Shown: positions 1 through 64,000 of the stretch, one piece after another
Numbering within the stretch: position 1 is the stretch's first letter
Layout: the number at the start of each line of letters is the position of its first letter
Source: Desulfobotulus mexicanus
GTDB taxonomy: Bacteria; Desulfobacterota; Desulfobacteria; Desulfobacterales; ASO4-4
NCBI RefSeq assembly: GCF_006175995.1
Contig: NZ_VDMB01000005.1
Coordinates: forward strand, 35,296 to 99,295
DNA: 64,000 nucleotides
Reading direction: 5' to 3'
The notes under the pieces: model-generated
What the model was told of the DNA's origin: nothing
The model's database searches: none
The model's input: the letters and a program-made list of their open reading frames with translations, nothing else
Program-made: the position numbers and the translations under genes

Positions 1-572
1 CCCTGAGGTGCAAACTGGGGAGGCTGTTGACCCGGCATGGGATAACCCTGGGGTGCAAACTGTGGAGGCTGCTGACCCGGCATGGGATAGCCCTGAGGTG
101 CAAACTGGGGAGGCTGCTGCCCCGGCATGGGATAGTCCTGGGGAGCATGGGCTACAGAAGGGGCTGGTTGTGCTGCAGCAGCATCGGCACAGCCAGTTCC
201 ATCTGCTGCCTTATCCGTCTGCTTACCATATCCACCCTGCTTTTCCCCACCCGTGGAATCTACAGAAGCCGCCATATCCGGATTACCGCCTTCTCCCCAG
301 GCATAACCGGCCTGGGTTTCATCCGGTGCCATGGGTGCCCCCTGATAGGGATTTGCTCCGGGAAGCTGTGAAGCGTAGTGGGGCTGGCCCATATCCGGGC
401 CGGGCTGGGCAGAGCCGGCTGCCATGGCTGCACCCTGCATGCCCACATCGGAAATCTGGCCAGTGGCATGTTCTGTTAAATGACCATGCCCCTGTCCTGA
501 ACTGCCGGATGGTGGCTGTGGCTGGGACGGAGGAGGATAAACCCCGCCCTTGCTGCTGTTGTGATGACTCAT
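1..572 (-). CDS. Pro/Gln/Gly-rich repeat protein (3' end outside window)
   Basis: At least 190 residues are visible, and the gene runs off the left edge. It starts at an ATG at 572 preceded by AAGGAG. The first 140 residues are rich in Gly, Pro, Gln, Ala and Ser and look disordered. From about residue 145 there are three visible copies of a 15-residue repeat containing YPMPGQQPPQFAPQ. I see no signal peptide or transmembrane segment and recognise no family. It lies 142 bp downstream of the P1B ATPase gene in the same direction, so it is probably part of the iron/metal cluster. A scaffold or surface-coating role is only a guess. The opposite strand is open through the same repeat, but its product has no sensible features. 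Confidence 0.7.
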   Translation of the reverse strand, partial: MSHHNSSKGGVYPPPSQPQPPSGSSGQGHGHLTEHATGQISDVGMQGAAMAAGSAQPGPDMGQPHYASQLPGANPYQGAPMAPDETQAGYAWGEGGNPDMAASVDSTGGEKQGGYGKQTDKAADGTGCADAAAAQPAPSVAHAPQDYPMPGQQPPQFAPQGYPMPGQQPPQFAPQGYPMPGQQPPQFAPQ

Positions 573-714
573 CTGTTCTTCTCCTTGCTTTAATGAGGGT
601 TGGAACATTGGAACAAAGGAATCCGGCCTTTAATTTGACACCTGAAACGGACTATCTGACATTGAAAGGAATGGGGAGTTGTGAAATACTGTTTTTTATG
701 GGCATTTTTGAGTA

Positions 715-2898
715 TTAATAGTTTTCTGATGCATTGCAAGATTTTTGAGCATCATTTTTATGGAAAGCCAGTAGTCTCGATGAGTTGGCAAGAACCCCAA
801 GGCTATGGCCCATATGTACAAGGCCTGCGGCTACAGGAGACAGAAGTCCCAGAGCTCCGAGGCTGACCCCCACAAGGTTGGAACCTGTGGCTATCCAGAA
901 GTTTTGTCGCACAATGCCAAGGGTCTGCTGACTTAGCCCGTAAACATCGGCCAGGGCATCCAGATCATCTGAAGCCAGCGCAATGTCTGCTGCTTCCACA
1001 GCAACCTCAGATCCGGCGGTTCCTATGGCAACACCCACATCCGCGGCGGTCAGGGCCAGAGCATCATTGATGCCATCCCCCACCACCATGGTTTTCCAAG
1101 ACTCCGCCATGGCTTTCTCTACAATCAGAGCTTTTTCTTCGGGCATGAGTGAGGCGTGGTATTCTTCTATGCCGAGACTTTCTGCCAGTTGCCTTGCGCT
1201 GTTTTCCTCATCTCCGGTGATGAGCACAATGCGACGCACCCCCATGGCCCGGAGGCGATTCAGCACCTGGCGTGCCTCAGGCCTCACCTGGGATGCAAAA
1301 CCCATGAGGCCTAATGGTTTTTTGTCCTGGAATACATGCAGCACCGTAAGTCCCTTGCTGCTCATGCGGTCAAATTCTGCTGTAAGCTGGCTGTTATGGG
1401 CATCAAACATGTTTAGGAGTTTGGCATTACCCACCAGCATTTCGCGCCCATTGATCACAGCTCTCATGCCCATGCCCAGATAATACTCGCAGACTTCATG
1501 GGGAAGGGAGGAGAGGCCCCTGCGCCGGGCTTCGGCCACCACAGCCTGGGCCAGAGGGTGATGGTTGTGGGTTTCCGTGGAACAGGCAAGGGTCAGAAGT
1601 TCATCCTCTTCAATGCCGGGAAGGGTGATTACCTCCTGCAGTACGGGTTCTGTTGTGGTGAGGGTGCCGGTTTTATCAAAAAAGACCAGATCGCATTTCC
1701 CGACTTCTTCCATATAACGCCCGCCTTTGACGAGGATGCGACTTTTTGCAGCCGCACTGATGGCCGCACTGATGGCCGTGGATGCGGCCAGCACGGTGGC
1801 GCAGGGACAGGCCATAACCAAAAGCACGGTAAAGGCCCGCCATGCACTGCCCGTGGTGATAAAGGTGACGGCCGTCACCCCCAGACCCACCTTCACCAGA
1901 TTGCCTGCCAGTCTGTCCGCAACACCTTCTATGGGAGCCCTGCTTTCCAATGCGCATTCCACCTTATGCATAACCCTTGCAAGGTAGGTGCTGTCCCCCA
2001 CAAATTCAGCCCTTACCTGAATAACCCCCTGACGTACAAAGGTGCCTGCATGGACTGTATCACCTTCTTTCCTGTGTACCTGCTCATCTCTGCCTGTGAT
2101 GGGAGCCTCATTGACCAGTGCCTGACCATGGACGATGACGCCATCCACGGAAATCTTTTCGCCTGTATGCAGTACAACAATATCGCCCACCTCCAGCTCC
2201 GATACATGGCGCTCCACCTCCACGCCGTCTATCAGAACAAAGGTATGATGGGAGGTGATATCCAGAATGGAAGCAATGCTTTTCCGTGATCGTTCAGCTA
2301 TCCATGCGGAAAGAAGTTCCGCTCCGGAATTGATCCATAGAATTTCCAGAGCTGTCATGGCCTCGCCCGCAGCAATGGCTGCCGTGCTTCCTGCGGCAAG
2401 GAATCCGTCCAGAGTAAACTTTCGCTCACGGCTGCGTTTCAGGGCGGACCTTATAAGAGGTGCTGTTAGGGCAAAGGTGACAATCCCCAGAGGGCTGAAG
2501 GCGGTCTGCAGGGTAGCTGTTTTAAAAATGGCATTGCGCAGAAGCACTCCTCCCATTACCACGGATATGGCGGCAAAGCGGCTGAATGCCTTACGAACGG
2601 CATGTTCTTCCACGCATACACATTCTGGATTATCATCCGCCGGATTTTTAAGGGGAGTTACTCCATCCATGCCAAAAAAATGGTTCAGAAATTCAAGAAG
2701 ATCCTCTCTGGACAGCTTGTTTTTATCATAAAACAGAACAAGGCTGGCGCATCCGGGATTGATGCGAAGCCAGAGAAGCCCTTCCAGGTTTTCCGATCTT
2801 TCCTTCAGCTTCTTTTCCGTCTCTGTCTGCCGGAGTGACAGGGCACGAATACGAAGACGACCTGGAATATCATGGCGGACGGCAAATTTTTTTTTCAT
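715..2898 (-). CDS. P1B-type heavy-metal ATPase, FezB-like
   Basis: A 727-residue membrane ATPase that should move a transition metal, most likely iron, using ATP. Visible motifs are the transmembrane metal site ACPCAT, the phosphorylation site DKTGT, the HP motif in HNHHPLAQA, TGD, and GDGIND near the C-terminus. It lacks a CxxC heavy-metal-binding domain at the N-terminus and instead begins with RHDIPGRLRIR. As I recall, an Arg-rich N-terminus of this kind marks the P1B-6 ATPases (FezB) that build iron-storing ferrosomes. The start at 2898 is chosen because AGGGGA lies 7 bases upstream; an in-frame ATG at 2934 has no ribosome site. It is in line with feoAB and a NikM-like gene. The class is certain; iron and ferrosome function are inferred. 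Confidence 0.92.
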   Translation of the reverse strand: MKKKFAVRHDIPGRLRIRALSLRQTETEKKLKERSENLEGLLWLRINPGCASLVLFYDKNKLSREDLLEFLNHFFGMDGVTPLKNPADDNPECVCVEEHAVRKAFSRFAAISVVMGGVLLRNAIFKTATLQTAFSPLGIVTFALTAPLIRSALKRSRERKFTLDGFLAAGSTAAIAAGEAMTALEILWINSGAELLSAWIAERSRKSIASILDITSHHTFVLIDGVEVERHVSELEVGDIVVLHTGEKISVDGVIVHGQALVNEAPITGRDEQVHRKEGDTVHAGTFVRQGVIQVRAEFVGDSTYLARVMHKVECALESRAPIEGVADRLAGNLVKVGLGVTAVTFITTGSAWRAFTVLLVMACPCATVLAASTAISAAISAAAKSRILVKGGRYMEEVGKCDLVFFDKTGTLTTTEPVLQEVITLPGIEEDELLTLACSTETHNHHPLAQAVVAEARRRGLSSLPHEVCEYYLGMGMRAVINGREMLVGNAKLLNMFDAHNSQLTAEFDRMSSKGLTVLHVFQDKKPLGLMGFASQVRPEARQVLNRLRAMGVRRIVLITGDEENSARQLAESLGIEEYHASLMPEEKALIVEKAMAESWKTMVVGDGINDALALTAADVGVAIGTAGSEVAVEAADIALASDDLDALADVYGLSQQTLGIVRQNFWIATGSNLVGVSLGALGLLSPVAAGLVHMGHSLGVLANSSRLLAFHKNDAQKSCNASENY

Positions 2899-2993
2899 GA
2901 CTTTTCCCCTGAGAAAAGAAATGGCAGAACGCATACAGGGCAGACCTGATCTGGCTGCCCTGTATGTAAAAGAATATCGTTTACTCTAAATGA

Positions 2994-3812
2994 TTATTTG
3001 ATATCTGTCACCTGAATCCAGAGGACAGCTTCTTTTACCATATCAATATCATTGTATTCGGTCTCAATGAGGTCCGGCACAGCAATGCCCCACCAGCCTG
3101 CCTTGGGAAGGCCTATGGTGAATTCACCGTTGGCGTTGGCCCGAATACCCATGGCTTCAAATGCCGGATGGGGAGCCTTGATTCCGGGGCGCTTTTTAAA
3201 AGCATTTCTCCGCATATCCGGCTCATGGTTCAGATACTCAATTTCCAGTTGTGCATGGGGAACCGGCTCTCCATTGGCCATAACCACACCACGGAAAACT
3301 CCACCTGTCCAGTTGGCATAGGGCTTGTCAAGGGGAACAATTTCAACGGGAAGGCCTACGGGCTCGTGCCAGTTGCCGGGAACTCCACCAACATTCATGA
3401 TCATTTTGGTGTACTGCTGAATATACTCGTCATCGCCTTCAAGGTAGGGAGAAGGAACAAGAACAAAGACATAGTCTCCCATGGAGCGCATTACCCGGGA
3501 AGGAATTTTTGCTTCATAGGCTTTGCCTTCATTTCCGAGACTTTTCCAGGATATTTCATGGAGAAACTCTTTAAGGTCTGTTTTCCGTGCTTCTCCTTCT
3601 TCTCCCCTCTGATGAATCACATAAAATTCCTGCACAGGCTCCATGTCCATGGTGTGATCCGCATCAAAGGGATGGGTAAACACCAGTTTAAGATTCAACT
3701 CCCCTCCCGTTTCCAGAGCACTCTGGGGAGTGTAAATCATCTGGAAGTGGGCAAGGGCGGATGCTGCAGAGAAAAGGGTGATCAGGCCGGCAAGTATAAA
3801 TCCTTTTTTCAT
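2994..3812 (-). CDS. DUF4198 / NikM-like periplasmic protein
   Basis: 272 residues with a clear signal peptide (MKKGFILAGL start, Ala-rich, cut near SALAHF). The mature protein begins with a His, and the body looks like the DUF4198 family (periplasmic proteins linked to nickel or cobalt uptake, COG5266). Family members are beta-rich and often sit beside metal transporters. Here it lies between feoAB and the P1B ATPase, 95 bp upstream of the ATPase gene, which suggests periplasmic metal handling. The substrate cannot be read from the sequence. Confidence 0.75.
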   Translation of the reverse strand: MKKGFILAGLITLFSAASALAHFQMIYTPQSALETGGELNLKLVFTHPFDADHTMDMEPVQEFYVIHQRGEEGEARKTDLKEFLHEISWKSLGNEGKAYEAKIPSRVMRSMGDYVFVLVPSPYLEGDDEYIQQYTKMIMNVGGVPGNWHEPVGLPVEIVPLDKPYANWTGGVFRGVVMANGEPVPHAQLEIEYLNHEPDMRRNAFKKRPGIKAPHPAFEAMGIRANANGEFTIGLPKAGWWGIAVPDLIETEYNDIDMVKEAVLWIQVTDIK

Positions 3813-3898
3813 CTGTCGTCCTTCTGATTTATCGGTTTAAAAAATTAGGGGGTAATAAAAATGGCTGCGGCATTATGGACGCAGACATGGTGAACACA

Positions 3899-4222
3899 TT
3901 ACTCAAAAATCTGTGAGCCGGGAATTTCAATGCTGTGCCCTTCACCGCCGTCAAAGGTTACAGAATAGTTTCCCTTGGGTTTTTCAAATTCAACATCACT
4001 GGTACGGGACAAGACCAGCCGTTGAATTTCTTCACCCTTTCCGTTTTTTACTATGACAGGGACCCCTGCTGCTGTGGAACCATCGGAAAATCCACCTTCG
4101 CAGTAAATAGTTCCGTCTGCGTTATCAAAGCAGGAAAAAAGAGGGGTATGGGCCATAGCCGTCAGGGGCAGGGTCATAAAACCAATTACCATAGGTACTG
4201 CAAGAAACTTTGCAAACTTCAT
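3899..4222 (-). CDS. small exported protein in the iron cluster
   Basis: 107 residues with a signal peptide ending near AMAHTP. The mature part is about 80 residues, contains two Cys (SCF and YCE), and has a pattern like a small beta-sandwich or carboxypeptidase-regulatory fold (VPVIVKNGKGEEIQ, GNYSVTFDGG). Like the DUF4198 protein next to it, the mature end begins with a His after the cleavage site. The start at 4222 is set by GGAGG five bases upstream; the ATG 12 bases earlier lacks one. I do not recognise a named family. It is probably a periplasmic partner of the metal genes around it. Confidence 0.7.
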   Translation of the reverse strand: MKFAKFLAVPMVIGFMTLPLTAMAHTPLFSCFDNADGTIYCEGGFSDGSTAAGVPVIVKNGKGEEIQRLVLSRTSDVEFEKPKGNYSVTFDGGEGHSIEIPGSQIFE

Positions 4223-4338
4223 AAAAACCTCCATAGAGTTTATTGAAATTCAAAATAGCATTGTCATGTCTTATTTCTTTCCGCATGCCAAAGAAACAGG
4301 CCGCAGCATTAGCATTTCCTTACAGAAACTATAATCTT

Positions 4339-4557
4339 TTAATTTTTATCCATATTTTTCCCCTCAGATTCGTCTGCTTTTTCCTGATCCGTATTTTTTT
4401 CCGGACAGATGATTCCCAGTTTTTCCGCTGTGCATGAAGCATTCTGTGCGGAAGGACAGGAGTCACAGGAGCAGCCCTTTTTTCTGAAAAAAAGATGCCA
4501 GAGATAAAACACAGCCCAGGCTACAATAACTGTGAGAATAAAGTATTCCAGAAACAT
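4339..4557 (-). CDS. FeoB-associated Cys-rich membrane protein
   Basis: 72 residues: one N-terminal transmembrane helix (residues 2-24), a basic RKKG, then a cytoplasmic Cys cluster CSCDSC followed by two more Cys and an acidic-basic tail. This matches the FeoB_associated family, small proteins encoded next to feoB and thought to act with the ferrous iron channel. Its ribosome site GGAGG lies inside the last codons of feoB, and its ATG follows the feoB stop by two bases, so the two are translationally linked. Confidence 0.88.
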   Translation of the reverse strand: MFLEYFILTVIVAWAVFYLWHLFFRKKGCSCDSCPSAQNASCTAEKLGIICPEKNTDQEKADESEGKNMDKN

Positions 4558-4559
4558 GG

Positions 4560-7079
4560 CTAGAGACCTCCTGTTTTGGCAGCTCTTTCAAGCTGTTCAG
4601 CCTTCCATGCAGGGTCCTTTACAAAGGAAAGACCTATGGCTGTGGCAAGGGCTATGAAATAAAATCCTGCCATGGCCTGTATACCGCTTAAAGAGAGAGC
4701 CGAGCCGATGGTAAAGACTGCACTTGCCATGGCAAGACCAAAAGCCGTGGGAAAAACAATGGCAAAAACCATCCATTTATAGGAACCAGTCTGCACCTTG
4801 ATCATGATGGTGGCGGCAAGGCATGGTGGATACAGGGCAAAGAAAATAATCAGGGCAAGGGCATGGAGGGGGGTACTGCCGAAATTCTTTGCTTCCCTGT
4901 CCATGCGTTCCTCAAGGGAGATATTTTCATCGGCACCATCTTGAAAAAGAACGCCAAGGGTGGCAACGCTGGACTCCCTTGCTGCAAAGGAGCTTATCAG
5001 AGCCACATTGATTTTCCAGTCAAAGCCTGCAAACTGGGTAACTGGTTCCAGTGCCCTGCCAAGCCTGCCAAAGTAGCTGTACACAATTGTGTCTTCCCGT
5101 ATGGCTGCCCTGAGGTCAGCCCGTTCTGCGGAAAGGTCACGCATGGCCCGGTTGATGGTCCGTGCTTCCCTGCTTCTGGGACGGAGCAGAGGAAAAATCT
5201 CCGGATGTTTTTCTTCGTAACGCAGATCCACGGCTGTGGATGCTTCCTGGCTGGAGGCTGCCATCTTGGCATCCCTGTAGGTATTGGCTGTATTGAGAAG
5301 GCTAAGTACCTGACTTTCTTTTTCCAGCAATGGGGCAAACTCCGTACCCTGGACAGCTTCCTGAAAATCCGCCAGTGCTGCCGTCATTTGTCCCTCATAT
5401 TCAGTCATGCGCTCTTCGGGAAGACCCGGAAACTGCAGCAGCACATAAACCACCACCGCAACTGCAATGACAATGGTTCCGACTTTTTTAATGTACTCCC
5501 AGGTGCGGTCAAAGGCCCTTCGCAGCACGCCTGTAATTGTAGGCAGATGGTAGTTTGGCATTTCCATGACAAAGGGAGCTGTCTCCTGCCCCCTCAGTAT
5601 GGTCATAGTAAGGAGCTTTGCCACAATCATGGCCATGATGATGGTGATGGTGGAAATAAAAAGCATGACCCAGGACTGATATGCCGCAAAATAGATATTC
5701 ACCAGAAGGGCATAAAGGGGAATTTTTGCCAGACAGTTCATATAGGGCACGGTGAGAATGGTGGCCATGCGGGAGCGCTCATCGGGAATGCCCTTGGTGG
5801 CCATTATGCCGGGTACGGCACAGCCTCCTGTGAAAACGCCACCCAGAATAAAGGGAAGTGTGGACTGACCGTGGAGCCCGAAACTCTGAAAAATCCTGTC
5901 CAGAATAAAGGCAATACGGGCCATGTAACCGGAATCTTCCAGTATGGCGATCAGGGCAAAAAGAATCAGAAAAATGGGAACATAGTTTAAAAGGGTGTTC
6001 ACACTGTCCATCATCCAGAGGGGCAGAGATCGTATAATGGTGTCGCTGAGCATACCGGGATCAGGAAGAAATCCTGCCAGAGCTCCCCGGACCCATGCCA
6101 GGGCAGGCCAGGTGATGGCCGTCAGTTTGTATCCCTGCACAATGGAAAGCTCGTAGATCATGTAGACGGTGAAAACCAGAAAAAATGGTGCAAAGCCCCT
6201 GTGCAGAAGAATACGGTCTATTTTTTCTGATTTACGAACTCTACCTCTTTCTGTGAATTCTACGCATTCATCCACAATGGATACGGCCAGCTTGTCCCTG
6301 CAGGCCACAATGTGATCCGCTGGTGAAACTCCCTCTTTTTCAAAGAAAGAATCAATGGCGCTGTTCACTTTTTCCAGCACAAGTTCAGAATTTTCATGGA
6401 ATTTTTCCAGCAGCCTTATGGCTTCCGCATCCTTTTCCAGAAGCTTTACCGTCAGCCAGCGCAAAGGAACCATACGCTCCAGGGCAAGGGATGCCCCCAG
6501 AAGGCTATGGATTTCCTCTATGGAATTTTCCAGAGAGTCGTAATGAATACGAAGTTTTTCTGCGTTTTTGGTGGTTTTTGCCGTCTCCCGTATGGCCTGC
6601 CTCAGTTCATTGCGGCCTTTGCCCTTGCGTCCAACCGTGGGCACCACGGGAATCCCCAGTCTGGCGGACAGCTTCATGGCATCTACCCGCTGGCCATTGG
6701 CTTCGGCCACATCCACCATATTAAGGGCCATGACCACGGGAAAATTCATTTCCAGTACCTGAAAGGTAAAGTAAAGGCCCCTGCGCAGACTGGATGCATC
6801 AATGACATTGACTATGGCTTCGGGTTTTTCCTGCAGCAGAAAGTCCCTGGCAACCCGCTCTTCAAGGGAAAAGGAGGTCAGGCTGTAGGTGCCAGGCAAA
6901 TCCACAACCTCCACCCTGCCCTCTTTGTCCTTGTAGCTGCCCACCTTTTTATCCACAGTTACACCGGGATAATTGGCTATGTGCTGATTGGCCCCGGTAA
7001 GCATATTGAATGTGGTGGACTTACCGGCATTCTGCTGACCGGCCAGACCAATTATGATGTTGCTTGCTGTGGATGACAT
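4560..7079 (-). CDS. feoB: ferrous iron transport protein B
   Basis: 839 residues. The N-terminal G domain shows the P-loop NAGKST, DLPGTYSL (G3) and NMVD (G4). A helical linker is followed by the membrane part with the paired gate regions (LPFILGGVFTGGCAVPGIM and later segments). Near residues 560-660 a soluble helical insertion separates the two gate halves. It carries Fe2+ across the inner membrane with GTP-dependent control. AAAGG precedes the ATG. It follows feoA by 70 bp and is followed by the Cys-rich partner with a 2-bp gap. It is at the long end for the family but intact. Confidence 0.97.
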   Translation of the reverse strand: MSSTASNIIIGLAGQQNAGKSTTFNMLTGANQHIANYPGVTVDKKVGSYKDKEGRVEVVDLPGTYSLTSFSLEERVARDFLLQEKPEAIVNVIDASSLRRGLYFTFQVLEMNFPVVMALNMVDVAEANGQRVDAMKLSARLGIPVVPTVGRKGKGRNELRQAIRETAKTTKNAEKLRIHYDSLENSIEEIHSLLGASLALERMVPLRWLTVKLLEKDAEAIRLLEKFHENSELVLEKVNSAIDSFFEKEGVSPADHIVACRDKLAVSIVDECVEFTERGRVRKSEKIDRILLHRGFAPFFLVFTVYMIYELSIVQGYKLTAITWPALAWVRGALAGFLPDPGMLSDTIIRSLPLWMMDSVNTLLNYVPIFLILFALIAILEDSGYMARIAFILDRIFQSFGLHGQSTLPFILGGVFTGGCAVPGIMATKGIPDERSRMATILTVPYMNCLAKIPLYALLVNIYFAAYQSWVMLFISTITIIMAMIVAKLLTMTILRGQETAPFVMEMPNYHLPTITGVLRRAFDRTWEYIKKVGTIVIAVAVVVYVLLQFPGLPEERMTEYEGQMTAALADFQEAVQGTEFAPLLEKESQVLSLLNTANTYRDAKMAASSQEASTAVDLRYEEKHPEIFPLLRPRSREARTINRAMRDLSAERADLRAAIREDTIVYSYFGRLGRALEPVTQFAGFDWKINVALISSFAARESSVATLGVLFQDGADENISLEERMDREAKNFGSTPLHALALIIFFALYPPCLAATIMIKVQTGSYKWMVFAIVFPTAFGLAMASAVFTIGSALSLSGIQAMAGFYFIALATAIGLSFVKDPAWKAEQLERAAKTGGL

Positions 7080-7149
7080 ACTGACCTTTTGAGAGGGTTG
7101 CCTTAAGCTTTATAAAAAATTCTGACTGTAAACCGTCAGAAAACAGAAA

Positions 7150-7464
7150 CTAAATATTTTCCACCTCAATAAGGGCTGCTTCCCGCTTTCGCAGGGTCAC
7201 ATAATAATCCCCCACCCGCAATTCCAGGGGATCTCCCAGGGTGGCACAGCGCACCATCTCCACTTCCATGTTGGGAACAAAACCAAGATCCATAAGGCGC
7301 TGACGTACGGCACCAACGGACTGATGTCCCCTTATGCGGCAGCGGCATCCCTTTCCCACCTCTGTAAGAACCTTGCAGTCAGGGGGACAGACAACATTAT
7401 CAGAATGACTGATGCTGCATGTACTGCAGTTTTTGTTCTTTTTTCTGCGCATGCGGTAGAACAT
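7150..7464 (-). CDS. feoA: ferrous iron transport protein A with Cys-rich N-terminus
   Basis: 104 residues. The C-terminal 75 are a typical SH3-like FeoA domain (RIRGHQSVGAVRQRLMDLGF, then the beta-strand-rich YYVTLRKREAALIEVENI). The first 30 residues are an added basic, Cys-rich stretch with CSTCS and CPPDC, which ordinary FeoA (about 75-80 residues) lacks. The start is supported by AAGGAG eight bases upstream, so the extension appears to be translated. FeoA acts on FeoB from the cytoplasm. First gene of the cluster; a promoter candidate lies about 145 bp upstream. Confidence 0.93.
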   Translation of the reverse strand: MFYRMRRKKNKNCSTCSISHSDNVVCPPDCKVLTEVGKGCRCRIRGHQSVGAVRQRLMDLGFVPNMEVEMVRCATLGDPLELRVGDYYVTLRKREAALIEVENI

Positions 7465-7607
7465 TTGGTCTTCTCCTTATAATTTTCGGAAGCCGAAGAC
7501 AGGCTGCATGTTTTTTGGCCGGACCCACATTTTACAGGGCTTTTTTTGTAAGCCAAAGAAGTTCATTCGGGCAGTTTTTATTTTTGCCCAAGACAAACAC
7601 GTTCAAG

Positions 7608-7636
7608 AAACTAATTTGCCAGGAGGGCTTTGTCAA
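7608..7636 (-). promoter_or_regulatory. candidate sigma-70 promoter for feoA
   Basis: On the minus strand TTGACA (7636-7631), a 17-base spacer and TAGTTT (7613-7608). The -35 is perfect and the -10 matches three of six, including TA at the start and the final T. It points at feoA with a 5' leader of roughly 135 bases. A small inverted repeat, TTCGG/CCGAA, lies just upstream of the feoA ribosome site. No clear Fur box was recognised. Confidence 0.45.
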
Positions 7637-7713
7637 GGTTTTTTGGTATTAATAGATGTTTTTTCGTGGGCCGAAAATCTGGCGGCATTTGATGAAAAAA
7701 CACTATGGATGTA

Positions 7714-7743
7714 TTCCGGGGCCTTTCTTATAAAGCCCCGGAA
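7714..7743 (-). terminator. hairpin after the radical SAM gene
   Basis: A 9-bp perfect stem (TTCCGGGGC / GCCCCGGAA) with a 12-base loop begins four bases after the radical SAM gene stop. The T-rich stretch follows only after about 15 bases, so it is an imperfect intrinsic terminator. Confidence 0.55.
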
Positions 7744-7746
7744 AGA

Positions 7747-8742
7747 TTATGGCAGGATTTCTTCCTTTAAGAGACAGCAGGCAATGCGGCAGGAAGGTTT
7801 ACCTTCTTTTTCATATTCAAGGTTTCCCGGCTGCACAAGGCGGTTCATGACACAGCCTTCCGGGATATTCAGCTCAAAAAAATGTCCTTCATGGAGGGGG
7901 GGGCTTTCAATGAGTCTGTTTTCCTTTATTTCAAAGGCATGGATGGGATAATCCTCACAGAGGGGGCATCGGTAGACCCGTCCGTTGGGAAAAACAAAAA
8001 AATTATCCGCTACAAGGCCTGCACATTCAAAGGGATCTTCAGGCCCGAGAAACACCTTTGGCCAGGTAACGCCGATACCAAGGGAGGCGACTTCCTTTGC
8101 CACCTCAGGCACCAGAGAGGTCCAGGTATGCCGGTTTACCTGTTTCTGGCCGGGATCCTGAAGGGAATTGCCTCGCATGCCAAGAACCTGAATAAAAAAA
8201 CGGGAAATTCCAAGGTCTTTGAGAAGAAGGGGCATTTTTTCCAGTTCATGGATATTTTCTTCGCTCACCGTGTAGATGAGGCTGGTGGCAAAACCTTTTT
8301 CAGCAGCTTTTCTGGCATTTTTTGTACAGATCTCAAAAACCCCTTGACCCCGTATGGCATCACAGACAGGGGCGGTGGCACCATCTAAGCTGAAACTGAA
8401 AAAATCCACTTCTTCAGGACTTACTTTTTCCAGAATATCGTGAAAAAGATAGCCATTGGTATCTATGGTGACAGAGGCGTAGCCCATTCTTTTTGCAGTT
8501 TTTACGGCACGGCTCAGTTCCGGATGCAGGGTTGGTTCTCCTCCCAGAAAAATAACGTTGGCTGTTTTTTGTCTCTCGGCAAAAAGAGCAAGCCAGCTTT
8601 CAATGCTTTCCATGGAAAGGGTCCGGTTTCCATGCTGATCCTTACGGATGTAACAATGACGGCACTTCAGGTTGCAGGCTGTGAGGATATGAAAAAAAAG
8701 ATTGGTGGCATGGGGCTGAAAAGCAACGGTATTCTGTTTCAT
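7747..8742 (-). CDS. radical SAM protein with Cys-rich C-terminus
   Basis: 331 residues. CNLKCRHC near residue 23 is the CxxxCxxC site for the SAM-binding 4Fe-4S cluster, followed by GGEPTLHP, a standard radical SAM glycine motif. The C-terminal third has several more Cys (ECAGL, CPLCEDY, GCVM, CRIACC), suggesting a SPASM-like region with one or two auxiliary clusters. The substrate is unknown. Its ATG overlaps the stop of the upstream cyclic-nucleotide-binding gene as ATGA, so the two are translationally coupled. Confidence 0.85.
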   Translation of the reverse strand: MKQNTVAFQPHATNLFFHILTACNLKCRHCYIRKDQHGNRTLSMESIESWLALFAERQKTANVIFLGGEPTLHPELSRAVKTAKRMGYASVTIDTNGYLFHDILEKVSPEEVDFFSFSLDGATAPVCDAIRGQGVFEICTKNARKAAEKGFATSLIYTVSEENIHELEKMPLLLKDLGISRFFIQVLGMRGNSLQDPGQKQVNRHTWTSLVPEVAKEVASLGIGVTWPKVFLGPEDPFECAGLVADNFFVFPNGRVYRCPLCEDYPIHAFEIKENRLIESPPLHEGHFFELNIPEGCVMNRLVQPGNLEYEKEGKPSCRIACCLLKEEILP

Positions 8743-9260
8743 TTTTTTGTGTCCACAAGGTTTTTCAGGTTTTCTGTTTCTTCTTTTGCCCTTACAAGTT
8801 CCTCATTGGCCAGACGCAGGCGGGCGGAAAGATATTCTGCAAAAATCTTATAGAGCAGAAGAAGAAAATCCATCTGGGCGTCACTGTCATCTTCCCCTGC
8901 CATCTGATTTTTAGCGCTGGTATCCACGGCAAGGCAGATTGCTGTTCCAGCAGCCACCACATCGGCACTGCGGGCCCTTTTATCTATGAGGCGCATTTCA
9001 CCGAAAATTTCCCCCATTTTATGTATGGTGGAAATTTCATGGCCGTTTTTTTCTATGCGGACACTTCCCCCAAGCAGAAAATAAAGCCAGGTATCCTCAT
9101 CTCCGTCACGAATAATAAACTCACCGTCTGCGTACTCCCGGATTTTGCTCAGACGCAGGAGTTTTGAAAGGCTGCGCACCTCAAAATTGCGCAGGGCTGG
9201 AATCTGCATAAGTTTCTGAATATTTTCAATGTTATCCTTGAGGTACCGACTTTCAATCAT
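8739..9260 (-). CDS. cyclic-nucleotide-binding domain protein
   Basis: 173 residues. The central part (about 25-125) is a Crp-type nucleotide-binding barrel (GEFIIRDGDEDTWLYFLLGG, GEIFGEMRLIDKRARSADVVA). A C-terminal helical/coiled-coil segment (RLRLANEELVRAKEETENL) follows. There is no helix-turn-helix, so it should act as a sensor or adaptor rather than bind DNA. The start at 9260 has AAAGG upstream; longer in-frame starts are less convincing. Coupled by a 4-bp overlap to the radical SAM gene. Confidence 0.82.
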   Translation of the reverse strand: MIESRYLKDNIENIQKLMQIPALRNFEVRSLSKLLRLSKIREYADGEFIIRDGDEDTWLYFLLGGSVRIEKNGHEISTIHKMGEIFGEMRLIDKRARSADVVAAGTAICLAVDTSAKNQMAGEDDSDAQMDFLLLLYKIFAEYLSARLRLANEELVRAKEETENLKNLVDTKK

Positions 9261-9397
9261 AGCATATACCTTTCTTTGGGGAGCCAGTCTTTTTATAAAT
9301 CCGGATCTCCGGTCTTGTAATATGGAATGACAGATATACAAAATAGCAGCAACCCATAGCTGTACTTTATCCTGAAACAACTTGCAGTTATTAAAAA

Positions 9398-10141
9398 TTA
9401 ATGTTTTTTCAGCATTCCAAGGGCTTTTCTGGCAGCGTCCTGTTCAGCAATTTTCTTGCTTTTCCCAGATCCTCTTGCACAGATTTTTTCAGCAGATACT
9501 TCCACATGGAAAACCTTATCATGATCCGGGCCTTCCTCTCCTACAATTCTGTAGGAGGGGGTGGTTTTATAGCGCATCTGTATTTCTTCCTGAAGACGGC
9601 TTTTGGCATCGTTGATGCTTTCTTCCACATCCATATCCCGGATAATGGGAATAAAGCAAAGGGAAACAAAGCCAAAAACTGCATCAAAACCGCCGTCCCT
9701 GTAGACTGCGGCCACAAGGGCCTCAAAGGCATCAGCCAGAATGGAATCCTTGTTTCTGCCATTGGTCTGTTCTTCACCCCGGCCAAGGCGCATATGGTTG
9801 CCAAGATTCAGCTTCCTTGCCACGGAAGCCAGCTGGCGTTCATTCACAAGGCTTGCGCGTATGCGGGAAAGATCCCCTTCCCGCATCTCTCTGAAATGCT
9901 CCATCAGAAGGTGGCCTATGACCAGGCTTAGAACGGCATCTCCCAGGAATTCAAGGCGTTCATTGTTTTTTAATACAAGGGCCTGTTCATTAACATAGGA
10001 AGAATGACACAGGGCATTTTCCAGTATCTGAAGATTTTTAAAACAATAATTCATGGCCTTCTCAAGGTCAGCCATGGAAGGGAAATCGGGCATTGTAAGA
10101 TTATCCATTGTAATATCAGGTGTAAGAAAAGCGGGTTTCAT
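9398..10141 (-). CDS. rnc: ribonuclease III
   Basis: 247 residues. The catalytic domain has the signature NERLEFLGDAVL and the second acidic site DAFEALVAAVY. The C-terminal double-stranded RNA-binding domain ends in AEQDAARKALGMLKKH. It cuts double-stranded RNA in rRNA and mRNA maturation. The start is uncertain: no candidate (10141, 10108, 10093, 10075) has a good ribosome site, and the first 22 residues are not needed for the domain. The longest form is given. Confidence 0.95.
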   Translation of the reverse strand: MKPAFLTPDITMDNLTMPDFPSMADLEKAMNYCFKNLQILENALCHSSYVNEQALVLKNNERLEFLGDAVLSLVIGHLLMEHFREMREGDLSRIRASLVNERQLASVARKLNLGNHMRLGRGEEQTNGRNKDSILADAFEALVAAVYRDGGFDAVFGFVSLCFIPIIRDMDVEESINDAKSRLQEEIQMRYKTTPSYRIVGEEGPDHDKVFHVEVSAEKICARGSGKSKKIAEQDAARKALGMLKKH

Positions 10142-10186
10142 CCCGGATAAAATGAGGGCAGCGGATAGGATTCCGGAAGGGCTGGC

Positions 10187-10221
10187 TTAGCATATCCGAC
10201 ATCAGCTGTCCGATTTGCTAA
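10187..10221. repeat. imperfect 15-bp inverted repeat
   Basis: TTAGCATATCCGACA and its near complement (13 of 15 pairs) with a 5-base loop, between rnc and the PHP gene. No T-tract follows at once, so it may be a REP-like palindrome or an RNA stem rather than a terminator. Confidence 0.5.
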
Positions 10222-10251
10222 ACCCATCCTGCCAAAAAATCATCTTACGCT

Positions 10252-11121
10252 TCAACCTTTTTCAAGTCTGTTCAACAGTTCCGTATAAACGCCATAGGGC
10301 ACAAAAAGATCTCCGGCTCCGGTACCTATGGAAATATCATCTTTAAAATCTCCGTGATAGTCCGATCCTCCCGTAAGAAGAAGATCCAGCTCCGATGCCA
10401 GACCTTTCAGGGTGGATACCATCTGGGCATCATGTTTTGGATAGTATGTTTCAACTCCTCCAAGACCAGCCTCCTTCATCATACCCAGAAGAAGACGCAA
10501 TCCCCTTGATCCTATACCCGGTATAAGGCCGGGATGGGCCAGTACGGCAATGCCTCCGGCCCTTCGGATGGCTGCAATGGCATCTTCCCATGGCTCCCTG
10601 TATTTTTCAATATATGCAGGACAGCCCTTGCCAAGGTAGCGCATAAAGGCTGTATCCATATCGGAAACCAGCCCTTTTTCCATAAGAACTTTTGCCATAT
10701 GGGGACGGCCCACAAGTCCGCCATGGGCCTTTGCCGCCACCTCATCAAGGCTAATATCCATCCCCATGGCCTGCAGCCTCCGGATCATTAAGGGATTCCT
10801 TGTCCTCCTTGCATCCTGCAGTCTGTCCAGAAGAACTGCAATTCCAGGGTCTCCCGGGTCCATCCCATAGCCGAGGATGTGCAGTTCATCTCCTCTGTTG
10901 AAATCATCGGGCGGTCGGGCTGAAATTTCCAGTCCCGTCAGAAAATTAATATCAAAAGAAAAACCGGCATCCAGAACTTCCAGGACGCCGGCCATTGTAT
11001 CGTGGTCTGTGATGGCAAGGGCACCCAGCCCTATTGCCTCTGCCTCCCGCACAAGTTCCAGAGGAGATTTTGTGCCATCGGAAGCTGTACTGTGGGTATG
11101 CAAATCCACAGCCGCCTGCAT
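10252..11121 (-). CDS. PHP-domain phosphoesterase (RNase AM / nucleoside bisphosphatase type)
   Basis: 289 residues. Metal ligands of the PHP fold are visible: DLHTHST near the N-terminus, ITDHDT, an internal acidic/GYG region, LAHPG and GGSDYHG near the end. Length and layout match the YciV-like family that hydrolyses 3',5'-nucleoside bisphosphates and trims RNA 5' ends. The ATG at 11121 lies four bases after the DksA-like stop, so the two genes are cotranscribed. Confidence 0.86.
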   Translation of the reverse strand: MQAAVDLHTHSTASDGTKSPLELVREAEAIGLGALAITDHDTMAGVLEVLDAGFSFDINFLTGLEISARPPDDFNRGDELHILGYGMDPGDPGIAVLLDRLQDARRTRNPLMIRRLQAMGMDISLDEVAAKAHGGLVGRPHMAKVLMEKGLVSDMDTAFMRYLGKGCPAYIEKYREPWEDAIAAIRRAGGIAVLAHPGLIPGIGSRGLRLLLGMMKEAGLGGVETYYPKHDAQMVSTLKGLASELDLLLTGGSDYHGDFKDDISIGTGAGDLFVPYGVYTELLNRLEKG

Positions 11122-11125
11122 GGAC

Positions 11126-11488
11126 TTACAGCCCAAGGGCCTTTTCCATTTTTTCCGAGTTTGTTTTACAATCAATGCACTGGGTAGTTACAGGCCGGGC
11201 CTTGAGCCGTTCAAAGGAAATATCTTCGCCGCAGCTCTCACAAAAACCAAAGGTTCCGTTATCAATGCGATCCAGGGCCTGCTTTATTTTTTTTATCAGC
11301 TTATGTTCCCGATCCCGGATGCGCAGCTCAAAATTACGGTTGGATTCATGGGAAGCCCTGTCTGTGGGATCAGGAAAACTTTCCGTAGAGGCTGTCATAC
11401 CACTGACGGTATCACCAGCCTGATGAATCAGTTCATCCAGTTGTGTGACAAGATATGTTCTAAAAAACTCAATCTGTTCTTTATCCAT
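11126..11488 (-). CDS. DksA/TraR-type zinc-finger regulator
   Basis: 120 residues: an N-terminal coiled coil, then the C4 zinc finger FCESCGEDI...CIDCK. The DksA family binds the RNA polymerase secondary channel and works with ppGpp. The ATG at 11488 follows AAGGGGGG by six bases; a GTG two codons earlier is less likely. The family is certain, but whether this is the main DksA of the cell or a paralogue cannot be told. Confidence 0.9.
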   Translation of the reverse strand: MDKEQIEFFRTYLVTQLDELIHQAGDTVSGMTASTESFPDPTDRASHESNRNFELRIRDREHKLIKKIKQALDRIDNGTFGFCESCGEDISFERLKARPVTTQCIDCKTNSEKMEKALGL

Positions 11489-11551
11489 GGGCACCCCCCT
11501 TACATATCATATCGGTTTTGAACCGAACCGCATCCCGCTGGCGAAACGCAG

Positions 11552-11604
11552 GTCATACAACGGGTAATACAGCTAAAAAAAACTTACCCGTAAAAAAGTA
11601 TGAC
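11552..11604 (-). terminator. two-part inverted repeat downstream of hemA
   Basis: Outer arms GTCATAC/GTATGAC and inner arms ACGGGTAA/TTACCCGT are nested, with T-rich stretches inside when read on the minus strand. It lies 45 bp past the hemA stop and just upstream of the dksA-like gene. Probably a terminator for the haem operon. Confidence 0.5.
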
Positions 11605-11649
11605 TGCATACCACAATGGCTTTTTTTATGTAAAGGTCTTTCTTTTTTT

Positions 11650-13137
11650 TTACTCACACCTGCCTGTTTTTTCGCGACCGCAGCAAAGCCGCCAGATGTC
11701 TCCGTTTTCTCCGGATTGGCCCGGACATTCCGCCTGTCCTGTACAGTCCATTTCACCCTTTTCCCTTTTTCTCATGCAGGGTGTCATTCTGGGTATCTGT
11801 TCAGAATTGATAGGGTTTTCCACCGGGTCCATATTGAAAAGAAGGCGTATCCATCCGAGGTACCGGTCCCTGTGGCCGTGCATTCCTCCACTTTTTAAAA
11901 GGGCAATGGGATCATGCAGAACCTTGGTTACCATGGCCTCCACCATACGCTCCAGCGCTTCCGGATTTTCCCCTTGTCTGAGCCAGTCATCTCCCAGGGT
12001 GCGCTTCAGTTCATCTTCAAGGATGGTCTCCACCTTGGTTCTCAGTTCTTTGATGGTGGGTACAAGTGCCAGTCCTTCCACCCAGTCTGCAAAACGCAGT
12101 ACCGCTTCTTCAATAATGCCTTCGGCCCGGCCTGCTTCCTGTTTACGTTCATTCAGATTGTCATCCACAACCCCCTGCAGGTCATCAATGTCATAAACAT
12201 AGGCGTTATCCAGGGTGTTGATGGCCGGATCCACATCTCTGGGTACGGCAATGTCGATGAAAAAGAGGGAGCGGTTCTGTCTTTTGCGCATCAGGGGACG
12301 GACATCGGATTTCCGGATCACATAATCCGGTGCGCCTGTGGAACTGATGACTATATCCACGTCTCCGAGGTTTTCAAAGACATCCTCAAAGCGGATGGCT
12401 TCGCCATCAAAACGCCGGGCAAGAGCCAGACCCCGCTCAAAGGTCCGGTTGGCCACAAGAATCCCGCTGATTTTATGTCTCAGCAGATGTTCTACGGCCA
12501 GCTCCGCCATTTCTCCGGCACCCAGCAGCATTGCCTTCCGGCCTTCCAGAGAACCGAATATCTTCCTTGCCAGTTCAATGGCCGCATAACTTATGGACAC
12601 GGCATGATCGCCTATGCCCGTTTCAGTCCGGATACGTTTGGCTACCTGAAAGGCCCTGTGCAGCATACGGTTCAGGATGGGTCCGGAAGCTCCGGCTCCT
12701 GTGGAACCCTGATAGGCCTGTTTTACCTGCCCCAGAATCTGAGGTTCCCCCAGCACCATGGAATCCAGACTGGCCGCTACCCGGAAAAGGTGTCTTACTG
12801 CATCCAGTCCCTCATGGGCATAAAAACAGGGAGAAAACAGCTCCGGTTGCAGATTCTTGCGCAGCGCCAGTTCAGAAAAAACACGATTACGGGCATCTTT
12901 TACATTCTCTGCCACAAGAAGAAATTCCACCCGGTTGCAGGTGGAAAGAATCATGGCTTCTGAAATGCCTTCGCTCTGTTTCAGGGCAAGCAGCAGATAC
13001 GCCACTTCTTCTGTGTTCAGAGAGAGCTTTTCCCGCACCTCAAGGGCTGCGGTTTTATGGTTCATTCCCAAAAGTACAATACCCGGAAGTCTTGACATGC
13101 CATCCCATCCCGATGCCTGCAGGGCATCATTCATCAT
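11650..13137 (-). CDS. hemA: glutamyl-tRNA reductase
   Basis: 495 residues. First committed step of tetrapyrrole synthesis: reduces Glu-tRNA to glutamate semialdehyde with NADPH. Visible are GMNHKTAALEVREKL, the catalytic Cys in STCNRVE, the NADPH-binding MLLGAGEMAELAVEHL, and the dimerisation helix at the C-terminus. The normal domain ends near residue 430. A further 60 residues form a Cys-rich tail (PCMRK, DCTG, ECPG, LCCG, RCE) not typical of the family. The start is uncertain (13137 or 13098). Ten bases separate it from ccsA. Confidence 0.96.
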   Translation of the reverse strand: MMNDALQASGWDGMSRLPGIVLLGMNHKTAALEVREKLSLNTEEVAYLLLALKQSEGISEAMILSTCNRVEFLLVAENVKDARNRVFSELALRKNLQPELFSPCFYAHEGLDAVRHLFRVAASLDSMVLGEPQILGQVKQAYQGSTGAGASGPILNRMLHRAFQVAKRIRTETGIGDHAVSISYAAIELARKIFGSLEGRKAMLLGAGEMAELAVEHLLRHKISGILVANRTFERGLALARRFDGEAIRFEDVFENLGDVDIVISSTGAPDYVIRKSDVRPLMRKRQNRSLFFIDIAVPRDVDPAINTLDNAYVYDIDDLQGVVDDNLNERKQEAGRAEGIIEEAVLRFADWVEGLALVPTIKELRTKVETILEDELKRTLGDDWLRQGENPEALERMVEAMVTKVLHDPIALLKSGGMHGHRDRYLGWIRLLFNMDPVENPINSEQIPRMTPCMRKREKGEMDCTGQAECPGQSGENGDIWRLCCGREKTGRCE

Positions 13138-13147
13138 CCGCAGGGGC

Positions 13148-13963
13148 CTATGACCCTATGCGGGTAAAACCTTCATGGTGTCCCGTAAAAAGAAAATTCA
13201 CCCCCAGAAAGGTGAAAAGTACCAGAAGAAAACCAAATATGGCCATTTTAGCGGCTTTCCGACCCCGCCACTCCGAAGACAGACGACCATGGAGGAGAGC
13301 CGCATAAACCAGCCAGACCACAAGGGACCAGACTTCTTTGGGATCCCAGCTCCAGAAATGACCCCATACGCTTCGGGCATAAAGTACACCCGTTGCAAGC
13401 CCCAGAGTGATGAAGGAAAAACCCGCAACAATGCAGGCATGACCTGTTTTATCCAGCAGTTCAAGGGATGGCAGACGCCTGAAAAAAATATCTTTGCGCT
13501 TTTCCTTGATCCGCCGCTCCAGAAGCAGATACAGAACCCCCACGGCAAAAGCCAGAGTAAAGGCGGCATTGCCTGCAAAACTGGCCGCCACATGTATAAT
13601 CACCCATGGACTGACATAGGCCTCTTCCGGCATAACATAGGCAGAAGGCACAAGCCATGCCGCCAGACTCAGCCCCATGGTTACACTGGCAACAAAAATA
13701 CCCAGTATTTTCACGTGATAGCGGTGTCTTAAAGCAATAAAAACCCCTGCAAAAATAAAGGCGCAAAAAGACAGGTTGCCGGAAAGATCATAGATGGGCA
13801 GAAAGCCTTTCTCATACCATTTCCATCCCAGCACCGCTCCATGGGAGAGAAAGCCCGCGCATAAGAGCACAAAGCCCCATCGCTGCCAGCCTTCATTTCT
13901 TTGCAGTATGAAAATCAGATATCCGAAGGTGCTCAGGGTATAAAGGACAACAGGAATACTCAT
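13148..13963 (-). CDS. ccsA: CcsA/HemX-type cytochrome c assembly protein
   Basis: 271 residues, eight predicted transmembrane helices, with the WGHFWSWDPKEVWSL haem-handling motif near residue 205. Proteins of this type pass haem to the periplasm for cytochrome c maturation, or tune hemA as HemX. The ATG at 13963 overlaps the stop of the sirohaem gene as ATGA. An in-frame start at 13987 lacks correct spacing. Its place between a sirohaem gene and hemA is classic for this family. Confidence 0.9.
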   Translation of the reverse strand: MSIPVVLYTLSTFGYLIFILQRNEGWQRWGFVLLCAGFLSHGAVLGWKWYEKGFLPIYDLSGNLSFCAFIFAGVFIALRHRYHVKILGIFVASVTMGLSLAAWLVPSAYVMPEEAYVSPWVIIHVAASFAGNAAFTLAFAVGVLYLLLERRIKEKRKDIFFRRLPSLELLDKTGHACIVAGFSFITLGLATGVLYARSVWGHFWSWDPKEVWSLVVWLVYAALLHGRLSSEWRGRKAAKMAIFGFLLVLFTFLGVNFLFTGHHEGFTRIGS

Positions 13964-14679
13964 GAACCCTCTTTCTCCGGAAAACATTCCCCTTTTTCAG
14001 GGCTTTTCCGGGCAGGATGTTCTTTAATCACGGATACGGCAAGGGCCATGGCATCAGCTCCGGCAATGGGTTCCAGAAGCAGGGCTACGGTTTCCATATC
14101 TTCCATACGGATATACTCCAGCAGGGGCCCTTCCACAAGGCTGCGGAAAAGATCCCTGTGCCCTTCGGGATCATGACCTTCGGCCAGCAGTATTTCCCTC
14201 AGCCTGCCCATCAGTTCCAGAAAGGGAAGGTAGGCAGCATCAAAGATTTTTTCAAGATCCATGCGCAGTTTCCGGGCCAGTGCCGGGCTTTTTCCCCCTG
14301 TGGAGATGGCAAGCATTAGATCCCCTCTTTTTACCAGAGCAGGCAGAAAAAAATCCGAGCCAGAAGGATCATCGGCGATATTGCACCAGATTCCAAGCTT
14401 TCCGGCCTCCTGAGCCACCAGTGCGTTGACTTCGGCCTTCTGGGTTGCGGCAAAGACAAGGCGCATGCCCCCAAGATCTTCCGGAACAAACTCCGCTGCC
14501 TTTATCTGCACCTGTCCGTTTTTTTCCATCTCCAGAAGATTTTCCGAAGGCCGCGGTTCTATCACCCTAACCCTGGCACCTGCATCCACAAGGCCAAGGG
14601 TCTTGCGAAGGCCCACGCGGCCTCCTCCCACCACAAGGCAGGGCAGATCTTTTATGTTAAGAAAAACAGGATAGGACAA
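13960..14679 (-). CDS. precorrin-2 dehydrogenase / sirohydrochlorin ferrochelatase
   Basis: 239 residues. N-terminal Rossmann fold with VVGGGRVGLRK, followed by CysG-type sequence (FAATQKAEVNALV, IADDPSGSDFFLPA, ISTGGKSPALARKLR). This matches the N-terminal half of CysG (Met8 type), without a methyltransferase domain. It oxidises precorrin-2 and inserts iron to make sirohaem, the cofactor of dissimilatory sulfite reductase. First gene of the sirohaem-ccsA-hemA operon. The C-terminal 20 residues are polar and look disordered. Confidence 0.9.
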   Translation of the reverse strand: MSYPVFLNIKDLPCLVVGGGRVGLRKTLGLVDAGARVRVIEPRPSENLLEMEKNGQVQIKAAEFVPEDLGGMRLVFAATQKAEVNALVAQEAGKLGIWCNIADDPSGSDFFLPALVKRGDLMLAISTGGKSPALARKLRMDLEKIFDAAYLPFLELMGRLREILLAEGHDPEGHRDLFRSLVEGPLLEYIRMEDMETVALLLEPIAGADAMALAVSVIKEHPARKSPEKGECFPEKEGS

Positions 14680-14753
14680 GAAACTCTCTCCATAAAATTC
14701 GTATTTTTCGATAACGGTGAGTGTTTACAGGATTACCGCACAGAGTATCACAA

Positions 14754-14896
14754 GGTACACATGCCTTTTGTGAGTGACATTGCAATCGTTTCGGATTCCG
14801 GCACTCAAGCCATAAGCCCTAAGCCTATGATACAAATAATATAGCCTTTTCATGCTTGAGTACCGGATTGCGTCATGAACAAATGGCCTGTGTGCC
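14754..14896. repeat. 143-bp foldback related to the 348-bp element
   Basis: The left arm (from GGTACACATGCC, through GTGACATTGCAATCG, to CCGGCACTCAAGC) pairs imperfectly with the right arm ending in GGCCTGTGTGCC. The arm sequences GTGACATTGCAATCGTTTCGG and GGCCTGTGTGCC resemble the inner arms of the full-length repeats at 16.9, 44.1, 49.3 and 51.8 kb, but the GTAA termini are absent. It fills most of the gap between the sirohaem gene and the metallo-beta-lactamase-fold gene. Confidence 0.7.
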
Positions 14897-14914
14897 ATAT
14901 GCCAAAAGAACCTG

Positions 14915-15682
14915 TCAAACGGAAGACAGATCCATCACCATCAAATCTTCTGCCATGGTAACGGGACCATGAAAGGTCTTTCCGGCGGTGGCCACCATAT
15001 CCACTTCATCACATTCAGGATAAAAATGGGTAAGAACCAGATGCCTGACCCCGGCCTCTTCTGCCATGGCACCTGCCAGAGAAGGCGTGAGATGACCGGG
15101 AACCTTCATATCATCCGGCATGGCTGCCTCACAGATAAAAAGTTCGGCTCCTTTTGCAAAGGAAACCAGATTCGGGCAGACATCCGTATCTCCGGTAAAC
15201 ACCATCTTCCTGCCACAGCTCTCCACGCCAATGGCAAGGCTTTCCGGTCTGTGACATGCCGGAGCAAAGGAAAGCTTTAGCCCGTTAAAATCCCAAAGAC
15301 TGTCTCCGGGCAGTGAAAGTTCCTTTATACGGAGAAGACCGCTTAAATCAACCCATTCGCCATAAATTCCGCAGAGCCCTTGATAAAAATCCGAAAGCCC
15401 CTTTCCTGCGACAAGGGTAAGGGATTTTTTCCGACCATATTTTCCCGCATATTTTCCTGAAAAAAGCAAAGATACCAGCTCGCCCGTATGATCGGGATGG
15501 AAATGGGTGAGAAAAAGAAGATCTATATCAGAAGGGTCTTTTCCTGCTTCAAGAAGTCTGTGTATGGTACCAAGGCCGCAGTCAATGAGAATATTTACAC
15601 CTTCCGCTTCCACAAGAAGTGCGCTGCAGGCCCTTTCCAGGCGGGGCACACAGGTTCCGGAACCCAGAATGGTGATTTTCAT
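14915..15682 (-). CDS. metallo-beta-lactamase-fold hydrolase (RNase Z-like)
   Basis: 255 residues. The zinc-binding motif is THFHPDHTGE, with further ligands in PACHRPES, FTGDTDVC and LTHFYPEC. The N-terminus MKITILGSGTCVPR is typical of RNase Z/ElaC-like and arylsulfatase-type members. The exact substrate is unclear; a phosphodiesterase is likely. The ATG at 15682 overlaps the DHH gene stop as ATGA, so it is coupled to that phosphoesterase. Confidence 0.85.
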   Translation of the reverse strand: MKITILGSGTCVPRLERACSALLVEAEGVNILIDCGLGTIHRLLEAGKDPSDIDLLFLTHFHPDHTGELVSLLFSGKYAGKYGRKKSLTLVAGKGLSDFYQGLCGIYGEWVDLSGLLRIKELSLPGDSLWDFNGLKLSFAPACHRPESLAIGVESCGRKMVFTGDTDVCPNLVSFAKGAELFICEAAMPDDMKVPGHLTPSLAGAMAEEAGVRHLVLTHFYPECDEVDMVATAGKTFHGPVTMAEDLMVMDLSSV

Positions 15683-16719
15683 TTTACTTCCCCGACGGAA
15701 ACATCTTTTTCTGTCACAGCAGAAGAACGGCATTTTTTCTCGGTCCGCATTTCCACATGGTCGAGAATCCACCTGGAAACCTGCTGTGTTTTTTTCACAT
15801 CTACCTTTTTTTCCAAAGCCTCAAGGGGGATTTCAGCCCTTGCGGCCCCTTTGTGCCCTCCGGCGGACCCAATTTTGCCAAAGCTTGCGGTGGCCACAAT
15901 GCCAGCTGACTTGCGGATACCATCATTGCGGAAAATAATAATCAGCTTTTTTTCATAGATACCGGAAATAATGGTCCAGCTGACCACATCCACCCGCATA
16001 AAAAAATCCGCCATCTGTACGCAGACATCGGGACTTACAACCTCTCCCAGATGGGCATAGAGCCTGTTACCCTTAATAATTCTGCATTTAAGTGCCTTTT
16101 CAAGCACATCCAGGGTTCCAAGGGGAATTTCCGCACTTTCTATCCTTCTTTCCAGCTGCACATTGATGTAGCGGAAAAGATACTGAAAGGCCTTTACATC
16201 TTCCATTACAGTTTTACGGGCAAAATCTGCGGTGTCTGTTTTAATGCCATAATAAAGGGCTGTGGCCAGCTTTGATGATGGAATAATCCGGGCTGCCCTT
16301 AAATATTCCGTCATCATGCTTGCCGTAGCACCGTATTTGGGACGGACATCACAGAAGCGCCCCACAACACAGGACTCGGGATGATGGTCGATGAGTACAT
16401 CGGGACGGAAAAGGGCAAAGCAGTCATGGTGGTCGGGCTGGGAATCCACAAGAACAATGCGGTTATAACGCCAGTTGGGAAGATCCCTGAAATGTATCAT
16501 TTTAATACCAAGAAGGCGGATCATGGACTGGTTGTCCGGCCTCTGGATATCATTGATATGGCTGATGGTAACCCCTGCTACCTTACGCCAGAGCAGACGT
16601 TTCACTGCCATGGCACTGGACATGGCATCGGGATCGGCATTTATGAGAACAAGCACCTGATCCTCTCCGGAAAAACAGGCATAAAAGCGCCGCAGTCTTT
16701 CGGCACTGGAAAGGGTCAT
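15679..16719 (-). CDS. DHH-family phosphoesterase
   Basis: 346 residues. DHH core motifs: NADPDAMSSA near residue 26, VDSQPDHH and IDHHPE. The C-terminal DHHA1 substrate-binding domain has GSAGGHKGAARAEIP. Relatives include NrnA oligoribonucleases and c-di-nucleotide phosphodiesterases. The start at 16719 has AAGGAG upstream; the long in-frame upstream extension is Cys-rich and implausible. The next gene overlaps by 4 bp, suggesting a nucleotide turnover pair. Confidence 0.87.
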   Translation of the reverse strand: MTLSSAERLRRFYACFSGEDQVLVLINADPDAMSSAMAVKRLLWRKVAGVTISHINDIQRPDNQSMIRLLGIKMIHFRDLPNWRYNRIVLVDSQPDHHDCFALFRPDVLIDHHPESCVVGRFCDVRPKYGATASMMTEYLRAARIIPSSKLATALYYGIKTDTADFARKTVMEDVKAFQYLFRYINVQLERRIESAEIPLGTLDVLEKALKCRIIKGNRLYAHLGEVVSPDVCVQMADFFMRVDVVSWTIISGIYEKKLIIIFRNDGIRKSAGIVATASFGKIGSAGGHKGAARAEIPLEALEKKVDVKKTQQVSRWILDHVEMRTEKKCRSSAVTEKDVSVGEVK

Positions 16720-16744
16720 GTATTTTCTCCTTATCTTTCTTATT

Positions 16745-16763
16745 ACAGGACAGAAGGTCCTGT
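16745..16763. promoter_or_regulatory. 7-bp inverted repeat in the DHH gene leader
   Basis: ACAGGAC and GTCCTGT with a 5-base loop, about 25 bp upstream of the DHH start. Could be an operator or a short RNA stem. Confidence 0.3.
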
Positions 16764-16871
16764 GTTCCCTTTGCTTTCCTGTCATAAAAAAACAGAACAG
16801 CCATTTGCAGGAACCAAGCTTATAGATACAAAGCCAACAGCACAACCACAGGGCAGCATTTTTATTTTCTT

Positions 16872-17219
16872 GTAACGGTTCAGCACAATTTTTTAACTAC
16901 CATACCTTCCAGATAGATGCACAGGCACACAGGCTATTTGCCTGTGACGCAATCTTATTCGGGAGCTTCTTGCCCTGTGCGGAAGCGGCAAAAACTCCCC
17001 GCCACAGGCAGGATAAGCTTTTTGATTACCATAGCAGGCCTTGGTACGCTGCCTTTGTGGCGGCTCAGACAGTTTGCCGCTTCTTTCGCACAGGCCTTCG
17101 AATCTCTGATCCGAAACGATTGCAATGTCACTTGCAAATAGCCAAAGTGCCTTGCAACAGTACGAAGCTGCTGCAATTGCAGCATTGGAATTTCAAAATA
17201 AACTATTTTGAACAACTAC
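16872..17219. mobile_element. 348-bp MITE-like element, copy A
   Basis: One of four equal-length copies. The left end is GTAACGGTTCAGCAC and the right end ends in GTTCAAAATAG.. on the reverse strand (reads GTAGTTGTTC), so its right terminus has drifted. Flanking octamers ATTTTCTT and ATTTTTTT agree in seven of eight, consistent with an 8-bp target duplication. The interior is a long imperfect palindrome with paired blocks CCTGTGCGGAAGCGGCAAA and TTTGCCGC..CGCACAGG. It has no credible gene. It fills most of the 546-bp gap between the MscS-family gene and the DHH gene. Confidence 0.85.
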
Positions 17220-17236
17220 ATTTTTTTGTGGAGAAA

Positions 17237-17250
17237 GCCCCTGTTGGGGC
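17237..17250 (-). terminator. short hairpin after the MscS-family gene
   Basis: GCCCC-TGTT-GGGGC, 16 bp past the stop, followed on the minus strand by TTTCTCC. A weak intrinsic terminator. Confidence 0.4.
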
Positions 17251-17265
17251 ATGAATCTGGAGCAT

Positions 17266-19743
17266 TTAAACATCTGTGATTTTTTCGGACGGATTTTTTA
17301 AATCACGGAAGTCCGAGCGTATATGAAGATCCCGCTGGGGAAAGGGTATCTCTATGCCTGCTTTTCTGAAATCCTCGGTTATACTGAATCGGATCTGTGT
17401 TTCCACCCTCATAAAATTATCAATGGTACTCCAGAAGCGCAGCCTGAAAATCAGTGCAGAGTCGGCAAAATCCATAAAATGCACATCCGGCTGGGGATGC
17501 ACCAGGACATGCTTTGTGTTGCCTGCAATCTCCAGCAGAATTTTTTCCACCTTTTTTACATCGGAACCATAGGAAACGCCCACAGTTATATTTCTTCGGA
17601 TACGCAGATCATTGAAACTCCAGTTAGTGAGCCGTGCGCTGATGAAGTTTGCATTGGGGATGATGAGGGAGGCATTGTCAAAGGTCTGGACAACGGTGGA
17701 ACGCACATTTATCCGGGTAACCTTGGCCCATATGCCATCAATTTCTATGACATCTCCCACCTGTATGGGTCTTTCAAAAAGAAGAATAATGCCGCTGACA
17801 AAGTTATTGAAAATGGTCTGCAGGCCGAAACCCAGCCCCACACCGAGTGCACCGAAGGCTACGGTCAGTGCCGTAGTGTTGAGGCCAAATACATTGAGGG
17901 CGGAAAGGATACCTATACCCCATATGACATAACCTTCCAGGGTGAGAATGGAAGTCTTGAGTCCCTGATCCATACCGCTCTGCTTCAGAATACGGTTTTC
18001 AATGAAACTGCGGGAGAGACGGGTTGCAAGATAGGTTATCAGCAGGACAGAGAAGGCCTGTATCAGCCGCAGCAGGCTGAACTCCATATTCCCGAAAACA
18101 AGGGGATATTTCAGAATGGCCGTAAGGTAAAAAAGAAGACCGTCTTCTATCCCCCAGCCTCTGGCAATCAGTATGATGCCGGGTGGAGCTGTGGCAAAGG
18201 GCAGGCTTTGTATGCCAAGACGCCTGAGGGAACGGGAACGGATTTTTTCCTTATCCTCATTTTCCATGGCAGATTGTTCATCCGGAGGTGTCCACTCCCG
18301 TATAGCAGCGCAGAAGATCAGAAAAGCAGCGCAGGTGATAAAGGTAAGGGACCAGCCCCTGAACCATAATAGAACCAGATTTCCGTACCCGAATAACTCC
18401 AGAACCGGCGCTCCTGTGACAATAATTTTACTGGTTACATGTAGACCTGTTCTGATCAGGGATGTTCTGTCCTTTCCGTAATCGCTGCGGGACCAGAACC
18501 GGTATACAAGAACCAGAACAGTTATTTCCATGACAAGCCTTTCAATGAAAAGAACAGGGCTGTCTGCGGGAAAAACCCATATGGAGATCAGAAAAACCGG
18601 GACAAAAAAACCGGAGATGCGGGTGAGGTTCAGAAGAAAAAGGAGAAATTCTTCCGTAGGACCGGGGCTTCCTTCCTTACGGCATGCGCTGATAAAGGCC
18701 GTTATCATTCTGTAAGCTGTCAGAAACCATACCAGCACTCCCACAGACCTGAAAAACATAGCTGCAGAAAGAACAGGCTGGCTGCGTATGAAAGCTTCCA
18801 TCAGAACAGCCGCAACAAAAAAGGGCAGTGCACTGTGAAGTATTTCAAGGAGAATACTGCGCCAGCCGGGTGGATATGTCTTTTCTTTGCTTTTTAAAAA
18901 GGATCTGATTTTCAGGGTAAGGGGAAAAAGGAAGAGGCTTAGCAACAGAAAACGAAAAAAAACCGGGGGAGAGACCTGAAACAGAGGGGCTGTTTCCGTA
19001 AGCCAGAATGATGGCAGCAGCAGACGCAGGGCATGGTCCCGAATCTGAACAAAAAGAGCCAGAGGTGTTGACGGATCCAGAAAGCTGCGGAAACCTTCCT
19101 GTCTCTGGAACAGTTCTGTGGATCTGCGTTCCCTGAGGGCCTGCTGAAAAATCTGAGTAAGGGAAATAATGTCTTCCCGTATCTCAATGGTATCCTGTTC
19201 TCTTTTACTGTTTAAAGCCTCCATTTCTTTTATTATTTCAGATCTTTTTTCCAACAGATTCAAAATTGCCCTGACGGTCTCTGCAGATTCATGCACAAGA
19301 GCATTTGAATTATCTTCTGCATCAAGGGCATCTTTCTGCTCCAGCAGAATACTCCAGCGGTTTTTTGCCTGAAGATGCAGATTTTCAAGGCGTTCTTTCT
19401 GGCGCTGCATGCGTAGAAGCTGAGTATCCAGTGATGTGAGACTCCTTTGCTGATCTGCCCTTGCTTTTTCAAGATCCGCCAGCCGGGTCTGCTTAGAAAG
19501 CAGAAGATTGCGCTGGGATGAGGCAAGAATTCTGTAAGCTCTTATTTCTGAAAGAAAAACAGCATGCTGTTTCTGTTCAAGCTCGTATTCTGCCTGAAGT
19601 TCCTGAAAAAGTTCTTTTTCGTTATACAGAGAAGCCTTCAGGGAAAGCTTAAGTTCTTCAAGGGAAGCATCCTCATTGGCATGGGCATGGAGAACAGATG
19701 AAACCAGAATAATTAAAAAAAGGATAAATCTTTTCAGGTGCAT
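17266..19743 (-). CDS. large MscS-family mechanosensitive channel
   Basis: 825 residues. A signal peptide (first 22) is followed by a periplasmic coiled-coil region to about residue 230, then about ten hydrophobic helices. The MscS pore and beta domain come at residues 615-740 (GALGVGLGFGLQTIFNNFVSGI, then RPIQVGDVIEIDG). This layout is that of the MscK/YbdG-like multi-domain MscS proteins that release osmolytes under membrane tension. Its start overlaps the end of the upstream channel gene by 10 bp, so the two are made together. Confidence 0.9.
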   Translation of the reverse strand: MHLKRFILFLIILVSSVLHAHANEDASLEELKLSLKASLYNEKELFQELQAEYELEQKQHAVFLSEIRAYRILASSQRNLLLSKQTRLADLEKARADQQRSLTSLDTQLLRMQRQKERLENLHLQAKNRWSILLEQKDALDAEDNSNALVHESAETVRAILNLLEKRSEIIKEMEALNSKREQDTIEIREDIISLTQIFQQALRERRSTELFQRQEGFRSFLDPSTPLALFVQIRDHALRLLLPSFWLTETAPLFQVSPPVFFRFLLLSLFLFPLTLKIRSFLKSKEKTYPPGWRSILLEILHSALPFFVAAVLMEAFIRSQPVLSAAMFFRSVGVLVWFLTAYRMITAFISACRKEGSPGPTEEFLLFLLNLTRISGFFVPVFLISIWVFPADSPVLFIERLVMEITVLVLVYRFWSRSDYGKDRTSLIRTGLHVTSKIIVTGAPVLELFGYGNLVLLWFRGWSLTFITCAAFLIFCAAIREWTPPDEQSAMENEDKEKIRSRSLRRLGIQSLPFATAPPGIILIARGWGIEDGLLFYLTAILKYPLVFGNMEFSLLRLIQAFSVLLITYLATRLSRSFIENRILKQSGMDQGLKTSILTLEGYVIWGIGILSALNVFGLNTTALTVAFGALGVGLGFGLQTIFNNFVSGIILLFERPIQVGDVIEIDGIWAKVTRINVRSTVVQTFDNASLIIPNANFISARLTNWSFNDLRIRRNITVGVSYGSDVKKVEKILLEIAGNTKHVLVHPQPDVHFMDFADSALIFRLRFWSTIDNFMRVETQIRFSITEDFRKAGIEIPFPQRDLHIRSDFRDLKNPSEKITDV

Positions 19744-21719
19744 AATTCACCCTTCATCATTTTCAATTGGGTTCCTATAACAACCAGCCGGTCATGGGGC
19801 TTTAAGTGCAGAACAACCTTGTGATCAGGATTCAAAATCAGGGTTCCGGAAGAATCTTCCTTTTCTGCGCCTGAAAAAAGACCCAGCAGAATTTCTCCCT
19901 GATTCCAGGCATGTCTGCGGAGGGCATCAAAGGAATAAGGTCCGGCTGGAAGGCCGTAGTGTTCAAGGCTGCGGAAGGTAATTTCCGGGCCGCTGGCACG
20001 GAAAAGTACATGAAAAACGGCAAGGATTTCCCTGCGCAGGGCAACGTGCACCAGCAGATGGCTGAGAAGCAGCGGGCTGATCATCATTTCCCCCCTGCGG
20101 GAGCCCAGAAGGCGTCTGTTGTTGGGGTCGGAGAGTTCCAGAAGAATCTGCGGTCTGTGATCCGTGTTTTTCAGCAAAGCCTCCAGTTGCAGGTATCCGG
20201 CCATGGTTCTGGCATCGGCTTCTTCTCCGGAGCTGAGCCTGTCACTGCTTATCATCAGGATGCTGTGATAGCTGCTGAGATCCAGAGTACGCCAGGCCTC
20301 TTCGCTGGTCACTTCACCAAGAAGATGACTGCAGAAATTTTCATGATCCGAAAATCCGGATTCTTTCAGAATCTGGAGCCGTTCTTCAACGGGCCGGGAA
20401 GAAAAAATACGGATATCATAAAGTGTATCCGTGTAAGAAGAAAACTCCCGCAGAAGCTCGGGAATCTTGTGGCTCCAGCCCACCACAAGAACAGATTGCT
20501 GCTGTGGTTCCGGCTGAAGACTCCTTTCAGAAAGACTTGCCATTTCAGGGTCTTCCCGTTGTTCTGAAGTGGTAAATATTTTTGCGCTCTCATAATCTCT
20601 GGCCAGAAGCACCAGAGCATCATCCCCTTGCAGGATCATGCTGGCCGGTGGATTCAGAAAGGGTGTAAATGCGCTTTCACATTTCCGTACAATACCGCAG
20701 AAAGTTGCCCGGCTGAAGCCCATGCGGATCTGTCCCACTTTCTTTCCGTCAAAGAAGGAGTTCCTGTGGATATAGAGATTCTGGCCAATGCCATGGTTGA
20801 ACAGCTCAAGGCATACCAGAGATAAGCCTAGGTTACGCAGATTCTGTACCATCATACGGCTGACAAAGCTGTTTCCGTCAATAACTTCCAGGGGGCCATG
20901 ATAGGCACGGCGGGCAATCAGAACCTTTTTTGTATCCTGAATTTCCGTAACAACATAGGGCAGGGCAAGCCCTGCTTCGCTGGCCTGGCTGTTCAGCGCC
21001 AGCAGAATTTTAATGATTTCAACGTCAGAAGATACACCACCCGTATATTCATAGGTCCGGGCAGGTACAAGGACGGCTGCGGCGTGCAGACAGGCGGCAC
21101 GGTTCAGGTGCTCATTGTTTAAGGCAGAGCCGGAGCGCAGAATAATGGAATTGATGTATTTTTTACAAACCGGGTCTGTGCGCAGTTCTGCGGCCAGCTC
21201 CGGCTGCAGATCCTCTGCCAGCACAACAATGCGAAGGCGATCTGGCCCTCCCATGCGTGAAAGAAAGCGCTTTACCCGGCCTTCTGCCAGCCACAGCTCC
21301 CGAATAAGGGGCAGGGTACGATCCGTCCAACCAAGAATCACAATGTGATGGCGCATGCGAACCGGCGTCAGACCCTTTTCCAGAGAGCGCATATATCTTC
21401 CCAGCCATTGGGTCAGAATTGCAACCAGTGCACCAAGAAAAAGCACATATCCACCCACCGTCAGTACAGTAGAAACACTTCTGCGCCAGAGACCTTCATC
21501 GTCCCCCAGATAACCGGGATCTGACAGCCTTAGAAAAGCCCACCATATTTCACCAAGAAGGCCTGTATCCTGATCCCCTGATCCGTAAACCAGAAGACCT
21601 CCGGCAAGGGATACCATGCCAATCACAGCAGCCATCACCAGAAACTGGTAAAAGGTGCCCCGCACAAAAAGTCTTTCCAGGAAATACCGGAAGCCCTGAA
21701 AGGGATTGAATGATTTCAA
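19734..21719 (-). CDS. CASTOR/POLLUX-like ion channel with two RCK-type domains
   Basis: 661 residues. Two N-terminal transmembrane helices (residues 25-45 and 88-107) flank a pore segment around WWAFLRLSDPGYLGD. Then come two NAD-binding-like RCK domains (HHIVILGWTDRTLPLIREL near 127 and VLVVGWSHKIPELLREF near 400). This is the architecture of the plant CASTOR/POLLUX ion channels and their bacterial homologues. The ion is not certain. It is followed at once by an MscS-type gene, suggesting an ion or osmotic balance unit. Confidence 0.85.
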   Translation of the reverse strand: MKSFNPFQGFRYFLERLFVRGTFYQFLVMAAVIGMVSLAGGLLVYGSGDQDTGLLGEIWWAFLRLSDPGYLGDDEGLWRRSVSTVLTVGGYVLFLGALVAILTQWLGRYMRSLEKGLTPVRMRHHIVILGWTDRTLPLIRELWLAEGRVKRFLSRMGGPDRLRIVVLAEDLQPELAAELRTDPVCKKYINSIILRSGSALNNEHLNRAACLHAAAVLVPARTYEYTGGVSSDVEIIKILLALNSQASEAGLALPYVVTEIQDTKKVLIARRAYHGPLEVIDGNSFVSRMMVQNLRNLGLSLVCLELFNHGIGQNLYIHRNSFFDGKKVGQIRMGFSRATFCGIVRKCESAFTPFLNPPASMILQGDDALVLLARDYESAKIFTTSEQREDPEMASLSERSLQPEPQQQSVLVVGWSHKIPELLREFSSYTDTLYDIRIFSSRPVEERLQILKESGFSDHENFCSHLLGEVTSEEAWRTLDLSSYHSILMISSDRLSSGEEADARTMAGYLQLEALLKNTDHRPQILLELSDPNNRRLLGSRRGEMMISPLLLSHLLVHVALRREILAVFHVLFRASGPEITFRSLEHYGLPAGPYSFDALRRHAWNQGEILLGLFSGAEKEDSSGTLILNPDHKVVLHLKPHDRLVVIGTQLKMMKGELCT

Positions 21720-21827
21720 CGATGTATCTCCTTGTGCTGAAATACAGCCATAAGAGGTAACAGCTCAGCAGCATTTTCAAAGGCCAAGGAGCAAAGCTGC
21801 AGAAATTATAATACCTGAATATGTCTG

Positions 21828-22973
21828 TTATACGGCAGCTTTAGCAGTTTCTGCATCCTTTAAAAGTGGATAGGCAACGTAGAAAAAGGTTCCATCTTTT
21901 TCCGATGAGGTAAAAAAGACCTCACCCCCAAGATAGCGCTCAGACAAGAGCTTGATGCTGTAGGTGCCAAGGCCCCTGCCTGCGCCCTTGGTGGAGAAGG
22001 AACGCTGGAAAACCTGGAGCTGGACGTTCCTTGGCATGAAGGCAGGATTGTGAACAGAAAAACGGATTTTGTCCCCTTCCCTGCGGCAACCCAAGGTTAC
22101 TGTATCACCGGGCTGTGAGGCTTCCAGGGCATTTTTTGTCATATTGCCCAGCACCCGGAAAAGCAGACCCTTGTCACTTTCCAGCATCCATTCCTCCGAC
22201 TCATCATCAAGATGCAGAGCTTTTCCATGCCCCACATCATGGCTCCGATAAAGATCAATAACTTCATTTAAAAAAGCCAGAGAATGGATCTTTACATGCT
22301 GTACCTGAAGATCATTGTTTTCCGCATTGGCAAGATCCCGTTGGGAGCGGATTTCATCCACAAGCTTGGCCGCACCGCTGTAGATCATGTTCCTGAACTC
22401 ATCCAGGGTTTCCGGCGAGGATACGGAAAGAAGCTCGGAAAGCCCCCGCACCCCAACGGCGGTGTTCATGATGTCATGGAAGAAAATTTTTTCCAGAATA
22501 CGCCTGCGTTTGTCTGAGCTTATGTCCCTTACGGCATAAACCGTATAGTCAATACCAGCCACCTGCAACTGCGAGGTTTTTACCTGAAGATCCATGGCAT
22601 CGCCGGAGTCCTTCTGGAGAATCCGGCATTCCTTGAGATCCGGCATATCCTTCTGGGAAGACAAAATGGCCTGTGCAACCCCACATTCCCGGCAGAATTC
22701 CGTTGTGCCGCAGCCTCCTTCCGTTTCAAAAGCATGTATACAGCCCATGGCCTCACCGGGACGCAGGCCTTTGATGGCTTTGAAATCTACTCCTAAGGCG
22801 CTAAGAAAACTCCCGTTGGCATAGACGATCTGCCGTTCCGGGTTCAGAATCAAAAGCCCTTCTGAGATACTGTCATAAAGTTTTTCAATATACGGATGAT
22901 GCAGAAGTGAAACGACCTGCTCTTCCACACTTTTCTCTGAGGCCCTTTCAGGCGGGGCAAATTCCGTTTTCAT
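21828..22973 (-). CDS. PAS sensor histidine kinase with Cys-rich PAS
   Basis: 381 residues, no transmembrane segment. A PAS domain (about 30-165) holds a Cys group: GCIH, GGCGT and FCRECG. The H-box is FFHDIMNTAVG (His near 178), and the ATPase domain has NMTKNALEAS (N box) and GAGRGLGTYSIKLL (G2). The start at 22973 directly follows the stop of the PilB-like gene, with GGGAG upstream. Its natural partner is the receiver protein at the head of the same operon. The Cys cluster suggests redox or metal sensing, as an inference. Confidence 0.88.
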   Translation of the reverse strand: MKTEFAPPERASEKSVEEQVVSLLHHPYIEKLYDSISEGLLILNPERQIVYANGSFLSALGVDFKAIKGLRPGEAMGCIHAFETEGGCGTTEFCRECGVAQAILSSQKDMPDLKECRILQKDSGDAMDLQVKTSQLQVAGIDYTVYAVRDISSDKRRRILEKIFFHDIMNTAVGVRGLSELLSVSSPETLDEFRNMIYSGAAKLVDEIRSQRDLANAENNDLQVQHVKIHSLAFLNEVIDLYRSHDVGHGKALHLDDESEEWMLESDKGLLFRVLGNMTKNALEASQPGDTVTLGCRREGDKIRFSVHNPAFMPRNVQLQVFQRSFSTKGAGRGLGTYSIKLLSERYLGGEVFFTSSEKDGTFFYVAYPLLKDAETAKAAV

Positions 22974-22974
22974 G

Positions 22975-24681
22975 TTAAACATCTCCCATGGTGACCCGTT
23001 CCAGTTCATCAAGGCTGGTTAGACCCGCCAGCACCTTTTTCATGCCATCATGGCGCATGGGTTGAAAACCCGCCTGCCTTGCCACTTCATCGATTTCAAG
23101 GGTGGACGCCCCTTTGGCAATGAGGGCACGCACAGCTTCCGTCATCACAAAAACCTCATGGATGGCAAGCCTCCCGCCGTAGCCCGTATCATTGCATTCC
23201 GTGCATCCTTTGCCACGATAAAAGAATACTTCGGAAATATCCAGAGTATCGTCCCAGTGGAAGTACCTTGCCAGCACCTCCCTTTCAAGGCTGTAGGCTT
23301 CCTTGCAGTGGGTGCAGATTTTCCGTACCAGACGCTGGGCCATGACACCCACAATGGAAGGGGCCACAAGGTAGGGTTCCACCCCGATTTCCATGAGCCG
23401 GGTCACGGCCTGCAGAGCCGTGTTGGTATGCAGGGTGGCCAGCACCAGATGCCCTGTCAGGGCCGCCTGGGAAGCAATTTTCGCCGTCTCCAGATCGCGG
23501 ACTTCCCCCACCAGAATGACATCGGGATCCTGACGGAGAAAGGCCCGCAGGGCAGAGGCAAAACTAAAATCAATGGCATGGTTCACCTGCACCTGATTCA
23601 GACCGGGAAGCCGGTATTCCACGGGATCTTCTATGGTCATGATATTGATGCCGGGTCTGTTCAGGTATTTGAGTACGGAAAAAAGGGTGGTGGATTTTCC
23701 AGATCCCGTGGGGCCTGTTACAAAAAAGATACCGTTGGGTGCATCGGCGGTTTTTTTTAGCCCCAGATAATTGGCCTTTGAGAAATTTAAACTTTCAAGA
23801 TCCGGAACCTCCGCATCCTGAAGCTGGCCCAAGGCCCTGAGAACGATTTTTTCCCCGTAAATGGCAGGAACGGAAGACATTCTGAAATCCACGGACCGTT
23901 TGCTTAAAGGAAGACTGATCCTGCCATCCTGGGGTCTGCGTTTTTCCGTGATATCCAGCCCGCCCATGATTTTGAGGCGCGAGCTTAAGGGGGCCGCAAG
24001 GGTTTTGTCCAGTTTCAGCCTGTCCTGAAGAACCCCGTCAATGCGGAAGCGGATGCACAGTTCCTGCTCCTGCGGGTCCAGATGGATATCGCTGGCCCTT
24101 TCCTTTAAGGCAAGCAGCAGCAGATTTCTCGAAAAAGCGACAATGGCCTGATCCTTGGAAAAAGCCTCCACCTGCTCAAGGCTGAGTCTTTCCCTGTTTT
24201 TGAAAAGGGGGCTTTCCGACAGGGCCGCAAGCTGCGTGTTTAGGGCAGCATCGGACTGATACTGCACATCAATGGCGCTTACAATTTCATCGGGAAGGGC
24301 AAAGACCGGGCTGAGCTGACAACCCGCAAGCCGGGTGGCCTCGTCAAGGATATGGATGTTGAGAGGCGAAGCCGTGGCCACCGTCACCACGCCATGGCCC
24401 TCGTAGAGGGGAAGAATAAGATGCTTTCTCGCAAAGGCCTCGGGGAGTTTTTCGACGGCTGTGCTCTGAAAAAGGGTTTTTGAAAGATTCACATAGGAAA
24501 CTCTCATGGAGTCTCCCCAGAGTTTGGCCAGCACATCCCTTTTGGCAACATTTTTTTGCATCAGGGCCTCAAGAAGATCCAAAGAGGCCTGTGCATGGGC
24601 TTTGGAATATTCCTCAGCTGCATCGGATGAGAGAATGCCTTCAGCTGTCAGGCTGTCCAGAAACCTTGTTTTCTGTGTCAC
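22975..24681 (-). CDS. GspE/PilB-type secretion ATPase
   Basis: 568 residues. An N-terminal MshEN-like domain (to about 140) precedes the ATPase with Walker A GPTGSGKSTT, the Asp box, Walker B ILVGEVRD and the His box ATLHTN. The tetra-Cys zinc site is CTHC...CTEC. It would power type IV pilus or type II secretion assembly, but no pilin, PilC or secretin gene lies nearby. It starts with GTG, supported by AAAAGGAG. It overlaps the preceding small gene by 41 bp. It sits between two signalling genes, which is unusual. Confidence 0.92.
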   Translation of the reverse strand: MTQKTRFLDSLTAEGILSSDAAEEYSKAHAQASLDLLEALMQKNVAKRDVLAKLWGDSMRVSYVNLSKTLFQSTAVEKLPEAFARKHLILPLYEGHGVVTVATASPLNIHILDEATRLAGCQLSPVFALPDEIVSAIDVQYQSDAALNTQLAALSESPLFKNRERLSLEQVEAFSKDQAIVAFSRNLLLLALKERASDIHLDPQEQELCIRFRIDGVLQDRLKLDKTLAAPLSSRLKIMGGLDITEKRRPQDGRISLPLSKRSVDFRMSSVPAIYGEKIVLRALGQLQDAEVPDLESLNFSKANYLGLKKTADAPNGIFFVTGPTGSGKSTTLFSVLKYLNRPGINIMTIEDPVEYRLPGLNQVQVNHAIDFSFASALRAFLRQDPDVILVGEVRDLETAKIASQAALTGHLVLATLHTNTALQAVTRLMEIGVEPYLVAPSIVGVMAQRLVRKICTHCKEAYSLEREVLARYFHWDDTLDISEVFFYRGKGCTECNDTGYGGRLAIHEVFVMTEAVRALIAKGASTLEIDEVARQAGFQPMRHDGMKKVLAGLTSLDELERVTMGDV

Positions 24682-24841
24682 GGCGGGCTCCTTTTTTCTT
24701 TTTTAAAAGCAGCATACTCCGGATATCATCCTGATTCACCTTCACATTTCCCGATGGCTTGAAAAAACTGCGGTCTTCTTCCAGTTCGGCCATCATCTGC
24801 TTCAGATCATAGGTATTTCTCTGAATGCTTTTTTCGGTCAC
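24641..24841 (-). CDS. small unknown protein before the PilB-like gene
   Basis: 66 residues, highly charged, with a lysine run (LLLKKKKGARR) and no membrane segment. Starts with GTG and has a strong AAGGAGGG seven bases upstream. Its end overlaps the ATPase start by 41 bp, which fits translational coupling. I recognise no family. Position suggests a partner or adaptor of the ATPase or the receiver. Confidence 0.6.
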   Translation of the reverse strand: MTEKSIQRNTYDLKQMMAELEEDRSFFKPSGNVKVNQDDIRSMLLLKKKKGARRDTENKVSGQPDS

Positions 24842-24854
24842 AGAGCCCTCCTTC

Positions 24855-25244
24855 TCATGCTTTTTTGTACTCGTCCCAGGTTTCTTTGATCAGCTTTTTC
24901 ATTTCTTCAAGGGGCGTATCCTTTAAAAGATAGTTTGAAGCACCCAGTTCCAGACATTTTTCAACGGTTTTCACGTCTGCAACGGAGGTCAGCATGATGA
25001 TCAGAGCGTCCGGAGAGACTTCCATAATCTCCTTTAAGGCATCAACCCCTGTTTTTACGGGCATGTTGATGTCTAAGAGTGTGATATGGGGCCTGTGGGT
25101 CTGAAACAGATCTATGGCTTCTGCCCCGTTTTTGGCCTCACCCGCCACCTCGGCCCCCATGGAAAGGGCCATGGATTTGAACATGAGCCGAAGATGGGCC
25201 TCATCATCGGCAATCAGAACCTTGAGTTTTTTCTTTTCCGTCAT
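24855..25244 (-). CDS. single-domain response regulator (CheY type)
   Basis: 129 residues. Receiver domain with the acidic pair IADDEA, phosphoacceptor Asp in LLDINMP, Thr/Ser in MLTSVAD and Lys in YLLKDTP. There is no output domain, so it must act by protein contact. AAGAGGG precedes the ATG. It heads an operon with a small protein, a PilB-like ATPase and a PAS kinase, so the likely target is the ATPase. Confidence 0.92.
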   Translation of the reverse strand: MTEKKKLKVLIADDEAHLRLMFKSMALSMGAEVAGEAKNGAEAIDLFQTHRPHITLLDINMPVKTGVDALKEIMEVSPDALIIMLTSVADVKTVEKCLELGASNYLLKDTPLEEMKKLIKETWDEYKKA

Positions 25245-25444
25245 AAAGCCCTCTTGTGTTTTAATGATTTTTTTCAAGGTAGCAGCAGAGCAATTCAGGC
25301 ATGCTAAAACCCGGTAAGATATTCAAATCTAAGGTATTTTCTACAGTGCAATCTGGATAAGCCATAAATTTAAGTCCATACAAAGCAGCAGCAATCCTTT
25401 GGCACCACCAGGTATCCCTTTTACGGACTAAAAGAGAAAAAAAC

Positions 25445-25610
25445 GTGCGCACAGCTTCCGTCATCACAAAAACCTCATGGATGATAAGCCTCCCATCGTA
25501 GTCTTTATATTTGTACTCAGTGCATCCTTTGCCACGATAAAAGAATATTGCTGAAAGATCCAGAGTATCGTCTCCGTGGAAGTACTCTGTCAGTTCTTCC
25601 CTTGCTGGCC
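25445..25610 (-). pseudogene. broken duplicate of the PilB-like ATPase 3' region
   Basis: The sequence closely matches the intact gene at about 23130-23285: it still encodes ..YFHGDDTLDLSAIFFYRGKG.. and ..IIHEVFVMTEAVR... Both sides diverge abruptly, and the second zinc Cys pair is damaged (CTEY instead of CTEC). It lies 200 bp upstream of the receiver gene. The rest of the 610-bp gap shows nothing I can name. Confidence 0.8.
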
Positions 25611-25794
25611 CGATAGAGAAATCGTGCAGCGCACCGCTGCACAAATATAAGGCTTAACAACCAGCTGCTTTTGTCGGGCGGCAGGTGGCCATGAAAGTCG
25701 GTGGAGATGATTTTTATATCGATCTGATTTTTTATCATTTAAAACTTCGCTGTTTCGTGATGGTAAAGCTGTATGATTTTTTAGCATGTCATGC

Positions 25795-25838
25795 AAAAAA
25801 AGCCCGGCAAAGGTCTTTCCTTTTACCGGGCTTTTTTA
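25795..25838 (-). terminator. intrinsic terminator of the RND efflux operon
   Basis: AGCCCGG..AAAGG pairs with CCTTTT.CCGGGCT; A and T runs flank both sides, so it could work in both directions. It starts 17 bp past the TolC-type gene. Confidence 0.85.
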
Positions 25839-25854
25839 TGTAATACCCCTGCTT

Positions 25855-27123
25855 TTATTCCCCAAGCTCCGCCACCAGATGGCGTATCCTGAAGGTGGTT
25901 TGCAGATAGGTGCTGCGGGCTGTGATGCGGTTTGCCGAGGCTCTGGAAAGGTAGGCAATGGCATCCAGAAGATCCGTGGTGGTGGCCACCCCTTCCCTGT
26001 AGCTGTATTCCGTTACCCTGAGGTGCTCTCTGGCTTCATCCATACCCGCTTCCGCTACCTGAAGATTCTTTCCGGCAACTTCCGCATCCAGCAGAAGATT
26101 TTTAAGCTGAACATTCAGGCTGTCCAGGGTTTCCCTTCTTTCATGCGCAATGCGGCGGATTTCAAGGCGGCTTTTCTGGAGCACAGCCGGTTTTTTCATG
26201 CCGTCAAAAAGATTGACGGATAAAGAGAGGGTGAGCCGGGTTTCATCCTTCACATTGTCGGAAATGCTGTAGTTGTCGGCGGACTGACCATGGGAGAGGG
26301 AGAGGTCCGCTCTGGGCATATAGGCGCTTTTTGCCATGGCGACGCTGTCTTCTGCCATGGCGCTGGAGAGATCCAGAATTTTCAGCTCACTCCGCCTTTC
26401 CTGCATTTTTTCTGAAAGAAGGTTGTAATCCTTCAGCAGGGGGAGCTCCTGAAAGTCGGAAAAATCCAGATCCAAAGGGCTGAGGGCCATGCCCGTTGTG
26501 CGGGAAAGCTGGTTGATGGCTTTGTTTACAGCGGCATCGGCCCTTGTCCACGCCTGCTGCGCATCATCCAGAACCACTTTAATTTTAAGATAGTCGGCCC
26601 TGCGGATTACACCCACTTCATGGCGGGTTCCGGCCTGTTCGTATTCCTTGGCGTAGAGCCTTCGGGTGCTGTCCGCCACTTCCCTTTCGGCCAAAGCCTG
26701 ATGTACACCAAGAAAGGCAAGGGCCGTTTCAAGGCGGATGTCCTGACGCAGACCGTCCATGAGGGCTTCCTGTACTTCCACCTGGCGTCTGGCCGTATCC
26801 AGCGCACTCCGGTCTCCGAAACCGGCAAAGAGGTTTAATCGTGCGGCAATCTTCCAGGAAGCGTTTTCATCATTTTCAAAGAGGGTGCTGTCTTCTAAGC
26901 GATGGGCGGTGTAACTGGCATCCACACCGGGCATAAAGGCGGCACGGCGTTCCTGAACGCCCTTTTCTGCCTGTTTGCGGGAGATTTCATACATGCGGAG
27001 AATATCCCGGTTGTTGAGGGCTTCATCCATGAGGCGCTCAAGGCAGTAGGGACTGGCAGAAGCCGCCACTGGCAGAAACATCACCATAAAAAGCAGTAGT
27101 ATTTTTGATGGTATGGTTTTCAT
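25855..27123 (-). CDS. TolC-family outer membrane efflux protein
   Basis: 422 residues with a signal peptide (cut near AASASP). Two repeats of the outer membrane efflux domain, long alpha-helical stretches and the NLFAGFGDRSALD and NLFDGMKKPAVLQ strand-helix signatures. It forms the outer membrane exit duct of the tripartite pump. The ATG at 27123 has AAAGGA upstream. Last gene of the operon, followed by a strong terminator. Confidence 0.92.
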   Translation of the reverse strand: MKTIPSKILLLFMVMFLPVAASASPYCLERLMDEALNNRDILRMYEISRKQAEKGVQERRAAFMPGVDASYTAHRLEDSTLFENDENASWKIAARLNLFAGFGDRSALDTARRQVEVQEALMDGLRQDIRLETALAFLGVHQALAEREVADSTRRLYAKEYEQAGTRHEVGVIRRADYLKIKVVLDDAQQAWTRADAAVNKAINQLSRTTGMALSPLDLDFSDFQELPLLKDYNLLSEKMQERRSELKILDLSSAMAEDSVAMAKSAYMPRADLSLSHGQSADNYSISDNVKDETRLTLSLSVNLFDGMKKPAVLQKSRLEIRRIAHERRETLDSLNVQLKNLLLDAEVAGKNLQVAEAGMDEAREHLRVTEYSYREGVATTTDLLDAIAYLSRASANRITARSTYLQTTFRIRHLVAELGE

Positions 27124-27149
27124 TCCATTTCCTTTCAGGGTCTTCGTTT

Positions 27150-30100
27150 TCATACACCCTGCCCTTTTTTTCCTTTTTTCAACCAGCCAGCACAGTCGTC
27201 CACCAGCTTGTAGACCAGAGGCACAAAGATCAGGGCCAGGGAGCTGGCCAGAACCATGCCACCCACAACAACGGTTCCGATTTCCTGACGGCTGGCGGCA
27301 CCTGCACCGCTTGCAAAAACCAGAGGCAGGGTTCCGATGATAAAGGTCAGGGCTGTCATGATGATGGCCCGGAAACGCTGCTGGGCCGCTGCAACGGCTG
27401 CCTCCATGGAAGTCATGCCAGCTTTTCTGTTCTGGGCGGCAAACTCCACGATGAGGATGGCGTTTTTGGCCGCAAGACCTATGAGCACCAGAAGCCCCAC
27501 CTGAAAGTAGATGTCATTGGGAAAACCCCTGAGCAGAGAAGCCAGAGCTGCACCCAGAACGGCAAAGGGAACTGCGGAAAGAACCGCAATGGGAAGGCTC
27601 CAGCGTTCATACTGGGCTGCCAGAATCAGAAAGACCATCAAAATACCCATGCCAAAGGCCAGCATTCCCGACCCTGCGCCGGCATCCAGCTGATAGGCTT
27701 CTCCTATCCATCCGATGAGGATATTCCCATCATTGAAAAGTTCGGAGGCCAGTTCTTCCATGGTCTCCTTGGCCTGACCCGAGGTGTATCCGGGGGAAGG
27801 ATCAGCCATAAAACGGGCTGCGGTATTGAGGTTGAAGCGGTTGATGATGTCCGCACCGGAGGTGCGCTCCAGTGTCACAAGGGAGCTTAGGGGCAGCATT
27901 TCTCCGTGGCTGGACCGGACAAAAACCTTGCTGAGGTCTTCGGGCTGGCTCCGGAAATCCTTTTCCGACTGCATGTTTACCTGCCAGTTTCTGCCGGCAA
28001 AGATAAAGTCGTTCACATAAAGGGAGCCGAAGGTGCTCTGCATGGTTTCAAAGATATGGTTGATGGGTACACCCATGGCTCTGGCCTTTTCCCTGTCCAC
28101 TTCCGCATGGAAGCGGGGAATGCCTGTATCAAGGGTGATGCGGGCATTCATCAGTTCGGGCCGGGCATTGGCTGCAGCCATGAGTTTTTGTCCCAGTGCT
28201 TCAATTTCTTTGGCTGTAATATCTCCCCGCACTGCGAGGTAACCTTCCACACCACCCGTCAGGGAAAGCCCCTGTATGGGGGGAGGTGTAAAGGCAAAGA
28301 CGTTTGCTTCGGGAACTCCCATGCCTATGCCCATGATTTTACCGGCCACGGACTGGGCATGCTGACCCGGCTCCCCGCGATCCCGCCAGTCCGTCAGGTT
28401 GGCAAAGGCAATGCCTGCATTGGTGCGCAGGGAGCCTGCGAACATGTCATAACCGGCAATGGCCGTAATTTCCTTTACTTCTTCAAGGCCCGTAATCCTC
28501 TGGGAGAGATCCTCCCTGACGGCGACGGTTTTTGGCAGTGCCGATGCAGGGGGCAGGTAATAGGCCAGCATGGCAACGCCCTGATCTTCCTGGGGCACAA
28601 GGCCTGAGGCCATACGATCGAGATAATAAAGGGTGGCAGCAATGATGCCGGCAAAAAGAAGAACACCGATGACAGTGTTACGGAGTAAAAGGGCCACCAT
28701 CCGGGTAAAGCCCAGAGTCAGGCGGTCAAAGGCTTTATTGAAGATCACAAAGGGAAGTGAAACCTTGCGTGCCGGTCTGTCCAGAAGAATGGCGCACATG
28801 GCAGGGGTCAGGGTAAGGGCCACCACACCGGAAACCACTACAGAAACGGCAATGGTAACGGCAAACTGCCGGTACAGCTCGCCCGTCATGCCCCCCAGAA
28901 AAGCCACAGGGGCAAAAACAGCCACAAGAACCAGTGTGGAGGAAACAACGGCACCTGCCACCTGTTTCATGGTTTCTACGGAGGCATCTCTGGCGTTCAT
29001 TCTTTCCACACGGATAAGCCGGTCCACATTTTCAAGGACTATGATGGCGTTGTCCACCACAATACCTATGGCCAGAACCAGACCGAAAAGGGTGAGAAGA
29101 TTGACGGAAAAACCCAGCAGAAGCATACCGGTGAAGGTACCGATGAGGGATACTGGGATGGCCACTACGGGAATGAGGGTGGCACGCAGCCTCTGCAGAA
29201 AAAGAAAGGTGACAAGAATAACCAGCAAAACAGCCACAATCAGGGTGATGAAGACTTCCTTAATGGATATTTCAACAAATTCCGTGGTGTCATAGGGTAC
29301 CACATAGGAAAGGCCTTCCGGAAAAGATCCTGAAAGTCTTTTCAATGTATCATGAACCGCTGTGGCCGTATCCAGGGCATTGGCACCGGGCTGGAGGTAA
29401 ACCCCCATGGGCACGGCAGGATCTCCGTTGAAGGAAGCAGATGCCGCATAGCTCTGGGCGCCCAGCTCCACACGGGCCACATCCCCAAGGCGCAGGGTAC
29501 CGCCGTCTTCATCGGCCCTGAGAATTATTCTGGAAAATTCCTCCGGCGTTGTAAGCTGACCGCGGGTACTCACCGTAAAGGTGAAGGCCTGACCTGCGGG
29601 GGAAGGCTCCGCACCGAGACGGCCTGCGGCAAACTGGGCATTTTGTTCCCGGATGCTGGCTGCCACATCGGAAGGAGTCAGCTCAAACTGGGCCAGCTTG
29701 TCCGGCCTCAGCCAGATGCGCATGGAATAATCATCCCGCCCGAAGAGGGAGGCGTCCCCCACGCCGGGCAGACGGACAAGTTCATCCAGCACATTGAGCA
29801 GGGCATAATTGGCCATGAACAGGGTGTTCAGGCTTTTGTCCGGAGAATAAAGAACCGGCACCATGAGAATGTTGGTGGACTGGGCTTCTACCCGAACACC
29901 CTGATTTCTCACCTGCTGGGGCAGCTTGGCAAGGCCTGCCTGAACCCTGTTGTTGACATTGATGGTGGCCTGATCCGGATCTGTTCCGAATTCAAAGGAA
30001 ATGACGATGCGGAGATATCCGTCATCCATGGCCGTTGACTCCATGTAGATCATGTTGTCAACGCCGTTGATCTCCTGCTCCAGGGGGGCAGCCACGGATT

Positions 30101-30275
30101 GGGCCATTACCTCCGCACTGGCACCGGGATAGATGGCGGTGACCACAACCTGGGGCGGTACCACATCGGGATACTGCTCCACGGGCAGCATACTCAGGGC
30201 AACGGCACCGGAGAGTACAATAATAATGGATATAACCGATGCAAAAATTGGTCTGTCAATGAAGAATCGGAACAT
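27150..30275 (-). CDS. RND multidrug efflux permease (HAE1 family)
   Basis: 1041 residues, full length for AcrB-type pumps. Twelve transmembrane helices in two halves, with the typical start MFRFFIDRPIFASVISI. The helix-4 proton relay region reads GLVLAIGIVVDNAIIVLENV (Asp pair). The large periplasmic loops are intact. Exports hydrophobic drugs or solvents using the proton gradient. Its ATG overlaps the adaptor stop as TGATG. Confidence 0.95.
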   Translation of the reverse strand: MFRFFIDRPIFASVISIIIVLSGAVALSMLPVEQYPDVVPPQVVVTAIYPGASAEVMAQSVAAPLEQEINGVDNMIYMESTAMDDGYLRIVISFEFGTDPDQATINVNNRVQAGLAKLPQQVRNQGVRVEAQSTNILMVPVLYSPDKSLNTLFMANYALLNVLDELVRLPGVGDASLFGRDDYSMRIWLRPDKLAQFELTPSDVAASIREQNAQFAAGRLGAEPSPAGQAFTFTVSTRGQLTTPEEFSRIILRADEDGGTLRLGDVARVELGAQSYAASASFNGDPAVPMGVYLQPGANALDTATAVHDTLKRLSGSFPEGLSYVVPYDTTEFVEISIKEVFITLIVAVLLVILVTFLFLQRLRATLIPVVAIPVSLIGTFTGMLLLGFSVNLLTLFGLVLAIGIVVDNAIIVLENVDRLIRVERMNARDASVETMKQVAGAVVSSTLVLVAVFAPVAFLGGMTGELYRQFAVTIAVSVVVSGVVALTLTPAMCAILLDRPARKVSLPFVIFNKAFDRLTLGFTRMVALLLRNTVIGVLLFAGIIAATLYYLDRMASGLVPQEDQGVAMLAYYLPPASALPKTVAVREDLSQRITGLEEVKEITAIAGYDMFAGSLRTNAGIAFANLTDWRDRGEPGQHAQSVAGKIMGIGMGVPEANVFAFTPPPIQGLSLTGGVEGYLAVRGDITAKEIEALGQKLMAAANARPELMNARITLDTGIPRFHAEVDREKARAMGVPINHIFETMQSTFGSLYVNDFIFAGRNWQVNMQSEKDFRSQPEDLSKVFVRSSHGEMLPLSSLVTLERTSGADIINRFNLNTAARFMADPSPGYTSGQAKETMEELASELFNDGNILIGWIGEAYQLDAGAGSGMLAFGMGILMVFLILAAQYERWSLPIAVLSAVPFAVLGAALASLLRGFPNDIYFQVGLLVLIGLAAKNAILIVEFAAQNRKAGMTSMEAAVAAAQQRFRAIIMTALTFIIGTLPLVFASGAGAASRQEIGTVVVGGMVLASSLALIFVPLVYKLVDDCAGWLKKGKKGQGV

Positions 30276-31447
30276 CAGAGTGCCTCCTCAGATCTTTTTT
30301 CCGTGGCGGAAACATCCATGCCTTCCCTGAGGGAAACCTGCCCCATAATCACAACACGGTCGCCCCTTTCAAGGCCTTTCAGTATGATCTGTTCTCCATT
30401 TACCGCAGAACCCATGGTTACATTACGGGAAAGGGCTTTATTATCATCTGTCACCACAAAGACCCTTGGTCCTGCAGGACCCTGGGTGACGGCACCTTCG
30501 GGTATCATGAAAATATCTTTGAAGCTCTGAAGCTGTGCCCGGATGCGGACAAACTGACCGGGCATGAGCTGGTTTTCCGGGTTGGGGAAAACGGCCCTTG
30601 CCGTGACCGTGCCGGTTCTTGAGTCTATGATGCTGGCCGTGAAATCCAGCTCCCCTTTTCGGGCATATTCTGCGCCATCGGAAAAAATAAGGGTGGCTTC
30701 GTAGCGGTGCATATCGCTCTCGGTCTTTCCCATGGCCCTGCGGGCGGCAGCCTGAATTGCGGCGTCGTCTTCGGGAAGGGAGAAGCGTACATGTACCGGG
30801 TCCTGCTGGGTGATGGTTGTGAGAAGAGCGCCCCACTCCAGAAGATTACCTTCGGAAAGGGTTTCCATACCCGTTACGCCGGATAAAGGAGCCCGGACTT
30901 CCGTATAACCCAGATTGCGGCGGGCTTCGTCCATGGCAGCCTTTGACAGATCCAGCCGGGCTTTTGCCAGATCCAGTGCCGTCATGGCCTGATCCCTTGT
31001 GCGTTCACTCACCGCATCCGCTTCATACAGGGTGATGGATCGTTGCCATTCACGGCTGGCATCGGCATGGCTGGCTTCGGCATTGGCCAGCTCCGCTTCC
31101 GCACGGCGCAGGGCAATTTCATAGCGTTCCGGATCAATCCGGAAGAGGACATCTCCTTCCCGGACAAGCTGGCCTTCCACGTAAAGGCGTTTTTGAAGAA
31201 TTCCTTCCACACGGGTTCTTACCTGTACCTGACGGGCACCATGGATGCGGGCGGGATATTCATTGAAAACCTTTACATCCCTTTCCTTTACCGTCAGCGT
31301 GGTAACTGCGGGGGGAGGCGGACGAAATGCGCTCTTTGCTTCCTGTGGCGATTCTTCAGACTGGCTGCAGGCTGTAAGGGTAAAAAGAAGGATAATAAAA
31401 AGGATGAGATGGCCCCGCATATTTTGCAGGTTTTTGAGAACAGACAT
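30275..31447 (-). CDS. RND membrane fusion protein (lipoprotein adaptor)
   Basis: 390 residues. The N-terminus has a signal with lipobox LTACS, so it is lipid-anchored in the periplasm like AcrA. Biotin-lipoyl hairpin (RVEGILQKRLYVEGQLVREGD), coiled coil and beta-barrel follow. Start at 31447 with GGAGGG six bases upstream. Links the permease to the TolC-type duct. Confidence 0.94.
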   Translation of the reverse strand: MSVLKNLQNMRGHLILFIILLFTLTACSQSEESPQEAKSAFRPPPPAVTTLTVKERDVKVFNEYPARIHGARQVQVRTRVEGILQKRLYVEGQLVREGDVLFRIDPERYEIALRRAEAELANAEASHADASREWQRSITLYEADAVSERTRDQAMTALDLAKARLDLSKAAMDEARRNLGYTEVRAPLSGVTGMETLSEGNLLEWGALLTTITQQDPVHVRFSLPEDDAAIQAAARRAMGKTESDMHRYEATLIFSDGAEYARKGELDFTASIIDSRTGTVTARAVFPNPENQLMPGQFVRIRAQLQSFKDIFMIPEGAVTQGPAGPRVFVVTDDNKALSRNVTMGSAVNGEQIILKGLERGDRVVIMGQVSLREGMDVSATEKRSEEAL

Positions 31448-31553
31448 GTTTCCCTCCAGAAAAACATAGGTGATACGGGATATGAAAATGGGGTTTTTCA
31501 TAACGATTTCAGTGTTACTTACAAACAGTCAGAATGCCTCTGCCGGGCAGGCA

Positions 31554-31853
31554 TCAGCCGCTGGTTTTTTCTTCCATGGGAGCGATATCCTGCCACAGGG
31601 AGTGGCTGATCCAGCCAAAGCGGGAAAAATAATCGGCTATCTGAAGACCTTCCATGGAATAGGATTTTATGGGGATATCTCCTTTACGTTTCAGGAGAAT
31701 CAGCATATCCGTACTCTGATCCGTGCTGGTCCATATGGCAACGCCTTCGCCGCCATTGTGACAGGTTTCGATGACCTCCCTTGCCTTGATGACGGCCTCC
31801 TCTCTGGACGCTTCATTAAAGGCGCATATGCGTATGATCTCTATATTCTGCAT
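31554..31853 (-). CDS. small cytoplasmic protein at the head of the efflux operon
   Basis: 99 residues, no signal peptide or membrane helix. Alternating helix and strand pattern (EAVIKAREVIETCHNGGEG, VAIWTSTDQSTDMLILL). I do not recognise a family. The start at 31853 has GGGAG 11 bases upstream; a GTG 12 bases earlier is also possible. It is the first gene after a sigma-54 promoter and 106 bp upstream of the adaptor gene. Confidence 0.6.
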   Translation of the reverse strand: MQNIEIIRICAFNEASREEAVIKAREVIETCHNGGEGVAIWTSTDQSTDMLILLKRKGDIPIKSYSMEGLQIADYFSRFGWISHSLWQDIAPMEEKTSG

Positions 31854-31932
31854 GATTTTTTCCACTCCCGAATTTTTTTACATCTGAATGAAAACGGGTT
31901 TTCGGGTCGGTAGCATAAGGCTTTATTGCACT

Positions 31933-31950
31933 AAGCATATTGTGTGCCAA
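31933..31950 (-). promoter_or_regulatory. sigma-54 promoter of the efflux operon
   Basis: Minus strand TTGGCACACAATATGCTT. The -24 TGGCAC is perfect and the -12 reads ATGCT, with exactly ten bases between the invariant GG and GC. Transcription should begin near 31924, about 70 bases before the first gene. A divergent sigma-54 activator gene starts 140 bp away. Confidence 0.8.
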
Positions 31951-32000
31951 AAAAAACATGCTGAATTTCCGGGGGAAATATGCAATGGCTATTTAATAAT

Positions 32001-32065
32001 ATGTCATATATGATTTTTTGGCATGTCATATTTGGCTTTTTATGGTAAATGTTTCATATTTGACA
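32001..32065. promoter_or_regulatory. three operator-like boxes between activator and efflux operon
   Basis: ATGTCATATATGA (32001), ATGTCATATTTGG (32023) and GTTTCATATTTGACA (32051; the inverse orientation of the same motif). The shared core is TCATATnTGA. Centres lie 22 and 28 bp apart, and the first box is about 50 bp upstream of the -24 element, the usual place for activator binding. Confidence 0.65.
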
Positions 32066-32090
32066 CTTTGGGACATGGAAGGGATGCTTC

Positions 32091-33647
32091 GTGGCAGTGA
32101 ATAAAAATATTTTTTTTCGGGAAGCCACCTTGAGAATCTGCGGTAGGCTGGATCTTAATAAGGCCATGGAGAATACCCTTGCCTATATAAAGAAGGTCAT
32201 TCCTGCGGATGCCCTCCACATCGGGCTTTTTGATCCGGCAACATCCATGAGCCGCACCATTGTGCGCATCTGCCCGGATCACTGGCCAAAGGTTCCCCTG
32301 TCTTTTCCCATACCCGAGGCCGCCGTTCCGAGGGTTGCGGAAGAGTGGCGAACGGATTTTTCCTTTGGCATTCTCAATGATGCAAGGGAAGAGGACCCCT
32401 GTATTCAGGAGCTGATACGGATTTTCTGGCCCGAAGAAGTTTCTGTGCTGCGGACCAGACTGATTATGGAATCCCGCATGATCGGTATGCTGCTTTTGGC
32501 TGCCGAAGGCTGTAACCGCTATGACGAAAGCCATGCGGAGCTGATGGGCATGCTCAATGAACCCTTTTCCATTGCCCTCACCAATGCCCTGCAATATGAG
32601 GAAATTGTCCGTCTGAAGGAAATGCTGGAAGAGGACAACCGCTATCTCCATAAAGAATTGAGGCATATTTCCGGAGACAGAATCATCGGTGCCGACTTTG
32701 GTCTTAAAGAGGTGATGCAGATGGTGCGTCAGGTGGCTCCCCTGGAAAGCCCTGTTCTTCTTCTGGGAGAAACCGGCACAGGCAAGGAACTGCTGGCCAA
32801 TGCCCTGCATACGGCTTCTCCCCGAAATGCAGGTCCTTTTGTGAAGGTTAACTGCGGCGGGCTTCCCGAAGGCCTCATCGACAGCGAGCTTTTCGGCCAT
32901 GAAAAAGGAGCCTTCACCGGTGCCCTTGCCCTGAAAAGAGGGCGCTTTGAAAGGGCCGACGGCGGCACCCTTTTTCTGGATGAAGTGGCAGAACTTCCCC
33001 TGAGTGCCCAGGTTCGCCTGCTCAGGGTACTGCAGAACAGGGAAATTGAACGGGTGGGTGGTACGGAAACCATAGCTGTCAATGTTCGTATCATCAGTGC
33101 TACCCACAGAAATCTGGAGCAGATGGTCAAAGAGGGCAGTTTCAGGGAAGATCTCTGGTTTCGTCTCAATGTCTTTCCCATCATGATTCCGCCTCTGCGT
33201 CAGAGAAGTCAGGATATTCCCGCCCTTCTGGAATATCTGGTGGCAAGGAAATGCAAGGAGATGAAAATTACAAGGAAGGTGCACATCCCTGCGGGTACCA
33301 TGGAATTTCTGCGTGAGCACAGCTGGCCGGGCAATATCCGCGAGTTGCAGAACCTTGTGGAGCGGGGCCTGATTCAGAGTCAGGCCAAGGGTTTCCACTC
33401 AGGCCTTCTTGTGTTGGATATGCCCCGGATTCCCGCCCTGACACAGACAGAGAAACACCTGAACACCAGCGATGAGTCTTTTCTTTCCTTTGATGATGCC
33501 GCAGGCAGCCATATTCGCAGGGCACTGGAAAAAACCCATGGAAAAATCATGGGCGAAGACGGAGCTGCAGCGCTTTTGGGTCTTCATCCCAGTACCCTGA
33601 GGGGGAAGATGCGTAAACTTGGGATTTCCAAAAAAGAAAATCCTTGA
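32091..33647 (+). CDS. sigma-54-dependent activator with GAF-type sensor
   Basis: 518 residues. N-terminal GAF-like sensor (about 10-175), AAA+ domain with Walker A GETGTGKE, the sigma-54 contact loop GAFTGA and LFLDEVAELP. The C-terminal Fis-type helix-turn-helix reads GAAALLGLHPSTLRGKMRKLG. It resembles FhlA/NorR regulators. Starts with GTG; GGAAGGG lies about 9 bases upstream. Divergent from the RND operon, which has a sigma-54 promoter, so this operon is its probable target. Confidence 0.93.
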   Translation: MAVNKNIFFREATLRICGRLDLNKAMENTLAYIKKVIPADALHIGLFDPATSMSRTIVRICPDHWPKVPLSFPIPEAAVPRVAEEWRTDFSFGILNDAREEDPCIQELIRIFWPEEVSVLRTRLIMESRMIGMLLLAAEGCNRYDESHAELMGMLNEPFSIALTNALQYEEIVRLKEMLEEDNRYLHKELRHISGDRIIGADFGLKEVMQMVRQVAPLESPVLLLGETGTGKELLANALHTASPRNAGPFVKVNCGGLPEGLIDSELFGHEKGAFTGALALKRGRFERADGGTLFLDEVAELPLSAQVRLLRVLQNREIERVGGTETIAVNVRIISATHRNLEQMVKEGSFREDLWFRLNVFPIMIPPLRQRSQDIPALLEYLVARKCKEMKITRKVHIPAGTMEFLREHSWPGNIRELQNLVERGLIQSQAKGFHSGLLVLDMPRIPALTQTEKHLNTSDESFLSFDDAAGSHIRRALEKTHGKIMGEDGAAALLGLHPSTLRGKMRKLGISKKENP

Positions 33648-33774
33648 AATAATATAATTTCAGAGTCATCGCTCCAGCATAAGACAAATGGCCTGGTTGT
33701 CTATGCATCTGATTGAAAGTATTCTATTTGCCAAAGGAAAATTTTGCTGAAGCTATAAAATAAAGGAAGTTTTT

Positions 33775-34368
33775 ATGCATACAGAAGAAAAAAAAGGTCC
33801 TGTGCAGCAGGTGGTTGTGGAACTTCCCCCATGGGTGGAAGCGGCGGTGGATGCCAAAAAAAAATATGATTCCGATGAAGAGAAAATGGCCCTTGCTCTC
33901 TGGCTTGCCGCAGAAAATGTGCGTCAGGATACGGGAGGTCCCTTTGGATCGGCCATTTTTGATCAGGAAAGCGGCAGGCTTCTGGGGGTTGGTGTCAACA
34001 GGGTTTTCCCCCTGAACAATGCCACCCTGCATGGCGAGATGGTGGCCATCATGATGGCCCAGAAAGCCCTTGCTTCCTTTACTCTCCATGGGCCGGGCAA
34101 AACGCGGGAGCTGTTTACCTCCTGTGAACCCTGCGCCATGTGTCTAGGTGCCATTCTCTGGAGCGGTGTCAGCCGTGTGGTCTGTGCTGCCGCTGCGGAA
34201 GATGCCCGGGCCATCGGTTTTGATGAAGGCCCGGTTTTTGATGCCTCCTATGCCTATCTGGAAAATGCCGGTATCAGGGTGATCCGCCATTTCATGGCTG
34301 AAGAAGGCCGGGAGGTGCTGGAAAGCTACAGCAGCAAAGGCGGGGTTATCTATAATGCCAGAAACTGA
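33775..34368 (+). CDS. nucleoside/guanine deaminase-like enzyme
   Basis: 197 residues of the cytidine deaminase fold. Zinc motif: HGE (residues 83-85) and CEPCAMC. Similar to guanine deaminases and tRNA-adenosine deaminase relatives, longer at both ends. AAGGAAG precedes the ATG. Substrate not certain; purine deamination is likely. Confidence 0.85.
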   Translation: MHTEEKKGPVQQVVVELPPWVEAAVDAKKKYDSDEEKMALALWLAAENVRQDTGGPFGSAIFDQESGRLLGVGVNRVFPLNNATLHGEMVAIMMAQKALASFTLHGPGKTRELFTSCEPCAMCLGAILWSGVSRVVCAAAAEDARAIGFDEGPVFDASYAYLENAGIRVIRHFMAEEGREVLESYSSKGGVIYNARN

Positions 34369-34382
34369 TTTCAGGGTAAGGT

Positions 34383-34659
34383 TCAGCCCGCCTGCAGCGC
34401 CATCTGCTTTCTCAGATAATAGTCATAGCTGCCTTCGTAGGGAATCATACGGCCATGGTCAATTTCAAAAACCCGGCCCACAAGGGAGCGGAGAAAGTGG
34501 CGGTCATGGCTGACAATGAGCACCGTTCCCTCAAAGGCCTGCAGGGCGTCCAGCAGTACCTCCCGTGACTGAATGTCCAGATGGTTGGTTGGCTCATCGA
34601 GAATGAGGAAATTTAAGGGCCGGGCCAGCAGGGTAGCCAGAACCACCCGGCTTTTTTTT
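34383..34659 (-). pseudogene. duplicated 3' end of the ABC-F gene
   Basis: Encodes the last 90 residues of an ABC-F ATPase (LDEPTNHLDIQSREVLLDAL.. to MALQAG) without the rest. The DNA from 34387 to 34657 matches 41112-41382 with four differences in 271 bases. It breaks off inside a T-run next to the chrB stop. It marks one edge of a 6.7-kb module. Confidence 0.9.
34387..34657 (-). repeat. direct repeat, left copy (271 bp)
   Basis: About 98.5 percent identical to 41112-41382 in the same orientation, at an offset of 6725 bp. Recombination between the two would excise chrB to MFS and leave the ABC-F gene with either tail. Confidence 0.93.
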
Positions 34660-34679
34660 CTGTGCAGGAAGAGAATCTC

Positions 34680-35678
34680 TCAGGCATTTCTTCCTGAACG
34701 CTGGAAATGGGCATACAGGGTATCGAGAACCCTGCTTCCGTCTTCAACCCGTTTTTCATCCATATCCGTTTCAAGGCATATGCCGTTCAGCAAGGCAAGA
34801 ATCCCTGGGGATTCGGGCCGTGAAGGAGCGTCAGCGTCAAGATCCATGTCATGTATGATCTCACCGAGTACGGCAAGGGCTGCATCTGAATCGAGATGAA
34901 AGCGTTTCAGCATTACCTCGAAAGTGCACATGGGGCCTTCATGGGTAAAGTCCCCTTCGACCATATCAAAGAGGATATCCTTTTCTGTTTTTTTCCGGGC
35001 ATCAAAACGAAATGCTGCTTCCGGATCGATGAAGCGCCTGATAAGCCATGCCGAGGCAATGCGATCGACATGGACACCGGAGCGTGTCACCCATGTTCTC
35101 CCCCTGTAGTCCTTGGGAGAAAGGACTTTTTCTTCCGGTCTGCTCTTCCGGGTTCCAGCCGCAAGCCATTCCTCAAAGGCGGCAAGCATACCCTCTATGG
35201 TGCCCCTTCCCGGAGTGCCGAAGTAGTCGATGCGGAGAATGTTTTCATAGCGGGTTTTCAGATCCTGATTCCACCCCATCACACCTTCTGTGCACAGGGT
35301 TTCTGCAGGAGCATTCAGACTTTTGAAGGCAGCCTGAAACTCAGCTGCAAGATTTCTGTAGTCGGTTTCGCGGGCTTCGACAAAGAGCTTGCGGATGTCC
35401 GCATCGGAATATTCCCCCCCATCAATGCCGTCGAACATGGCCCGGCAGACGTAGGCTTTGCCTCCTCCCTGAACAATTTCTTTTGCAAGCCAGATCAGGT
35501 TCTCCCGCTGGGGTTCGGCATCGGGCAGGATATAAACGGAATTTTTGAGGGCAACAGCCCCGAGAGCCGCCAGTCTGCGTGAAACTTTTGCACGCAGGTA
35601 AGGCGGTTTGGGCGGAATGTTGTGGATGCACAGCAGCCAGGGCTGAGTCATGTTGCCCGTAGGCTTATCGTTTTGCAT
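34680..35678 (-). CDS. chrB: chromate resistance protein ChrB-like
   Basis: 332 residues with both ChrB regions: N-terminal RRLAALGAVALKNSVYILPD and C-terminal GRTWVTRSGVHVDRIASAWLIRRFIDPEA..F, plus FTHEGPMCTFEVML. ChrB proteins act in chromate resistance, as regulators or helpers of the exporter ChrA. There is no chrA here; an MFS exporter is encoded nearby instead. The start at 35678 is set by GGGAG, giving a 14-bp overlap with the rhodanese gene. Confidence 0.85.
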   Translation of the reverse strand: MQNDKPTGNMTQPWLLCIHNIPPKPPYLRAKVSRRLAALGAVALKNSVYILPDAEPQRENLIWLAKEIVQGGGKAYVCRAMFDGIDGGEYSDADIRKLFVEARETDYRNLAAEFQAAFKSLNAPAETLCTEGVMGWNQDLKTRYENILRIDYFGTPGRGTIEGMLAAFEEWLAAGTRKSRPEEKVLSPKDYRGRTWVTRSGVHVDRIASAWLIRRFIDPEAAFRFDARKKTEKDILFDMVEGDFTHEGPMCTFEVMLKRFHLDSDAALAVLGEIIHDMDLDADAPSRPESPGILALLNGICLETDMDEKRVEDGSRVLDTLYAHFQRSGRNA

Positions 35679-35973
35679 GGGTCTCCCATGCTGCCAATCC
35701 ACCCTCAAGGATACGAACCTTCAGCCCTCTGGCTGTGAGTGCGGTGTAAACAGAGCTGCTGACCGAACCTCCCCGCACACAGTAGATGGCTACAGGTTTT
35801 TCTTTGGAAAGCCCGTCGGCCCACAAGTTGACATCTTCGGGCGGATACCAGTCCGCATTTTTTATCCCTGAAGGTGAGGCTTGCTGGTCTTCGATGCGTC
35901 TCACATCAAGCACGGTGATAGTGTCAGCGGAAATCTGCTGTTCAAGTTCAAGGGGAGAAATGAAATAAGGCAT
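35665..35973 (-). CDS. single-domain rhodanese
   Basis: 102 residues, one rhodanese domain. Active-site loop YCVRGGSVS with the sulfur-accepting Cys, and LDVRR near the start. No signal peptide, so cytoplasmic. Lies 15 bp after the PEP-synthase-like gene and overlaps chrB, forming one operon. Confidence 0.9.
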   Translation of the reverse strand: MPYFISPLELEQQISADTITVLDVRRIEDQQASPSGIKNADWYPPEDVNLWADGLSKEKPVAIYCVRGGSVSSSVYTALTARGLKVRILEGGLAAWETHAKR

Positions 35974-35988
35974 GACGACGGTTTCCTT

Positions 35989-38900
35989 TCAGGAGGTGAT
36001 ATGAAAAATCTGTGGCATTGTGTCTGGTCTTTCCTGGACGAATTCATTGAAAAAAGTTACCGAATCCGCTTTGGTCCAAAGCCCCACATAACCGTAAAGA
36101 TTGGTACTTCCGCTGTATTCAAGAATGGGATGATCCTCAAGGAATGCCAGAACCCGGTGGCCGGATATTTCCACCTGCAGCTTGTGCCATTGATTTCCAG
36201 CAATGGGGGTACAAGTACTTGCCCGTTCTATGCGCCTGCCATTTTTGAATTCAAAAAGAATAGCATTGTCTTCCAGTGCGTTGATGCGAAAAACAAAATA
36301 ATTGTCCCAGTCCCGGATGGCAAAGGCCAGTCCGCCAGCCTGATCGATGACTCCAGACAGTGGCTTAACCCTGACCCGTGCTCTGCCATCGTTCATCTTA
36401 CTGTCCATGGCGGCAACCAGCGGGAAGTAATAGTAAGCACCAATGTTGTCCAGCATTTCCTGATAACGTTTGCCCATAAGGTTTGTCATGGCCTGTGAAA
36501 CACCGGTTGAGATCCGTGAACCGAAGGCGGAACCGTTCTGGAGTATTCCTGTTTCCAGATTCAGCTCAGCAGTTTTCCAGTTTCCGGTGATCAGATAAAA
36601 ACCCTTTGGCGCATTCTCGTTTTGACTGTTCAGGAGCTTATCGTCATCCTGGAAAAAAGAATCCGCCAATGCAGCCACCTGTTCGAGAGTGTTCTGTGTA
36701 AGGTCAAGCATCTGGCTTGTACCCAGCAGGTACCCGAGTTTTTCAAGGGACTCTTCCATGCGGTTTTGATCCAGCCGCGTGAGGCTTGCTTCAATGAAAT
36801 CCCCTTTGGTGCTGGTTTCAAATCCAAGCCGGTCAAGCACGGCAGCCATGTATTGAATTCGCAGACAGCGGCTGTAATAGGCATCCGCTCCGCCGGAAAA
36901 TTGCAGGTTGATATAATTGTAGGCCGGATCTGTTCCGCACAGTGTATCCACTGTAACGGAGTGGTAGTTGAAGCGGGTACCAAGATTCATATAATCGGCA
37001 GAGACAAGAACATAGCTGGCTCCACCCTGAGGGTTCTTTTGGGGTATGGCCTGACTCACTATGCGGGGTATGAAGTTACGGGCAGAGGTTGTGATGGTCT
37101 TTGTCCAGTTGAGACGGGGATGGGAAAGTCCCCGCCATAGGGCGCGGAAAGGGCGGCTGACGACATCATGCACATTGAGGTCATCACATGTTGTTAAACC
37201 CTGGCGCAGTCCATTACCTAGATTAAGAGCGTGAAGATCTATGGGGATGCTTGTTCTGAGGTGTACCGCACCCTGAAGATGTTCCACGGACTCCCTGAAA
37301 TGGAACATCTCACGTATGACCATTTCATTACAGTAGCAGATAATGTCATGAACGGTTCGGCACTCTTCCTGGGTGAATTGCGGAAAGTCAGGCTCTGGCA
37401 GATTAAGAGGCGAAATCAAATCCAGCAGGCGTTGCAGTCTCAGGTGAATTGGGCTTGCGAAGATGGGCCGCTTCACCGGTCTCATGCCTTTCGCTAATTC
37501 CTCCACCACACCATCATAAACCCGCATTTGACTGGCCCACAGAGTGATTTCCTGGCCGTCTGCAAGGATGGTGGTGGCCGTCTCTGTATCAAAAAGGGCG
37601 GGTACACTAAATTCCCGGGCCACTGAGGCCAGATGGCTGGCAACACTGCCCGTATCGGTGATGATACCTCGTATTTTGCTCATCCATGGGGTGATGGAAG
37701 TGGACGCTGTGCGGGCCACCAGAATGGTGTCCGGATAAGGATTCAGTAAACCACCTTCGGCTTCCGTATTCGTCATCACCAGTACCCGTCCGGACACGAC
37801 ACCACCTGCAGCACACTTCCCGCCTTCGATGAGCAGGGGATGGTCTGCATACTCAGTAGCAGTTCCATATTCTCTTTCATGTGTCCCATCAGCTATGATC
37901 AGGGGCCGGACCTGTAAAATAAACAGACGATGATCATGATCCAGTGCCCATTCTATATCCAGAGGCCGCTGGAAAGAATCTTCCAGAACTTTGGCGGATT
38001 CCCACAGCTCACGAAGAAAGAGTGTTTCAGATGGGAAAGGAGCGCTTGTATCAGTTCCACCCGTCTCCAGGACGTTAAAGGTGGATTTTTTGATTCGGTA
38101 CGTACGTTGCGGGGAGATGTTTCCGGCGACCAGGGTATCTCCAAGGCCATGGACGGCACTGATCCGGATGGATTGACGATCTTCACCGACGGGGTCGGCG
38201 CTGTACAGCACACCGCTGAAAAGTGGCTGAACCATTTTCAAAACCAGGACGGCCATAGGGGTTTCGTGCTCGTCCAGTCCGTGATGCAGGCGATAGGAAA
38301 GTGCTGATGCCGAGTACTTGCTTGCCAGCACCTGTTTGTAAGCCTCGGATAATTTTTCAATGGGTACGTTTAAGACCGATGTGTATTGTCCGGCAAAGGA
38401 AATTTCTCCATCCTCTCCGATGGCACTGCTGCGTACTGCCAGATGTATATTGCCTGCTGTGTCACTGCTTAACGTGGATGTTGCAGCTTCCATAGCCTTG
38501 AGAATCTTTGCTGGCAGGGGGCTTTCAATAATAAGGGCCTGAATTTTTTTCCCGACGGATTCTATGGATGCCGGGTCATCTGCGGCAAGATGCCGTAAGG
38601 CATTGTCGATTTTATCCAGGAGGCCGTTTTCCTGTAAAAAAAAGTGAAAAGCGGAGGTGGTGATGGCAAAACCTGTAGGTACCGTAAGAGCCAGCTCGCG
38701 TTGTATGCGGGCAAGGTTGGCCGCTTTGGCTCCCACAATGCGGGACTGAACTGCCCCAATCTGGGAGATTTCCAGGGTGAGGGGATCTGTGGAAGTCGGG
38801 GAAGCAAAGTGCAGCTCATCTTTTACACTGCGGTAAAGACTTCGAAAAATAGCGGATAAGTACTCATATTGCTCCGTTGATAGCATGGACAATATCTGTA

Positions 38901-39129
38901 CCATTGATTCGACTTCGGAGAAGAGATCGTTACATTTATGTGCCACCATCTGCATGGTAAATGGCTGGCTGCCATAGTAAGTCCGATCAAGATCAGCCAT
39001 ATGACTGAGCGCAATACGGTGATGATCGAGAAATGACCTGAAGTGATGATAGCGGACAAGATACTCCGATTCCGCATCGGGCAGCAGACGACAGACATTT
39101 CCGTCTTCATTTTTTTGGAACCATACCAT
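35989..39129 (-). CDS. PEP-synthase-like phosphotransferase with an unusual C-terminus
   Basis: 1046 residues. A helical region (1-125) leads into the PPDK/PEP-synthase ATP-binding domain (about 130-440: VRSSAIGEDGEISFAGQYTSVLNV, then DIEWALD..LFILQVRPL). The swivelling His domain follows (ITDTGSVASHLASVAREFSVPAL, catalytic His). The usual PEP/pyruvate TIM barrel is absent. Instead there is a region of about 300 residues I do not recognise, then a LamG/DUF1080-like beta-sandwich (about 870-1046: GLAFAIRDWDNYFVFRIN, YGYVGLWTKADSVTFFNEF). It probably makes a phospho-His from ATP and passes phosphate to an unknown acceptor. GGGAGG precedes the ATG. Confidence 0.82.
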   Translation of the reverse strand: MVWFQKNEDGNVCRLLPDAESEYLVRYHHFRSFLDHHRIALSHMADLDRTYYGSQPFTMQMVAHKCNDLFSEVESMVQILSMLSTEQYEYLSAIFRSLYRSVKDELHFASPTSTDPLTLEISQIGAVQSRIVGAKAANLARIQRELALTVPTGFAITTSAFHFFLQENGLLDKIDNALRHLAADDPASIESVGKKIQALIIESPLPAKILKAMEAATSTLSSDTAGNIHLAVRSSAIGEDGEISFAGQYTSVLNVPIEKLSEAYKQVLASKYSASALSYRLHHGLDEHETPMAVLVLKMVQPLFSGVLYSADPVGEDRQSIRISAVHGLGDTLVAGNISPQRTYRIKKSTFNVLETGGTDTSAPFPSETLFLRELWESAKVLEDSFQRPLDIEWALDHDHRLFILQVRPLIIADGTHEREYGTATEYADHPLLIEGGKCAAGGVVSGRVLVMTNTEAEGGLLNPYPDTILVARTASTSITPWMSKIRGIITDTGSVASHLASVAREFSVPALFDTETATTILADGQEITLWASQMRVYDGVVEELAKGMRPVKRPIFASPIHLRLQRLLDLISPLNLPEPDFPQFTQEECRTVHDIICYCNEMVIREMFHFRESVEHLQGAVHLRTSIPIDLHALNLGNGLRQGLTTCDDLNVHDVVSRPFRALWRGLSHPRLNWTKTITTSARNFIPRIVSQAIPQKNPQGGASYVLVSADYMNLGTRFNYHSVTVDTLCGTDPAYNYINLQFSGGADAYYSRCLRIQYMAAVLDRLGFETSTKGDFIEASLTRLDQNRMEESLEKLGYLLGTSQMLDLTQNTLEQVAALADSFFQDDDKLLNSQNENAPKGFYLITGNWKTAELNLETGILQNGSAFGSRISTGVSQAMTNLMGKRYQEMLDNIGAYYYFPLVAAMDSKMNDGRARVRVKPLSGVIDQAGGLAFAIRDWDNYFVFRINALEDNAILFEFKNGRRIERASTCTPIAGNQWHKLQVEISGHRVLAFLEDHPILEYSGSTNLYGYVGLWTKADSVTFFNEFVQERPDTMPQIFHITS

Positions 39130-39222
39130 GAGATACCTCCCACCCGACGAAACTCAAATTATCATTATACTTTTTTCAGACGTAAAAGGCAGGCCGGAAG
39201 CAACCCGGCCCGCCTGAATCTC

Positions 39223-39501
39223 TTACCCACCGAAATAGCTGAGGCAGTCTTTCATATTCGCGACATGGCTGTCAATCTGCTTGCCGAAGCGGCATTTCAG
39301 GTCATCCACCAGATGATAGACATATTCCTGAGCCCCTTCCTCACCATATTTTTCCCGGAACATGGCAGCGTTGATGAGCACCCTGGAAAAATCATGACGC
39401 TCATATTTGGTCTCCGGACTGTCAATCCATTCGTGGACCTCGCGGTACTCTTTGCCGGTTCGGGCCAGGCTTGCGGCAATGTGTTCGTTCAGTTCAGGCA
39501 T
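39223..39501 (-). CDS. small unknown protein heading the chrB operon
   Basis: 92 residues, acidic, soluble, rich in His, Glu and Asp (EVHEWIDSPETKYERHD, YHLVDDLKCRFGKQIDSH). AAGGAG lies seven bases upstream. Looks mostly helical and ends YFGG. I do not recognise the family with certainty; His/Glu spacing would allow metal binding. 93 bp upstream of the PEP-synthase-like gene. Confidence 0.7.
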   Translation of the reverse strand: MPELNEHIAASLARTGKEYREVHEWIDSPETKYERHDFSRVLINAAMFREKYGEEGAQEYVYHLVDDLKCRFGKQIDSHVANMKDCLSYFGG

Positions 39502-39583
39502 TTTTTTCTCCTTAGTTCAGGGGGGGAGGATTGTTTTTTATTGAAGGACCGGGAACAGATTTTTCTTTATCACAGTTGTAATT

Positions 39584-39649
39584 TATCATGATACAAAAGT
39601 ATGTCAATTGACATTTTTTGGGTGGGGGTATATCACAATTGCGATTGTG
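39584..39649. promoter_or_regulatory. palindromes and promoter between chrB operon and MFS gene
   Basis: Three inverted repeats in a row: TATCATGATA (39584-39593), the perfect 14-mer ATGTCAATTGACAT (39601-39614), and CACAAT-TGCG-ATTGTG (39634-39649). A plus-strand promoter candidate overlaps them: TTGACA (39608), 17 bases, TATCAC (39631). The palindromes would thus cover -35 and -10, as for a repressor. The 14-mer also presents TTGACA to the minus strand. Confidence 0.6.
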
Positions 39650-39697
39650 GCTTTTTCAGGGCTGCAACAACAGGACTCTCCACGGTACGAGGTTTCA

Positions 39698-40900
39698 ATG
39701 AATGCATCGTTTATGACCGCACTGTTTTCCGTTGGTTTTATGGCCAGATTTTCCTATGCACTGGCACGCAATCCGGTTCTTCCGCTTTTTGCCCTCTATC
39801 TTGGAGCAGGGCCGGAGGCCATTGGTCTTGCCGTTGGTATTTCAACTGTGACAGGCATCCTTTTCAAAATGCCTGCCGGAGCGCTTTCAGATATCATTGG
39901 CCGCAGAAAGACCATGCTGGCTGGACTGTGTTTCTTTGCTCTCATCCCCTTCGCGTACTTTTTCATTTCAAGCTATACCATGCTGGTGGTGGTTCGCTTC
40001 CTCCACGGCTTTGCCACGGCCATTTATGGCCCTGTGGCCATGGCTGTGGTTGCGGATGTGGCAGGACCCAAAAAGGGGGAGATGCTCTCCTGGTTTTCAT
40101 CTGTCACCATCATGGGAACCCTTGCCGGAGCCCCTGTCGGTGGCCTGCTCCTGTCCCTTATGGGAGGCGCACATGGAGCATCAGATACCACCTTTCATGT
40201 GATTTACGGCATTGTGGCAGCCACAGGGGTTCTGGCGCTGTTGCTTGGCATGGCCTTTCTTCTTAAGGATGAAAAAAAATCACAGGATCAGAGTACTGAG
40301 CCATGGTTCAGGAAGTTCATCTCAGGTATCCGGGAGGTGAGCAGGGATCGCAGGGTTATCGCAGCTTCAGGCATGGAAGGGGTGCAGAACATGGCCATGG
40401 GGGCCCTGGAGGCATTTCTGCCCATTTACGCCGTTACGGTGGTAGGACTTTCCGCATTTGAGGCAGGGCTTCTCTGGGCAGGGCAGATGATCACGACCAT
40501 GCTGGCCAAACCTCTCATGGGACGTTTTTCCGATGGACATGGGCGAAATGGCATTATAGTTACAGGCATGCTGTGCTGCGCCGCACCCTTTGCCCTGATT
40601 CCCACTCTGACCAGTTTCTGGTCATTGATGGCAGCCTGTCTGGTCTTCGGTCTGGGTGAGGCTCTGGTCACATCCTCATCCGCTGCTCTGGTGGCGGATC
40701 TTTGCAGGGAAAAACACTATGGAACAGCCATGGGCGTATTCGGAACCCTGTATGATGTGGGCCATGCCTCAGGCCCCATCGTCAGTGGAATTCTTGTGGG
40801 GATGCTGGGATATGGCTGGGCCTTTGGCATCATGGCGGCTGTGCTTGTGCTAGCCATTCCCTTCTTCCTTGGGGCGATGGGAGGAAGGACCGCTGCATGA
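39698..40900 (+). CDS. MFS exporter
   Basis: 400 residues, twelve transmembrane helices. Motif A GALSDIIGRRKTM after helix 2 and a related GRFSDGHGRNG after helix 8. Start at 39698 is preceded by GAGG. Likely a drug or anion exporter; substrate unknown. Divergent from the chrB operon with shared palindromes, so probably the transport part of that module. Confidence 0.88.
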   Translation: MNASFMTALFSVGFMARFSYALARNPVLPLFALYLGAGPEAIGLAVGISTVTGILFKMPAGALSDIIGRRKTMLAGLCFFALIPFAYFFISSYTMLVVVRFLHGFATAIYGPVAMAVVADVAGPKKGEMLSWFSSVTIMGTLAGAPVGGLLLSLMGGAHGASDTTFHVIYGIVAATGVLALLLGMAFLLKDEKKSQDQSTEPWFRKFISGIREVSRDRRVIAASGMEGVQNMAMGALEAFLPIYAVTVVGLSAFEAGLLWAGQMITTMLAKPLMGRFSDGHGRNGIIVTGMLCCAAPFALIPTLTSFWSLMAACLVFGLGEALVTSSSAALVADLCREKHYGTAMGVFGTLYDVGHASGPIVSGILVGMLGYGWAFGIMAAVLVLAIPFFLGAMGGRTAA

Positions 40901-41101
40901 ACTCAGTGACTCGACTTTGGCCTTTCCTGAGCTCGCCCTGTCGGACAGGTGCCCCGCTGTTTGTATGTAAAATGGAGTTATAGAATGCCATCATGGTAAA
41001 TGTAAAAAGAAGCTTTTTGATTATCCGGAACGGATCTGTCTTCTGGACCTGGCCTCCGTCTGTCCTGAAGGCCAGGCAAAGGCCAGAGCACGGCAAGAAG
41101 C

Positions 41102-42739
41102 TTAAACACTCCCCGCCTGCAGCGCCATCTGCTTTCTCAGATAATAGTCATAGCTGCCTTCGTAGGGAATCATGCGGCCATGGTCGATTTCAAAAACCCG
41201 GCTCACAAGGGAGCGGAGAAAGTGGCGGTCATGGCTGACAATGAGCACCGTTCCCTCAAAGGCCTGCAGGGCGTCCAGCAGTACCTCCCGTGACTGAATG
41301 TCCAGATGGTTGGTTGGCTCATCGAGGATGAGGAAATTTAAGGGCCGGGCCAGCAGGGTAGCCAGAACCACCCGGCTTTTTTCTCCACCGGAGAGCTTGT
41401 CTATCCTTTTGTAAACATCATCCCCCTGAAAGAGAAAGGCAGCGCAGAGGTTGCGGATCACCCCCAGTCCTGCGGTGGGAAGAACGTCCTGAACCGTATC
41501 CAGCACGCTTTTTTCAGGGTTGAGAATGTCCATGGAATGCTGGCTGAAATAGCCTGCGTGCACATTGGCTCCTATGGTAACCCTTCCCGCGCTGGGCTCG
41601 GTCCTTTGGGCCAGTACCTGTAAAAAGGTGGATTTGCCCGCACCGTTCACCCCAACCACAGCTACTTTGTCTCCCCTGTGTATCATCCCGGATATACCGC
41701 CAAAAACCGAGTGCTCTCCCCCTTCGGGCGTCTGCCAGGTTTTGCCGAGGTTTTCCATGGTAACCACATCGTCTCCGGACCGGGGCGGTGTCTCAAAGGT
41801 AAAACGGATTTTTTTCTGGTCCGGCGGAAGTACAATGCGTTCGATTTTTTCCAGTTTTTTCACCCTGGACTGCACCTGTGCCGCATGGGAGGCTCTGGCT
41901 GCAAATTTGGCTATGAACTCCTCTTCCTTGGCCAGCATGTCCTGCTGACGCTTGAAGCTGGATTCCAGCTGTTCCCGCCGGATTTCCCTTTCCTTTATAA
42001 AAAAATCATAATTGCCGGTGTAGGTGGTGGCCCCGCCGTTGCCGACTTCAATGATGCGGGAGACAATGCTGTTCATGAATTCCTGATCATGGCAGGTCAT
42101 GAGCAGGGCACCCTTAAAGGTGGAAGCCAGCCAGTTTTCAAGCCAGAGAATGGATTCCAGATCCAGATGGTTGGTGGGTTCGTCCAGAAGCAGCACATCC
42201 GGGTTGGTGGTGAGTATTTTTGCTAAGGCTATGCGCATCTTCCACCCGCCACTGAAGGCTTCCACGGGCCGGTGATAGGCATCGGGACCTATGCCAAGGC
42301 CAGTGAGCACACTCTGGGCGCGGGATTCCAGTTCATAACCGCCCTGATGTTCAAAGCTTTCCACCGCCTCGCCGTAGCGTTCCAGAAGTTCAGCCAGAGC
42401 ATTCTCATCCATGGGTTCCGCCATGGATGCTTCCATTTTTCTGATATTTTCTCCTAAGGAAACCACATCCCCCACCGCTGCCATCACTTCTTCCAGTGCG
42501 CTGCGTCCTGCCATGTCTCCCACATCCTGGGAAAAATAGCCGATGCGGATTTTAAGGCTCCGGGAAATGTCTCCGCCATCGGGCATTTCTTCCCCCATGA
42601 TCAGGCGGAAGATGGTGGTTTTTCCGGCACCGTTAGGCCCTACAAGGCCGGTACGGGTTCCGGGAAGAATCTGCAGGCTGGCATTGTCAAACAATACCTG
42701 ATTACCATGATGGCGTGAAATCCGATTCAGATGAATCAT
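41102..42739 (-). CDS. ABC-F family ribosome-associated ATPase
   Basis: 545 residues with two ABC domains: Walker A GPNGAGKTT and GVNGAGKST, signatures FSGGWKMR and LSGGEKSR, and two LDEPTNHLD motifs. A linker rich in charged residues lies between, and there are no membrane helices. ABC-F proteins act on the ribosome in stalled translation or antibiotic protection (Uup/YbiT type). Start at 42739 with AAGGAG. Its last 90 codons are duplicated at 34.4 kb. Confidence 0.93.
   Translation of the reverse strand: MIHLNRISRHHGNQVLFDNASLQILPGTRTGLVGPNGAGKTTIFRLIMGEEMPDGGDISRSLKIRIGYFSQDVGDMAGRSALEEVMAAVGDVVSLGENIRKMEASMAEPMDENALAELLERYGEAVESFEHQGGYELESRAQSVLTGLGIGPDAYHRPVEAFSGGWKMRIALAKILTTNPDVLLLDEPTNHLDLESILWLENWLASTFKGALLMTCHDQEFMNSIVSRIIEVGNGGATTYTGNYDFFIKEREIRREQLESSFKRQQDMLAKEEEFIAKFAARASHAAQVQSRVKKLEKIERIVLPPDQKKIRFTFETPPRSGDDVVTMENLGKTWQTPEGGEHSVFGGISGMIHRGDKVAVVGVNGAGKSTFLQVLAQRTEPSAGRVTIGANVHAGYFSQHSMDILNPEKSVLDTVQDVLPTAGLGVIRNLCAAFLFQGDDVYKRIDKLSGGEKSRVVLATLLARPLNFLILDEPTNHLDIQSREVLLDALQAFEGTVLIVSHDRHFLRSLVSRVFEIDHGRMIPYEGSYDYYLRKQMALQAGSV
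41112..41382 (-). repeat. direct repeat, right copy (271 bp)
   Basis: The intact 3' part of the ABC-F gene, matching 34387-34657 with four substitutions. Outside the block the flanks are unrelated. Confidence 0.93.
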
Positions 42740-42821
42740 TAAAAACTCCTTGGAAAATCCTGTGGCAGAGGCCAGATCAGGCTTAGTTTCTATTGACAGA
42801 AGAAGGCACACAGGCTGTCTG

Positions 42822-42892
42822 AAAAAAAATGCTATCCATAAAAAAAGGCAGGGATAAGCCTCTGCAAATGAAAAGCCTGCATGGGATAGCAT
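42822..42892 (-). promoter_or_regulatory. candidate attenuator hairpin in the ABC-F leader
   Basis: On the minus strand ATGCTATCC pairs perfectly with GGATAGCAT, which is followed directly by eight T. An inner GCAGG/CCTGC pair strengthens the stem. It lies 90-150 bases before the ABC-F start, so it would stop transcription unless disrupted. The leader is open in frame with the gene but has no ribosome site. Confidence 0.55.
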
Positions 42893-42934
42893 GTAAAAAA
42901 ATGGAATTCAAACACATAAGATACTTTCTACAAA

Positions 42935-42962
42935 GATAAGTGCAGGCCATTTCTCACTTATC
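42935..42962. promoter_or_regulatory. 8-bp inverted repeat in the divergent ABC-F / acyltransferase gap
   Basis: GATAAGTG and CACTTATC separated by 12 bases. Possible operator. The remaining part of the 352-bp gap holds the hairpins listed on either side. Confidence 0.35.
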
Positions 42963-43045
42963 AATGCGGCCATATTTCCTTGCATGCGACTTGTTTTCCC
43001 TTCCGCCTTTCCCTATGTTACCCACGTTTGGACAGGACAAGCAGA

Positions 43046-43073
43046 CCTGCATTTTTGCAGGAGATCTTTTTTT
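43046..43073 (+). terminator. terminator-like hairpin upstream of the acyltransferase
   Basis: CCTGCA-TTTT-TGCAGG followed by AGATC and seven T, ending about 20 bases before the gene start. No upstream plus-strand gene is close, so it may be a leader attenuator. Confidence 0.45.
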
Positions 43074-43091
43074 CACTCATAATGACCCGCA

Positions 43092-43715
43092 ATGAAAGCC
43101 ATTAAAAACATGAAAGTACAAAAAACTACCGTCTTTGACATGCCTGTTATCAATACGATTTTATGGCTTATGGCCAGTTTTACACTCTGGGTTTTCGGTT
43201 GGAAAATAGAGGGTGATGTACCCGAAGAAGAAAAAAAACTGGTGATGATAGCCGCTCCCCATACCTCCAACTGGGATTATTTCTGGACCCTTCTTCTGGC
43301 CCTGAAATTGAGGCTGAAGGTGTATATGATGGGGAAAAAGGAGATTACGGAAAAACCCATGGGTTTTATTCTGAAATGGATGGGGCTGGTTCCCGTGGAT
43401 CGGAGTCAGAGGGGCAACACCGTGGAGCAGGCCGTGGAAATTTTTGCAAAATCGGAAAAAATGGTGCTGATTATCCCGCCATCCGGAACCCGCAGCAGGG
43501 TATCCCAATGGAAAACGGGATTTTATCATATTGCAGCCGGGGCAAATGTGCCCATAGGTCTTGGATATCTGGATTATGCAAGAAAAAAAGGAGGCATGGG
43601 CATGCTGCTGCATCCTTCCGGGGATATGGCAGCGGATATGGAAGCCATCCGTGCCTTTTACAGTGGTATTACTGGAAAATATCCGGAAAAATCCTTTGTT
43701 GATGAAAAGGAGTAG
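43092..43715 (+). CDS. PlsC-type acyltransferase
   Basis: 207 residues. The acyltransferase HX4D box appears as HTSNWD (residues 57-62), and IPPSGTRSRV is the second conserved block. One N-terminal hydrophobic segment. Probably acylates a lipid precursor at the membrane. The start is unclear, with no ribosome site before 43092 or 43110. Confidence 0.8.
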   Translation: MKAIKNMKVQKTTVFDMPVINTILWLMASFTLWVFGWKIEGDVPEEEKKLVMIAAPHTSNWDYFWTLLLALKLRLKVYMMGKKEITEKPMGFILKWMGLVPVDRSQRGNTVEQAVEIFAKSEKMVLIIPPSGTRSRVSQWKTGFYHIAAGANVPIGLGYLDYARKKGGMGMLLHPSGDMAADMEAIRAFYSGITGKYPEKSFVDEKE

Positions 43716-43732
43716 GCTGCTTTAAGCAGAAT

Positions 43733-44098
43733 TTATAGAGAGTTATCTGTCCATGAAGATTTTGGTCCAAGCCCCAGAAGCTCCCTTGCCTTTTCAATGC
43801 CTTCAAGGGTAACACCCATGGGGACAAGTCCGCTGGCCTGCAAATCTTTTTTGAGTTTCTGCCAGGCTTCCAGTGTCTGCTGCTCCTTTCTGTAGCTTTC
43901 TTCGGAAAGGTAGCAGCGGCCCGGTGTCAACCCCCTTTTGTATTCTGCCTCTCCGGTTTCCATGTTCACCCTGTGACCATTTTCCAGATACAGCCAGCGG
44001 TCCTCAATTTTTATGATGACCGTAGGCCCTGTTTTGGCGGCGTTACGCATTGAAGTGAGACTTTTTACCCAGAAAACTTCCTGACCTTCCCTGAACAT
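43733..44098 (-). CDS. small unknown cytoplasmic protein
   Basis: 121 residues. The N-terminal half looks like a small beta-barrel (GQEVFWVKSLTSMRNAAKTGPTVIIKIEDRWLYLENG) and the C-terminal half is helical and charged. GGAGG precedes the ATG, so it is likely real. Convergent with the acyltransferase with an 17-bp gap. No family recognised. Confidence 0.6.
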   Translation of the reverse strand: MFREGQEVFWVKSLTSMRNAAKTGPTVIIKIEDRWLYLENGHRVNMETGEAEYKRGLTPGRCYLSEESYRKEQQTLEAWQKLKKDLQASGLVPMGVTLEGIEKARELLGLGPKSSWTDNSL

Positions 44099-44124
44099 GT
44101 TCCTCCTGCTTTTTTTCTGGTTCC

Positions 44125-44472
44125 GTAATTATTCATCACTATTTTCTAAAGACCACATCTGTCACGCAGTTGCATAGGCACCCAGGCTATTTGCCTGTGA
44201 CGCAATCTTATTCGGAAGCTTTTTGCCCTGTGCGGAACCGGCAAAAACTCGCCGCCACAGGCAGGAGGCGCTTTTTGATTACCATGGCAGGCTTCAGCAC
44301 GCTGCCTTTGTGGCGGCTCAGACAGTTTGCCGCTTCTTTCGCACAGGTCTGCAAAGCTCTGATCCGAAACGATTGCAATGTCACTTGCAAATAGCCACGG
44401 AGCCTTGCAACAGTACGAAGCTGCTGCAATTACAGCATTGACAGTTCAGATTAAACTGTGCTGAATAATTAC
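44125..44472. mobile_element. 348-bp MITE-like element, copy B
   Basis: Left end GTAATTATTCATCAC, right end GTGCTGAATAATTAC (inverse GTAATTATTCAGCAC): 14 of 15 match. The interior is aligned along its full length with copies A and D in the same orientation. The flanking octamers CTGGTTCC and CTTCGTAT do not match, so the target duplication is lost or never formed. Occupies most of the 394-bp gap before the FAD-oxidoreductase gene end. Confidence 0.87.
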
Positions 44473-44492
44473 CTTCGTATTTTATTCAGCAC

Positions 44493-45833
44493 CTACAGTT
44501 TTTTCAGCAGCTGATTGGCCGCCACCAGCAAAGGATCCCAGACCGGACTGAAGGGTGGTGCATAGGCCAGATCTGCAGTACTGAAGTCCACCACCCGCAT
44601 TCTGGCATGGAGGGCCACGGCTGCCGCATTGATGCGGCGGGCCTCATTGTCTTTGCCCACCATGGAAACCCCAAGGAGTCTGCCGCTCTGCCTGTCCCCC
44701 ACCATCTGCACCCAGACGGGCATGGAGCCTGCAACGGTTTTGGCTCTGGAGTAGGATTTTACCACAACCTCCACAGGATCAAATCCTGCTTTTTCTGCAT
44801 CCTGAACCGTCAGGCCGGTTCGGGCCACTTCCACATCAAAAATTTTGAAAACACCGGTTCCGGCCACCCCTTCCATGCGCACGGGTTTTCCGGTGATGTG
44901 GTCGGCCACGGCCCATCCGGCCCGGTTAGCGGTCAGGGCCATGGGTATCCAAGCCTTTTCCCCGGTTACCACATGATAGGCATCGGCACAGTCACCGGCT
45001 GCATAAATATCCGGATGGCTGGTCTGTAGGCTGCGGTTCACGGCAATGGCACCAGCGGCACCCAGTTCCAGACCGGCATTTTTTGCAAGTAAGCTTGAGG
45101 GACGCACTCCAATGGCCATGAGTACCATCTCCGCATCAAAACAGGCTTCTTTGCAGCAGATATCCAGCCTGCTGCCATGGGCCTCAATGCGCTCCGTGGT
45201 ACAGCCATTATTTATGAGAACACCCTTTTCTCCGAGGGCCTTTTCCACAACAAGGGAAAGCTCCGGAGCCAGCCAGGGAAGCATTTCAGGAGCATTGCGG
45301 ATCAATTGTACGGTGATTCCCCTTTCCGTAAGGGCCTCGCACATTTCAAGTCCTATATAGCCTGCTCCTATGATGGCGGCCTTTTTGATTTTTTTTTCCG
45401 CAATATAAGCCTGCACCCTTCGCCCGTCATCGAGACTTTTCAGTACAAAAACATGGGGCAGGTTATGACCGGGGATGAGGGGCATGTTGGCCGCAGATCC
45501 TGTGGCAATGAGCAATTTGTCAAAAAATACTTCAAAATTTCTGCCTTCGGAATCCCTCCCTGAAACCCTGCGGGCTTCGGGGTCAATGTCTTCCACTTTA
45601 TGGCCCAGACGCAGATCAATACCGTGTTTTTCCCGGAATACGGCAGGAGCCCGAATAATGAGGGCATCCATGTCTCCCTCTTCATCGGCAAGGACATAGG
45701 GCATGGAGCAGGCGCTGTAGGAGATGTCTTGCGTCATTTCGAGTACGGTGATTTTCATGTCCGGTGCATTGCGACGGGCGCGGCTGGCAGCACTCATGCC
45801 TGCGGCATCGCCCCCTATGATGACAAAATGCAT
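44493..45833 (-). CDS. FAD-dependent pyridine nucleotide-disulphide oxidoreductase (CoA-disulphide reductase / NADH oxidase type)
   Basis: 446 residues. FAD-binding FVIIGGDAAGMSAASRARR, the active-site single Cys in SYSACSMPY, NAD-binding IIGAGYIGLEMCEAL, and IYAAGDCAD. A single redox Cys is typical of CoA-disulphide reductase, NADH oxidase and NADH persulfide reductase. Which of these it is cannot be told; persulfide reduction would suit a sulfur-metabolising host. Start at 45833 with AAAGGAG. Confidence 0.9.
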   Translation of the reverse strand: MHFVIIGGDAAGMSAASRARRNAPDMKITVLEMTQDISYSACSMPYVLADEEGDMDALIIRAPAVFREKHGIDLRLGHKVEDIDPEARRVSGRDSEGRNFEVFFDKLLIATGSAANMPLIPGHNLPHVFVLKSLDDGRRVQAYIAEKKIKKAAIIGAGYIGLEMCEALTERGITVQLIRNAPEMLPWLAPELSLVVEKALGEKGVLINNGCTTERIEAHGSRLDICCKEACFDAEMVLMAIGVRPSSLLAKNAGLELGAAGAIAVNRSLQTSHPDIYAAGDCADAYHVVTGEKAWIPMALTANRAGWAVADHITGKPVRMEGVAGTGVFKIFDVEVARTGLTVQDAEKAGFDPVEVVVKSYSRAKTVAGSMPVWVQMVGDRQSGRLLGVSMVGKDNEARRINAAAVALHARMRVVDFSTADLAYAPPFSPVWDPLLVAANQLLKKL

Positions 45834-45856
45834 GGCATCTCCTTTCCTTGCTGATA

Positions 45857-45890
45857 CAAAAGGGCCGGAGCCCCATCTGGATTCCGGCCC
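45857..45890 (-). terminator. intrinsic terminator after the DEAD-box helicase gene
   Basis: GGGCCGGA pairs with TCCGGCCC; four T follow on the minus strand. It lies between the helicase stop and the oxidoreductase start. Confidence 0.7.
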
Positions 45891-46005
45891 GGTGAATGGC
45901 ATTTTTTTAATTGATTTCTACCATGACTCAGCCACAGCCTGCTGTTGCAGTTCTTGCCAGTCCATAAACATCGTATGGCTCAAAGATATTGGTAGTCAGA
46001 TTCAT

Positions 46006-47760
46006 TTATTCTGTGCTTTCCGGGCCTCTGGAACTGCGACCTTCGGGTAGAGCTCCTTCCGGACGGGAGCCCGCAGGCTTTCTCCGGCGTCTGCGCCTTT
46101 TTTTCGGGGCAGGAGCTTCTGCATTATCCAAAGGTTCTGACTTTTTGGCTTCAGGAGGCTTTGGGGACGAAGTACCTTCCTCCCCTGCCGTGGCCGTGTT
46201 TCTGCGTGTAGGACGCCGCTTGCGCTGAGGTCTGGAAGATGGCTCTTTGCCCTCTGCTCCGGACTCTCTGCGGGGGAGTGTTTTTTTCGGTGGCGGCGGA
46301 GGAAGCTCAAGGTCCGCATCTTCGGGATAGTGGCATTCAAAGGGTTCGCCTATATATTCCTCTATGGCAGGAATATAAAAGGAATCATCCTCATCGGCAA
46401 AGCTGATGGATATGCCAGAAGCTCCGGCACGGCCCGTGCGGCCGATGCGGTGGACAAACTGTTCCGGATCCTGGGAAAGATTGTAGTTCACCACATGGCT
46501 GATGCCGTCTATGTGAATTCCCCTTGCCGCCACATCCGTTGCCACCAGCACCCGGAAAGCACCCTTTTTAAAGTCATCAAGGGCACGGATGCGCTTGTTC
46601 TGGGGAACGTCCCCTGTGATCATGGAGCAGGAAATGTTGTAGCGTTGCAGGCGTTCACTCAGGGTACGGGCTTCGCTTTTTCTGTTGGTGAAAACCATGA
46701 CCCTTTCCAGATTCTGGCGGGTGATGATGTTCCAGAGAAGGGCGAATTTCTGATCTGCGGTGACAATGTAATTTTTACGGTCCACATTTTCCGTGGCAAT
46801 GACATCGGGTTCGATTTCCACATTCACCGGATCCAGGGTCCACTGCCGGGAAAGGCGCATGACATCATCGGAAAGGGTGGCACTGAAAAACAGGGTCTGT
46901 CGCTGCTCCTTACGGGGGGTTTCATAGACAATCTGTTTGACATCGGGAATAAAACCCATGTCCAGCATACGGTCTGCCTCGTCAATGACAAGGATTTCCA
47001 CCTTGTAAAGGCGTATCAGGCCCTGCTTTTTAAAGTCCAGCAGACGGCCCGGTGTTGCCACAACAATATCTATAACCTTTTCCGCAAGAATACGTTTTTG
47101 ATGCTCGTAGCCCATGCCACCGAAGATGGCGGCAATTTTAATGGGTGTGTATTTACCCAGATCCTTTGCATCCTGCTCAATCTGAAGGGCCAGCTCCCGG
47201 GTGGGGGCCAGTATGAGGGCTCTGGGTACACCGGGTCTGCGGTTGTCCTTAGGGTTTTTCAAGAGCTGGGCATAGATGGCCAGAAGAAAGGCCGCACTTT
47301 TGCCTGTACCGGTCTGGGCTTTGCCTGTGGCGTCTCTGCCTTCCAGGGTTCCGGGGAGAATATCCGCCTGAATGGGGGTACAGTACTGAAACCCAAGCTC
47401 ATGGATGCCCCGCATCAGTTTGGCCGGAAGCCCGAGATCATGGAAACGGGTTTTGCCTTCACTTTCGGAAATATCAAAATTCTCAAGCAACCAAGGAGGA
47501 ATTTCTTCCGCCATGGCCCCTTCCTGCTTCTGGGGCTTTTTTACCTTTCCTGAAGCAGTCTCATCCCGGTTTTGCCTTGCATCTTCAGGGCTTTTGCTTT
47601 TTTTTGTTTTTTCCCTGATGGGTTCAGAGGGCAGGCGGTCCCTTGCCGCCTTATCCGGAGATAAAGATACCAGCGGTTCGGCTGTGGTTTCCGGACGGCC
47701 CTTGGCTTTACCCTTTCCAAAAATACGGTCTGTCAGTTTAACGAAAATGGCTCGGATCAA
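46006..47760 (-). CDS. DEAD-box RNA helicase (RhlB/RhlE type) with long basic tails
   Basis: 584 residues. Core 100-470 with the Q motif, AQTGTGKS, PTRELALQI, DEAD, SAT, and HRIGRTGRAG. About 100 residues before the core and 120 after it are Lys/Arg/Pro-rich and disordered, ending with a run of Arg (KKRRRRRRK). Unwinds RNA in turnover or ribosome assembly. The start is TTG at 47760, with AAAGG eight bases upstream; no ATG is better placed. Confidence 0.92.
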   Translation of the reverse strand: MIRAIFVKLTDRIFGKGKAKGRPETTAEPLVSLSPDKAARDRLPSEPIREKTKKSKSPEDARQNRDETASGKVKKPQKQEGAMAEEIPPWLLENFDISESEGKTRFHDLGLPAKLMRGIHELGFQYCTPIQADILPGTLEGRDATGKAQTGTGKSAAFLLAIYAQLLKNPKDNRRPGVPRALILAPTRELALQIEQDAKDLGKYTPIKIAAIFGGMGYEHQKRILAEKVIDIVVATPGRLLDFKKQGLIRLYKVEILVIDEADRMLDMGFIPDVKQIVYETPRKEQRQTLFFSATLSDDVMRLSRQWTLDPVNVEIEPDVIATENVDRKNYIVTADQKFALLWNIITRQNLERVMVFTNRKSEARTLSERLQRYNISCSMITGDVPQNKRIRALDDFKKGAFRVLVATDVAARGIHIDGISHVVNYNLSQDPEQFVHRIGRTGRAGASGISISFADEDDSFYIPAIEEYIGEPFECHYPEDADLELPPPPPKKTLPRRESGAEGKEPSSRPQRKRRPTRRNTATAGEEGTSSPKPPEAKKSEPLDNAEAPAPKKRRRRRRKPAGSRPEGALPEGRSSRGPESTE

Positions 47761-47805
47761 ATGCTTACCTTTTTTGCAAATGGATACAACGGATTATGCG
47801 TTTTT

Positions 47806-47831
47806 AAAAAAGTAACTCCCGCCAAGCGGGA
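47806..47831 (-). terminator. intrinsic terminator after the isochorismatase-like gene
   Basis: TCCCGC-CAA-GCGGGA; six T follow four bases later on the minus strand. Confidence 0.55.
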
Positions 47832-47881
47832 TGGTATTAAAAACGCCCCTTTGGAACAAAAAATATCTTATCTTATAAACT

Positions 47882-48424
47882 TCACTTCACAATCTCAAGG
47901 AAATCTTTAAATTCCGGCACATCTGCCCGGCCCATGGCTTCAAAAAGCAGGCCTTCCACGCAGGCTGGAAAAACCCCGAAGGCCTGCATGCGCAGCAGTC
48001 CTGCCTCTTTATCTGCCGGTTTTCGGGAAGAGACTCCGTCCATGGCCACATGGACCCGGAAGCCATCGCCCGCAAGCCCCATGGCGGTCTGGGCCACACA
48101 TACATGGGCTTCAATACCACAGATCAGAATATCCATGATATGATTCTCCGCAAGCCAGTTCCGGAATTCAGTATGTCTGTGCCCGCCAAAATGCTGTTTG
48201 GTGAACAGGGGGGCATCACTGGCCAGAAGCCGCAGCTCCGGCAGCACAGGACCCAGCCCCTGAGGGTTCTGATCAAAAAAACAAAGGGGCATATGGAGAA
48301 GCTTTGCACCCCGGATGAGCCTTGAACAACGATCCACAAGATTTTGGGTATCATCCATGGCTGCAAGAAGGCGCTGCTGCACATCCACCACCACAAGGCA
48401 GGGGGAGGTAAAAAAGGTTTCCAT
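47882..48424 (-). CDS. isochorismatase-family hydrolase
   Basis: 180 residues. Catalytic triad visible: Asp in VVVDVQQ, Lys in FTKQHFGG and Cys in GIEAHVCVAQT. Similar to the YcaC-type members, whose substrates are often unknown. Start at 48424 set by AGGAG five bases upstream. Cytoplasmic. Confidence 0.88.
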   Translation of the reverse strand: METFFTSPCLVVVDVQQRLLAAMDDTQNLVDRCSRLIRGAKLLHMPLCFFDQNPQGLGPVLPELRLLASDAPLFTKQHFGGHRHTEFRNWLAENHIMDILICGIEAHVCVAQTAMGLAGDGFRVHVAMDGVSSRKPADKEAGLLRMQAFGVFPACVEGLLFEAMGRADVPEFKDFLEIVK

Positions 48425-48462
48425 ATCAGCTCCTGTCATAAATCAGTACCGCTCTGCCAGGG

Positions 48463-48501
48463 ACCATGTCTGCCAGGCAGATGTACAGACACCCAGGCTG
48501 G
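48463..48501 (+). repeat. 39-bp remnant of the 348-bp element
   Basis: From ACCATGTCTGCCAGGCAGATG to CACCCAGGCTGG, closely matching positions near the left end of copy D. No other part of the element is left. The rest of the 400-bp gap before hsp20 holds only promoter candidates. Confidence 0.6.
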
Positions 48502-48573
48502 CGATGGATCTCAATATGCCTGTTTCACATCTTCACCATAGGCTTTTGAAGAAAATTTTGCAAAAAAGTCCCC

Positions 48574-48601
48574 TTGACACCTTTTTCACTGTGCTTAAAT
48601 T
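48574..48601 (+). promoter_or_regulatory. sigma-70-like promoter upstream of hsp20
   Basis: TTGACA (48574-48579), 16 bases, TAAATT. It would give a leader of about 215 bases. Confidence 0.45.
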
Positions 48602-48692
48602 ATGAGCCATAAAAAGATCTTGCCATGGTAAAAAAAAGGCTCTTTCATATAAGATAGATAAAAGAAGTATTAAAAATTTTATTGCAGGTATC

Positions 48693-48721
48693 TTGACAAA
48701 ACATCTTGTAATTAAAATTAT
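48693..48721 (+). promoter_or_regulatory. second promoter candidate for hsp20
   Basis: TTGACA (48693-48698), 17 bases, AATTAT in an AT-rich stretch, about 100 bases before the gene. No CIRCE element was seen. Confidence 0.4.
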
Positions 48722-48824
48722 TAAAAACAAAAATCATGCAAGGCATGATAGGATTAAAGTTTATATTGAGTGAAACAATAAAGATAAAAAAAGCCTTAAT
48801 CAATATCTTAAAGGAGGTGGCATT

Positions 48825-49274
48825 ATGACACTGGTAAGATGGGAACCCTTCCGCAATGTTGCTTCTCTGCAGGACCGCATTAACCGCATGTTTGATGATG
48901 CCTTTAACAAGGCCAGGGATATAGATGAAAATGCCATGGGTGCGTGGCGTCCTTCCGTGGACATCTTTGAAACGGAAACAGCCATTGTGCTTGAAGCAGA
49001 ACTTCCCGGTGTGACCCGTGACGACATCACTGTGGAAGTGGAAAACAATGTCCTTTCCCTTAAGGGTGAGCGCAAGGAAATCCGGGAAGTGGAAGAAGAC
49101 CATTATTATCGGAGAGAAAGAATTATAGGTCGCTTTCACAGAGCCTTCACCCTGCCCGTGGATGTGAACCATGAACAGATCAAGGCGAATTTCCAAAACG
49201 GCATTCTGCGCCTTGAGGTCCCCAAGCCTGAGGAGAAAAAACCCAAAAAGATTGCCATTCAGGTAGAAAACTGA
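48825..49274 (+). CDS. Hsp20 small heat-shock protein
   Basis: 149 residues with a central alpha-crystallin domain (residues 42-130): PSVDIFETETAIVLEAELPGV, then NVLSLKGERK and the family motif FQNGILRLEVPK. A holdase that keeps unfolding proteins soluble. Excellent ribosome site AAAGGAGGT. A strong terminator begins inside its last codons. Confidence 0.95.
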   Translation: MTLVRWEPFRNVASLQDRINRMFDDAFNKARDIDENAMGAWRPSVDIFETETAIVLEAELPGVTRDDITVEVENNVLSLKGERKEIREVEEDHYYRRERIIGRFHRAFTLPVDVNHEQIKANFQNGILRLEVPKPEEKKPKKIAIQVEN

Positions 49275-49325
49275 TGCTCCCTTCTGCCGGAGTCGCCCTC
49301 CACTCCGGTAGAAATCAGTTTTTTA
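49268..49325 (+). terminator. intrinsic terminator of hsp20
   Basis: Nested stems: outer AAACTGAT/ATCAGTTT and inner CTGCCGGAGT/ACTCCGGTAG, ending in six T. The hsp20 stop codon lies in the outer stem. Confidence 0.88.
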
Positions 49326-49338
49326 TTCCTTAAAAAGA

Positions 49339-49685
49339 GTAATTATTCAGCACAGTTTATTCCGAACTGCCAATGCTGTAATTGCAGCAGCTTCGTATGC
49401 TGCAAGGCTCCGTGGCTATTTGCAAGTGACGTTGCAATCGTTTCGGATCAGAGCTTTGAAGGCCTGTGCGAAAGAAGCGGCAAACTGTCTGAGCCGCCAC
49501 AGAGTCAGCGTGCTTAAAGCCTGCCATGGTAATCAAAAAGTTTATCCTGACTGTGGCGGCGAGTTTTTGCCGCTTCCGCACAGGGCAAGAAGCTCCCGAA
49601 TAAGATTGCGTCACGGGCAAATAGCTTGGGGCCTGCGCATATGTCTTACAGCTATGGTATTTGTAAAACGATACTGAATAATTTC
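49339..49685. mobile_element. 347-bp MITE-like element, copy C (inverted)
   Basis: The reverse complement of the other copies. Left end GTAATTATTCAGCAC; the right end reads GAAATTATTCAGTATC on the reverse strand. Flanked by TAAAAAGA and TAAAAAGG, seven of eight matching, an 8-bp target duplication. Lies between hsp20 and kamA; no gene inside. Confidence 0.88.
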
Positions 49686-49725
49686 TAAAAAGGCAGATAT
49701 CTCCCCCATAAAAATCTGCCCATAT

Positions 49726-49757
49726 GAAAAGGCCCTTAAGAACAGGGCCTTTTCTTT
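49726..49757. terminator. hairpin between copy C and kamA
   Basis: GAAAAGGCCCT pairs with AGGGCCTTTTC (11 bp, 7-base loop), followed by a T-run. A further 7-bp stem GGCAGAT/ATCTGCC lies just before it at 49692-49720. Confidence 0.7.
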
Positions 49758-49861
49758 TTGACCGCAAATGGCTACAACAGCCATGCCATCCGGGAAAGTC
49801 CCGGAACCGGATTTTTATGGTGCATTCTTAAAATCACCTCTTTCATTTCAGGCAGAAATAA

Positions 49862-50965
49862 GTGAGCTTTTTTTCCCATACAGACTGGAAAAACATCCTG
49901 CGGGACAGCGCAGAAACACCGGAAGAAATTGCCTTTGCCCTGAATCTGGATGCAGAAGAGCTTGCATCTGTGACAAGGCGCTATCCTGCACGCATCAATC
50001 CCTATTATATGGATCTGATAAAGAAAAACGGTCTTCCGCTTTTTCTGCAGGCCGTCCCCCGGAAGGAGGAGCTGGAGGATCTGCCCTGGCTTCTCCCCGA
50101 CGGACTCTGCGAAGAAATCCAGTCTCCTGTTCCCGGTGTTTTTCACCGCTACCCGGACCGGGTGATTCTGGCCGTATCTTCGGAATGTGCCCTTTTCTGC
50201 AGGCACTGCATGCGCAAACGGGATCTGGGGGAAAAAAATATTTTCGATAAAAAAGCAGCCCTTGCCTATCTGGAAGGGCATCCTGAAATTAAAGATGTGA
50301 TCCTTTCCGGGGGAGATCCCCTCATGCTTTCCGATGCAGGACTTGACGATCTTCTAACGGCACTGCGGCGCATCCCCCATGTGGAAACCCTTCGCATCCA
50401 TACCCGCATGCCCTGCACCCTGCCCTGCCGCATCACGCCTGAACTGGTAAAAATGCTTCGTTCCCATGCGCCCCTTTTTGTTAATACCCACTTCAATCAT
50501 CCATCTGAGATTACGGAAGAAAGCACTAAGGCCTGTGGTCTTCTTGTGGATGCGGGTATTCCTGTGGGCTGCCAGTCCGTTTTGCTTAAAGGTGTCAATG
50601 ATGATAAAAATATTTTGACTTCTCTTTTCAGAAAACTCATGTCCATCCGGGTACGTCCCTATTATCTTCATCATCCCGATCCTGTGGCAGGCATCCTTCC
50701 CTTCCGCATGGATGTGCAGAAGGGTCTTGAAATTTATCGCAGAATCAAGGGACATGTTTCGGGCATGGCTGTTCCACCCTATATGATTGATCTGCCCGGA
50801 GGCGGAGGCAAAGTAGGGCTGCATCCGGACACTTTCTGTGATATGGATGGAAATGGATGGATACGGGTAGCCAATTTTGAAGGAAGAATTTATGATTATC
50901 CGGCTTTGGCCTGCCCCATCGGTCCCCCCATTATCCCGGTAAATAAGGAGAAACCATGGAGATAG
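49862..50965 (+). CDS. kamA: KamA-family radical SAM aminomutase
   Basis: 367 residues. SAM-cluster site CALFCRHCMRKR; PLP and substrate blocks follow (SGGDPLML, RIHTRMP, NTHFNHP). Lysine 2,3-aminomutases turn L-lysine into beta-lysine; EpmB, a shorter relative, does so for modification of elongation factor P. The length fits either a short KamA or EpmB. Starts with GTG with a weak ribosome site. Overlaps dapF by 10 bp, linking it to lysine metabolism. Confidence 0.88.
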   Translation: MSFFSHTDWKNILRDSAETPEEIAFALNLDAEELASVTRRYPARINPYYMDLIKKNGLPLFLQAVPRKEELEDLPWLLPDGLCEEIQSPVPGVFHRYPDRVILAVSSECALFCRHCMRKRDLGEKNIFDKKAALAYLEGHPEIKDVILSGGDPLMLSDAGLDDLLTALRRIPHVETLRIHTRMPCTLPCRITPELVKMLRSHAPLFVNTHFNHPSEITEESTKACGLLVDAGIPVGCQSVLLKGVNDDKNILTSLFRKLMSIRVRPYYLHHPDPVAGILPFRMDVQKGLEIYRRIKGHVSGMAVPPYMIDLPGGGGKVGLHPDTFCDMDGNGWIRVANFEGRIYDYPALACPIGPPIIPVNKEKPWR

Positions 50966-51810
50966 CCCTTACCAAAATGCATGGTCTGGGGAATGATTTT
51001 CTTCTGGCAGATGACAGAAATGGCAGCATTGCCGAAAAATTATCCTACGGAGAGCTGGCAGTAAAAATCTGTGACCGGCATTTTGGCATTGGTGCTGACG
51101 GGTTGATACTTATTCTTCCTTCCACCTCCTGTGATCTGGGCTTTGCCATCTATAACTCCGATGGATCAGAGGCTGGAATGTGTGGAAATGGCATCCGCTG
51201 CTTTGCACGCTACGTTTATGAAAAGACTATTCTTCGTCAGAAAATAATGACCATTGAAACGGCTTCCGGACCTGTGGTCTGTCTTCTGGAAAATGACGGG
51301 GAAGATCTGGTCACAAGTGTTCGTGTGGATATGGGGCCTCCAAGGCTTATGCCTGAAGAAATTCCTTTTATATGGCCAACAAGTGAAGCCATTGAAGTAC
51401 CCCTCAAGGTTCTGGATCAGGCTTTTCAGGTAACGCCTGTATCCATGGGAAATCCCCATGCCGTTATTTTTATGGATAAAATAGATGATATTCCCCTGGA
51501 AGTATGGGGGCCTCTGGTGGAAAAGCACCCTGCTTTTCCTGAAAAAACCAATGTGGAATTTGTTGAGGTTCTCTCAAGGGAAAAAATGCGGGTCCGGGTT
51601 TGGGAGCGGGGAGCCGGAGTCACCCTGGCCTGCGGTACCGGAGCCTGTGCCGTTCTTGTGGCGGGGGTACTCACCGGCAGAAGCGAAAGAAAGGCTGAAA
51701 TAATCCTTCCCGGAGGCAGCCTTGCGGTGGAATGGGATGAGCGTTCCGGCCATTTACATAAAAGAGGCCCAGCGGAATGGGTTTTTGAAACTAAAATCAA
51801 ACTTTTTTAA
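50956..51810 (+). CDS. dapF: diaminopimelate epimerase
   Basis: 284 residues. Both catalytic Cys sites are visible: MCGNGIRCF and ACGTGACA, with NDFLLADDR near the start. Converts LL- to meso-diaminopimelate for peptidoglycan and lysine. AAGGAG lies seven bases before the ATG. Cotranslated with kamA by overlap. Confidence 0.96.
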   Translation: MEIALTKMHGLGNDFLLADDRNGSIAEKLSYGELAVKICDRHFGIGADGLILILPSTSCDLGFAIYNSDGSEAGMCGNGIRCFARYVYEKTILRQKIMTIETASGPVVCLLENDGEDLVTSVRVDMGPPRLMPEEIPFIWPTSEAIEVPLKVLDQAFQVTPVSMGNPHAVIFMDKIDDIPLEVWGPLVEKHPAFPEKTNVEFVEVLSREKMRVRVWERGAGVTLACGTGACAVLVAGVLTGRSERKAEIILPGGSLAVEWDERSGHLHKRGPAEWVFETKIKLF

Positions 51811-51844
51811 AATTAAAATCTGTTTCCTCAATAAAAGAAGTTGC

Positions 51845-52192
51845 GTAATTGTTCAGCACAATTTTCCAAGTACCATAGCTGCCAGACAGATGCACAGGTA
51901 CCCAGGCTATTTGCCTGTGACGCAATCTTTTTCGGGAGCTTCTTGCCCTCTGCGGAAGCGGCAAAAACTCCCCGCCACAGGCAGAATGCGCTTTTTTATT
52001 ACCATAGCAGGCCTTAGTACGCTGCCTTTGTGGCGGCTCAGACAGTTTGCCGCTTCTTTCGCACAGGCCTGCAAAGCTCTGATCCGAAACGATTGCAACG
52101 TCACATGCAAACAGTCAGGGTGCCTTGCAACAGTACGAAGCTGCTGCAATTGCAGCATTGGAATTTCAGAATAAATAGTGCTGAACAGTTAC
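51845..52192. mobile_element. 348-bp MITE-like element, copy D, with perfect 8-bp target duplication
   Basis: Termini GTAATTGTTCAGCAC and GTGCTGAACAGTTAC match 14 of 15 as inverted repeats. GAAGTTGC occurs immediately on both sides (51837-51844 and 52193-52200), a perfect 8-bp duplication. This copy defines the ends of the family. It fills most of the dapF to nucleoside phosphorylase gap. Confidence 0.93.
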
Positions 52193-52265
52193 GAAGTTGC
52201 TGTCTATAACCTTTTTGGCTCGATAAAAGCCATATTGCTTCAATCGAATATACAGGCAGGTCATA

Positions 52266-53084
52266 ATGGGTTTTTACGATAAAACAGATAAGGCAGTGGC
52301 GTACATTAAAGAACGCTGCGATATCCGGCCTGAAATTCTTATAATGACAGGTACGGGGCTTGGTAAAAGTACGGGAACCCTTGAAGATGAAATAAGGATT
52401 CCCTATGGGCTTATTCCTGAATTTCCCATATCCACGGTCAGCGGCCACGCAGGAGAGCTGGTTCTGGGACGCCTTGGCGGAAAAAATGTGGCGGTGATGC
52501 GGGGGCGTTTTCATCTTTATGAGGGATACAGCCCTGAGGAAATTGCCTTTCCCATAAGGGTTTTCCATGAAATGAGGGTCAAAACCCTTATTCTCACCAA
52601 TGCCGCCGGAGGCATTGGTCCTGATTTTGAGGTGGGGGATCTCATGAGCATCCGGGATCACATCAATCTCACCGGAGAAAATCCCCTTGTGGGTGAAAAT
52701 AACAATGCCTGGGGCCCCCGTTTTCCGGATATGTCCGCAGCCTATGATCCGGCCATGGCAGAGCTTATAAAAAAGCTTGCCTCTGCTTCGGGATTTACCC
52801 TGCGGGAGGGTGTTTACGTGGGCCTGAAAGGGCCCAGCTTTGAAACCCCTGCGGAAATTCGTTTTTTAAAAACCATAGGCGGTCATGCCGTGGGCATGTC
52901 CACGGTAATGGAAGTAATTAGCGCAAGGCATCTGGGCATGAGGGTTGCCGGTATTTCCACCATCACCAACATAAATGACCCGGACAGGCCTCAGATTGCC
53001 ACCCTTGAATCCATCATGGAGGAAGCGGACAGGGCATCTCTGCGCTTGGAAAAACTCCTGACCCTTCTGGTGGAGGCCCTCTGA
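52266..53084 (+). CDS. purine nucleoside phosphorylase (PNP/MTAP family)
   Basis: 272 residues. Phosphate loop TGTGLGKSTG, STVSGHAGELVLG, the NAAGGIG block and GPSFETPAEIR with the MSTVMEV substrate segment. Splits purine nucleosides or methylthioadenosine with phosphate. Its stop overlaps the next start as TGATG, coupling it to an MTA/SAH deaminase. Confidence 0.92.
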   Translation: MGFYDKTDKAVAYIKERCDIRPEILIMTGTGLGKSTGTLEDEIRIPYGLIPEFPISTVSGHAGELVLGRLGGKNVAVMRGRFHLYEGYSPEEIAFPIRVFHEMRVKTLILTNAAGGIGPDFEVGDLMSIRDHINLTGENPLVGENNNAWGPRFPDMSAAYDPAMAELIKKLASASGFTLREGVYVGLKGPSFETPAEIRFLKTIGGHAVGMSTVMEVISARHLGMRVAGISTITNINDPDRPQIATLESIMEEADRASLRLEKLLTLLVEAL

Positions 53085-54385
53085 TGCAGGCGGATATACT
53101 CATTGAAAATGGCTGGATTCTTACCATGGACCCGGAAAATACGGTTTTTGAAAAAGGCTCCCTTGCCATCAGTGGTGAAAGCATCCTGGCCGTTGGAAAA
53201 GCTGAAGATCTTTCCCATATAGAGGCTCGGGAAAAAGTGGATGCCAGGGGAGGGGTCATCCTTCCGGGTTTTGTCAATGTGCATACCCATGCTTCCATGA
53301 CCCTTTTTAGAGGTCTGGCCGATGACCTTCCCCTGATGCGCTGGCTGGAGGATCATATTTTTCCTGCTGAGGCCAGGCTGACTCCTGAGCTTGTCCGTCT
53401 GGGTGCCGAACTGGCCTGCCTTGAAATGATGGCTTCCGGCACCACCACCTTCTGTGACATGTATCTCTTTGAAAATGCCGTGGCAGAAGCCGCAGATACG
53501 GCAGGTATGCGGGCCGTGGTGGGCGAGGTTCTCTATGATTTTCCCTCTCCCTGCTATGGTCCCATAGAAAAGGGCTTTCTTCATGTCGAGGAAATGATAG
53601 GCCGATGGAAGTATCACCCCCGCATTACCATTGCCCTTAAACCCCATTCTCCATACCTTTGTGCGCCGGAGCTGCTTTCCCGTGCCTTTGACATGGCCGA
53701 AACCCACAATCTGCCCTTTGTCATCCATCTGGCTGAAACTGCTGCTGAAACAGAAACCATTAAAAAGACGTATGGCAAAAGTCCTGTTGCCCATCTGGCA
53801 GATCTTGGCCTTTTGTCCCAAAGGACCCTTGCTGCCCATTGTGTGAAGATGGATGAAGCGGATATTGAGCTTTTTGCCATGAAGGGAAGCTCTGTAGCGC
53901 ACAATCCCCAGAGTAATATGAAACTGGCATCGGGCATTGCCCCTGTGCCTGCTTTTTTGAAGGCAGGAATTACCGTAGGCATTGGCACAGACGGAGCTGC
54001 ATCCAACAATGATCTGAACATGCTTTCGGAAATGCGCAGTGCCGCCCTGATACACAAGGTGACTTCGGCAGATCCAACCCTTATGGATGCCGGTACCATT
54101 CTGCGTATGGCCACCATAGACGGGGCAAAATGCCTGGGTCTTGATGAGATAACAGGCTCCCTTGAAGAGGGAAAGCAGGCGGATATTATTCTGATGGATA
54201 CGGATAAGCCCCACATGACCCCCCTTTATAATCCATTTTCTCAGGTGGTATATGCGGCAGGCCGCAATGATATCCGGGATGTTTTTGTGGCGGGAAAAGG
54301 AATCTACAGAAACCGCTGCCATACCACTCTGGATGCGGATGCCATCTGCCGCAGAGTGCGGGAGGCGGTTCTGACATTTCGTTAA
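53084..54385 (+). CDS. mtaD: 5-methylthioadenosine / S-adenosylhomocysteine deaminase
   Basis: 433 residues, amidohydrolase barrel. Metal ligands in NVHTHASM, HLAETAAE, AHCVKM and GTDGAASNNDLNML. Deaminates MTA and SAH to the inosine forms, which the phosphorylase can split. Coupled by TGATG to the phosphorylase gene. Confidence 0.9.
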   Translation: MQADILIENGWILTMDPENTVFEKGSLAISGESILAVGKAEDLSHIEAREKVDARGGVILPGFVNVHTHASMTLFRGLADDLPLMRWLEDHIFPAEARLTPELVRLGAELACLEMMASGTTTFCDMYLFENAVAEAADTAGMRAVVGEVLYDFPSPCYGPIEKGFLHVEEMIGRWKYHPRITIALKPHSPYLCAPELLSRAFDMAETHNLPFVIHLAETAAETETIKKTYGKSPVAHLADLGLLSQRTLAAHCVKMDEADIELFAMKGSSVAHNPQSNMKLASGIAPVPAFLKAGITVGIGTDGAASNNDLNMLSEMRSAALIHKVTSADPTLMDAGTILRMATIDGAKCLGLDEITGSLEEGKQADIILMDTDKPHMTPLYNPFSQVVYAAGRNDIRDVFVAGKGIYRNRCHTTLDADAICRRVREAVLTFR

Positions 54386-54396
54386 GAATATCTATA

Positions 54397-54461
54397 GGCA
54401 CACAGGTCGTTTGATCGTGACGAAAACGATTGAAATGTCACTTACAAACAGCCTGTGTACC
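54397..54461. repeat. 65-bp foldback, arms shared with the 348-bp element
   Basis: GGCACACAGGTCGTTTGATCGTGAC pairs with the right arm GTCAC..CAAAC.GCCTGTGTACC. The arms match the GGCACACAGGCTATTTG..GTGAC segment of the long copies, but the core and the GTAA ends are absent. The rest of this 369-bp gap is AT-rich and ends in the leader shared by the two kinase genes. Confidence 0.7.
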
Positions 54462-54754
54462 TTATGCTCCACCTGCAAGGGATCAAGGGCTTGAATAAAT
54501 TGATAAAAAATGAAATGTTTGATATTCGCCACAAAATGCACTGAACGATTATAAAATAACAGTCGTAACTATTCATATCCGGCTTGTCCTCAGAATTCCT
54601 TGATTTTTTTATCCTCCCAAGATAATTTTATTTGGTTACGCTAAAATACAAGAAACTTCTCCCTGCTCAATTTTCTGCTGCTGTGGTCAAAAAGAGCCCT
54701 CCATTTTTCTCTGACCAAACCAGCCTCGCCCCCTAAAGATTCCGGAGGTTTTTT

Positions 54755-56560
54755 ATGTTACCCTCCCTGACATCAAAAAATATAAACCAGCGGGAAAGAA
54801 GCCTTGAAGCAAAGGCTTTTTTATCCTTTTTCAATGAGAAGATTCTGCCAAGCCGGCGTATGGCCGTGGCCTTCAGCATCTTTTTTTATGGGATTTCCGG
54901 TTTTCTGGATGCGGCCCTTCTGGAAAAAAGAGAATTGTATATTATCCTTTCCATCCGATACCTTGTCGTTATTCCTCTGGCTTTTCTGGCCCTCGGTTTA
55001 AGTTTTAAAGTAAAATGGGTGCAGCGTCATTTTGAACCCATTGTTTCATTTCTTCTTTATCTCTGTGCCCTGAGTATGATTCTCATGGTGGTCTTTGTGG
55101 AGAATGTCCATGTCTTGTCCCTGTACATGTTTGGTATTCTGCTGGTTATTTTTGTGGGATACAGCTTGCAACGGCTCTTTTTTTTCTGGGCGAGTATTAC
55201 GGGTGCTCTGATTCTTATTTCCTTTGTTGCTGCCACGCCCTGGATGTCCATGGAAAAAAACCATGTGACGACCTATGCCCTTCAGCTTTTCTGCGGGTAT
55301 GTGGCCAGCATCATTGGTGCCTATTTCATGGAATCTGTATCTTACAGTGAGTATCTTTCCCGGAAAGAAACGGAAGCACAGCGGATAAAGGTGGATGAGC
55401 TGAATGCGGGTCTTGAATTACGGGTAGAGGAAAGAACCAGAATTTATAATGAAAAAGCCAAAGAAGCCGAAAGGCTTCTGGAGCAGCAGCAGGTGGTGGA
55501 AAGAACCCTGCGCATGACGGAAAAACAGCACAGAGATCTTTTGGAAATAGTTGAAGATGCCTGCTTTGAACTGGATCTTGAAGGCCGGATTCAGTATTTC
55601 AACACGGCCCTCTGCCGCATTACCGGAAGACCCTCTTCTGAAATCAGGGCCAACCGGTTTTTCTTCTGGCTGAATGTAGATGATGCAACACTTCTCAGAA
55701 AACAGATGGAAAGCAAAGCCCATGTTGGCGGTACAGCCATTCTTTCACTGGACCTGCAGAAACCCGATGAGGATATTGTGTCTGTGCGGCTGAGCCTTTC
55801 TCCCATAGAAGATGGGCAGAGCCGTATTTCAGGATTTCGCTGTGTGGCCAGGGATACCAGTCGTGAGGTCAGGCTTAAAACAGAACTGAATACGGCCCGG
55901 CAGAATCAGAATCTTTCGGAAAATCAGCACTTAAAATTTCTTCGTCACATGGCCCACAGCCTGAGAACTCCCATGAATGCCATACTGGGTGGCCTGCACC
56001 TGCTTAAAGAGAACGGAGCTTCCCTGGTCCTGGGAGAAGCATCAGAACATATGCAGGGAGTTCTTGAGGATATTCAGGACTATATACAGCTGGCCGAAGG
56101 ACAGGGGCAAGCCAGACCTGTGGAAGAAAAAAGCAAGGTCCAAAGGCTCTCTCAGGAAGAGCGGAATGAAAAAATGTATCCCCTTATTCTTCTGGTGGAA
56201 GATAATATCATCAACCAGAAAATCACCATGAAACTTCTTGAAATAAAGAAATATACCCCTGACCTTGCGGAGAATGGCTTTCAGGCGCTGGAAAAACTTG
56301 AAAAGCAGAGCTATAATTTGGTCTTGATGGATGTACAGATGCCGGAAATGGACGGACTCACAGCCACCCGCAAAATCCGGGAAGGCCTTTGCGGAAAAGA
56401 GGCAGCCCTTACTCCCATTGTGGCCTTTACCGCCCACGCTTCTTCCCAGGACAGACAGGCCTGTCTGGATGCCGGAATGGATGATGTGCTGACTAAGCCG
56501 GCCAGGCCCGAGGGTCTGCAGAGCATGGTGGAAAAATGGCTAAGGCGGAAAGAATCATAA
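54755..56560 (+). CDS. hybrid histidine kinase paralogue lacking the ATPase domain
   Basis: 601 residues. Six or so membrane helices (35-200), a coiled coil (205-260), a PAS domain (about 262-380), then the dimerisation/H-box helix RHMAHSLRTPMNA (His intact). From QLAEGQ it jumps straight to ARPVEEK and the receiver domain (LVEDN, phosphoacceptor in LMDVQMPEMDG). The downstream paralogue has 158 more residues here, the complete HATPase domain. It therefore cannot phosphorylate itself alone. GGAGG precedes the ATG. Confidence 0.9.
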   Translation: MLPSLTSKNINQRERSLEAKAFLSFFNEKILPSRRMAVAFSIFFYGISGFLDAALLEKRELYIILSIRYLVVIPLAFLALGLSFKVKWVQRHFEPIVSFLLYLCALSMILMVVFVENVHVLSLYMFGILLVIFVGYSLQRLFFFWASITGALILISFVAATPWMSMEKNHVTTYALQLFCGYVASIIGAYFMESVSYSEYLSRKETEAQRIKVDELNAGLELRVEERTRIYNEKAKEAERLLEQQQVVERTLRMTEKQHRDLLEIVEDACFELDLEGRIQYFNTALCRITGRPSSEIRANRFFFWLNVDDATLLRKQMESKAHVGGTAILSLDLQKPDEDIVSVRLSLSPIEDGQSRISGFRCVARDTSREVRLKTELNTARQNQNLSENQHLKFLRHMAHSLRTPMNAILGGLHLLKENGASLVLGEASEHMQGVLEDIQDYIQLAEGQGQARPVEEKSKVQRLSQEERNEKMYPLILLVEDNIINQKITMKLLEIKKYTPDLAENGFQALEKLEKQSYNLVLMDVQMPEMDGLTATRKIREGLCGKEAALTPIVAFTAHASSQDRQACLDAGMDDVLTKPARPEGLQSMVEKWLRRKES

Positions 56561-56573
56561 AATTAAGGAATCT

Positions 56574-56637
56574 AAGGTAAATATCAGAAATGGATGCTTG
56601 TGACCTGGGGAGATGCCAAGAGAGATCTTATTCTTAT
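56574..56637 (+). pseudogene. 5' stub of the adenine deaminase gene
   Basis: The sequence after the first kinase gene aligns with the first 65 bp of ade at 59116 (GAATGGATG, GGGGAGATG, GATCTT landmarks). The ade ATG is AAG here. It marks the breakpoint of the tandem duplication. Confidence 0.8.
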
Positions 56638-56822
56638 AAGCGATCATCCTGATTTATCTTCAGAATTCCTTGATTTTTTTACCCTTTCAAGATAAATTTA
56701 TAATGTTGTACTGAAATACAAGAAACTTCTCCCTGCTCACGCTCTGCTGCTGTGGTCAAAAAGAAACCTCCATTTTTCTCTGGCCAAAACAGCCCTGCCC
56801 CTAAAGATTCCGGAGGTTTTTT

Positions 56823-59102
56823 GTGATCCCCTCCCTGACTTCAAAAAACGTAAGCCAGCAGGATAAATGCCTTGAAGCAAGGGCTTTTTTATCCTTTTTC
56901 AATGAAAAGGTTCTGCCTGCCCGGCGCATGGGTATTGCCTTTGGCATCTTTTTTTACGGAATCTTCGGTCTCCTTGATGTTGCACTTCTGGAAAAAAAAG
57001 AACTCTTCATTATCCTTTCCATCCGTTATCTTCTTATTCTTCCTCTGGCTTTTCTGGTTCTTGGCTGCAGTTTCAGAGTAAAATGGGTGCAGCGTCATTT
57101 TGAACCCATCGTTGCTTTCCTTATTTTTCTTTGCTCCCTGAGCATGATCCTAATGGTAACCCTTGCCCATGATGCCCATGGCTTATCCCATTATATGTTC
57201 GGTGTTCTGCTGGTCATTTTTGTGGGATACAGCCTGTTCCGGCTATTTTTCTTCTGGGCAGGCATTACGGGTGCTCTTATTATTATTGCTTTTTTGCTTT
57301 CCACGCCATGGCTGCCCATGGAAAAGACCCTGGTGATTGCCTATGCCCTTCAACTTTTCTGCGGGTATGTTGGCAGCATGATCGGTGCCTATGTCATGGA
57401 GACGGCATCCTACAGGGATTATCTTTCCAACATGGAGATGGAAGCACAGCGGAAAAAAGTGGATGGCCTGAATGCGGATCTGGAATTACGGGTAGAGGAA
57501 AGAACCAGAATTTATAATGAAAAAGCCAGAGAAGCCGAGAGGCTTCTGGAGCAGCAGCAGCTAATCGAAAGAACCCTGCGCATGACTGAAAAACAGCACA
57601 GGGACCTTTTGGAGATAGTTGAGGATGCCTGCTTTGAACTGGATCTTGAAGGCCGGATCCAGTATTTTAACACGGCTCTATGCCGTATTACCGGAAGGCA
57701 CCCTTCTGAAATCAGGGCCAATCGTTTTTTCTGCTGGCTGAATGTGGATGATGCCACACTTCTCAGAAAACAGATGGAAAGCAAAGCCCATGTTGGCGGT
57801 ACAGCCATTCTTTCCCTGGACCTGCAAAAACCCGATGAGGATATTGTGTCTGTGCGACTGAGCCTTTCTCCCAGAGAAGACGGACAGAGCCGTATTTCAG
57901 GATTCCGCTGTGTGGCCAGAGATACAAGTCGTGAGGTCAGGCTTAAAACGGAATTGAATACAGCCCGTCAGAACCAGAATCTTTCGGACAGTCACCACTT
58001 AAAGTTCCTTCGTCATATGACCCACAGCCTTAGAACCCCTATGAATGCCATACTGGGTGGACTGCACCTGCTTACTGAAAAGACAGAGGCATCCGTAACT
58101 CTTGGGGAAGCATCGGGGCGTATGCAGGGCGTTCTGGAGGATATTCAAGACTATATACAGCTGGCCGAAGGGCAGTGGGTTTCCCAGGAGGATATTTTTT
58201 CACCTAAGGAAGCAGGTTCTGAAATTTGTGCATCCTACAGTGTCTGGGCAGAAAACCGGGGCCTTGAATTTCATTTTGAAACACGCAACCTGCCGGATTT
58301 TCTACAGGGGGATGTCCGTTTTTTTAAGCGGATTCTCAATAAATTTCTGGATAATGCCCTTAGGTTTACAGAAAAAGGCTCCATAGATGTTTTTCTGGGA
58401 TGCAGAAACATAGCAGACATGCTCTGGCTTGTCATGGAGGTAGCGGATACGGGCTGCGGTATGGATGAAGTAAAAATAGCACATGCCTTTGAAGCCCCCC
58501 ACAGCATGAAGGGTGGAGAAGAGAATCAGAGTACCATGGGGCTGGGGCTGGCCTTTATCCATCTGATGACGGAACAACTGGAAGGAAATCTGCGTATCCG
58601 GAGTCTTCCGGAAAAAGGAACACGGATCATCTGTGAAATTCCCGTCAGAGAGGTCAGGCCTGTGGAAGAAAAAAACAAGGGGCAAAGGCAGTTTCAGGCA
58701 GAACAGAATAAAAGAAAGCAGCCCCTCATTCTTCTGGTGGAAGACAATATCATCAATCAGAAGATAACCATGAAACTTCTTGAAATAAACGAATATACTC
58801 CTGATCTTGCCGAAAATGGCATTGAAGCGCTGGAAAAACTTAAAAAGCAGAGCTATGATCTGATTCTGATGGATGTACAGATGCCGGAGATGGACGGACT
58901 CACAGCCACCCGCAAAATCCGGGAAGGTCTTTGCGGAAAAGAGGCGGCCCTTACTCCCATTGTGGCCTTTACCGCCCACGCTTCTCCCCAGGACAGGCAG
59001 GCCTGTCTGGATGCCGGAATGGATGATGTACTGACCAAGCCGGCCAGGCCTGAGGCTCTTCAGGCCATGGTGGAAAAATGGATAAGGCAGAAAGAATTAT
59101 AA
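56823..59102 (+). CDS. complete hybrid histidine kinase
   Basis: 759 residues. Same order as the upstream paralogue but complete: membrane helices, coiled coil, PAS, H-box RHMTHSLRTPMNA, ATPase domain (KFLDNALRFTEKG N-box, VADTGCGMD G1, MGLGLAFIHLM G2) and C-terminal receiver (LMDVQMPEMDG). Starts with GTG, preceded by GGAGG. 13 bp before ade, so likely cotranscribed with it. Confidence 0.93.
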   Translation: MIPSLTSKNVSQQDKCLEARAFLSFFNEKVLPARRMGIAFGIFFYGIFGLLDVALLEKKELFIILSIRYLLILPLAFLVLGCSFRVKWVQRHFEPIVAFLIFLCSLSMILMVTLAHDAHGLSHYMFGVLLVIFVGYSLFRLFFFWAGITGALIIIAFLLSTPWLPMEKTLVIAYALQLFCGYVGSMIGAYVMETASYRDYLSNMEMEAQRKKVDGLNADLELRVEERTRIYNEKAREAERLLEQQQLIERTLRMTEKQHRDLLEIVEDACFELDLEGRIQYFNTALCRITGRHPSEIRANRFFCWLNVDDATLLRKQMESKAHVGGTAILSLDLQKPDEDIVSVRLSLSPREDGQSRISGFRCVARDTSREVRLKTELNTARQNQNLSDSHHLKFLRHMTHSLRTPMNAILGGLHLLTEKTEASVTLGEASGRMQGVLEDIQDYIQLAEGQWVSQEDIFSPKEAGSEICASYSVWAENRGLEFHFETRNLPDFLQGDVRFFKRILNKFLDNALRFTEKGSIDVFLGCRNIADMLWLVMEVADTGCGMDEVKIAHAFEAPHSMKGGEENQSTMGLGLAFIHLMTEQLEGNLRIRSLPEKGTRIICEIPVREVRPVEEKNKGQRQFQAEQNKRKQPLILLVEDNIINQKITMKLLEINEYTPDLAENGIEALEKLKKQSYDLILMDVQMPEMDGLTATRKIREGLCGKEAALTPIVAFTAHASPQDRQACLDAGMDDVLTKPARPEALQAMVEKWIRQKEL

Positions 59103-59115
59103 AAAGGCGGAATTT

Positions 59116-60837
59116 ATGGAAAAATATAAGGAATGGATGAGTGTGGCCCGGGGAGATGTCCCGGCGGATCTTCTTTTTACAGGGGCCAGGATCATCAATG
59201 TTTATACGGGAGAGATCCTTGAAACATCCCTTGCCATTCATCAGGGGCGTTTTGTTGGATTCGGGGATTATGAGGCCATCAACACCATTGAACTGGGGGG
59301 ACGCCATATAGCCCCCGGCTTTATAGATGCCCACGTTCACCTTGAAAGCAGCATGGCCTCACCTTCGGAATTTGTGAAAGCAGTACTCCCCAGAGGCACC
59401 ACAACGGTGGCCGCAGATCCCCATGAAATTGCCAATGTGCTGGGAAGTGAAGGTATACAGTACATGCTGAAAGCCAGTGAAAATCAGCCCATGGACCTGT
59501 TTTTCACCCTGCCATCCTGTGTTCCTGCCACCCATATGGAAACTGCAGGGGCCAGTTTGCAGGCATCTGATCTGGCTCCTTTTTTTTATCATCCCCGTAT
59601 CCTGGCTCTGGCTGAAATGATGAATTTCCCCGGTGTTATTTTAGGGGATAAAGGAGTGCATGACAAAATCAGAGATGCTCACAGGAGATCAAAGCCTGTG
59701 GATGGTCATGCTCCGGGACTTTCCGGTAAAGCTCTGAACGCCTACCTTTCTGCGGGTATTTCTTCGGATCATGAGTGCACCACAGCGGAAGAAGCTCTGG
59801 AAAAAATGCGGGGCGGTATGCACATCATGGTACGGGAGGGCACCTGCGCCCAGAACCTTGATGCCCTGCTGCCAGCCCTGAATGAGCAGACGGCCCGGAG
59901 AATGATGTGGTGTACCGATGATCGCCATCCCCACGATCTTGTCCATGAAGGTCACATAGATGACATTATCCGCAGAGCCATTGCCGAAGGCATTGATCCT
60001 GTGATGGCCATACAGATGGGAACCCTTAATCCTGCGGAATATTTTTCACTTAAGGACAGGGGAGCCATAGCACCGGGAAAACGGGCGGATTTTGTAATCA
60101 TAGGGGATCTGGAAGCATTTCACATTGAAGCCGTGTACGTTCAGGGAAAGTGTGTGGCAGAAAAGGGCAGACTGGTTTCGGATCTGGTTTTACCAGACAC
60201 ACCGCCTCCTCCGGAATCCATGAAGATAAGACCCGAACAGCTGGATTTTTCCCTGAAGGCAGAAGCAGAAAACATTCGTGTCATTGATGTGGTTCCCGGG
60301 CAGGTGGTTACGGGCAGTCTTGTTATGGCTGCTGCCATTGAAAAGGGTATGGCTGTGGCAGATGCGGACAGGGATATTGTCAAGCTGGCCGTTGTGGAGC
60401 GGTATACGGGAAAGGCAGGGTGCGGTATTGCCTTTGTCCGTGGGCTGGGTATAAGGGACGGGGCGCTGGCCTCCAGTGTGGGGCATGACTCCCACAACCT
60501 TATTGTGGCCGGGGACAATGATGAGGATATGAAGGCAGTGGCAGAGGTTGTTATTGAAATGAAAGGAGGCATGGCTGTTGTCAGCAGAGGCCGTGTCATG
60601 GCATCCCTTCCCCTTGCCATTGCAGGACTGATGTCGACAGCCCCCATGGAAACCATTGAGACGGAGATGAATGCCCTTATCCGTGAGGCAAAGGTTCTGG
60701 GCTGCCCCCTTGCCGATCCCTTCATGACCCTGGGTTTTCTTTCCCTGCCCGTGATTCCTTCCCTGAAACTCACGGACAGGGGCCTTGTGGATGTGGATCG
60801 TTTTGAGCTGGTTTCTGTTTTTATTGATACCCTATAA
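59116..60837 (+). CDS. ade: adenine deaminase
   Basis: 573 residues. Metal site DAHVHLESS, central DGHAPG, SSDHECT and DDRHPHDL motifs, and the C-terminal region with GHDSHNLIVAGD. Converts adenine to hypoxanthine. With the phosphorylase and MTA deaminase it makes a purine salvage set. A strong terminator follows. Confidence 0.95.
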   Translation: MEKYKEWMSVARGDVPADLLFTGARIINVYTGEILETSLAIHQGRFVGFGDYEAINTIELGGRHIAPGFIDAHVHLESSMASPSEFVKAVLPRGTTTVAADPHEIANVLGSEGIQYMLKASENQPMDLFFTLPSCVPATHMETAGASLQASDLAPFFYHPRILALAEMMNFPGVILGDKGVHDKIRDAHRRSKPVDGHAPGLSGKALNAYLSAGISSDHECTTAEEALEKMRGGMHIMVREGTCAQNLDALLPALNEQTARRMMWCTDDRHPHDLVHEGHIDDIIRRAIAEGIDPVMAIQMGTLNPAEYFSLKDRGAIAPGKRADFVIIGDLEAFHIEAVYVQGKCVAEKGRLVSDLVLPDTPPPPESMKIRPEQLDFSLKAEAENIRVIDVVPGQVVTGSLVMAAAIEKGMAVADADRDIVKLAVVERYTGKAGCGIAFVRGLGIRDGALASSVGHDSHNLIVAGDNDEDMKAVAEVVIEMKGGMAVVSRGRVMASLPLAIAGLMSTAPMETIETEMNALIREAKVLGCPLADPFMTLGFLSLPVIPSLKLTDRGLVDVDRFELVSVFIDTL

Positions 60838-60844
60838 AAATTTC

Positions 60845-60907
60845 GGGGCTGATATTAATAGAAGAAACAGCGTATGGCTGTTTTTTCCCTTGATCAGCCC
60901 CTTTTCT
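60845..60907. terminator. terminator between ade and the barrel gene
   Basis: Outer stem GGGGCTGAT/ATCAGCCCC with an inner stem AAACAGC/GCTGTTT and T-runs. It serves two converging genes. Confidence 0.82.
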
Positions 60908-62136
60908 TACCAGCTTATTTTGAAGTCGATCAGATAGGATTTGTCCGTAATATCCTTCAGCTCAAAGGATTCCTTATATCCCAGTGAAAAACTGAACCAG
61001 GATGTTGCCTGATATGTCCCCATACCAAATACAACGGTCTGGTTCTCATACCCATCCATCACATCATCTTGTACCTGATGCACCCGGAAAATCTCACCCT
61101 TCAGGGTCAGCCTGCCATCCATGAAATTCATGATGGCACCCACCGAGGGAGTGATGTTGTGTTCCCATGGCAGATCATTCAGGGCATCGGAAATCCAGCG
61201 AACCTCCTCTGGTACAAAATCGTTGGGAATTTCTTTTTTCAGCCCCTGATACATGAGTCCTGCATTGACAATGGCATTGGGTGTAAGGGCATGGGAATAA
61301 CGCACCCCGGTTCCCCATCCATACTCTAAATATCCGCCACCGTCGGTGAACACGCTGGATTTCAGGTAGGTCACTCCAAGGGTGGCATTTACCATCCATT
61401 CCACAACACCACTGGGCTGGTACCAGCGTTTTTTGAAAAAGGGCATGAAGGCCGCATGGTGGTATTCCGTATTCATATTGTCATCGATTTCAAGCTGCCT
61501 GTAGGGAATGGTGATGCCGCCGGAATGGGCCAGGGATTCTCCGAAGCGCCATTCATAGGCCATGATTCCGCTCTTGCCCGTAGCACTGTCTGAACCTATC
61601 TCCATGCGGTCATGCTGGCCGGAAATGATGATATCCTTGTTGGATATGGGAATAAAAGAAACGGTTCCTGAATCCCCGACACCTGTTTCGCTATGATGGG
61701 AACTGACATTGGGTGCCATGTAAATGGAGGACATAAAAGCTGACTGGGCCAAGGACTGGGAGCTGGTTCTGCCGCTGGTGGCCAAATCCGGGGCATTGCC
61801 GAAAACAGCCTTGAAAAGTGTTGTTTTGTTTTCCTCCGCCCATTCAGTAAGTTGCGTCTTGTTACCGATAAAAGAGATGGGAGAAATTCCCCTGCCTTCC
61901 ACAGTCATATTGATGGTGTCTGTGTCGCTTAGCTTACCATCCACACCGCCACTGATTCTATAATCCACACTGGCATTGTAAAGGGACCCCTTCTGCCAGA
62001 CTCCCTGCTTTATTTCTTTTTCAGCAGGAATATTGTTGAAGATGGACTGCCATACTTCATCGTTTGCTGAAGATACAGCTATGGTAAGAAAAAAAGTCAG
62101 ACCCAGAACACTCAATACTTTCAAAGATTTTAGCAT
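60907..62136 (-). CDS. outer-membrane beta-barrel-like protein
   Basis: 409 residues with a signal peptide (first 23, cut near SSANDE). The body alternates short amphipathic strands and ends in KISW, a C-terminal aromatic residue typical of outer membrane barrels. GGAGG precedes the ATG at 62136, and the long in-frame upstream stretch is not coding. No named family recognised. Monocistronic. Confidence 0.7.
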   Translation of the reverse strand: MLKSLKVLSVLGLTFFLTIAVSSANDEVWQSIFNNIPAEKEIKQGVWQKGSLYNASVDYRISGGVDGKLSDTDTINMTVEGRGISPISFIGNKTQLTEWAEENKTTLFKAVFGNAPDLATSGRTSSQSLAQSAFMSSIYMAPNVSSHHSETGVGDSGTVSFIPISNKDIIISGQHDRMEIGSDSATGKSGIMAYEWRFGESLAHSGGITIPYRQLEIDDNMNTEYHHAAFMPFFKKRWYQPSGVVEWMVNATLGVTYLKSSVFTDGGGYLEYGWGTGVRYSHALTPNAIVNAGLMYQGLKKEIPNDFVPEEVRWISDALNDLPWEHNITPSVGAIMNFMDGRLTLKGEIFRVHQVQDDVMDGYENQTVVFGMGTYQATSWFSFSLGYKESFELKDITDKSYLIDFKISW

Positions 62137-62195
62137 AAGGCCACCTCCTCCCAAAAAAGATATAAAAAAATATTGGCTCATGATTGAGGCCTTCC

Positions 62196-62306
62196 GTACC
62201 GCCTCTGGCACAGAGGGTTTCTTCTGTAAAATGCAGCAGCTTTGTATCGTTGCCTGCGCATCTGTCTTACAGGTATGACACTTAAAAAAATGTACTGAGT
62301 AGCAGC
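62196..62306. repeat. decayed remnant of the 348-bp element
   Basis: Left part GTACC..GGCACAG..TGCAGCAGCTTTGTAT and right part GCCTGCGCATCTGTCTTACAG..TACTGAGTAGCAGC follow the two ends of copy C with the middle missing. Confidence 0.5.
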
Positions 62307-62356
62307 TATACTCCGCATGGTCATTCTTGATACATGGGGCAATCTTGAAACGATAT

Positions 62357-62417
62357 TGTAGGGGCAGGCCCCCGTGCCTGCCCTGGTTTTGGGCAACCAT
62401 AGGGGGTTGCCCCTACA
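62357..62417. repeat. 61-bp palindromic repeat
   Basis: Termini TGTAGGGGCA and TGCCCCTACA are perfect 10-bp inverted repeats. Inside are GGCAGGCCCCCGTGCCTGCC and a further GGGCAACC/GGTTGCCC pair. The GTAGGGGCAGGCC type of repeat is common in many bacterial genomes. Confidence 0.7.
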
Positions 62418-62480
62418 GAAAACCCATTAATGTTTCACGGTTGACCGCTTGGAGTATAACGCCCTGCTACGACGTTTTGT

Positions 62481-62548
62481 CATAAAGTAACTTTTGAAGT
62501 TACTTTATGTTTTGAATTTAGTTACAGAAAAAAGGCTGTTTTTTCTGT
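62481..62548. repeat. two perfect hairpins in the intergenic region
   Basis: CATAAAGTAACTT-TTG-AAGTTACTTTATG (62481-62509) and ACAGAAAAAA-GGCTG-TTTTTTCTGT (62524-62548). Purpose unknown. Confidence 0.6.
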
Positions 62549-62622
62549 GATGTCAGTTCAGGTCAGAGGGTATTGTTTTCAGATGGAATAATTGTACGCT
62601 CCCTTTTTCCCGGAAGCAAGGC

Positions 62623-62663
62623 AAAAAAAACCGCACACCTCCAATGGCAGGAAAGGTGTACGG
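62623..62663 (-). terminator. intrinsic terminator of the glutaredoxin-FTR operon
   Basis: CCGCACACCT pairs with AGGTGTACGG (9 of 10), followed on the minus strand by eight T. It lies 40 bp after the FTR gene. Confidence 0.88.
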
Positions 62664-62702
62664 TACAGGATGGGTTTTGATAATTTCAAAAAGGTAAAAG
62701 GA

Positions 62703-63038
62703 TCAGAACATTTTTTCCACAGGCCTGCGTTCGGGGACATAAGTTTCGGGAATCTTAGCCTGATTCCAGTCCTCAGAAACATAAAGGTTGCAGTAGCAGC
62801 TGCCAAACTCCGTCACATCCGGCTCTCTGTAAACACAGGGGCAGAGAATATCGGCATCCTTTTCCCTGTCTCCGGAAGCCAGCCTGCAGGGGCAGGCCAT
62901 ATAGCCATAACGCTCCTTGTTATGCAGCAAAGCCTCCAGAAGCTCCATGACCCGCTCTTTATGTTTTGAAAAGAAATAGCCCTTTGCTTCCTGGTTTTTT
63001 TTCAGCATTTCATAGAGTTTTTCAGATGTCATTGTCAT
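62703..63038 (-). CDS. ferredoxin-thioredoxin reductase catalytic (beta) subunit
   Basis: 111 residues. Cys motifs CPC, CPC and CYC, the last in GSCYCNLY, are the cluster and active-site Cys of FTR beta. Reduces disulphides with electrons from ferredoxin. The alpha chain is not encoded here, as in many anaerobes. Overlaps the glutaredoxin stop as TGATG. Confidence 0.9.
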   Translation of the reverse strand: MTMTSEKLYEMLKKNQEAKGYFFSKHKERVMELLEALLHNKERYGYMACPCRLASGDREKDADILCPCVYREPDVTEFGSCYCNLYVSEDWNQAKIPETYVPERRPVEKMF

Positions 63039-63457
63039 CAGAATCCCAGCGCCTCCCTGATTTCATTTTCACGGAATCCCACAATAACCTTGTCATTTAT
63101 CACAACAGTCGGAAAGGAGCATCGGGGATTGAGTTCACGAAGCTCCTTCAGAATCAGTGCCCGTTCTTCCTGATCCAGCGTATCCACGTCCGTAAAGGAA
63201 TATGCCACACTGCATTCACTGAGAAGCTGCTTGGTGGACTTGCAGTGGCTGCAGGTACTGAGGGAGTACAGGGTTACATTATCTGGCTTGTTCTGATCCG
63301 GTTCCTTCATGGTGTAAGCTCCTTTTGTCCGGGTGTCTGAAGAAGGCGCAGCAGAAAACGCAGCGGATGTTTTATTGCCCCGGCTGCTGCCCGAAAGACC
63401 CGGTTCAGCAGCGTTTTTTCCGGAAAGTTTTTTTATCCATCCTGAAATAAATCCCAT
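63038..63457 (-). CDS. glutaredoxin-like protein
   Basis: 139 residues. Residues 58-139 form the glutaredoxin fold (TLYSLSTCSHCKSTKQLL, FPTVVINDKVIVGF) with the CSHC site. The first 50 residues are Gly/Ser/Ala-rich with an amphipathic start (GFISGWIKKLSG). There are two well-formed starts in frame: 63457 (AAAGGAG, 6-base spacing) and 63310 (AAAGGAG, 8-base spacing), the latter giving the bare glutaredoxin of 90 residues. Pairs with FTR beta. Confidence 0.85.
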   Translation of the reverse strand: MGFISGWIKKLSGKNAAEPGLSGSSRGNKTSAAFSAAPSSDTRTKGAYTMKEPDQNKPDNVTLYSLSTCSHCKSTKQLLSECSVAYSFTDVDTLDQEERALILKELRELNPRCSFPTVVINDKVIVGFRENEIREALGF

Positions 63458-63486
63458 GGACATCTCCTTTCAAGCAGGCTTTTTTG

Positions 63487-64000
63487 TTATGAGCCTGTAT
63501 ACAGATCCGGATAATCCCTAAGAAAGCGGTAAAGGGTTGCCCTGCCTACCCCAAGGAGCTTGGCAGCTTTGGCCTTGTTTCCATCGGTACGTAGAAGCAC
63601 CTGGGCCACAGTATCCGGTTCCAGCTTGCGGGCGGGGCCTCTTCGGGATTTCAGCTCCACTTCACCCCGGATCTCATGGGGCAGATCCACAGGTCCTATT
63701 TCGCCTCCGCCGGATTTTACTATGGCAAAGCGTACCGCATTCTGCAACTCACGGACATTGCCGGGCCAGGAATAATCCATGAACATGCCTAAGGCTTCCC
63801 TGGAAATTCTAGGCGAGGTGTGGGGATACTGCCGGGCAGCCTCCTCCATGAAGTGGTGGGCCAGAAGGGCAATGTCATTGCGCCTTTCCTTAAGGGGGGG
63901 CAGCTTTATTGGCACCACATTCAGGCGATAGTAAAGATCGTCCCTGAAATCTCCCTTTGCCACCTCTTTTTTCAGATCCCTGTTGGTTGCGGATACTATC
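63487..64000 (-). CDS. sigma-54-dependent Fis-type regulator (5' end outside window)
   Basis: 171 residues from the C-terminal side are visible. IVSATNRDL and FRDDLYYRLNVVPIKLPPLKER belong to the AAA+ domain; YSWPGNVRELQNAV and the final HTH (KAAKLLGVGRATLYRFLRDYP) are typical. The sensor domain and ATP-binding part lie beyond the edge. Confidence 0.93.
   Translation of the reverse strand, partial: IVSATNRDLKKEVAKGDFRDDLYYRLNVVPIKLPPLKERRNDIALLAHHFMEEAARQYPHTSPRISREALGMFMDYSWPGNVRELQNAVRFAIVKSGGGEIGPVDLPHEIRGEVELKSRRGPARKLEPDTVAQVLLRTDGNKAKAAKLLGVGRATLYRFLRDYPDLYTGS

Follow-up and report, generated by a model that had tools for sequence, protein, structure and literature searches.

A Dikinase–LamG Protein as an Unrecognised Component of a Chromate-Type Resistance Cluster in Desulfobotulus mexicanus

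Chromate resistance is usually explained by efflux through ChrA, sensing by ChrB and reduction. In a stretch of Desulfobotulus mexicanus DNA of 64,000 nucleotides (contig NZ_VDMB01000005.1; the whole stretch is called the window below), a chrB gene lies next to genes for a rhodanese, a dikinase-type protein of 1046 residues, a small conserved protein and an MFS transporter. A sequence-only reading had proposed these five genes, all of which were found at 34680–40900, as a possible undescribed resistance system. This raises the question whether the locus is a new system or a known one with an additional member, and which task the large protein could fulfil in it.

Gene block and its insertion site

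The block comprises the following features:

34680–35708, minus strand: open reading frame of ChrB (ChrB_N and ChrB_C domains), likely start at ATG 35678
35665–35973, minus strand: rhodanese, ChrE-like, active-site Cys65
35989–39129, minus strand: dikinase-type protein of 1046 residues with a CBM66/LamG domain
39223–39501, minus strand: conserved protein of 92 residues (RTGxxYxxxHxWxD..K..RH)
39601–39614, no strand: palindrome ATGTCAATTGACAT in the divergent promoter, made up of two TTGACA boxes placed back to back
39608–40900, plus strand: open reading frame of the MFS transporter, likely start at ATG 39698

On the minus strand the genes for the 92-residue protein, the 1046-residue protein, the rhodanese and ChrB follow one another; the first two gaps measure 93 and 15 nt, and the last two genes overlap. 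This arrangement is operon-like, and the MFS gene is divergent from these four. On the minus strand of the window the TTGACA box of ATGTCAATTGACAT is located 16 nt from TAAATT. The starts of ChrB (ATG 35678) and MFS (ATG 39698) were corrected by sequence comparison with Nitratidesulfovibrio vulgaris (D. vulgaris) and are probably the ones in use.

Both the N- and the C-terminal domain of ChrB are present, with matches to PF09828 (1.6e-42) and PF20229 (3.7e-07) that pass the cut-off. R209, R216 and H256 are the counterparts, matched by spacing, of R180, R187 and H229 in the ChrB of Ochrobactrum tritici, which are required there for the chromate response (PMC3817168). The rhodanese reached 66 bits against the ChrE equivalog model NF033833, below its cut-off of 120, and is hence termed ChrE-like only. 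Its active-site loop, CVRGGSVS, is not of the Cdc25 type, ruling out the rhodanese as a cognate phosphatase. ChrA is not encoded in the block between the repeats described below; one copy was found elsewhere in the D. mexicanus genome on another contig. None of the five proteins was matched by PADLOC, and a reading as anti-phage defence was dropped.

The block is flanked by a direct repeat of 274 bp:

34387–34660, no strand: left copy, original 3' end of the ABC-F gene, adjoining the deaminase gene
41112–41385, no strand: right copy, inside the intact ABC-F gene (41102–42892, minus strand)

The copies are identical at 269 of 274 positions (98%) and correspond to the 3' end of the ABC-F gene, with the whole block between them at 34661–41111. 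In two congeners (G001 and G002) the ABC-F and deaminase genes are immediate neighbours, representing the empty site, and neither of them contains the 92-residue or the dikinase–LamG gene. The flanking repeats together with the empty site show that the block arrived in one piece and did not disrupt the ABC-F gene. The repeats enclose no gene for an integrase or a transposase; a circle may have integrated by recombination in the end of the ABC-F gene.

Elsewhere in the window, two adjacent and very similar hybrid histidine kinases are encoded on the plus strand (54755–56560 and 56823–59102). Judged by eye, the second (759 residues) contains what is apparently an ATPase domain, a stretch of about 158 residues that is missing from the first (601 residues).

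Domain structure of the 1046-residue protein

The protein can be divided as follows, from its N-terminus onwards:

37897–38787, minus strand: ATP-grasp domain, residues 115–411
37492–37839, minus strand: phospho-His domain, residues 431–546
37633–37635, minus strand: codon of the phospho-His H499
36613–37491, minus strand: middle (presumed acceptor) domain, residues 547–839, without fold match
35992–36612, minus strand: CBM66/LamG domain, residues 840–1046

The domains for ATP binding and for the phospho-histidine had been described as retained in the sequence-only reading, and Pfam (PPDK_N, 2.5e-69, residues 131–411; PEP-utilizers, 2.2e-17, residues 466–530) as well as structural alignments agree with this. 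In the AlphaFold2 model (pLDDT 87, pTM 0.83), whose residue numbers are, as in the alignment, the full-length numbers minus 1, residues 114–547 align with rifampin phosphotransferase (RPH, Z 37) and PEP synthase (Z 34), and H499 aligns with the phospho-His of both. The same reading had the pyruvate/PEP barrel replaced by another region and a LamG-like sandwich, which is likewise borne out: the full protein gave no match to the TIM barrel PF02896 at E values up to 0.1, and residues 838–1036 of the model align with the CBM66 structure 4azz (Z 24.1, rmsd 2.1, 158 residues), a beta-sandwich fold. A diverged TIM barrel in the C-terminal half had been named as a finding that would speak against the proposed system; it was rejected, as there is no PF02896 match and structure prediction shows an alpha+beta fold instead of a barrel.

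For the middle region 547–839 an alpha+beta structure with an antiparallel sheet is predicted, and folded alone the domain still reached a pLDDT of 80. It gave no PF02896 match at E values up to 1, no Pfam match above cut-off and no Foldseek match at E below 0.001. VIA ranked red chlorophyll catabolite reductase first, at noise level (Z 5.8), and the profile search against the PDB yielded 2dcl alone with an unconvincing E value of 0.036. As modelled, the domain appears to be without a match to a solved fold, which is not proof of a new one.

At 151 positions a residue is conserved in at least 95% of the full-length relatives. The D. mexicanus protein departs from 14 of them, its two nearest relatives from none. 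These deviations are unevenly distributed (Fisher p 8e-4): the ATP-grasp and His domains have none at their 70 conserved positions, the middle domain has 11 at its 54. Two of them, R598C and H601N, affect middle-domain residues that are invariant in the 75 other sequences; the invariant H594, D595, E602, H723, R757 and D777 are retained. The Desulfosudis orthologue has both R598 and H601. The front end of the enzyme is thus preserved and the presumed acceptor site is changed or decaying, so that this copy may transfer to its acceptor differently or no longer at all.

Recurrence with chr genes and possible function

Full-length homologues were found by a search of genome contigs in Desulfobacterota, Nitrospirota and a few relatives of Rhodocyclales; they were recovered with an alignment as query, a single-protein query returning none. 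Among plasmid records there was no full-length homologue, 0 of them covering 80% of the protein. The LamG-bearing homologues, 51 rows, are set apart in the tree by a branch with good support (SH-aLRT 99). PEP/pyruvate-binding relatives of about 860 residues without LamG, sharing 30–36% identity over residues 24–830, are common in the order.

In the neighbourhoods retrieved, genes for ChrB, ChrA, the 92-residue domain or a rhodanese occur at 21 of 47 LamG-bearing loci versus 1 of 33 LamG-less loci (Fisher p 2e-5, a value to be taken merely as a guide since both sets consist of related sequences). The single LamG-less exception, L127, is cut short where its contig ends. Mapped onto the tree, the chr label requires 10 changes compared to 19.8 when shuffled. 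The association of the dikinase–LamG gene with chr genes is real, and the gene is found repeatedly in chr clusters of two phyla and of several clades. The ChrA proteins of related loci are genuine (PF02417 2e-76; TIGR00937 215 bits, cut-off 172). In Fundidesulfovibrio agrisoli (L122) a dikinase–LamG homologue is encoded close to a ChrA gene. All five kinds of gene, whose absence elsewhere had been named as an argument against a common system, occur together at L131 (ChrB, 92-residue protein, MFS, dikinase and rhodanese), with an MFS of a different subfamily. No chr gene was found in the stretch examined at 26 of the 47 LamG-bearing loci, many but not all of which are interrupted by contig ends, and none lies near the homologue in G302 (64% identity).

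Two further arrangements were observed in these loci. The 92-residue domain is fused to an HD domain (TIGR00295-like) in L085, L087, L090, L095, L097, L104 and L166, and in L131 an HD domain of this kind is joined to a ChrE-like rhodanese. Stand-alone LamG proteins adjoin an ABC ATPase and permease in L166 (4731–5699), L182 (7078–7902), L181 (2261–3244) and L165 (9006–9857). Those of L166 and L182 sit within chr clusters (ChrB, ChrA, MFS, HD protein), and those of L165 and L166, the two sequences read, carry an N-terminal hydrophobic segment.

In the dikinase family ATP phosphorylates a histidine, from which the phosphoryl group passes to an acceptor. We consider it likely, with a probability of roughly two in three (0.68), that a chromate-type oxyanion resistance cluster of the sort known from N. 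vulgaris plasmids was inserted here as one block and includes a phosphotransfer enzyme acting through H499 under chromate stress. The identity of the cluster is well supported; the catalytic step is proposed by analogy to the family. ChrB would sense chromate and control the divergent promoter, the MFS protein would act as exporter, and the rhodanese would handle thiol or sulfur chemistry. The 1046-residue protein would work like other non-pyruvate dikinases: ATP would phosphorylate H499, the His domain would swing, and the phosphoryl group would pass to an acceptor other than pyruvate at the middle domain 547–839. The CBM66-like domain would assist in binding or positioning this acceptor, which may be a constituent of the cell (a protein, a glycan or a small molecule) in the chromate-stress response rather than chromate itself. 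That the acceptor is not pyruvate, that it is located at the middle domain and that the step serves the chromate response is what we infer from these data.

In favour of this explanation are the common layout and sequence identity with the plasmid cluster including the shared palindrome (see below), the frequencies of 21/47 versus 1/33, and ChrA in homologous clusters. The conserved residues of ChrB, the 70 of 70 positions kept in the ATP-grasp and His domains and the retained middle-domain invariants point in the same direction. It is weakened by the loci without chr genes, G302 among them, by the missing ChrA and by the middle-domain changes.

Possible, although rather unlikely, is a regulatory role: the enzyme would place a phosphoryl mark on a protein or signal molecule, a cognate phosphatase would take the mark off again, and in chr clusters the enzyme would tune the stress response without acting on the anion. 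The LamG-less proteins of Desulfobacterota share the same core including the middle domain; they are encoded beside DSP-PTPases and two-component genes without linkage to chr. A DSP-PTPase gene lies directly downstream in about half of 30 such loci (e.g. L138 12517–13569), making a phosphotransferase–phosphatase pair possible, and NtrC-type regulators, histidine kinases and Usp proteins are found nearby. Moreover, an LMWP/ArsC-like or PP2C phosphatase adjoins some LamG-bearing genes. The D. mexicanus cluster, however, contains no phosphatase, the rhodanese loop being of another type than that of Cdc25, and N. vulgaris has the same rhodanese without a dikinase.

Sulfate reducers encounter many sulfate analogues, so the cluster might answer another sulfate-like or metal oxyanion (selenate, tungstate, molybdate or arsenate) instead of chromate. 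Some LamG-bearing loci have an arsenate-reductase-like gene and lack chr genes, which is consistent with this idea, but we regard it as unlikely, as ChrB, the ChrE-like rhodanese and the ChrA of related clusters all indicate chromate. Still less probable is a mere passenger that landed by chance in the chr cluster and is decaying in D. mexicanus. The absence of the gene from the N. vulgaris cluster and the 14 deviations compared to none in the two nearest relatives would fit; the recurrence across two phyla, the full-length open frame with in-operon spacing, the intact catalytic half and the stand-alone LamG proteins of other chr clusters argue against it. The model of the sequence-only reading, a toxic anion or drug phosphorylated as by RPH and exported by the MFS protein, draws on the structural proximity of the ATP-grasp and His domains to RPH and on the MFS gene, yet is very doubtful given an acceptor domain unrelated by sequence to that of RPH, a different domain order, the same MFS and ChrB in N. 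vulgaris without the enzyme, and a core family found in signalling instead of resistance contexts.

Returning to the preferred reading of a chromate-type cluster with an H499 phosphotransfer enzyme, the recurrence of a large ATP-using phosphotransferase in chr clusters of sulfate reducers and Nitrospirota hints that the usual account of resistance lacks a step. With one gene and one active-site histidine, the protein offers a clear model in which to look for the acceptor used by a large family of uncharacterised dikinases. It is a speculative and rather improbable extension that the dikinase–LamG proteins are a new class of ATP-driven phosphotransferases with their own acceptor-domain fold, that through them the resistance of anaerobes to chromate (or a similar oxyanion) gains an enzymatic phosphorylation step, and that the D. 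mexicanus copy with its altered acceptor site has a different specificity.

Comparison with known systems

Similar to PEP synthase and pyruvate phosphate dikinase, the ATP-grasp domain of the 1046-residue protein is followed by the His domain, whereas the PF02896 barrel is replaced by the middle domain and CBM66. With RPH it shares ATP-grasp and phospho-His domains without a TIM barrel. There, the order is ATP, rifampin domain and a C-terminal His domain, in contrast to ATP, a central His domain with H499, a different domain and LamG; this difference had already been seen in the sequence-only reading, and the RPH model NF041857 gave 187 bits versus a cut-off of 999. The protein is therefore neither a PEP synthase, having no barrel, nor a rifampin phosphotransferase, from which order and middle domain differ. 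In open-licence full texts we found no paper linking chromate resistance with PEP synthase, pyruvate phosphate dikinase or PEP-utilizing proteins.

ChrB and a ChrE-like rhodanese are shared with the chr determinants of O. tritici TnOtChr and Cupriavidus (chrB, chrA, chrC, chrE, chrF). In comparison to these, the D. mexicanus cluster lacks ChrA, ChrC and ChrF and possesses MFS, the 92-residue protein and dikinase–LamG. Much closer is the cluster on the plasmids of N. vulgaris RCH1 and L2 (pDEVAL01, NC_017311; pDsulf-L2-1, NZ_CP116248), with the order MFS (divergent), 92-residue protein, rhodanese, ChrB and ChrA; its chrBA has been termed a chromate resistance operon (PMC10146906). MFS (79% identity), the 92-residue protein (84%), the rhodanese (55%) and ChrB (61%) have order and orientation in common with D. 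mexicanus. The same 14-nt overlap of rhodanese and ChrB is observed, provided that the D. mexicanus ChrB starts at 35678, and the palindrome ATGTCAATTGACAT is common to both while the rest of the intergenic stretch has diverged. In N. vulgaris ChrA follows ChrB and there is no dikinase gene, whereas in D. mexicanus this gene separates those for the 92-residue protein and the rhodanese, and ChrA is encoded outside the cluster on another contig. Order, identity and promoter thus assign the D. mexicanus cluster to a known kind. The proposal that no system of this composition had been described holds only in part: four of the genes are those of the plasmid-borne chrBA cluster, and what is new is the recurrent dikinase–LamG member. 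Rather than a wholly undescribed system, the locus represents a resistance cluster of a known kind that includes a component not recognised before.

Follow-up and report, generated by a model that had tools for sequence, protein, structure and literature searches.

By analogy, the nearest functional precedent for the gene pair described here is the ChrS pseudokinase of Corynebacterium glutamicum (ChrS_CA-fs), which is also a CA-less sensor kinase beside an intact paralogue (PMC9491836). In that system, signalling changed once the CA domain had been lost; the loss brought a growth advantage, which needed the DHp domain (PMC9491836). ChrS_CA-fs arose by a frameshift in laboratory evolution and apparently lost its phosphatase function (PMC9491836). 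By contrast, the deletion described here is natural, in-frame and domain-exact, affects a tandem hybrid kinase and is older than a species split. A second comparison is offered by CheA3/CheA4 of Rhodobacter sphaeroides, in which a phospho-accepting protein likewise lacks an ATPase domain and a partner gene supplies it (PMC3591291). CheA4, however, has no phospho-accepting domain, so that CheA3 and CheA4 are complementary, whereas the partner here is a complete kinase. More broadly, HisKA proteins without HATPase are already known as a minority class: they account for 1556 of the 42417 HisKA proteins in SMART (3.66%; PMC3591291) and have the same domain make-up as the gene that we call the short copy. 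Unlike in that class at large, the parent gene lies alongside here, making the relative time and the boundaries of the loss readable; the H-S box of the short copy also falls outside the HE/DxxN/T motif of the SMART survey (PMC3591291).

The pair lies in a stretch of 64,000 nt from Desulfobotulus mexicanus, which we call the window. We compared it with two further species of the genus, the sister species (G001) and a third species (G002), using one genome per species. The features of the locus, in window coordinates, are:

54584-54754, plus strand: leader of the short copy with its ribosome-binding site (CCGGAGG), copied along with the gene (repeats D4 and D5) and similar in G001
54755-56560, plus strand: ORF of the short copy, 601 aa, start ATG (ORF, Pfam and codon analysis)
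56102-56113, plus strand: deletion junction of the short copy, where DHp helix 2 ends; codons CAG / GGG CAA GCC (alignments)
56579-56640, plus strand: remnant of the ade 5' end, lying between the copies (repeat D7), 76% identical to 59122-59179
56654-56822, plus strand: leader of the full copy, a repeat match to the short-copy leader
56823-59102, plus strand: ORF of the full hybrid histidine kinase (the full copy), 759 aa, start GTG (ORF and Pfam), with orthologues in G001 (88% identical) and G002 (63%)
58179-58649, plus strand: segment of the full copy absent from the short copy (residues 453-609), with HATPase_c at 58308-58649
59116-60837, plus strand: downstream adenine deaminase gene (ade; Pfam Adenine_deam_C and Amidohydro_1), whose start lies within the duplicated unit

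The two proteins align from end to end at 82% amino acid identity, and their DNA match (blastn E = 0 over 1528 bp, about 15% divergence) is far beyond chance. The leaders are duplicated as well (54584-54753 versus 56654-56822, 80-85% identity), in line with the original prediction that the genes match from leader to stop. The repeat had been taken to end at the kinase stop; it actually extends about 60 bp into the start of ade (56579-56636 versus 59122-59179). The ade-start remnant between the copies is therefore a footprint of tandem duplication.

Pfam places PAS, HisKA and REC domains in both genes and HATPase_c in the full copy only (residues 496-609). The full copy, with its membrane region, PAS, HisKA with an H-S box, HATPase_c and REC, has the HisKA, HATPase_c and REC set of a hybrid histidine kinase, and the short copy does not. 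Rather, the short copy consists of about six membrane helices, a coil, PAS, DHp (HisKA, with the H-box at H401-S402) and a receiver, which corresponds to the phospho-accepting part of a split kinase without its ATPase domain. The earlier reading that the membrane, PAS, H-box and receiver parts remain in an open frame thus stands. The deletion itself is in-frame; it starts where DHp helix 2 ends and reaches the REC linker. It spans 157 codons (453-609 of the full copy), and a second gap of one codon in the DHp loop completes the 158-residue difference that had been ascribed to the ATPase domain. Nor was exactly that domain lost: HATPase_c is wholly gone, but the DHp-CA linker has gone with it. 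An AlphaFold model of the short copy (pLDDT 47) is informative for secondary structure only. Rfam gave no match in the 64,000-nt window, and a promoter/terminator scan gave no clear excess over shuffled sequence.

The window also contains a non-coding dispersed repeat of about 350 bp, at 16870-17219, 44125-44482, 49338-49669 (inverted) and 51845-52192, bounded by terminal inverted repeats (GTAATTGTTCAGCACA ... TGTGCTGAACAATTAC). This genome has at least 40 copies with 86-95% identity, and the repeat is present in G001 too, where the matching dapF-mtnP junction lacks the copy seen at 51845-52192. The repeat looks like a MITE-type element. A degraded fragment of it (80% over 40 nt to 52087-52126) lies at 54424-54463, between mtaD and the short copy.

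The arrangement in the two other species places the deletion in time. In G002, a single full gene is flanked by mtaD and ade, as would be expected of the pre-duplication state. The sister species has the full gene adjoining ade, and upstream of it lies a short-copy remnant (L091 5922-6972) with the ATPase deletion and a junction of the same length as in the window. The junction reads GAA GGA CAG GGG CAA GCC AGA CCT in the window and GAA GGA CGA CCG CAA GCA GGG CCT in G001, the derived bases CAAGC being common to both short copies, and codons 284-313 contain sites that group short with short across species (paralogue-type). These sequences are most simply read as a single deletion that happened before the window's species and its sister parted; because the sister carries the same deletion, the loss is older than the split. 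Independent deletions in the two species were considered and rejected on account of the shared junction length and bases.

In G001 the ade remnant is longer (L091:6940-7330): additional weak matches extend about 500 bp into the gene. The ancestral unit of duplication therefore probably took in more of ade than is seen in the window. Among GTDB genome contigs we found no close relatives of the full kinase, only general hybrid kinases of about 30% identity, and a search across the order with PAS-DHp-REC from the short copy as query returned no second example outside the genus at E 1e-40.

In G001 the short copy is broken. Codons 1-252 are missing, with homology beginning at about codon 253; the codon for E267 is replaced by TAG; and a run of seven T causes a +1 frameshift at about codon 302. 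The G001 genome yielded no second copy of the membrane region. The G001 gene thus bears the lesions of a pseudogene, whereas the window's short copy has no frame-disrupting lesion. Because the sister lost this gene, the short copy is dispensable there. A 335-aa ORF (partial PAS-HisKA-REC) survives there, perhaps as a relic; that it is a soluble remnant is less likely. Its PAS-DHp part has a dN/dS of about 0.3, versus 0.09 in full copies. Synteny in G001 breaks at the 5' end of the remnant (L091:5775-5920, L129), with mtnP-mtaD on contig C5 and the kinase and ade on C3.

Codon analyses of the window's short copy point to selection that is purifying yet relaxed. In pairwise comparisons of short with full, w is 0.32 for the membrane region and 0.08 for PAS-DHp; between full copies the corresponding values are 0.14 and 0.07. 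In a free four-taxon codon model the short copy differs from the full copies (p = 0.002-0.004, over all shared codons and in the membrane region). Without a clock, the same model gives w = 0.61 for the membrane region and fails to separate it from w = 1 (p = 0.46) because the outgroup is saturated. As this estimate was not decisive, we added a same-genome clock: both copies sit in one genome, and equal time has therefore passed for each since the duplication. With this clock, the short branch has w values of 0.25-0.46 for the membrane region and 0.25-0.34 for the shared codons as a whole, compared with 0.14-0.18 for the full copies; w = 1 is rejected for the short branch (p = 6e-4 to 6e-18), and the short copy is relaxed relative to full copies (p = 0.0005-0.03). 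The changes concentrate in the membrane region, where 21 of the 112 invariant residues (those identical in the three full copies) are altered in the short copy, versus 6 of 246 in the coil, PAS, DHp, linker and REC.

On these sequence comparisons, we say that the short copy in the window's species is retained but relaxed, and it fits the description of a histidine pseudokinase: the ATP-binding domain is missing, and the gene persists with an open frame and a dN/dS below 1 under the same-genome clock, though relaxed. The selection figures fall short of proving function, because the branch includes time before the deletion and because some parts of the ORF are renewed by conversion. The original prediction that the short copy may have been kept is supported in the window's species, where the deletion predates the split, the frame is open and dN/dS is below 1, but not in the sister, where the gene is broken. 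That prediction had named frameshifts or relaxed selection in sister strains as signs against it, and a dN/dS analysis as a check. These signs appeared in part. Lesions occurred in the sister only; the window's copy is unbroken, and its dN/dS lies below 1 under the same-genome clock, yet its selection is relaxed compared with the full copies.

Gene conversion complicates the comparison of the two copies. Across the receiver and in parts of PAS/DHp, almost every informative site groups by species and not by copy, and the two G001 receivers are 98% identical. On these site patterns, gene conversion has kept the receiver and parts of PAS/DHp alike. The high similarity of these domains within the pair is, because of this conversion, not by itself evidence of dimerisation co-evolution.

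Our main reading, to which we assign a probability of roughly 0.4, is that the short copy is an old tandem ATPase-less twin, retained under relaxed selection as a membrane pseudokinase that works as a phosphatase or phosphate sink. An unlikely but serious competitor is that it is a decaying duplicate, a slow pseudogene whose function was lost with the ATPase domain and whose frame is open by luck and by conversion erasing lesions. Such decay would fit the truncated sister gene with its TAG and frameshift, the relaxed selection, the conversion tracts over REC and parts of PAS/DHp, and the failure of the clock-free branch model to reject w = 1 in the membrane region. It sits poorly with the age of the deletion: because the deletion predates a split with dS of about 0.5, about 8 stops would be expected in the 601 codons under neutrality (t = 0.55), and none is seen (P ~2e-4), although in stretches without clear conversion the probability of no stop is only 0.02-0.06. 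Synonymous changes per site also clearly exceed non-synonymous ones throughout, and the 601 codons contain no frame-disrupting indel.

A clue to what an ATPase-less twin could do comes from the H-box (55952-55972 in the short copy, 58016-58037 in the full copy). It reads H-S-L/M-R-T-P in all copies, short and full, of the three species, with the Thr kept. At the position of the Ser, the other H-boxes in the collected loci carry E in 95 cases and D in one, and the short and full copies alike depart from the H-E/D-x-x-T/N pattern of hybrid kinases. In CrdS, HK853, HK1190 and HK4262, replacing the acidic H-box residue abolishes autokinase activity and leaves the phosphatase intact: CrdS E-to-A/D/Q/G and E-to-A variants of other HisKA kinases are kinase-dead and phosphatase-competent, and the Thr/Asn four residues past the phospho-His is needed for phosphatase activity (PMC3510030). 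The genes described here resemble CrdS E372A and similar variants (PMC3510030) in that the acidic residue beside the phospho-His is absent and the Thr/Asn is kept. Those variants are engineered mutants, however, whereas the Ser is natural in all copies of the genus. By this mutational precedent, weak autokinase activity is predicted even for the full copies, and a bias to phosphatase for the family. In tension with this prediction, the CA domain of the full copies is under strong constraint (w 0.13), an argument for the importance of ATP binding in the family despite the H-S box.

The H-box bears directly on a further alternative, trans-phosphorylation in a mixed dimer, in which the ATPase domain of the full copy would phosphorylate the His of the short copy in the manner of a split kinase. 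The His, DHp helices and receiver of the short copy are intact, its DHp and PAS are about 92% identical to those of the full copy, and CheA3/CheA4 and split EnvZ provide precedents (PMC3591291). We nevertheless consider this arrangement improbable. One reason is that no copy, full or short, has the acidic residue by the phospho-His that HisKA kinases need for autophosphorylation; another is that the sister lost the short copy but retained the full one. We favour a kinase-dead, phosphatase-type or decoy partner over trans-phosphorylation; the short copy probably works as a kinase-dead partner or phosphatase, not as a kinase. An assembly artefact, with the short copy as a collapsed or chimeric repeat, is hardly credible: short reads generally assemble similar tandem repeats poorly, but the copies differ by about 15% at the DNA level and the same deletion junction was found independently in the sister genome assembly.

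The sequence comparisons show the following history for the ATPase-less twin. A tandem duplication from the kinase leader into the ade start took place in an ancestor shared by the window's species and its sister, and the upstream copy then lost the DHp-CA linker and the ATPase domain in a single in-frame event. After the split, the short copy stayed open under purifying but relaxed selection in the window's species and decayed in the sister. Its product would be a membrane-bound pseudokinase that cannot use ATP, senses through a diverging membrane domain and, by its intact DHp, dimerises with itself or with the full copy. It may act as a phosphatase on phosphorylated receivers, the Thr of H-x-x-x-T being kept, or alternatively as a phosphate sink through its own receiver. 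In either case, the pathway of the full kinase would be damped or tuned. A more specific form of this proposal, which we regard as rather doubtful, is that of a natural tandem kinase/pseudokinase pair: out of an H-S family a dedicated membrane partner would have evolved, ATPase-less and phosphatase-type, and gene conversion in the DHp and receiver parts would keep it matched to its parent.

What is new here is a natural, domain-exact loss that can be dated relative to a species split, has its parent adjacent and has met opposite fates in sister species. The H-S box of the full copies poses a second question, namely how to understand a conserved ATPase domain without the residue thought necessary for autophosphorylation. 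Databases contain many ATPase-less HisKA proteins, and this pair provides a small, testable model for the origin of histidine pseudokinases.
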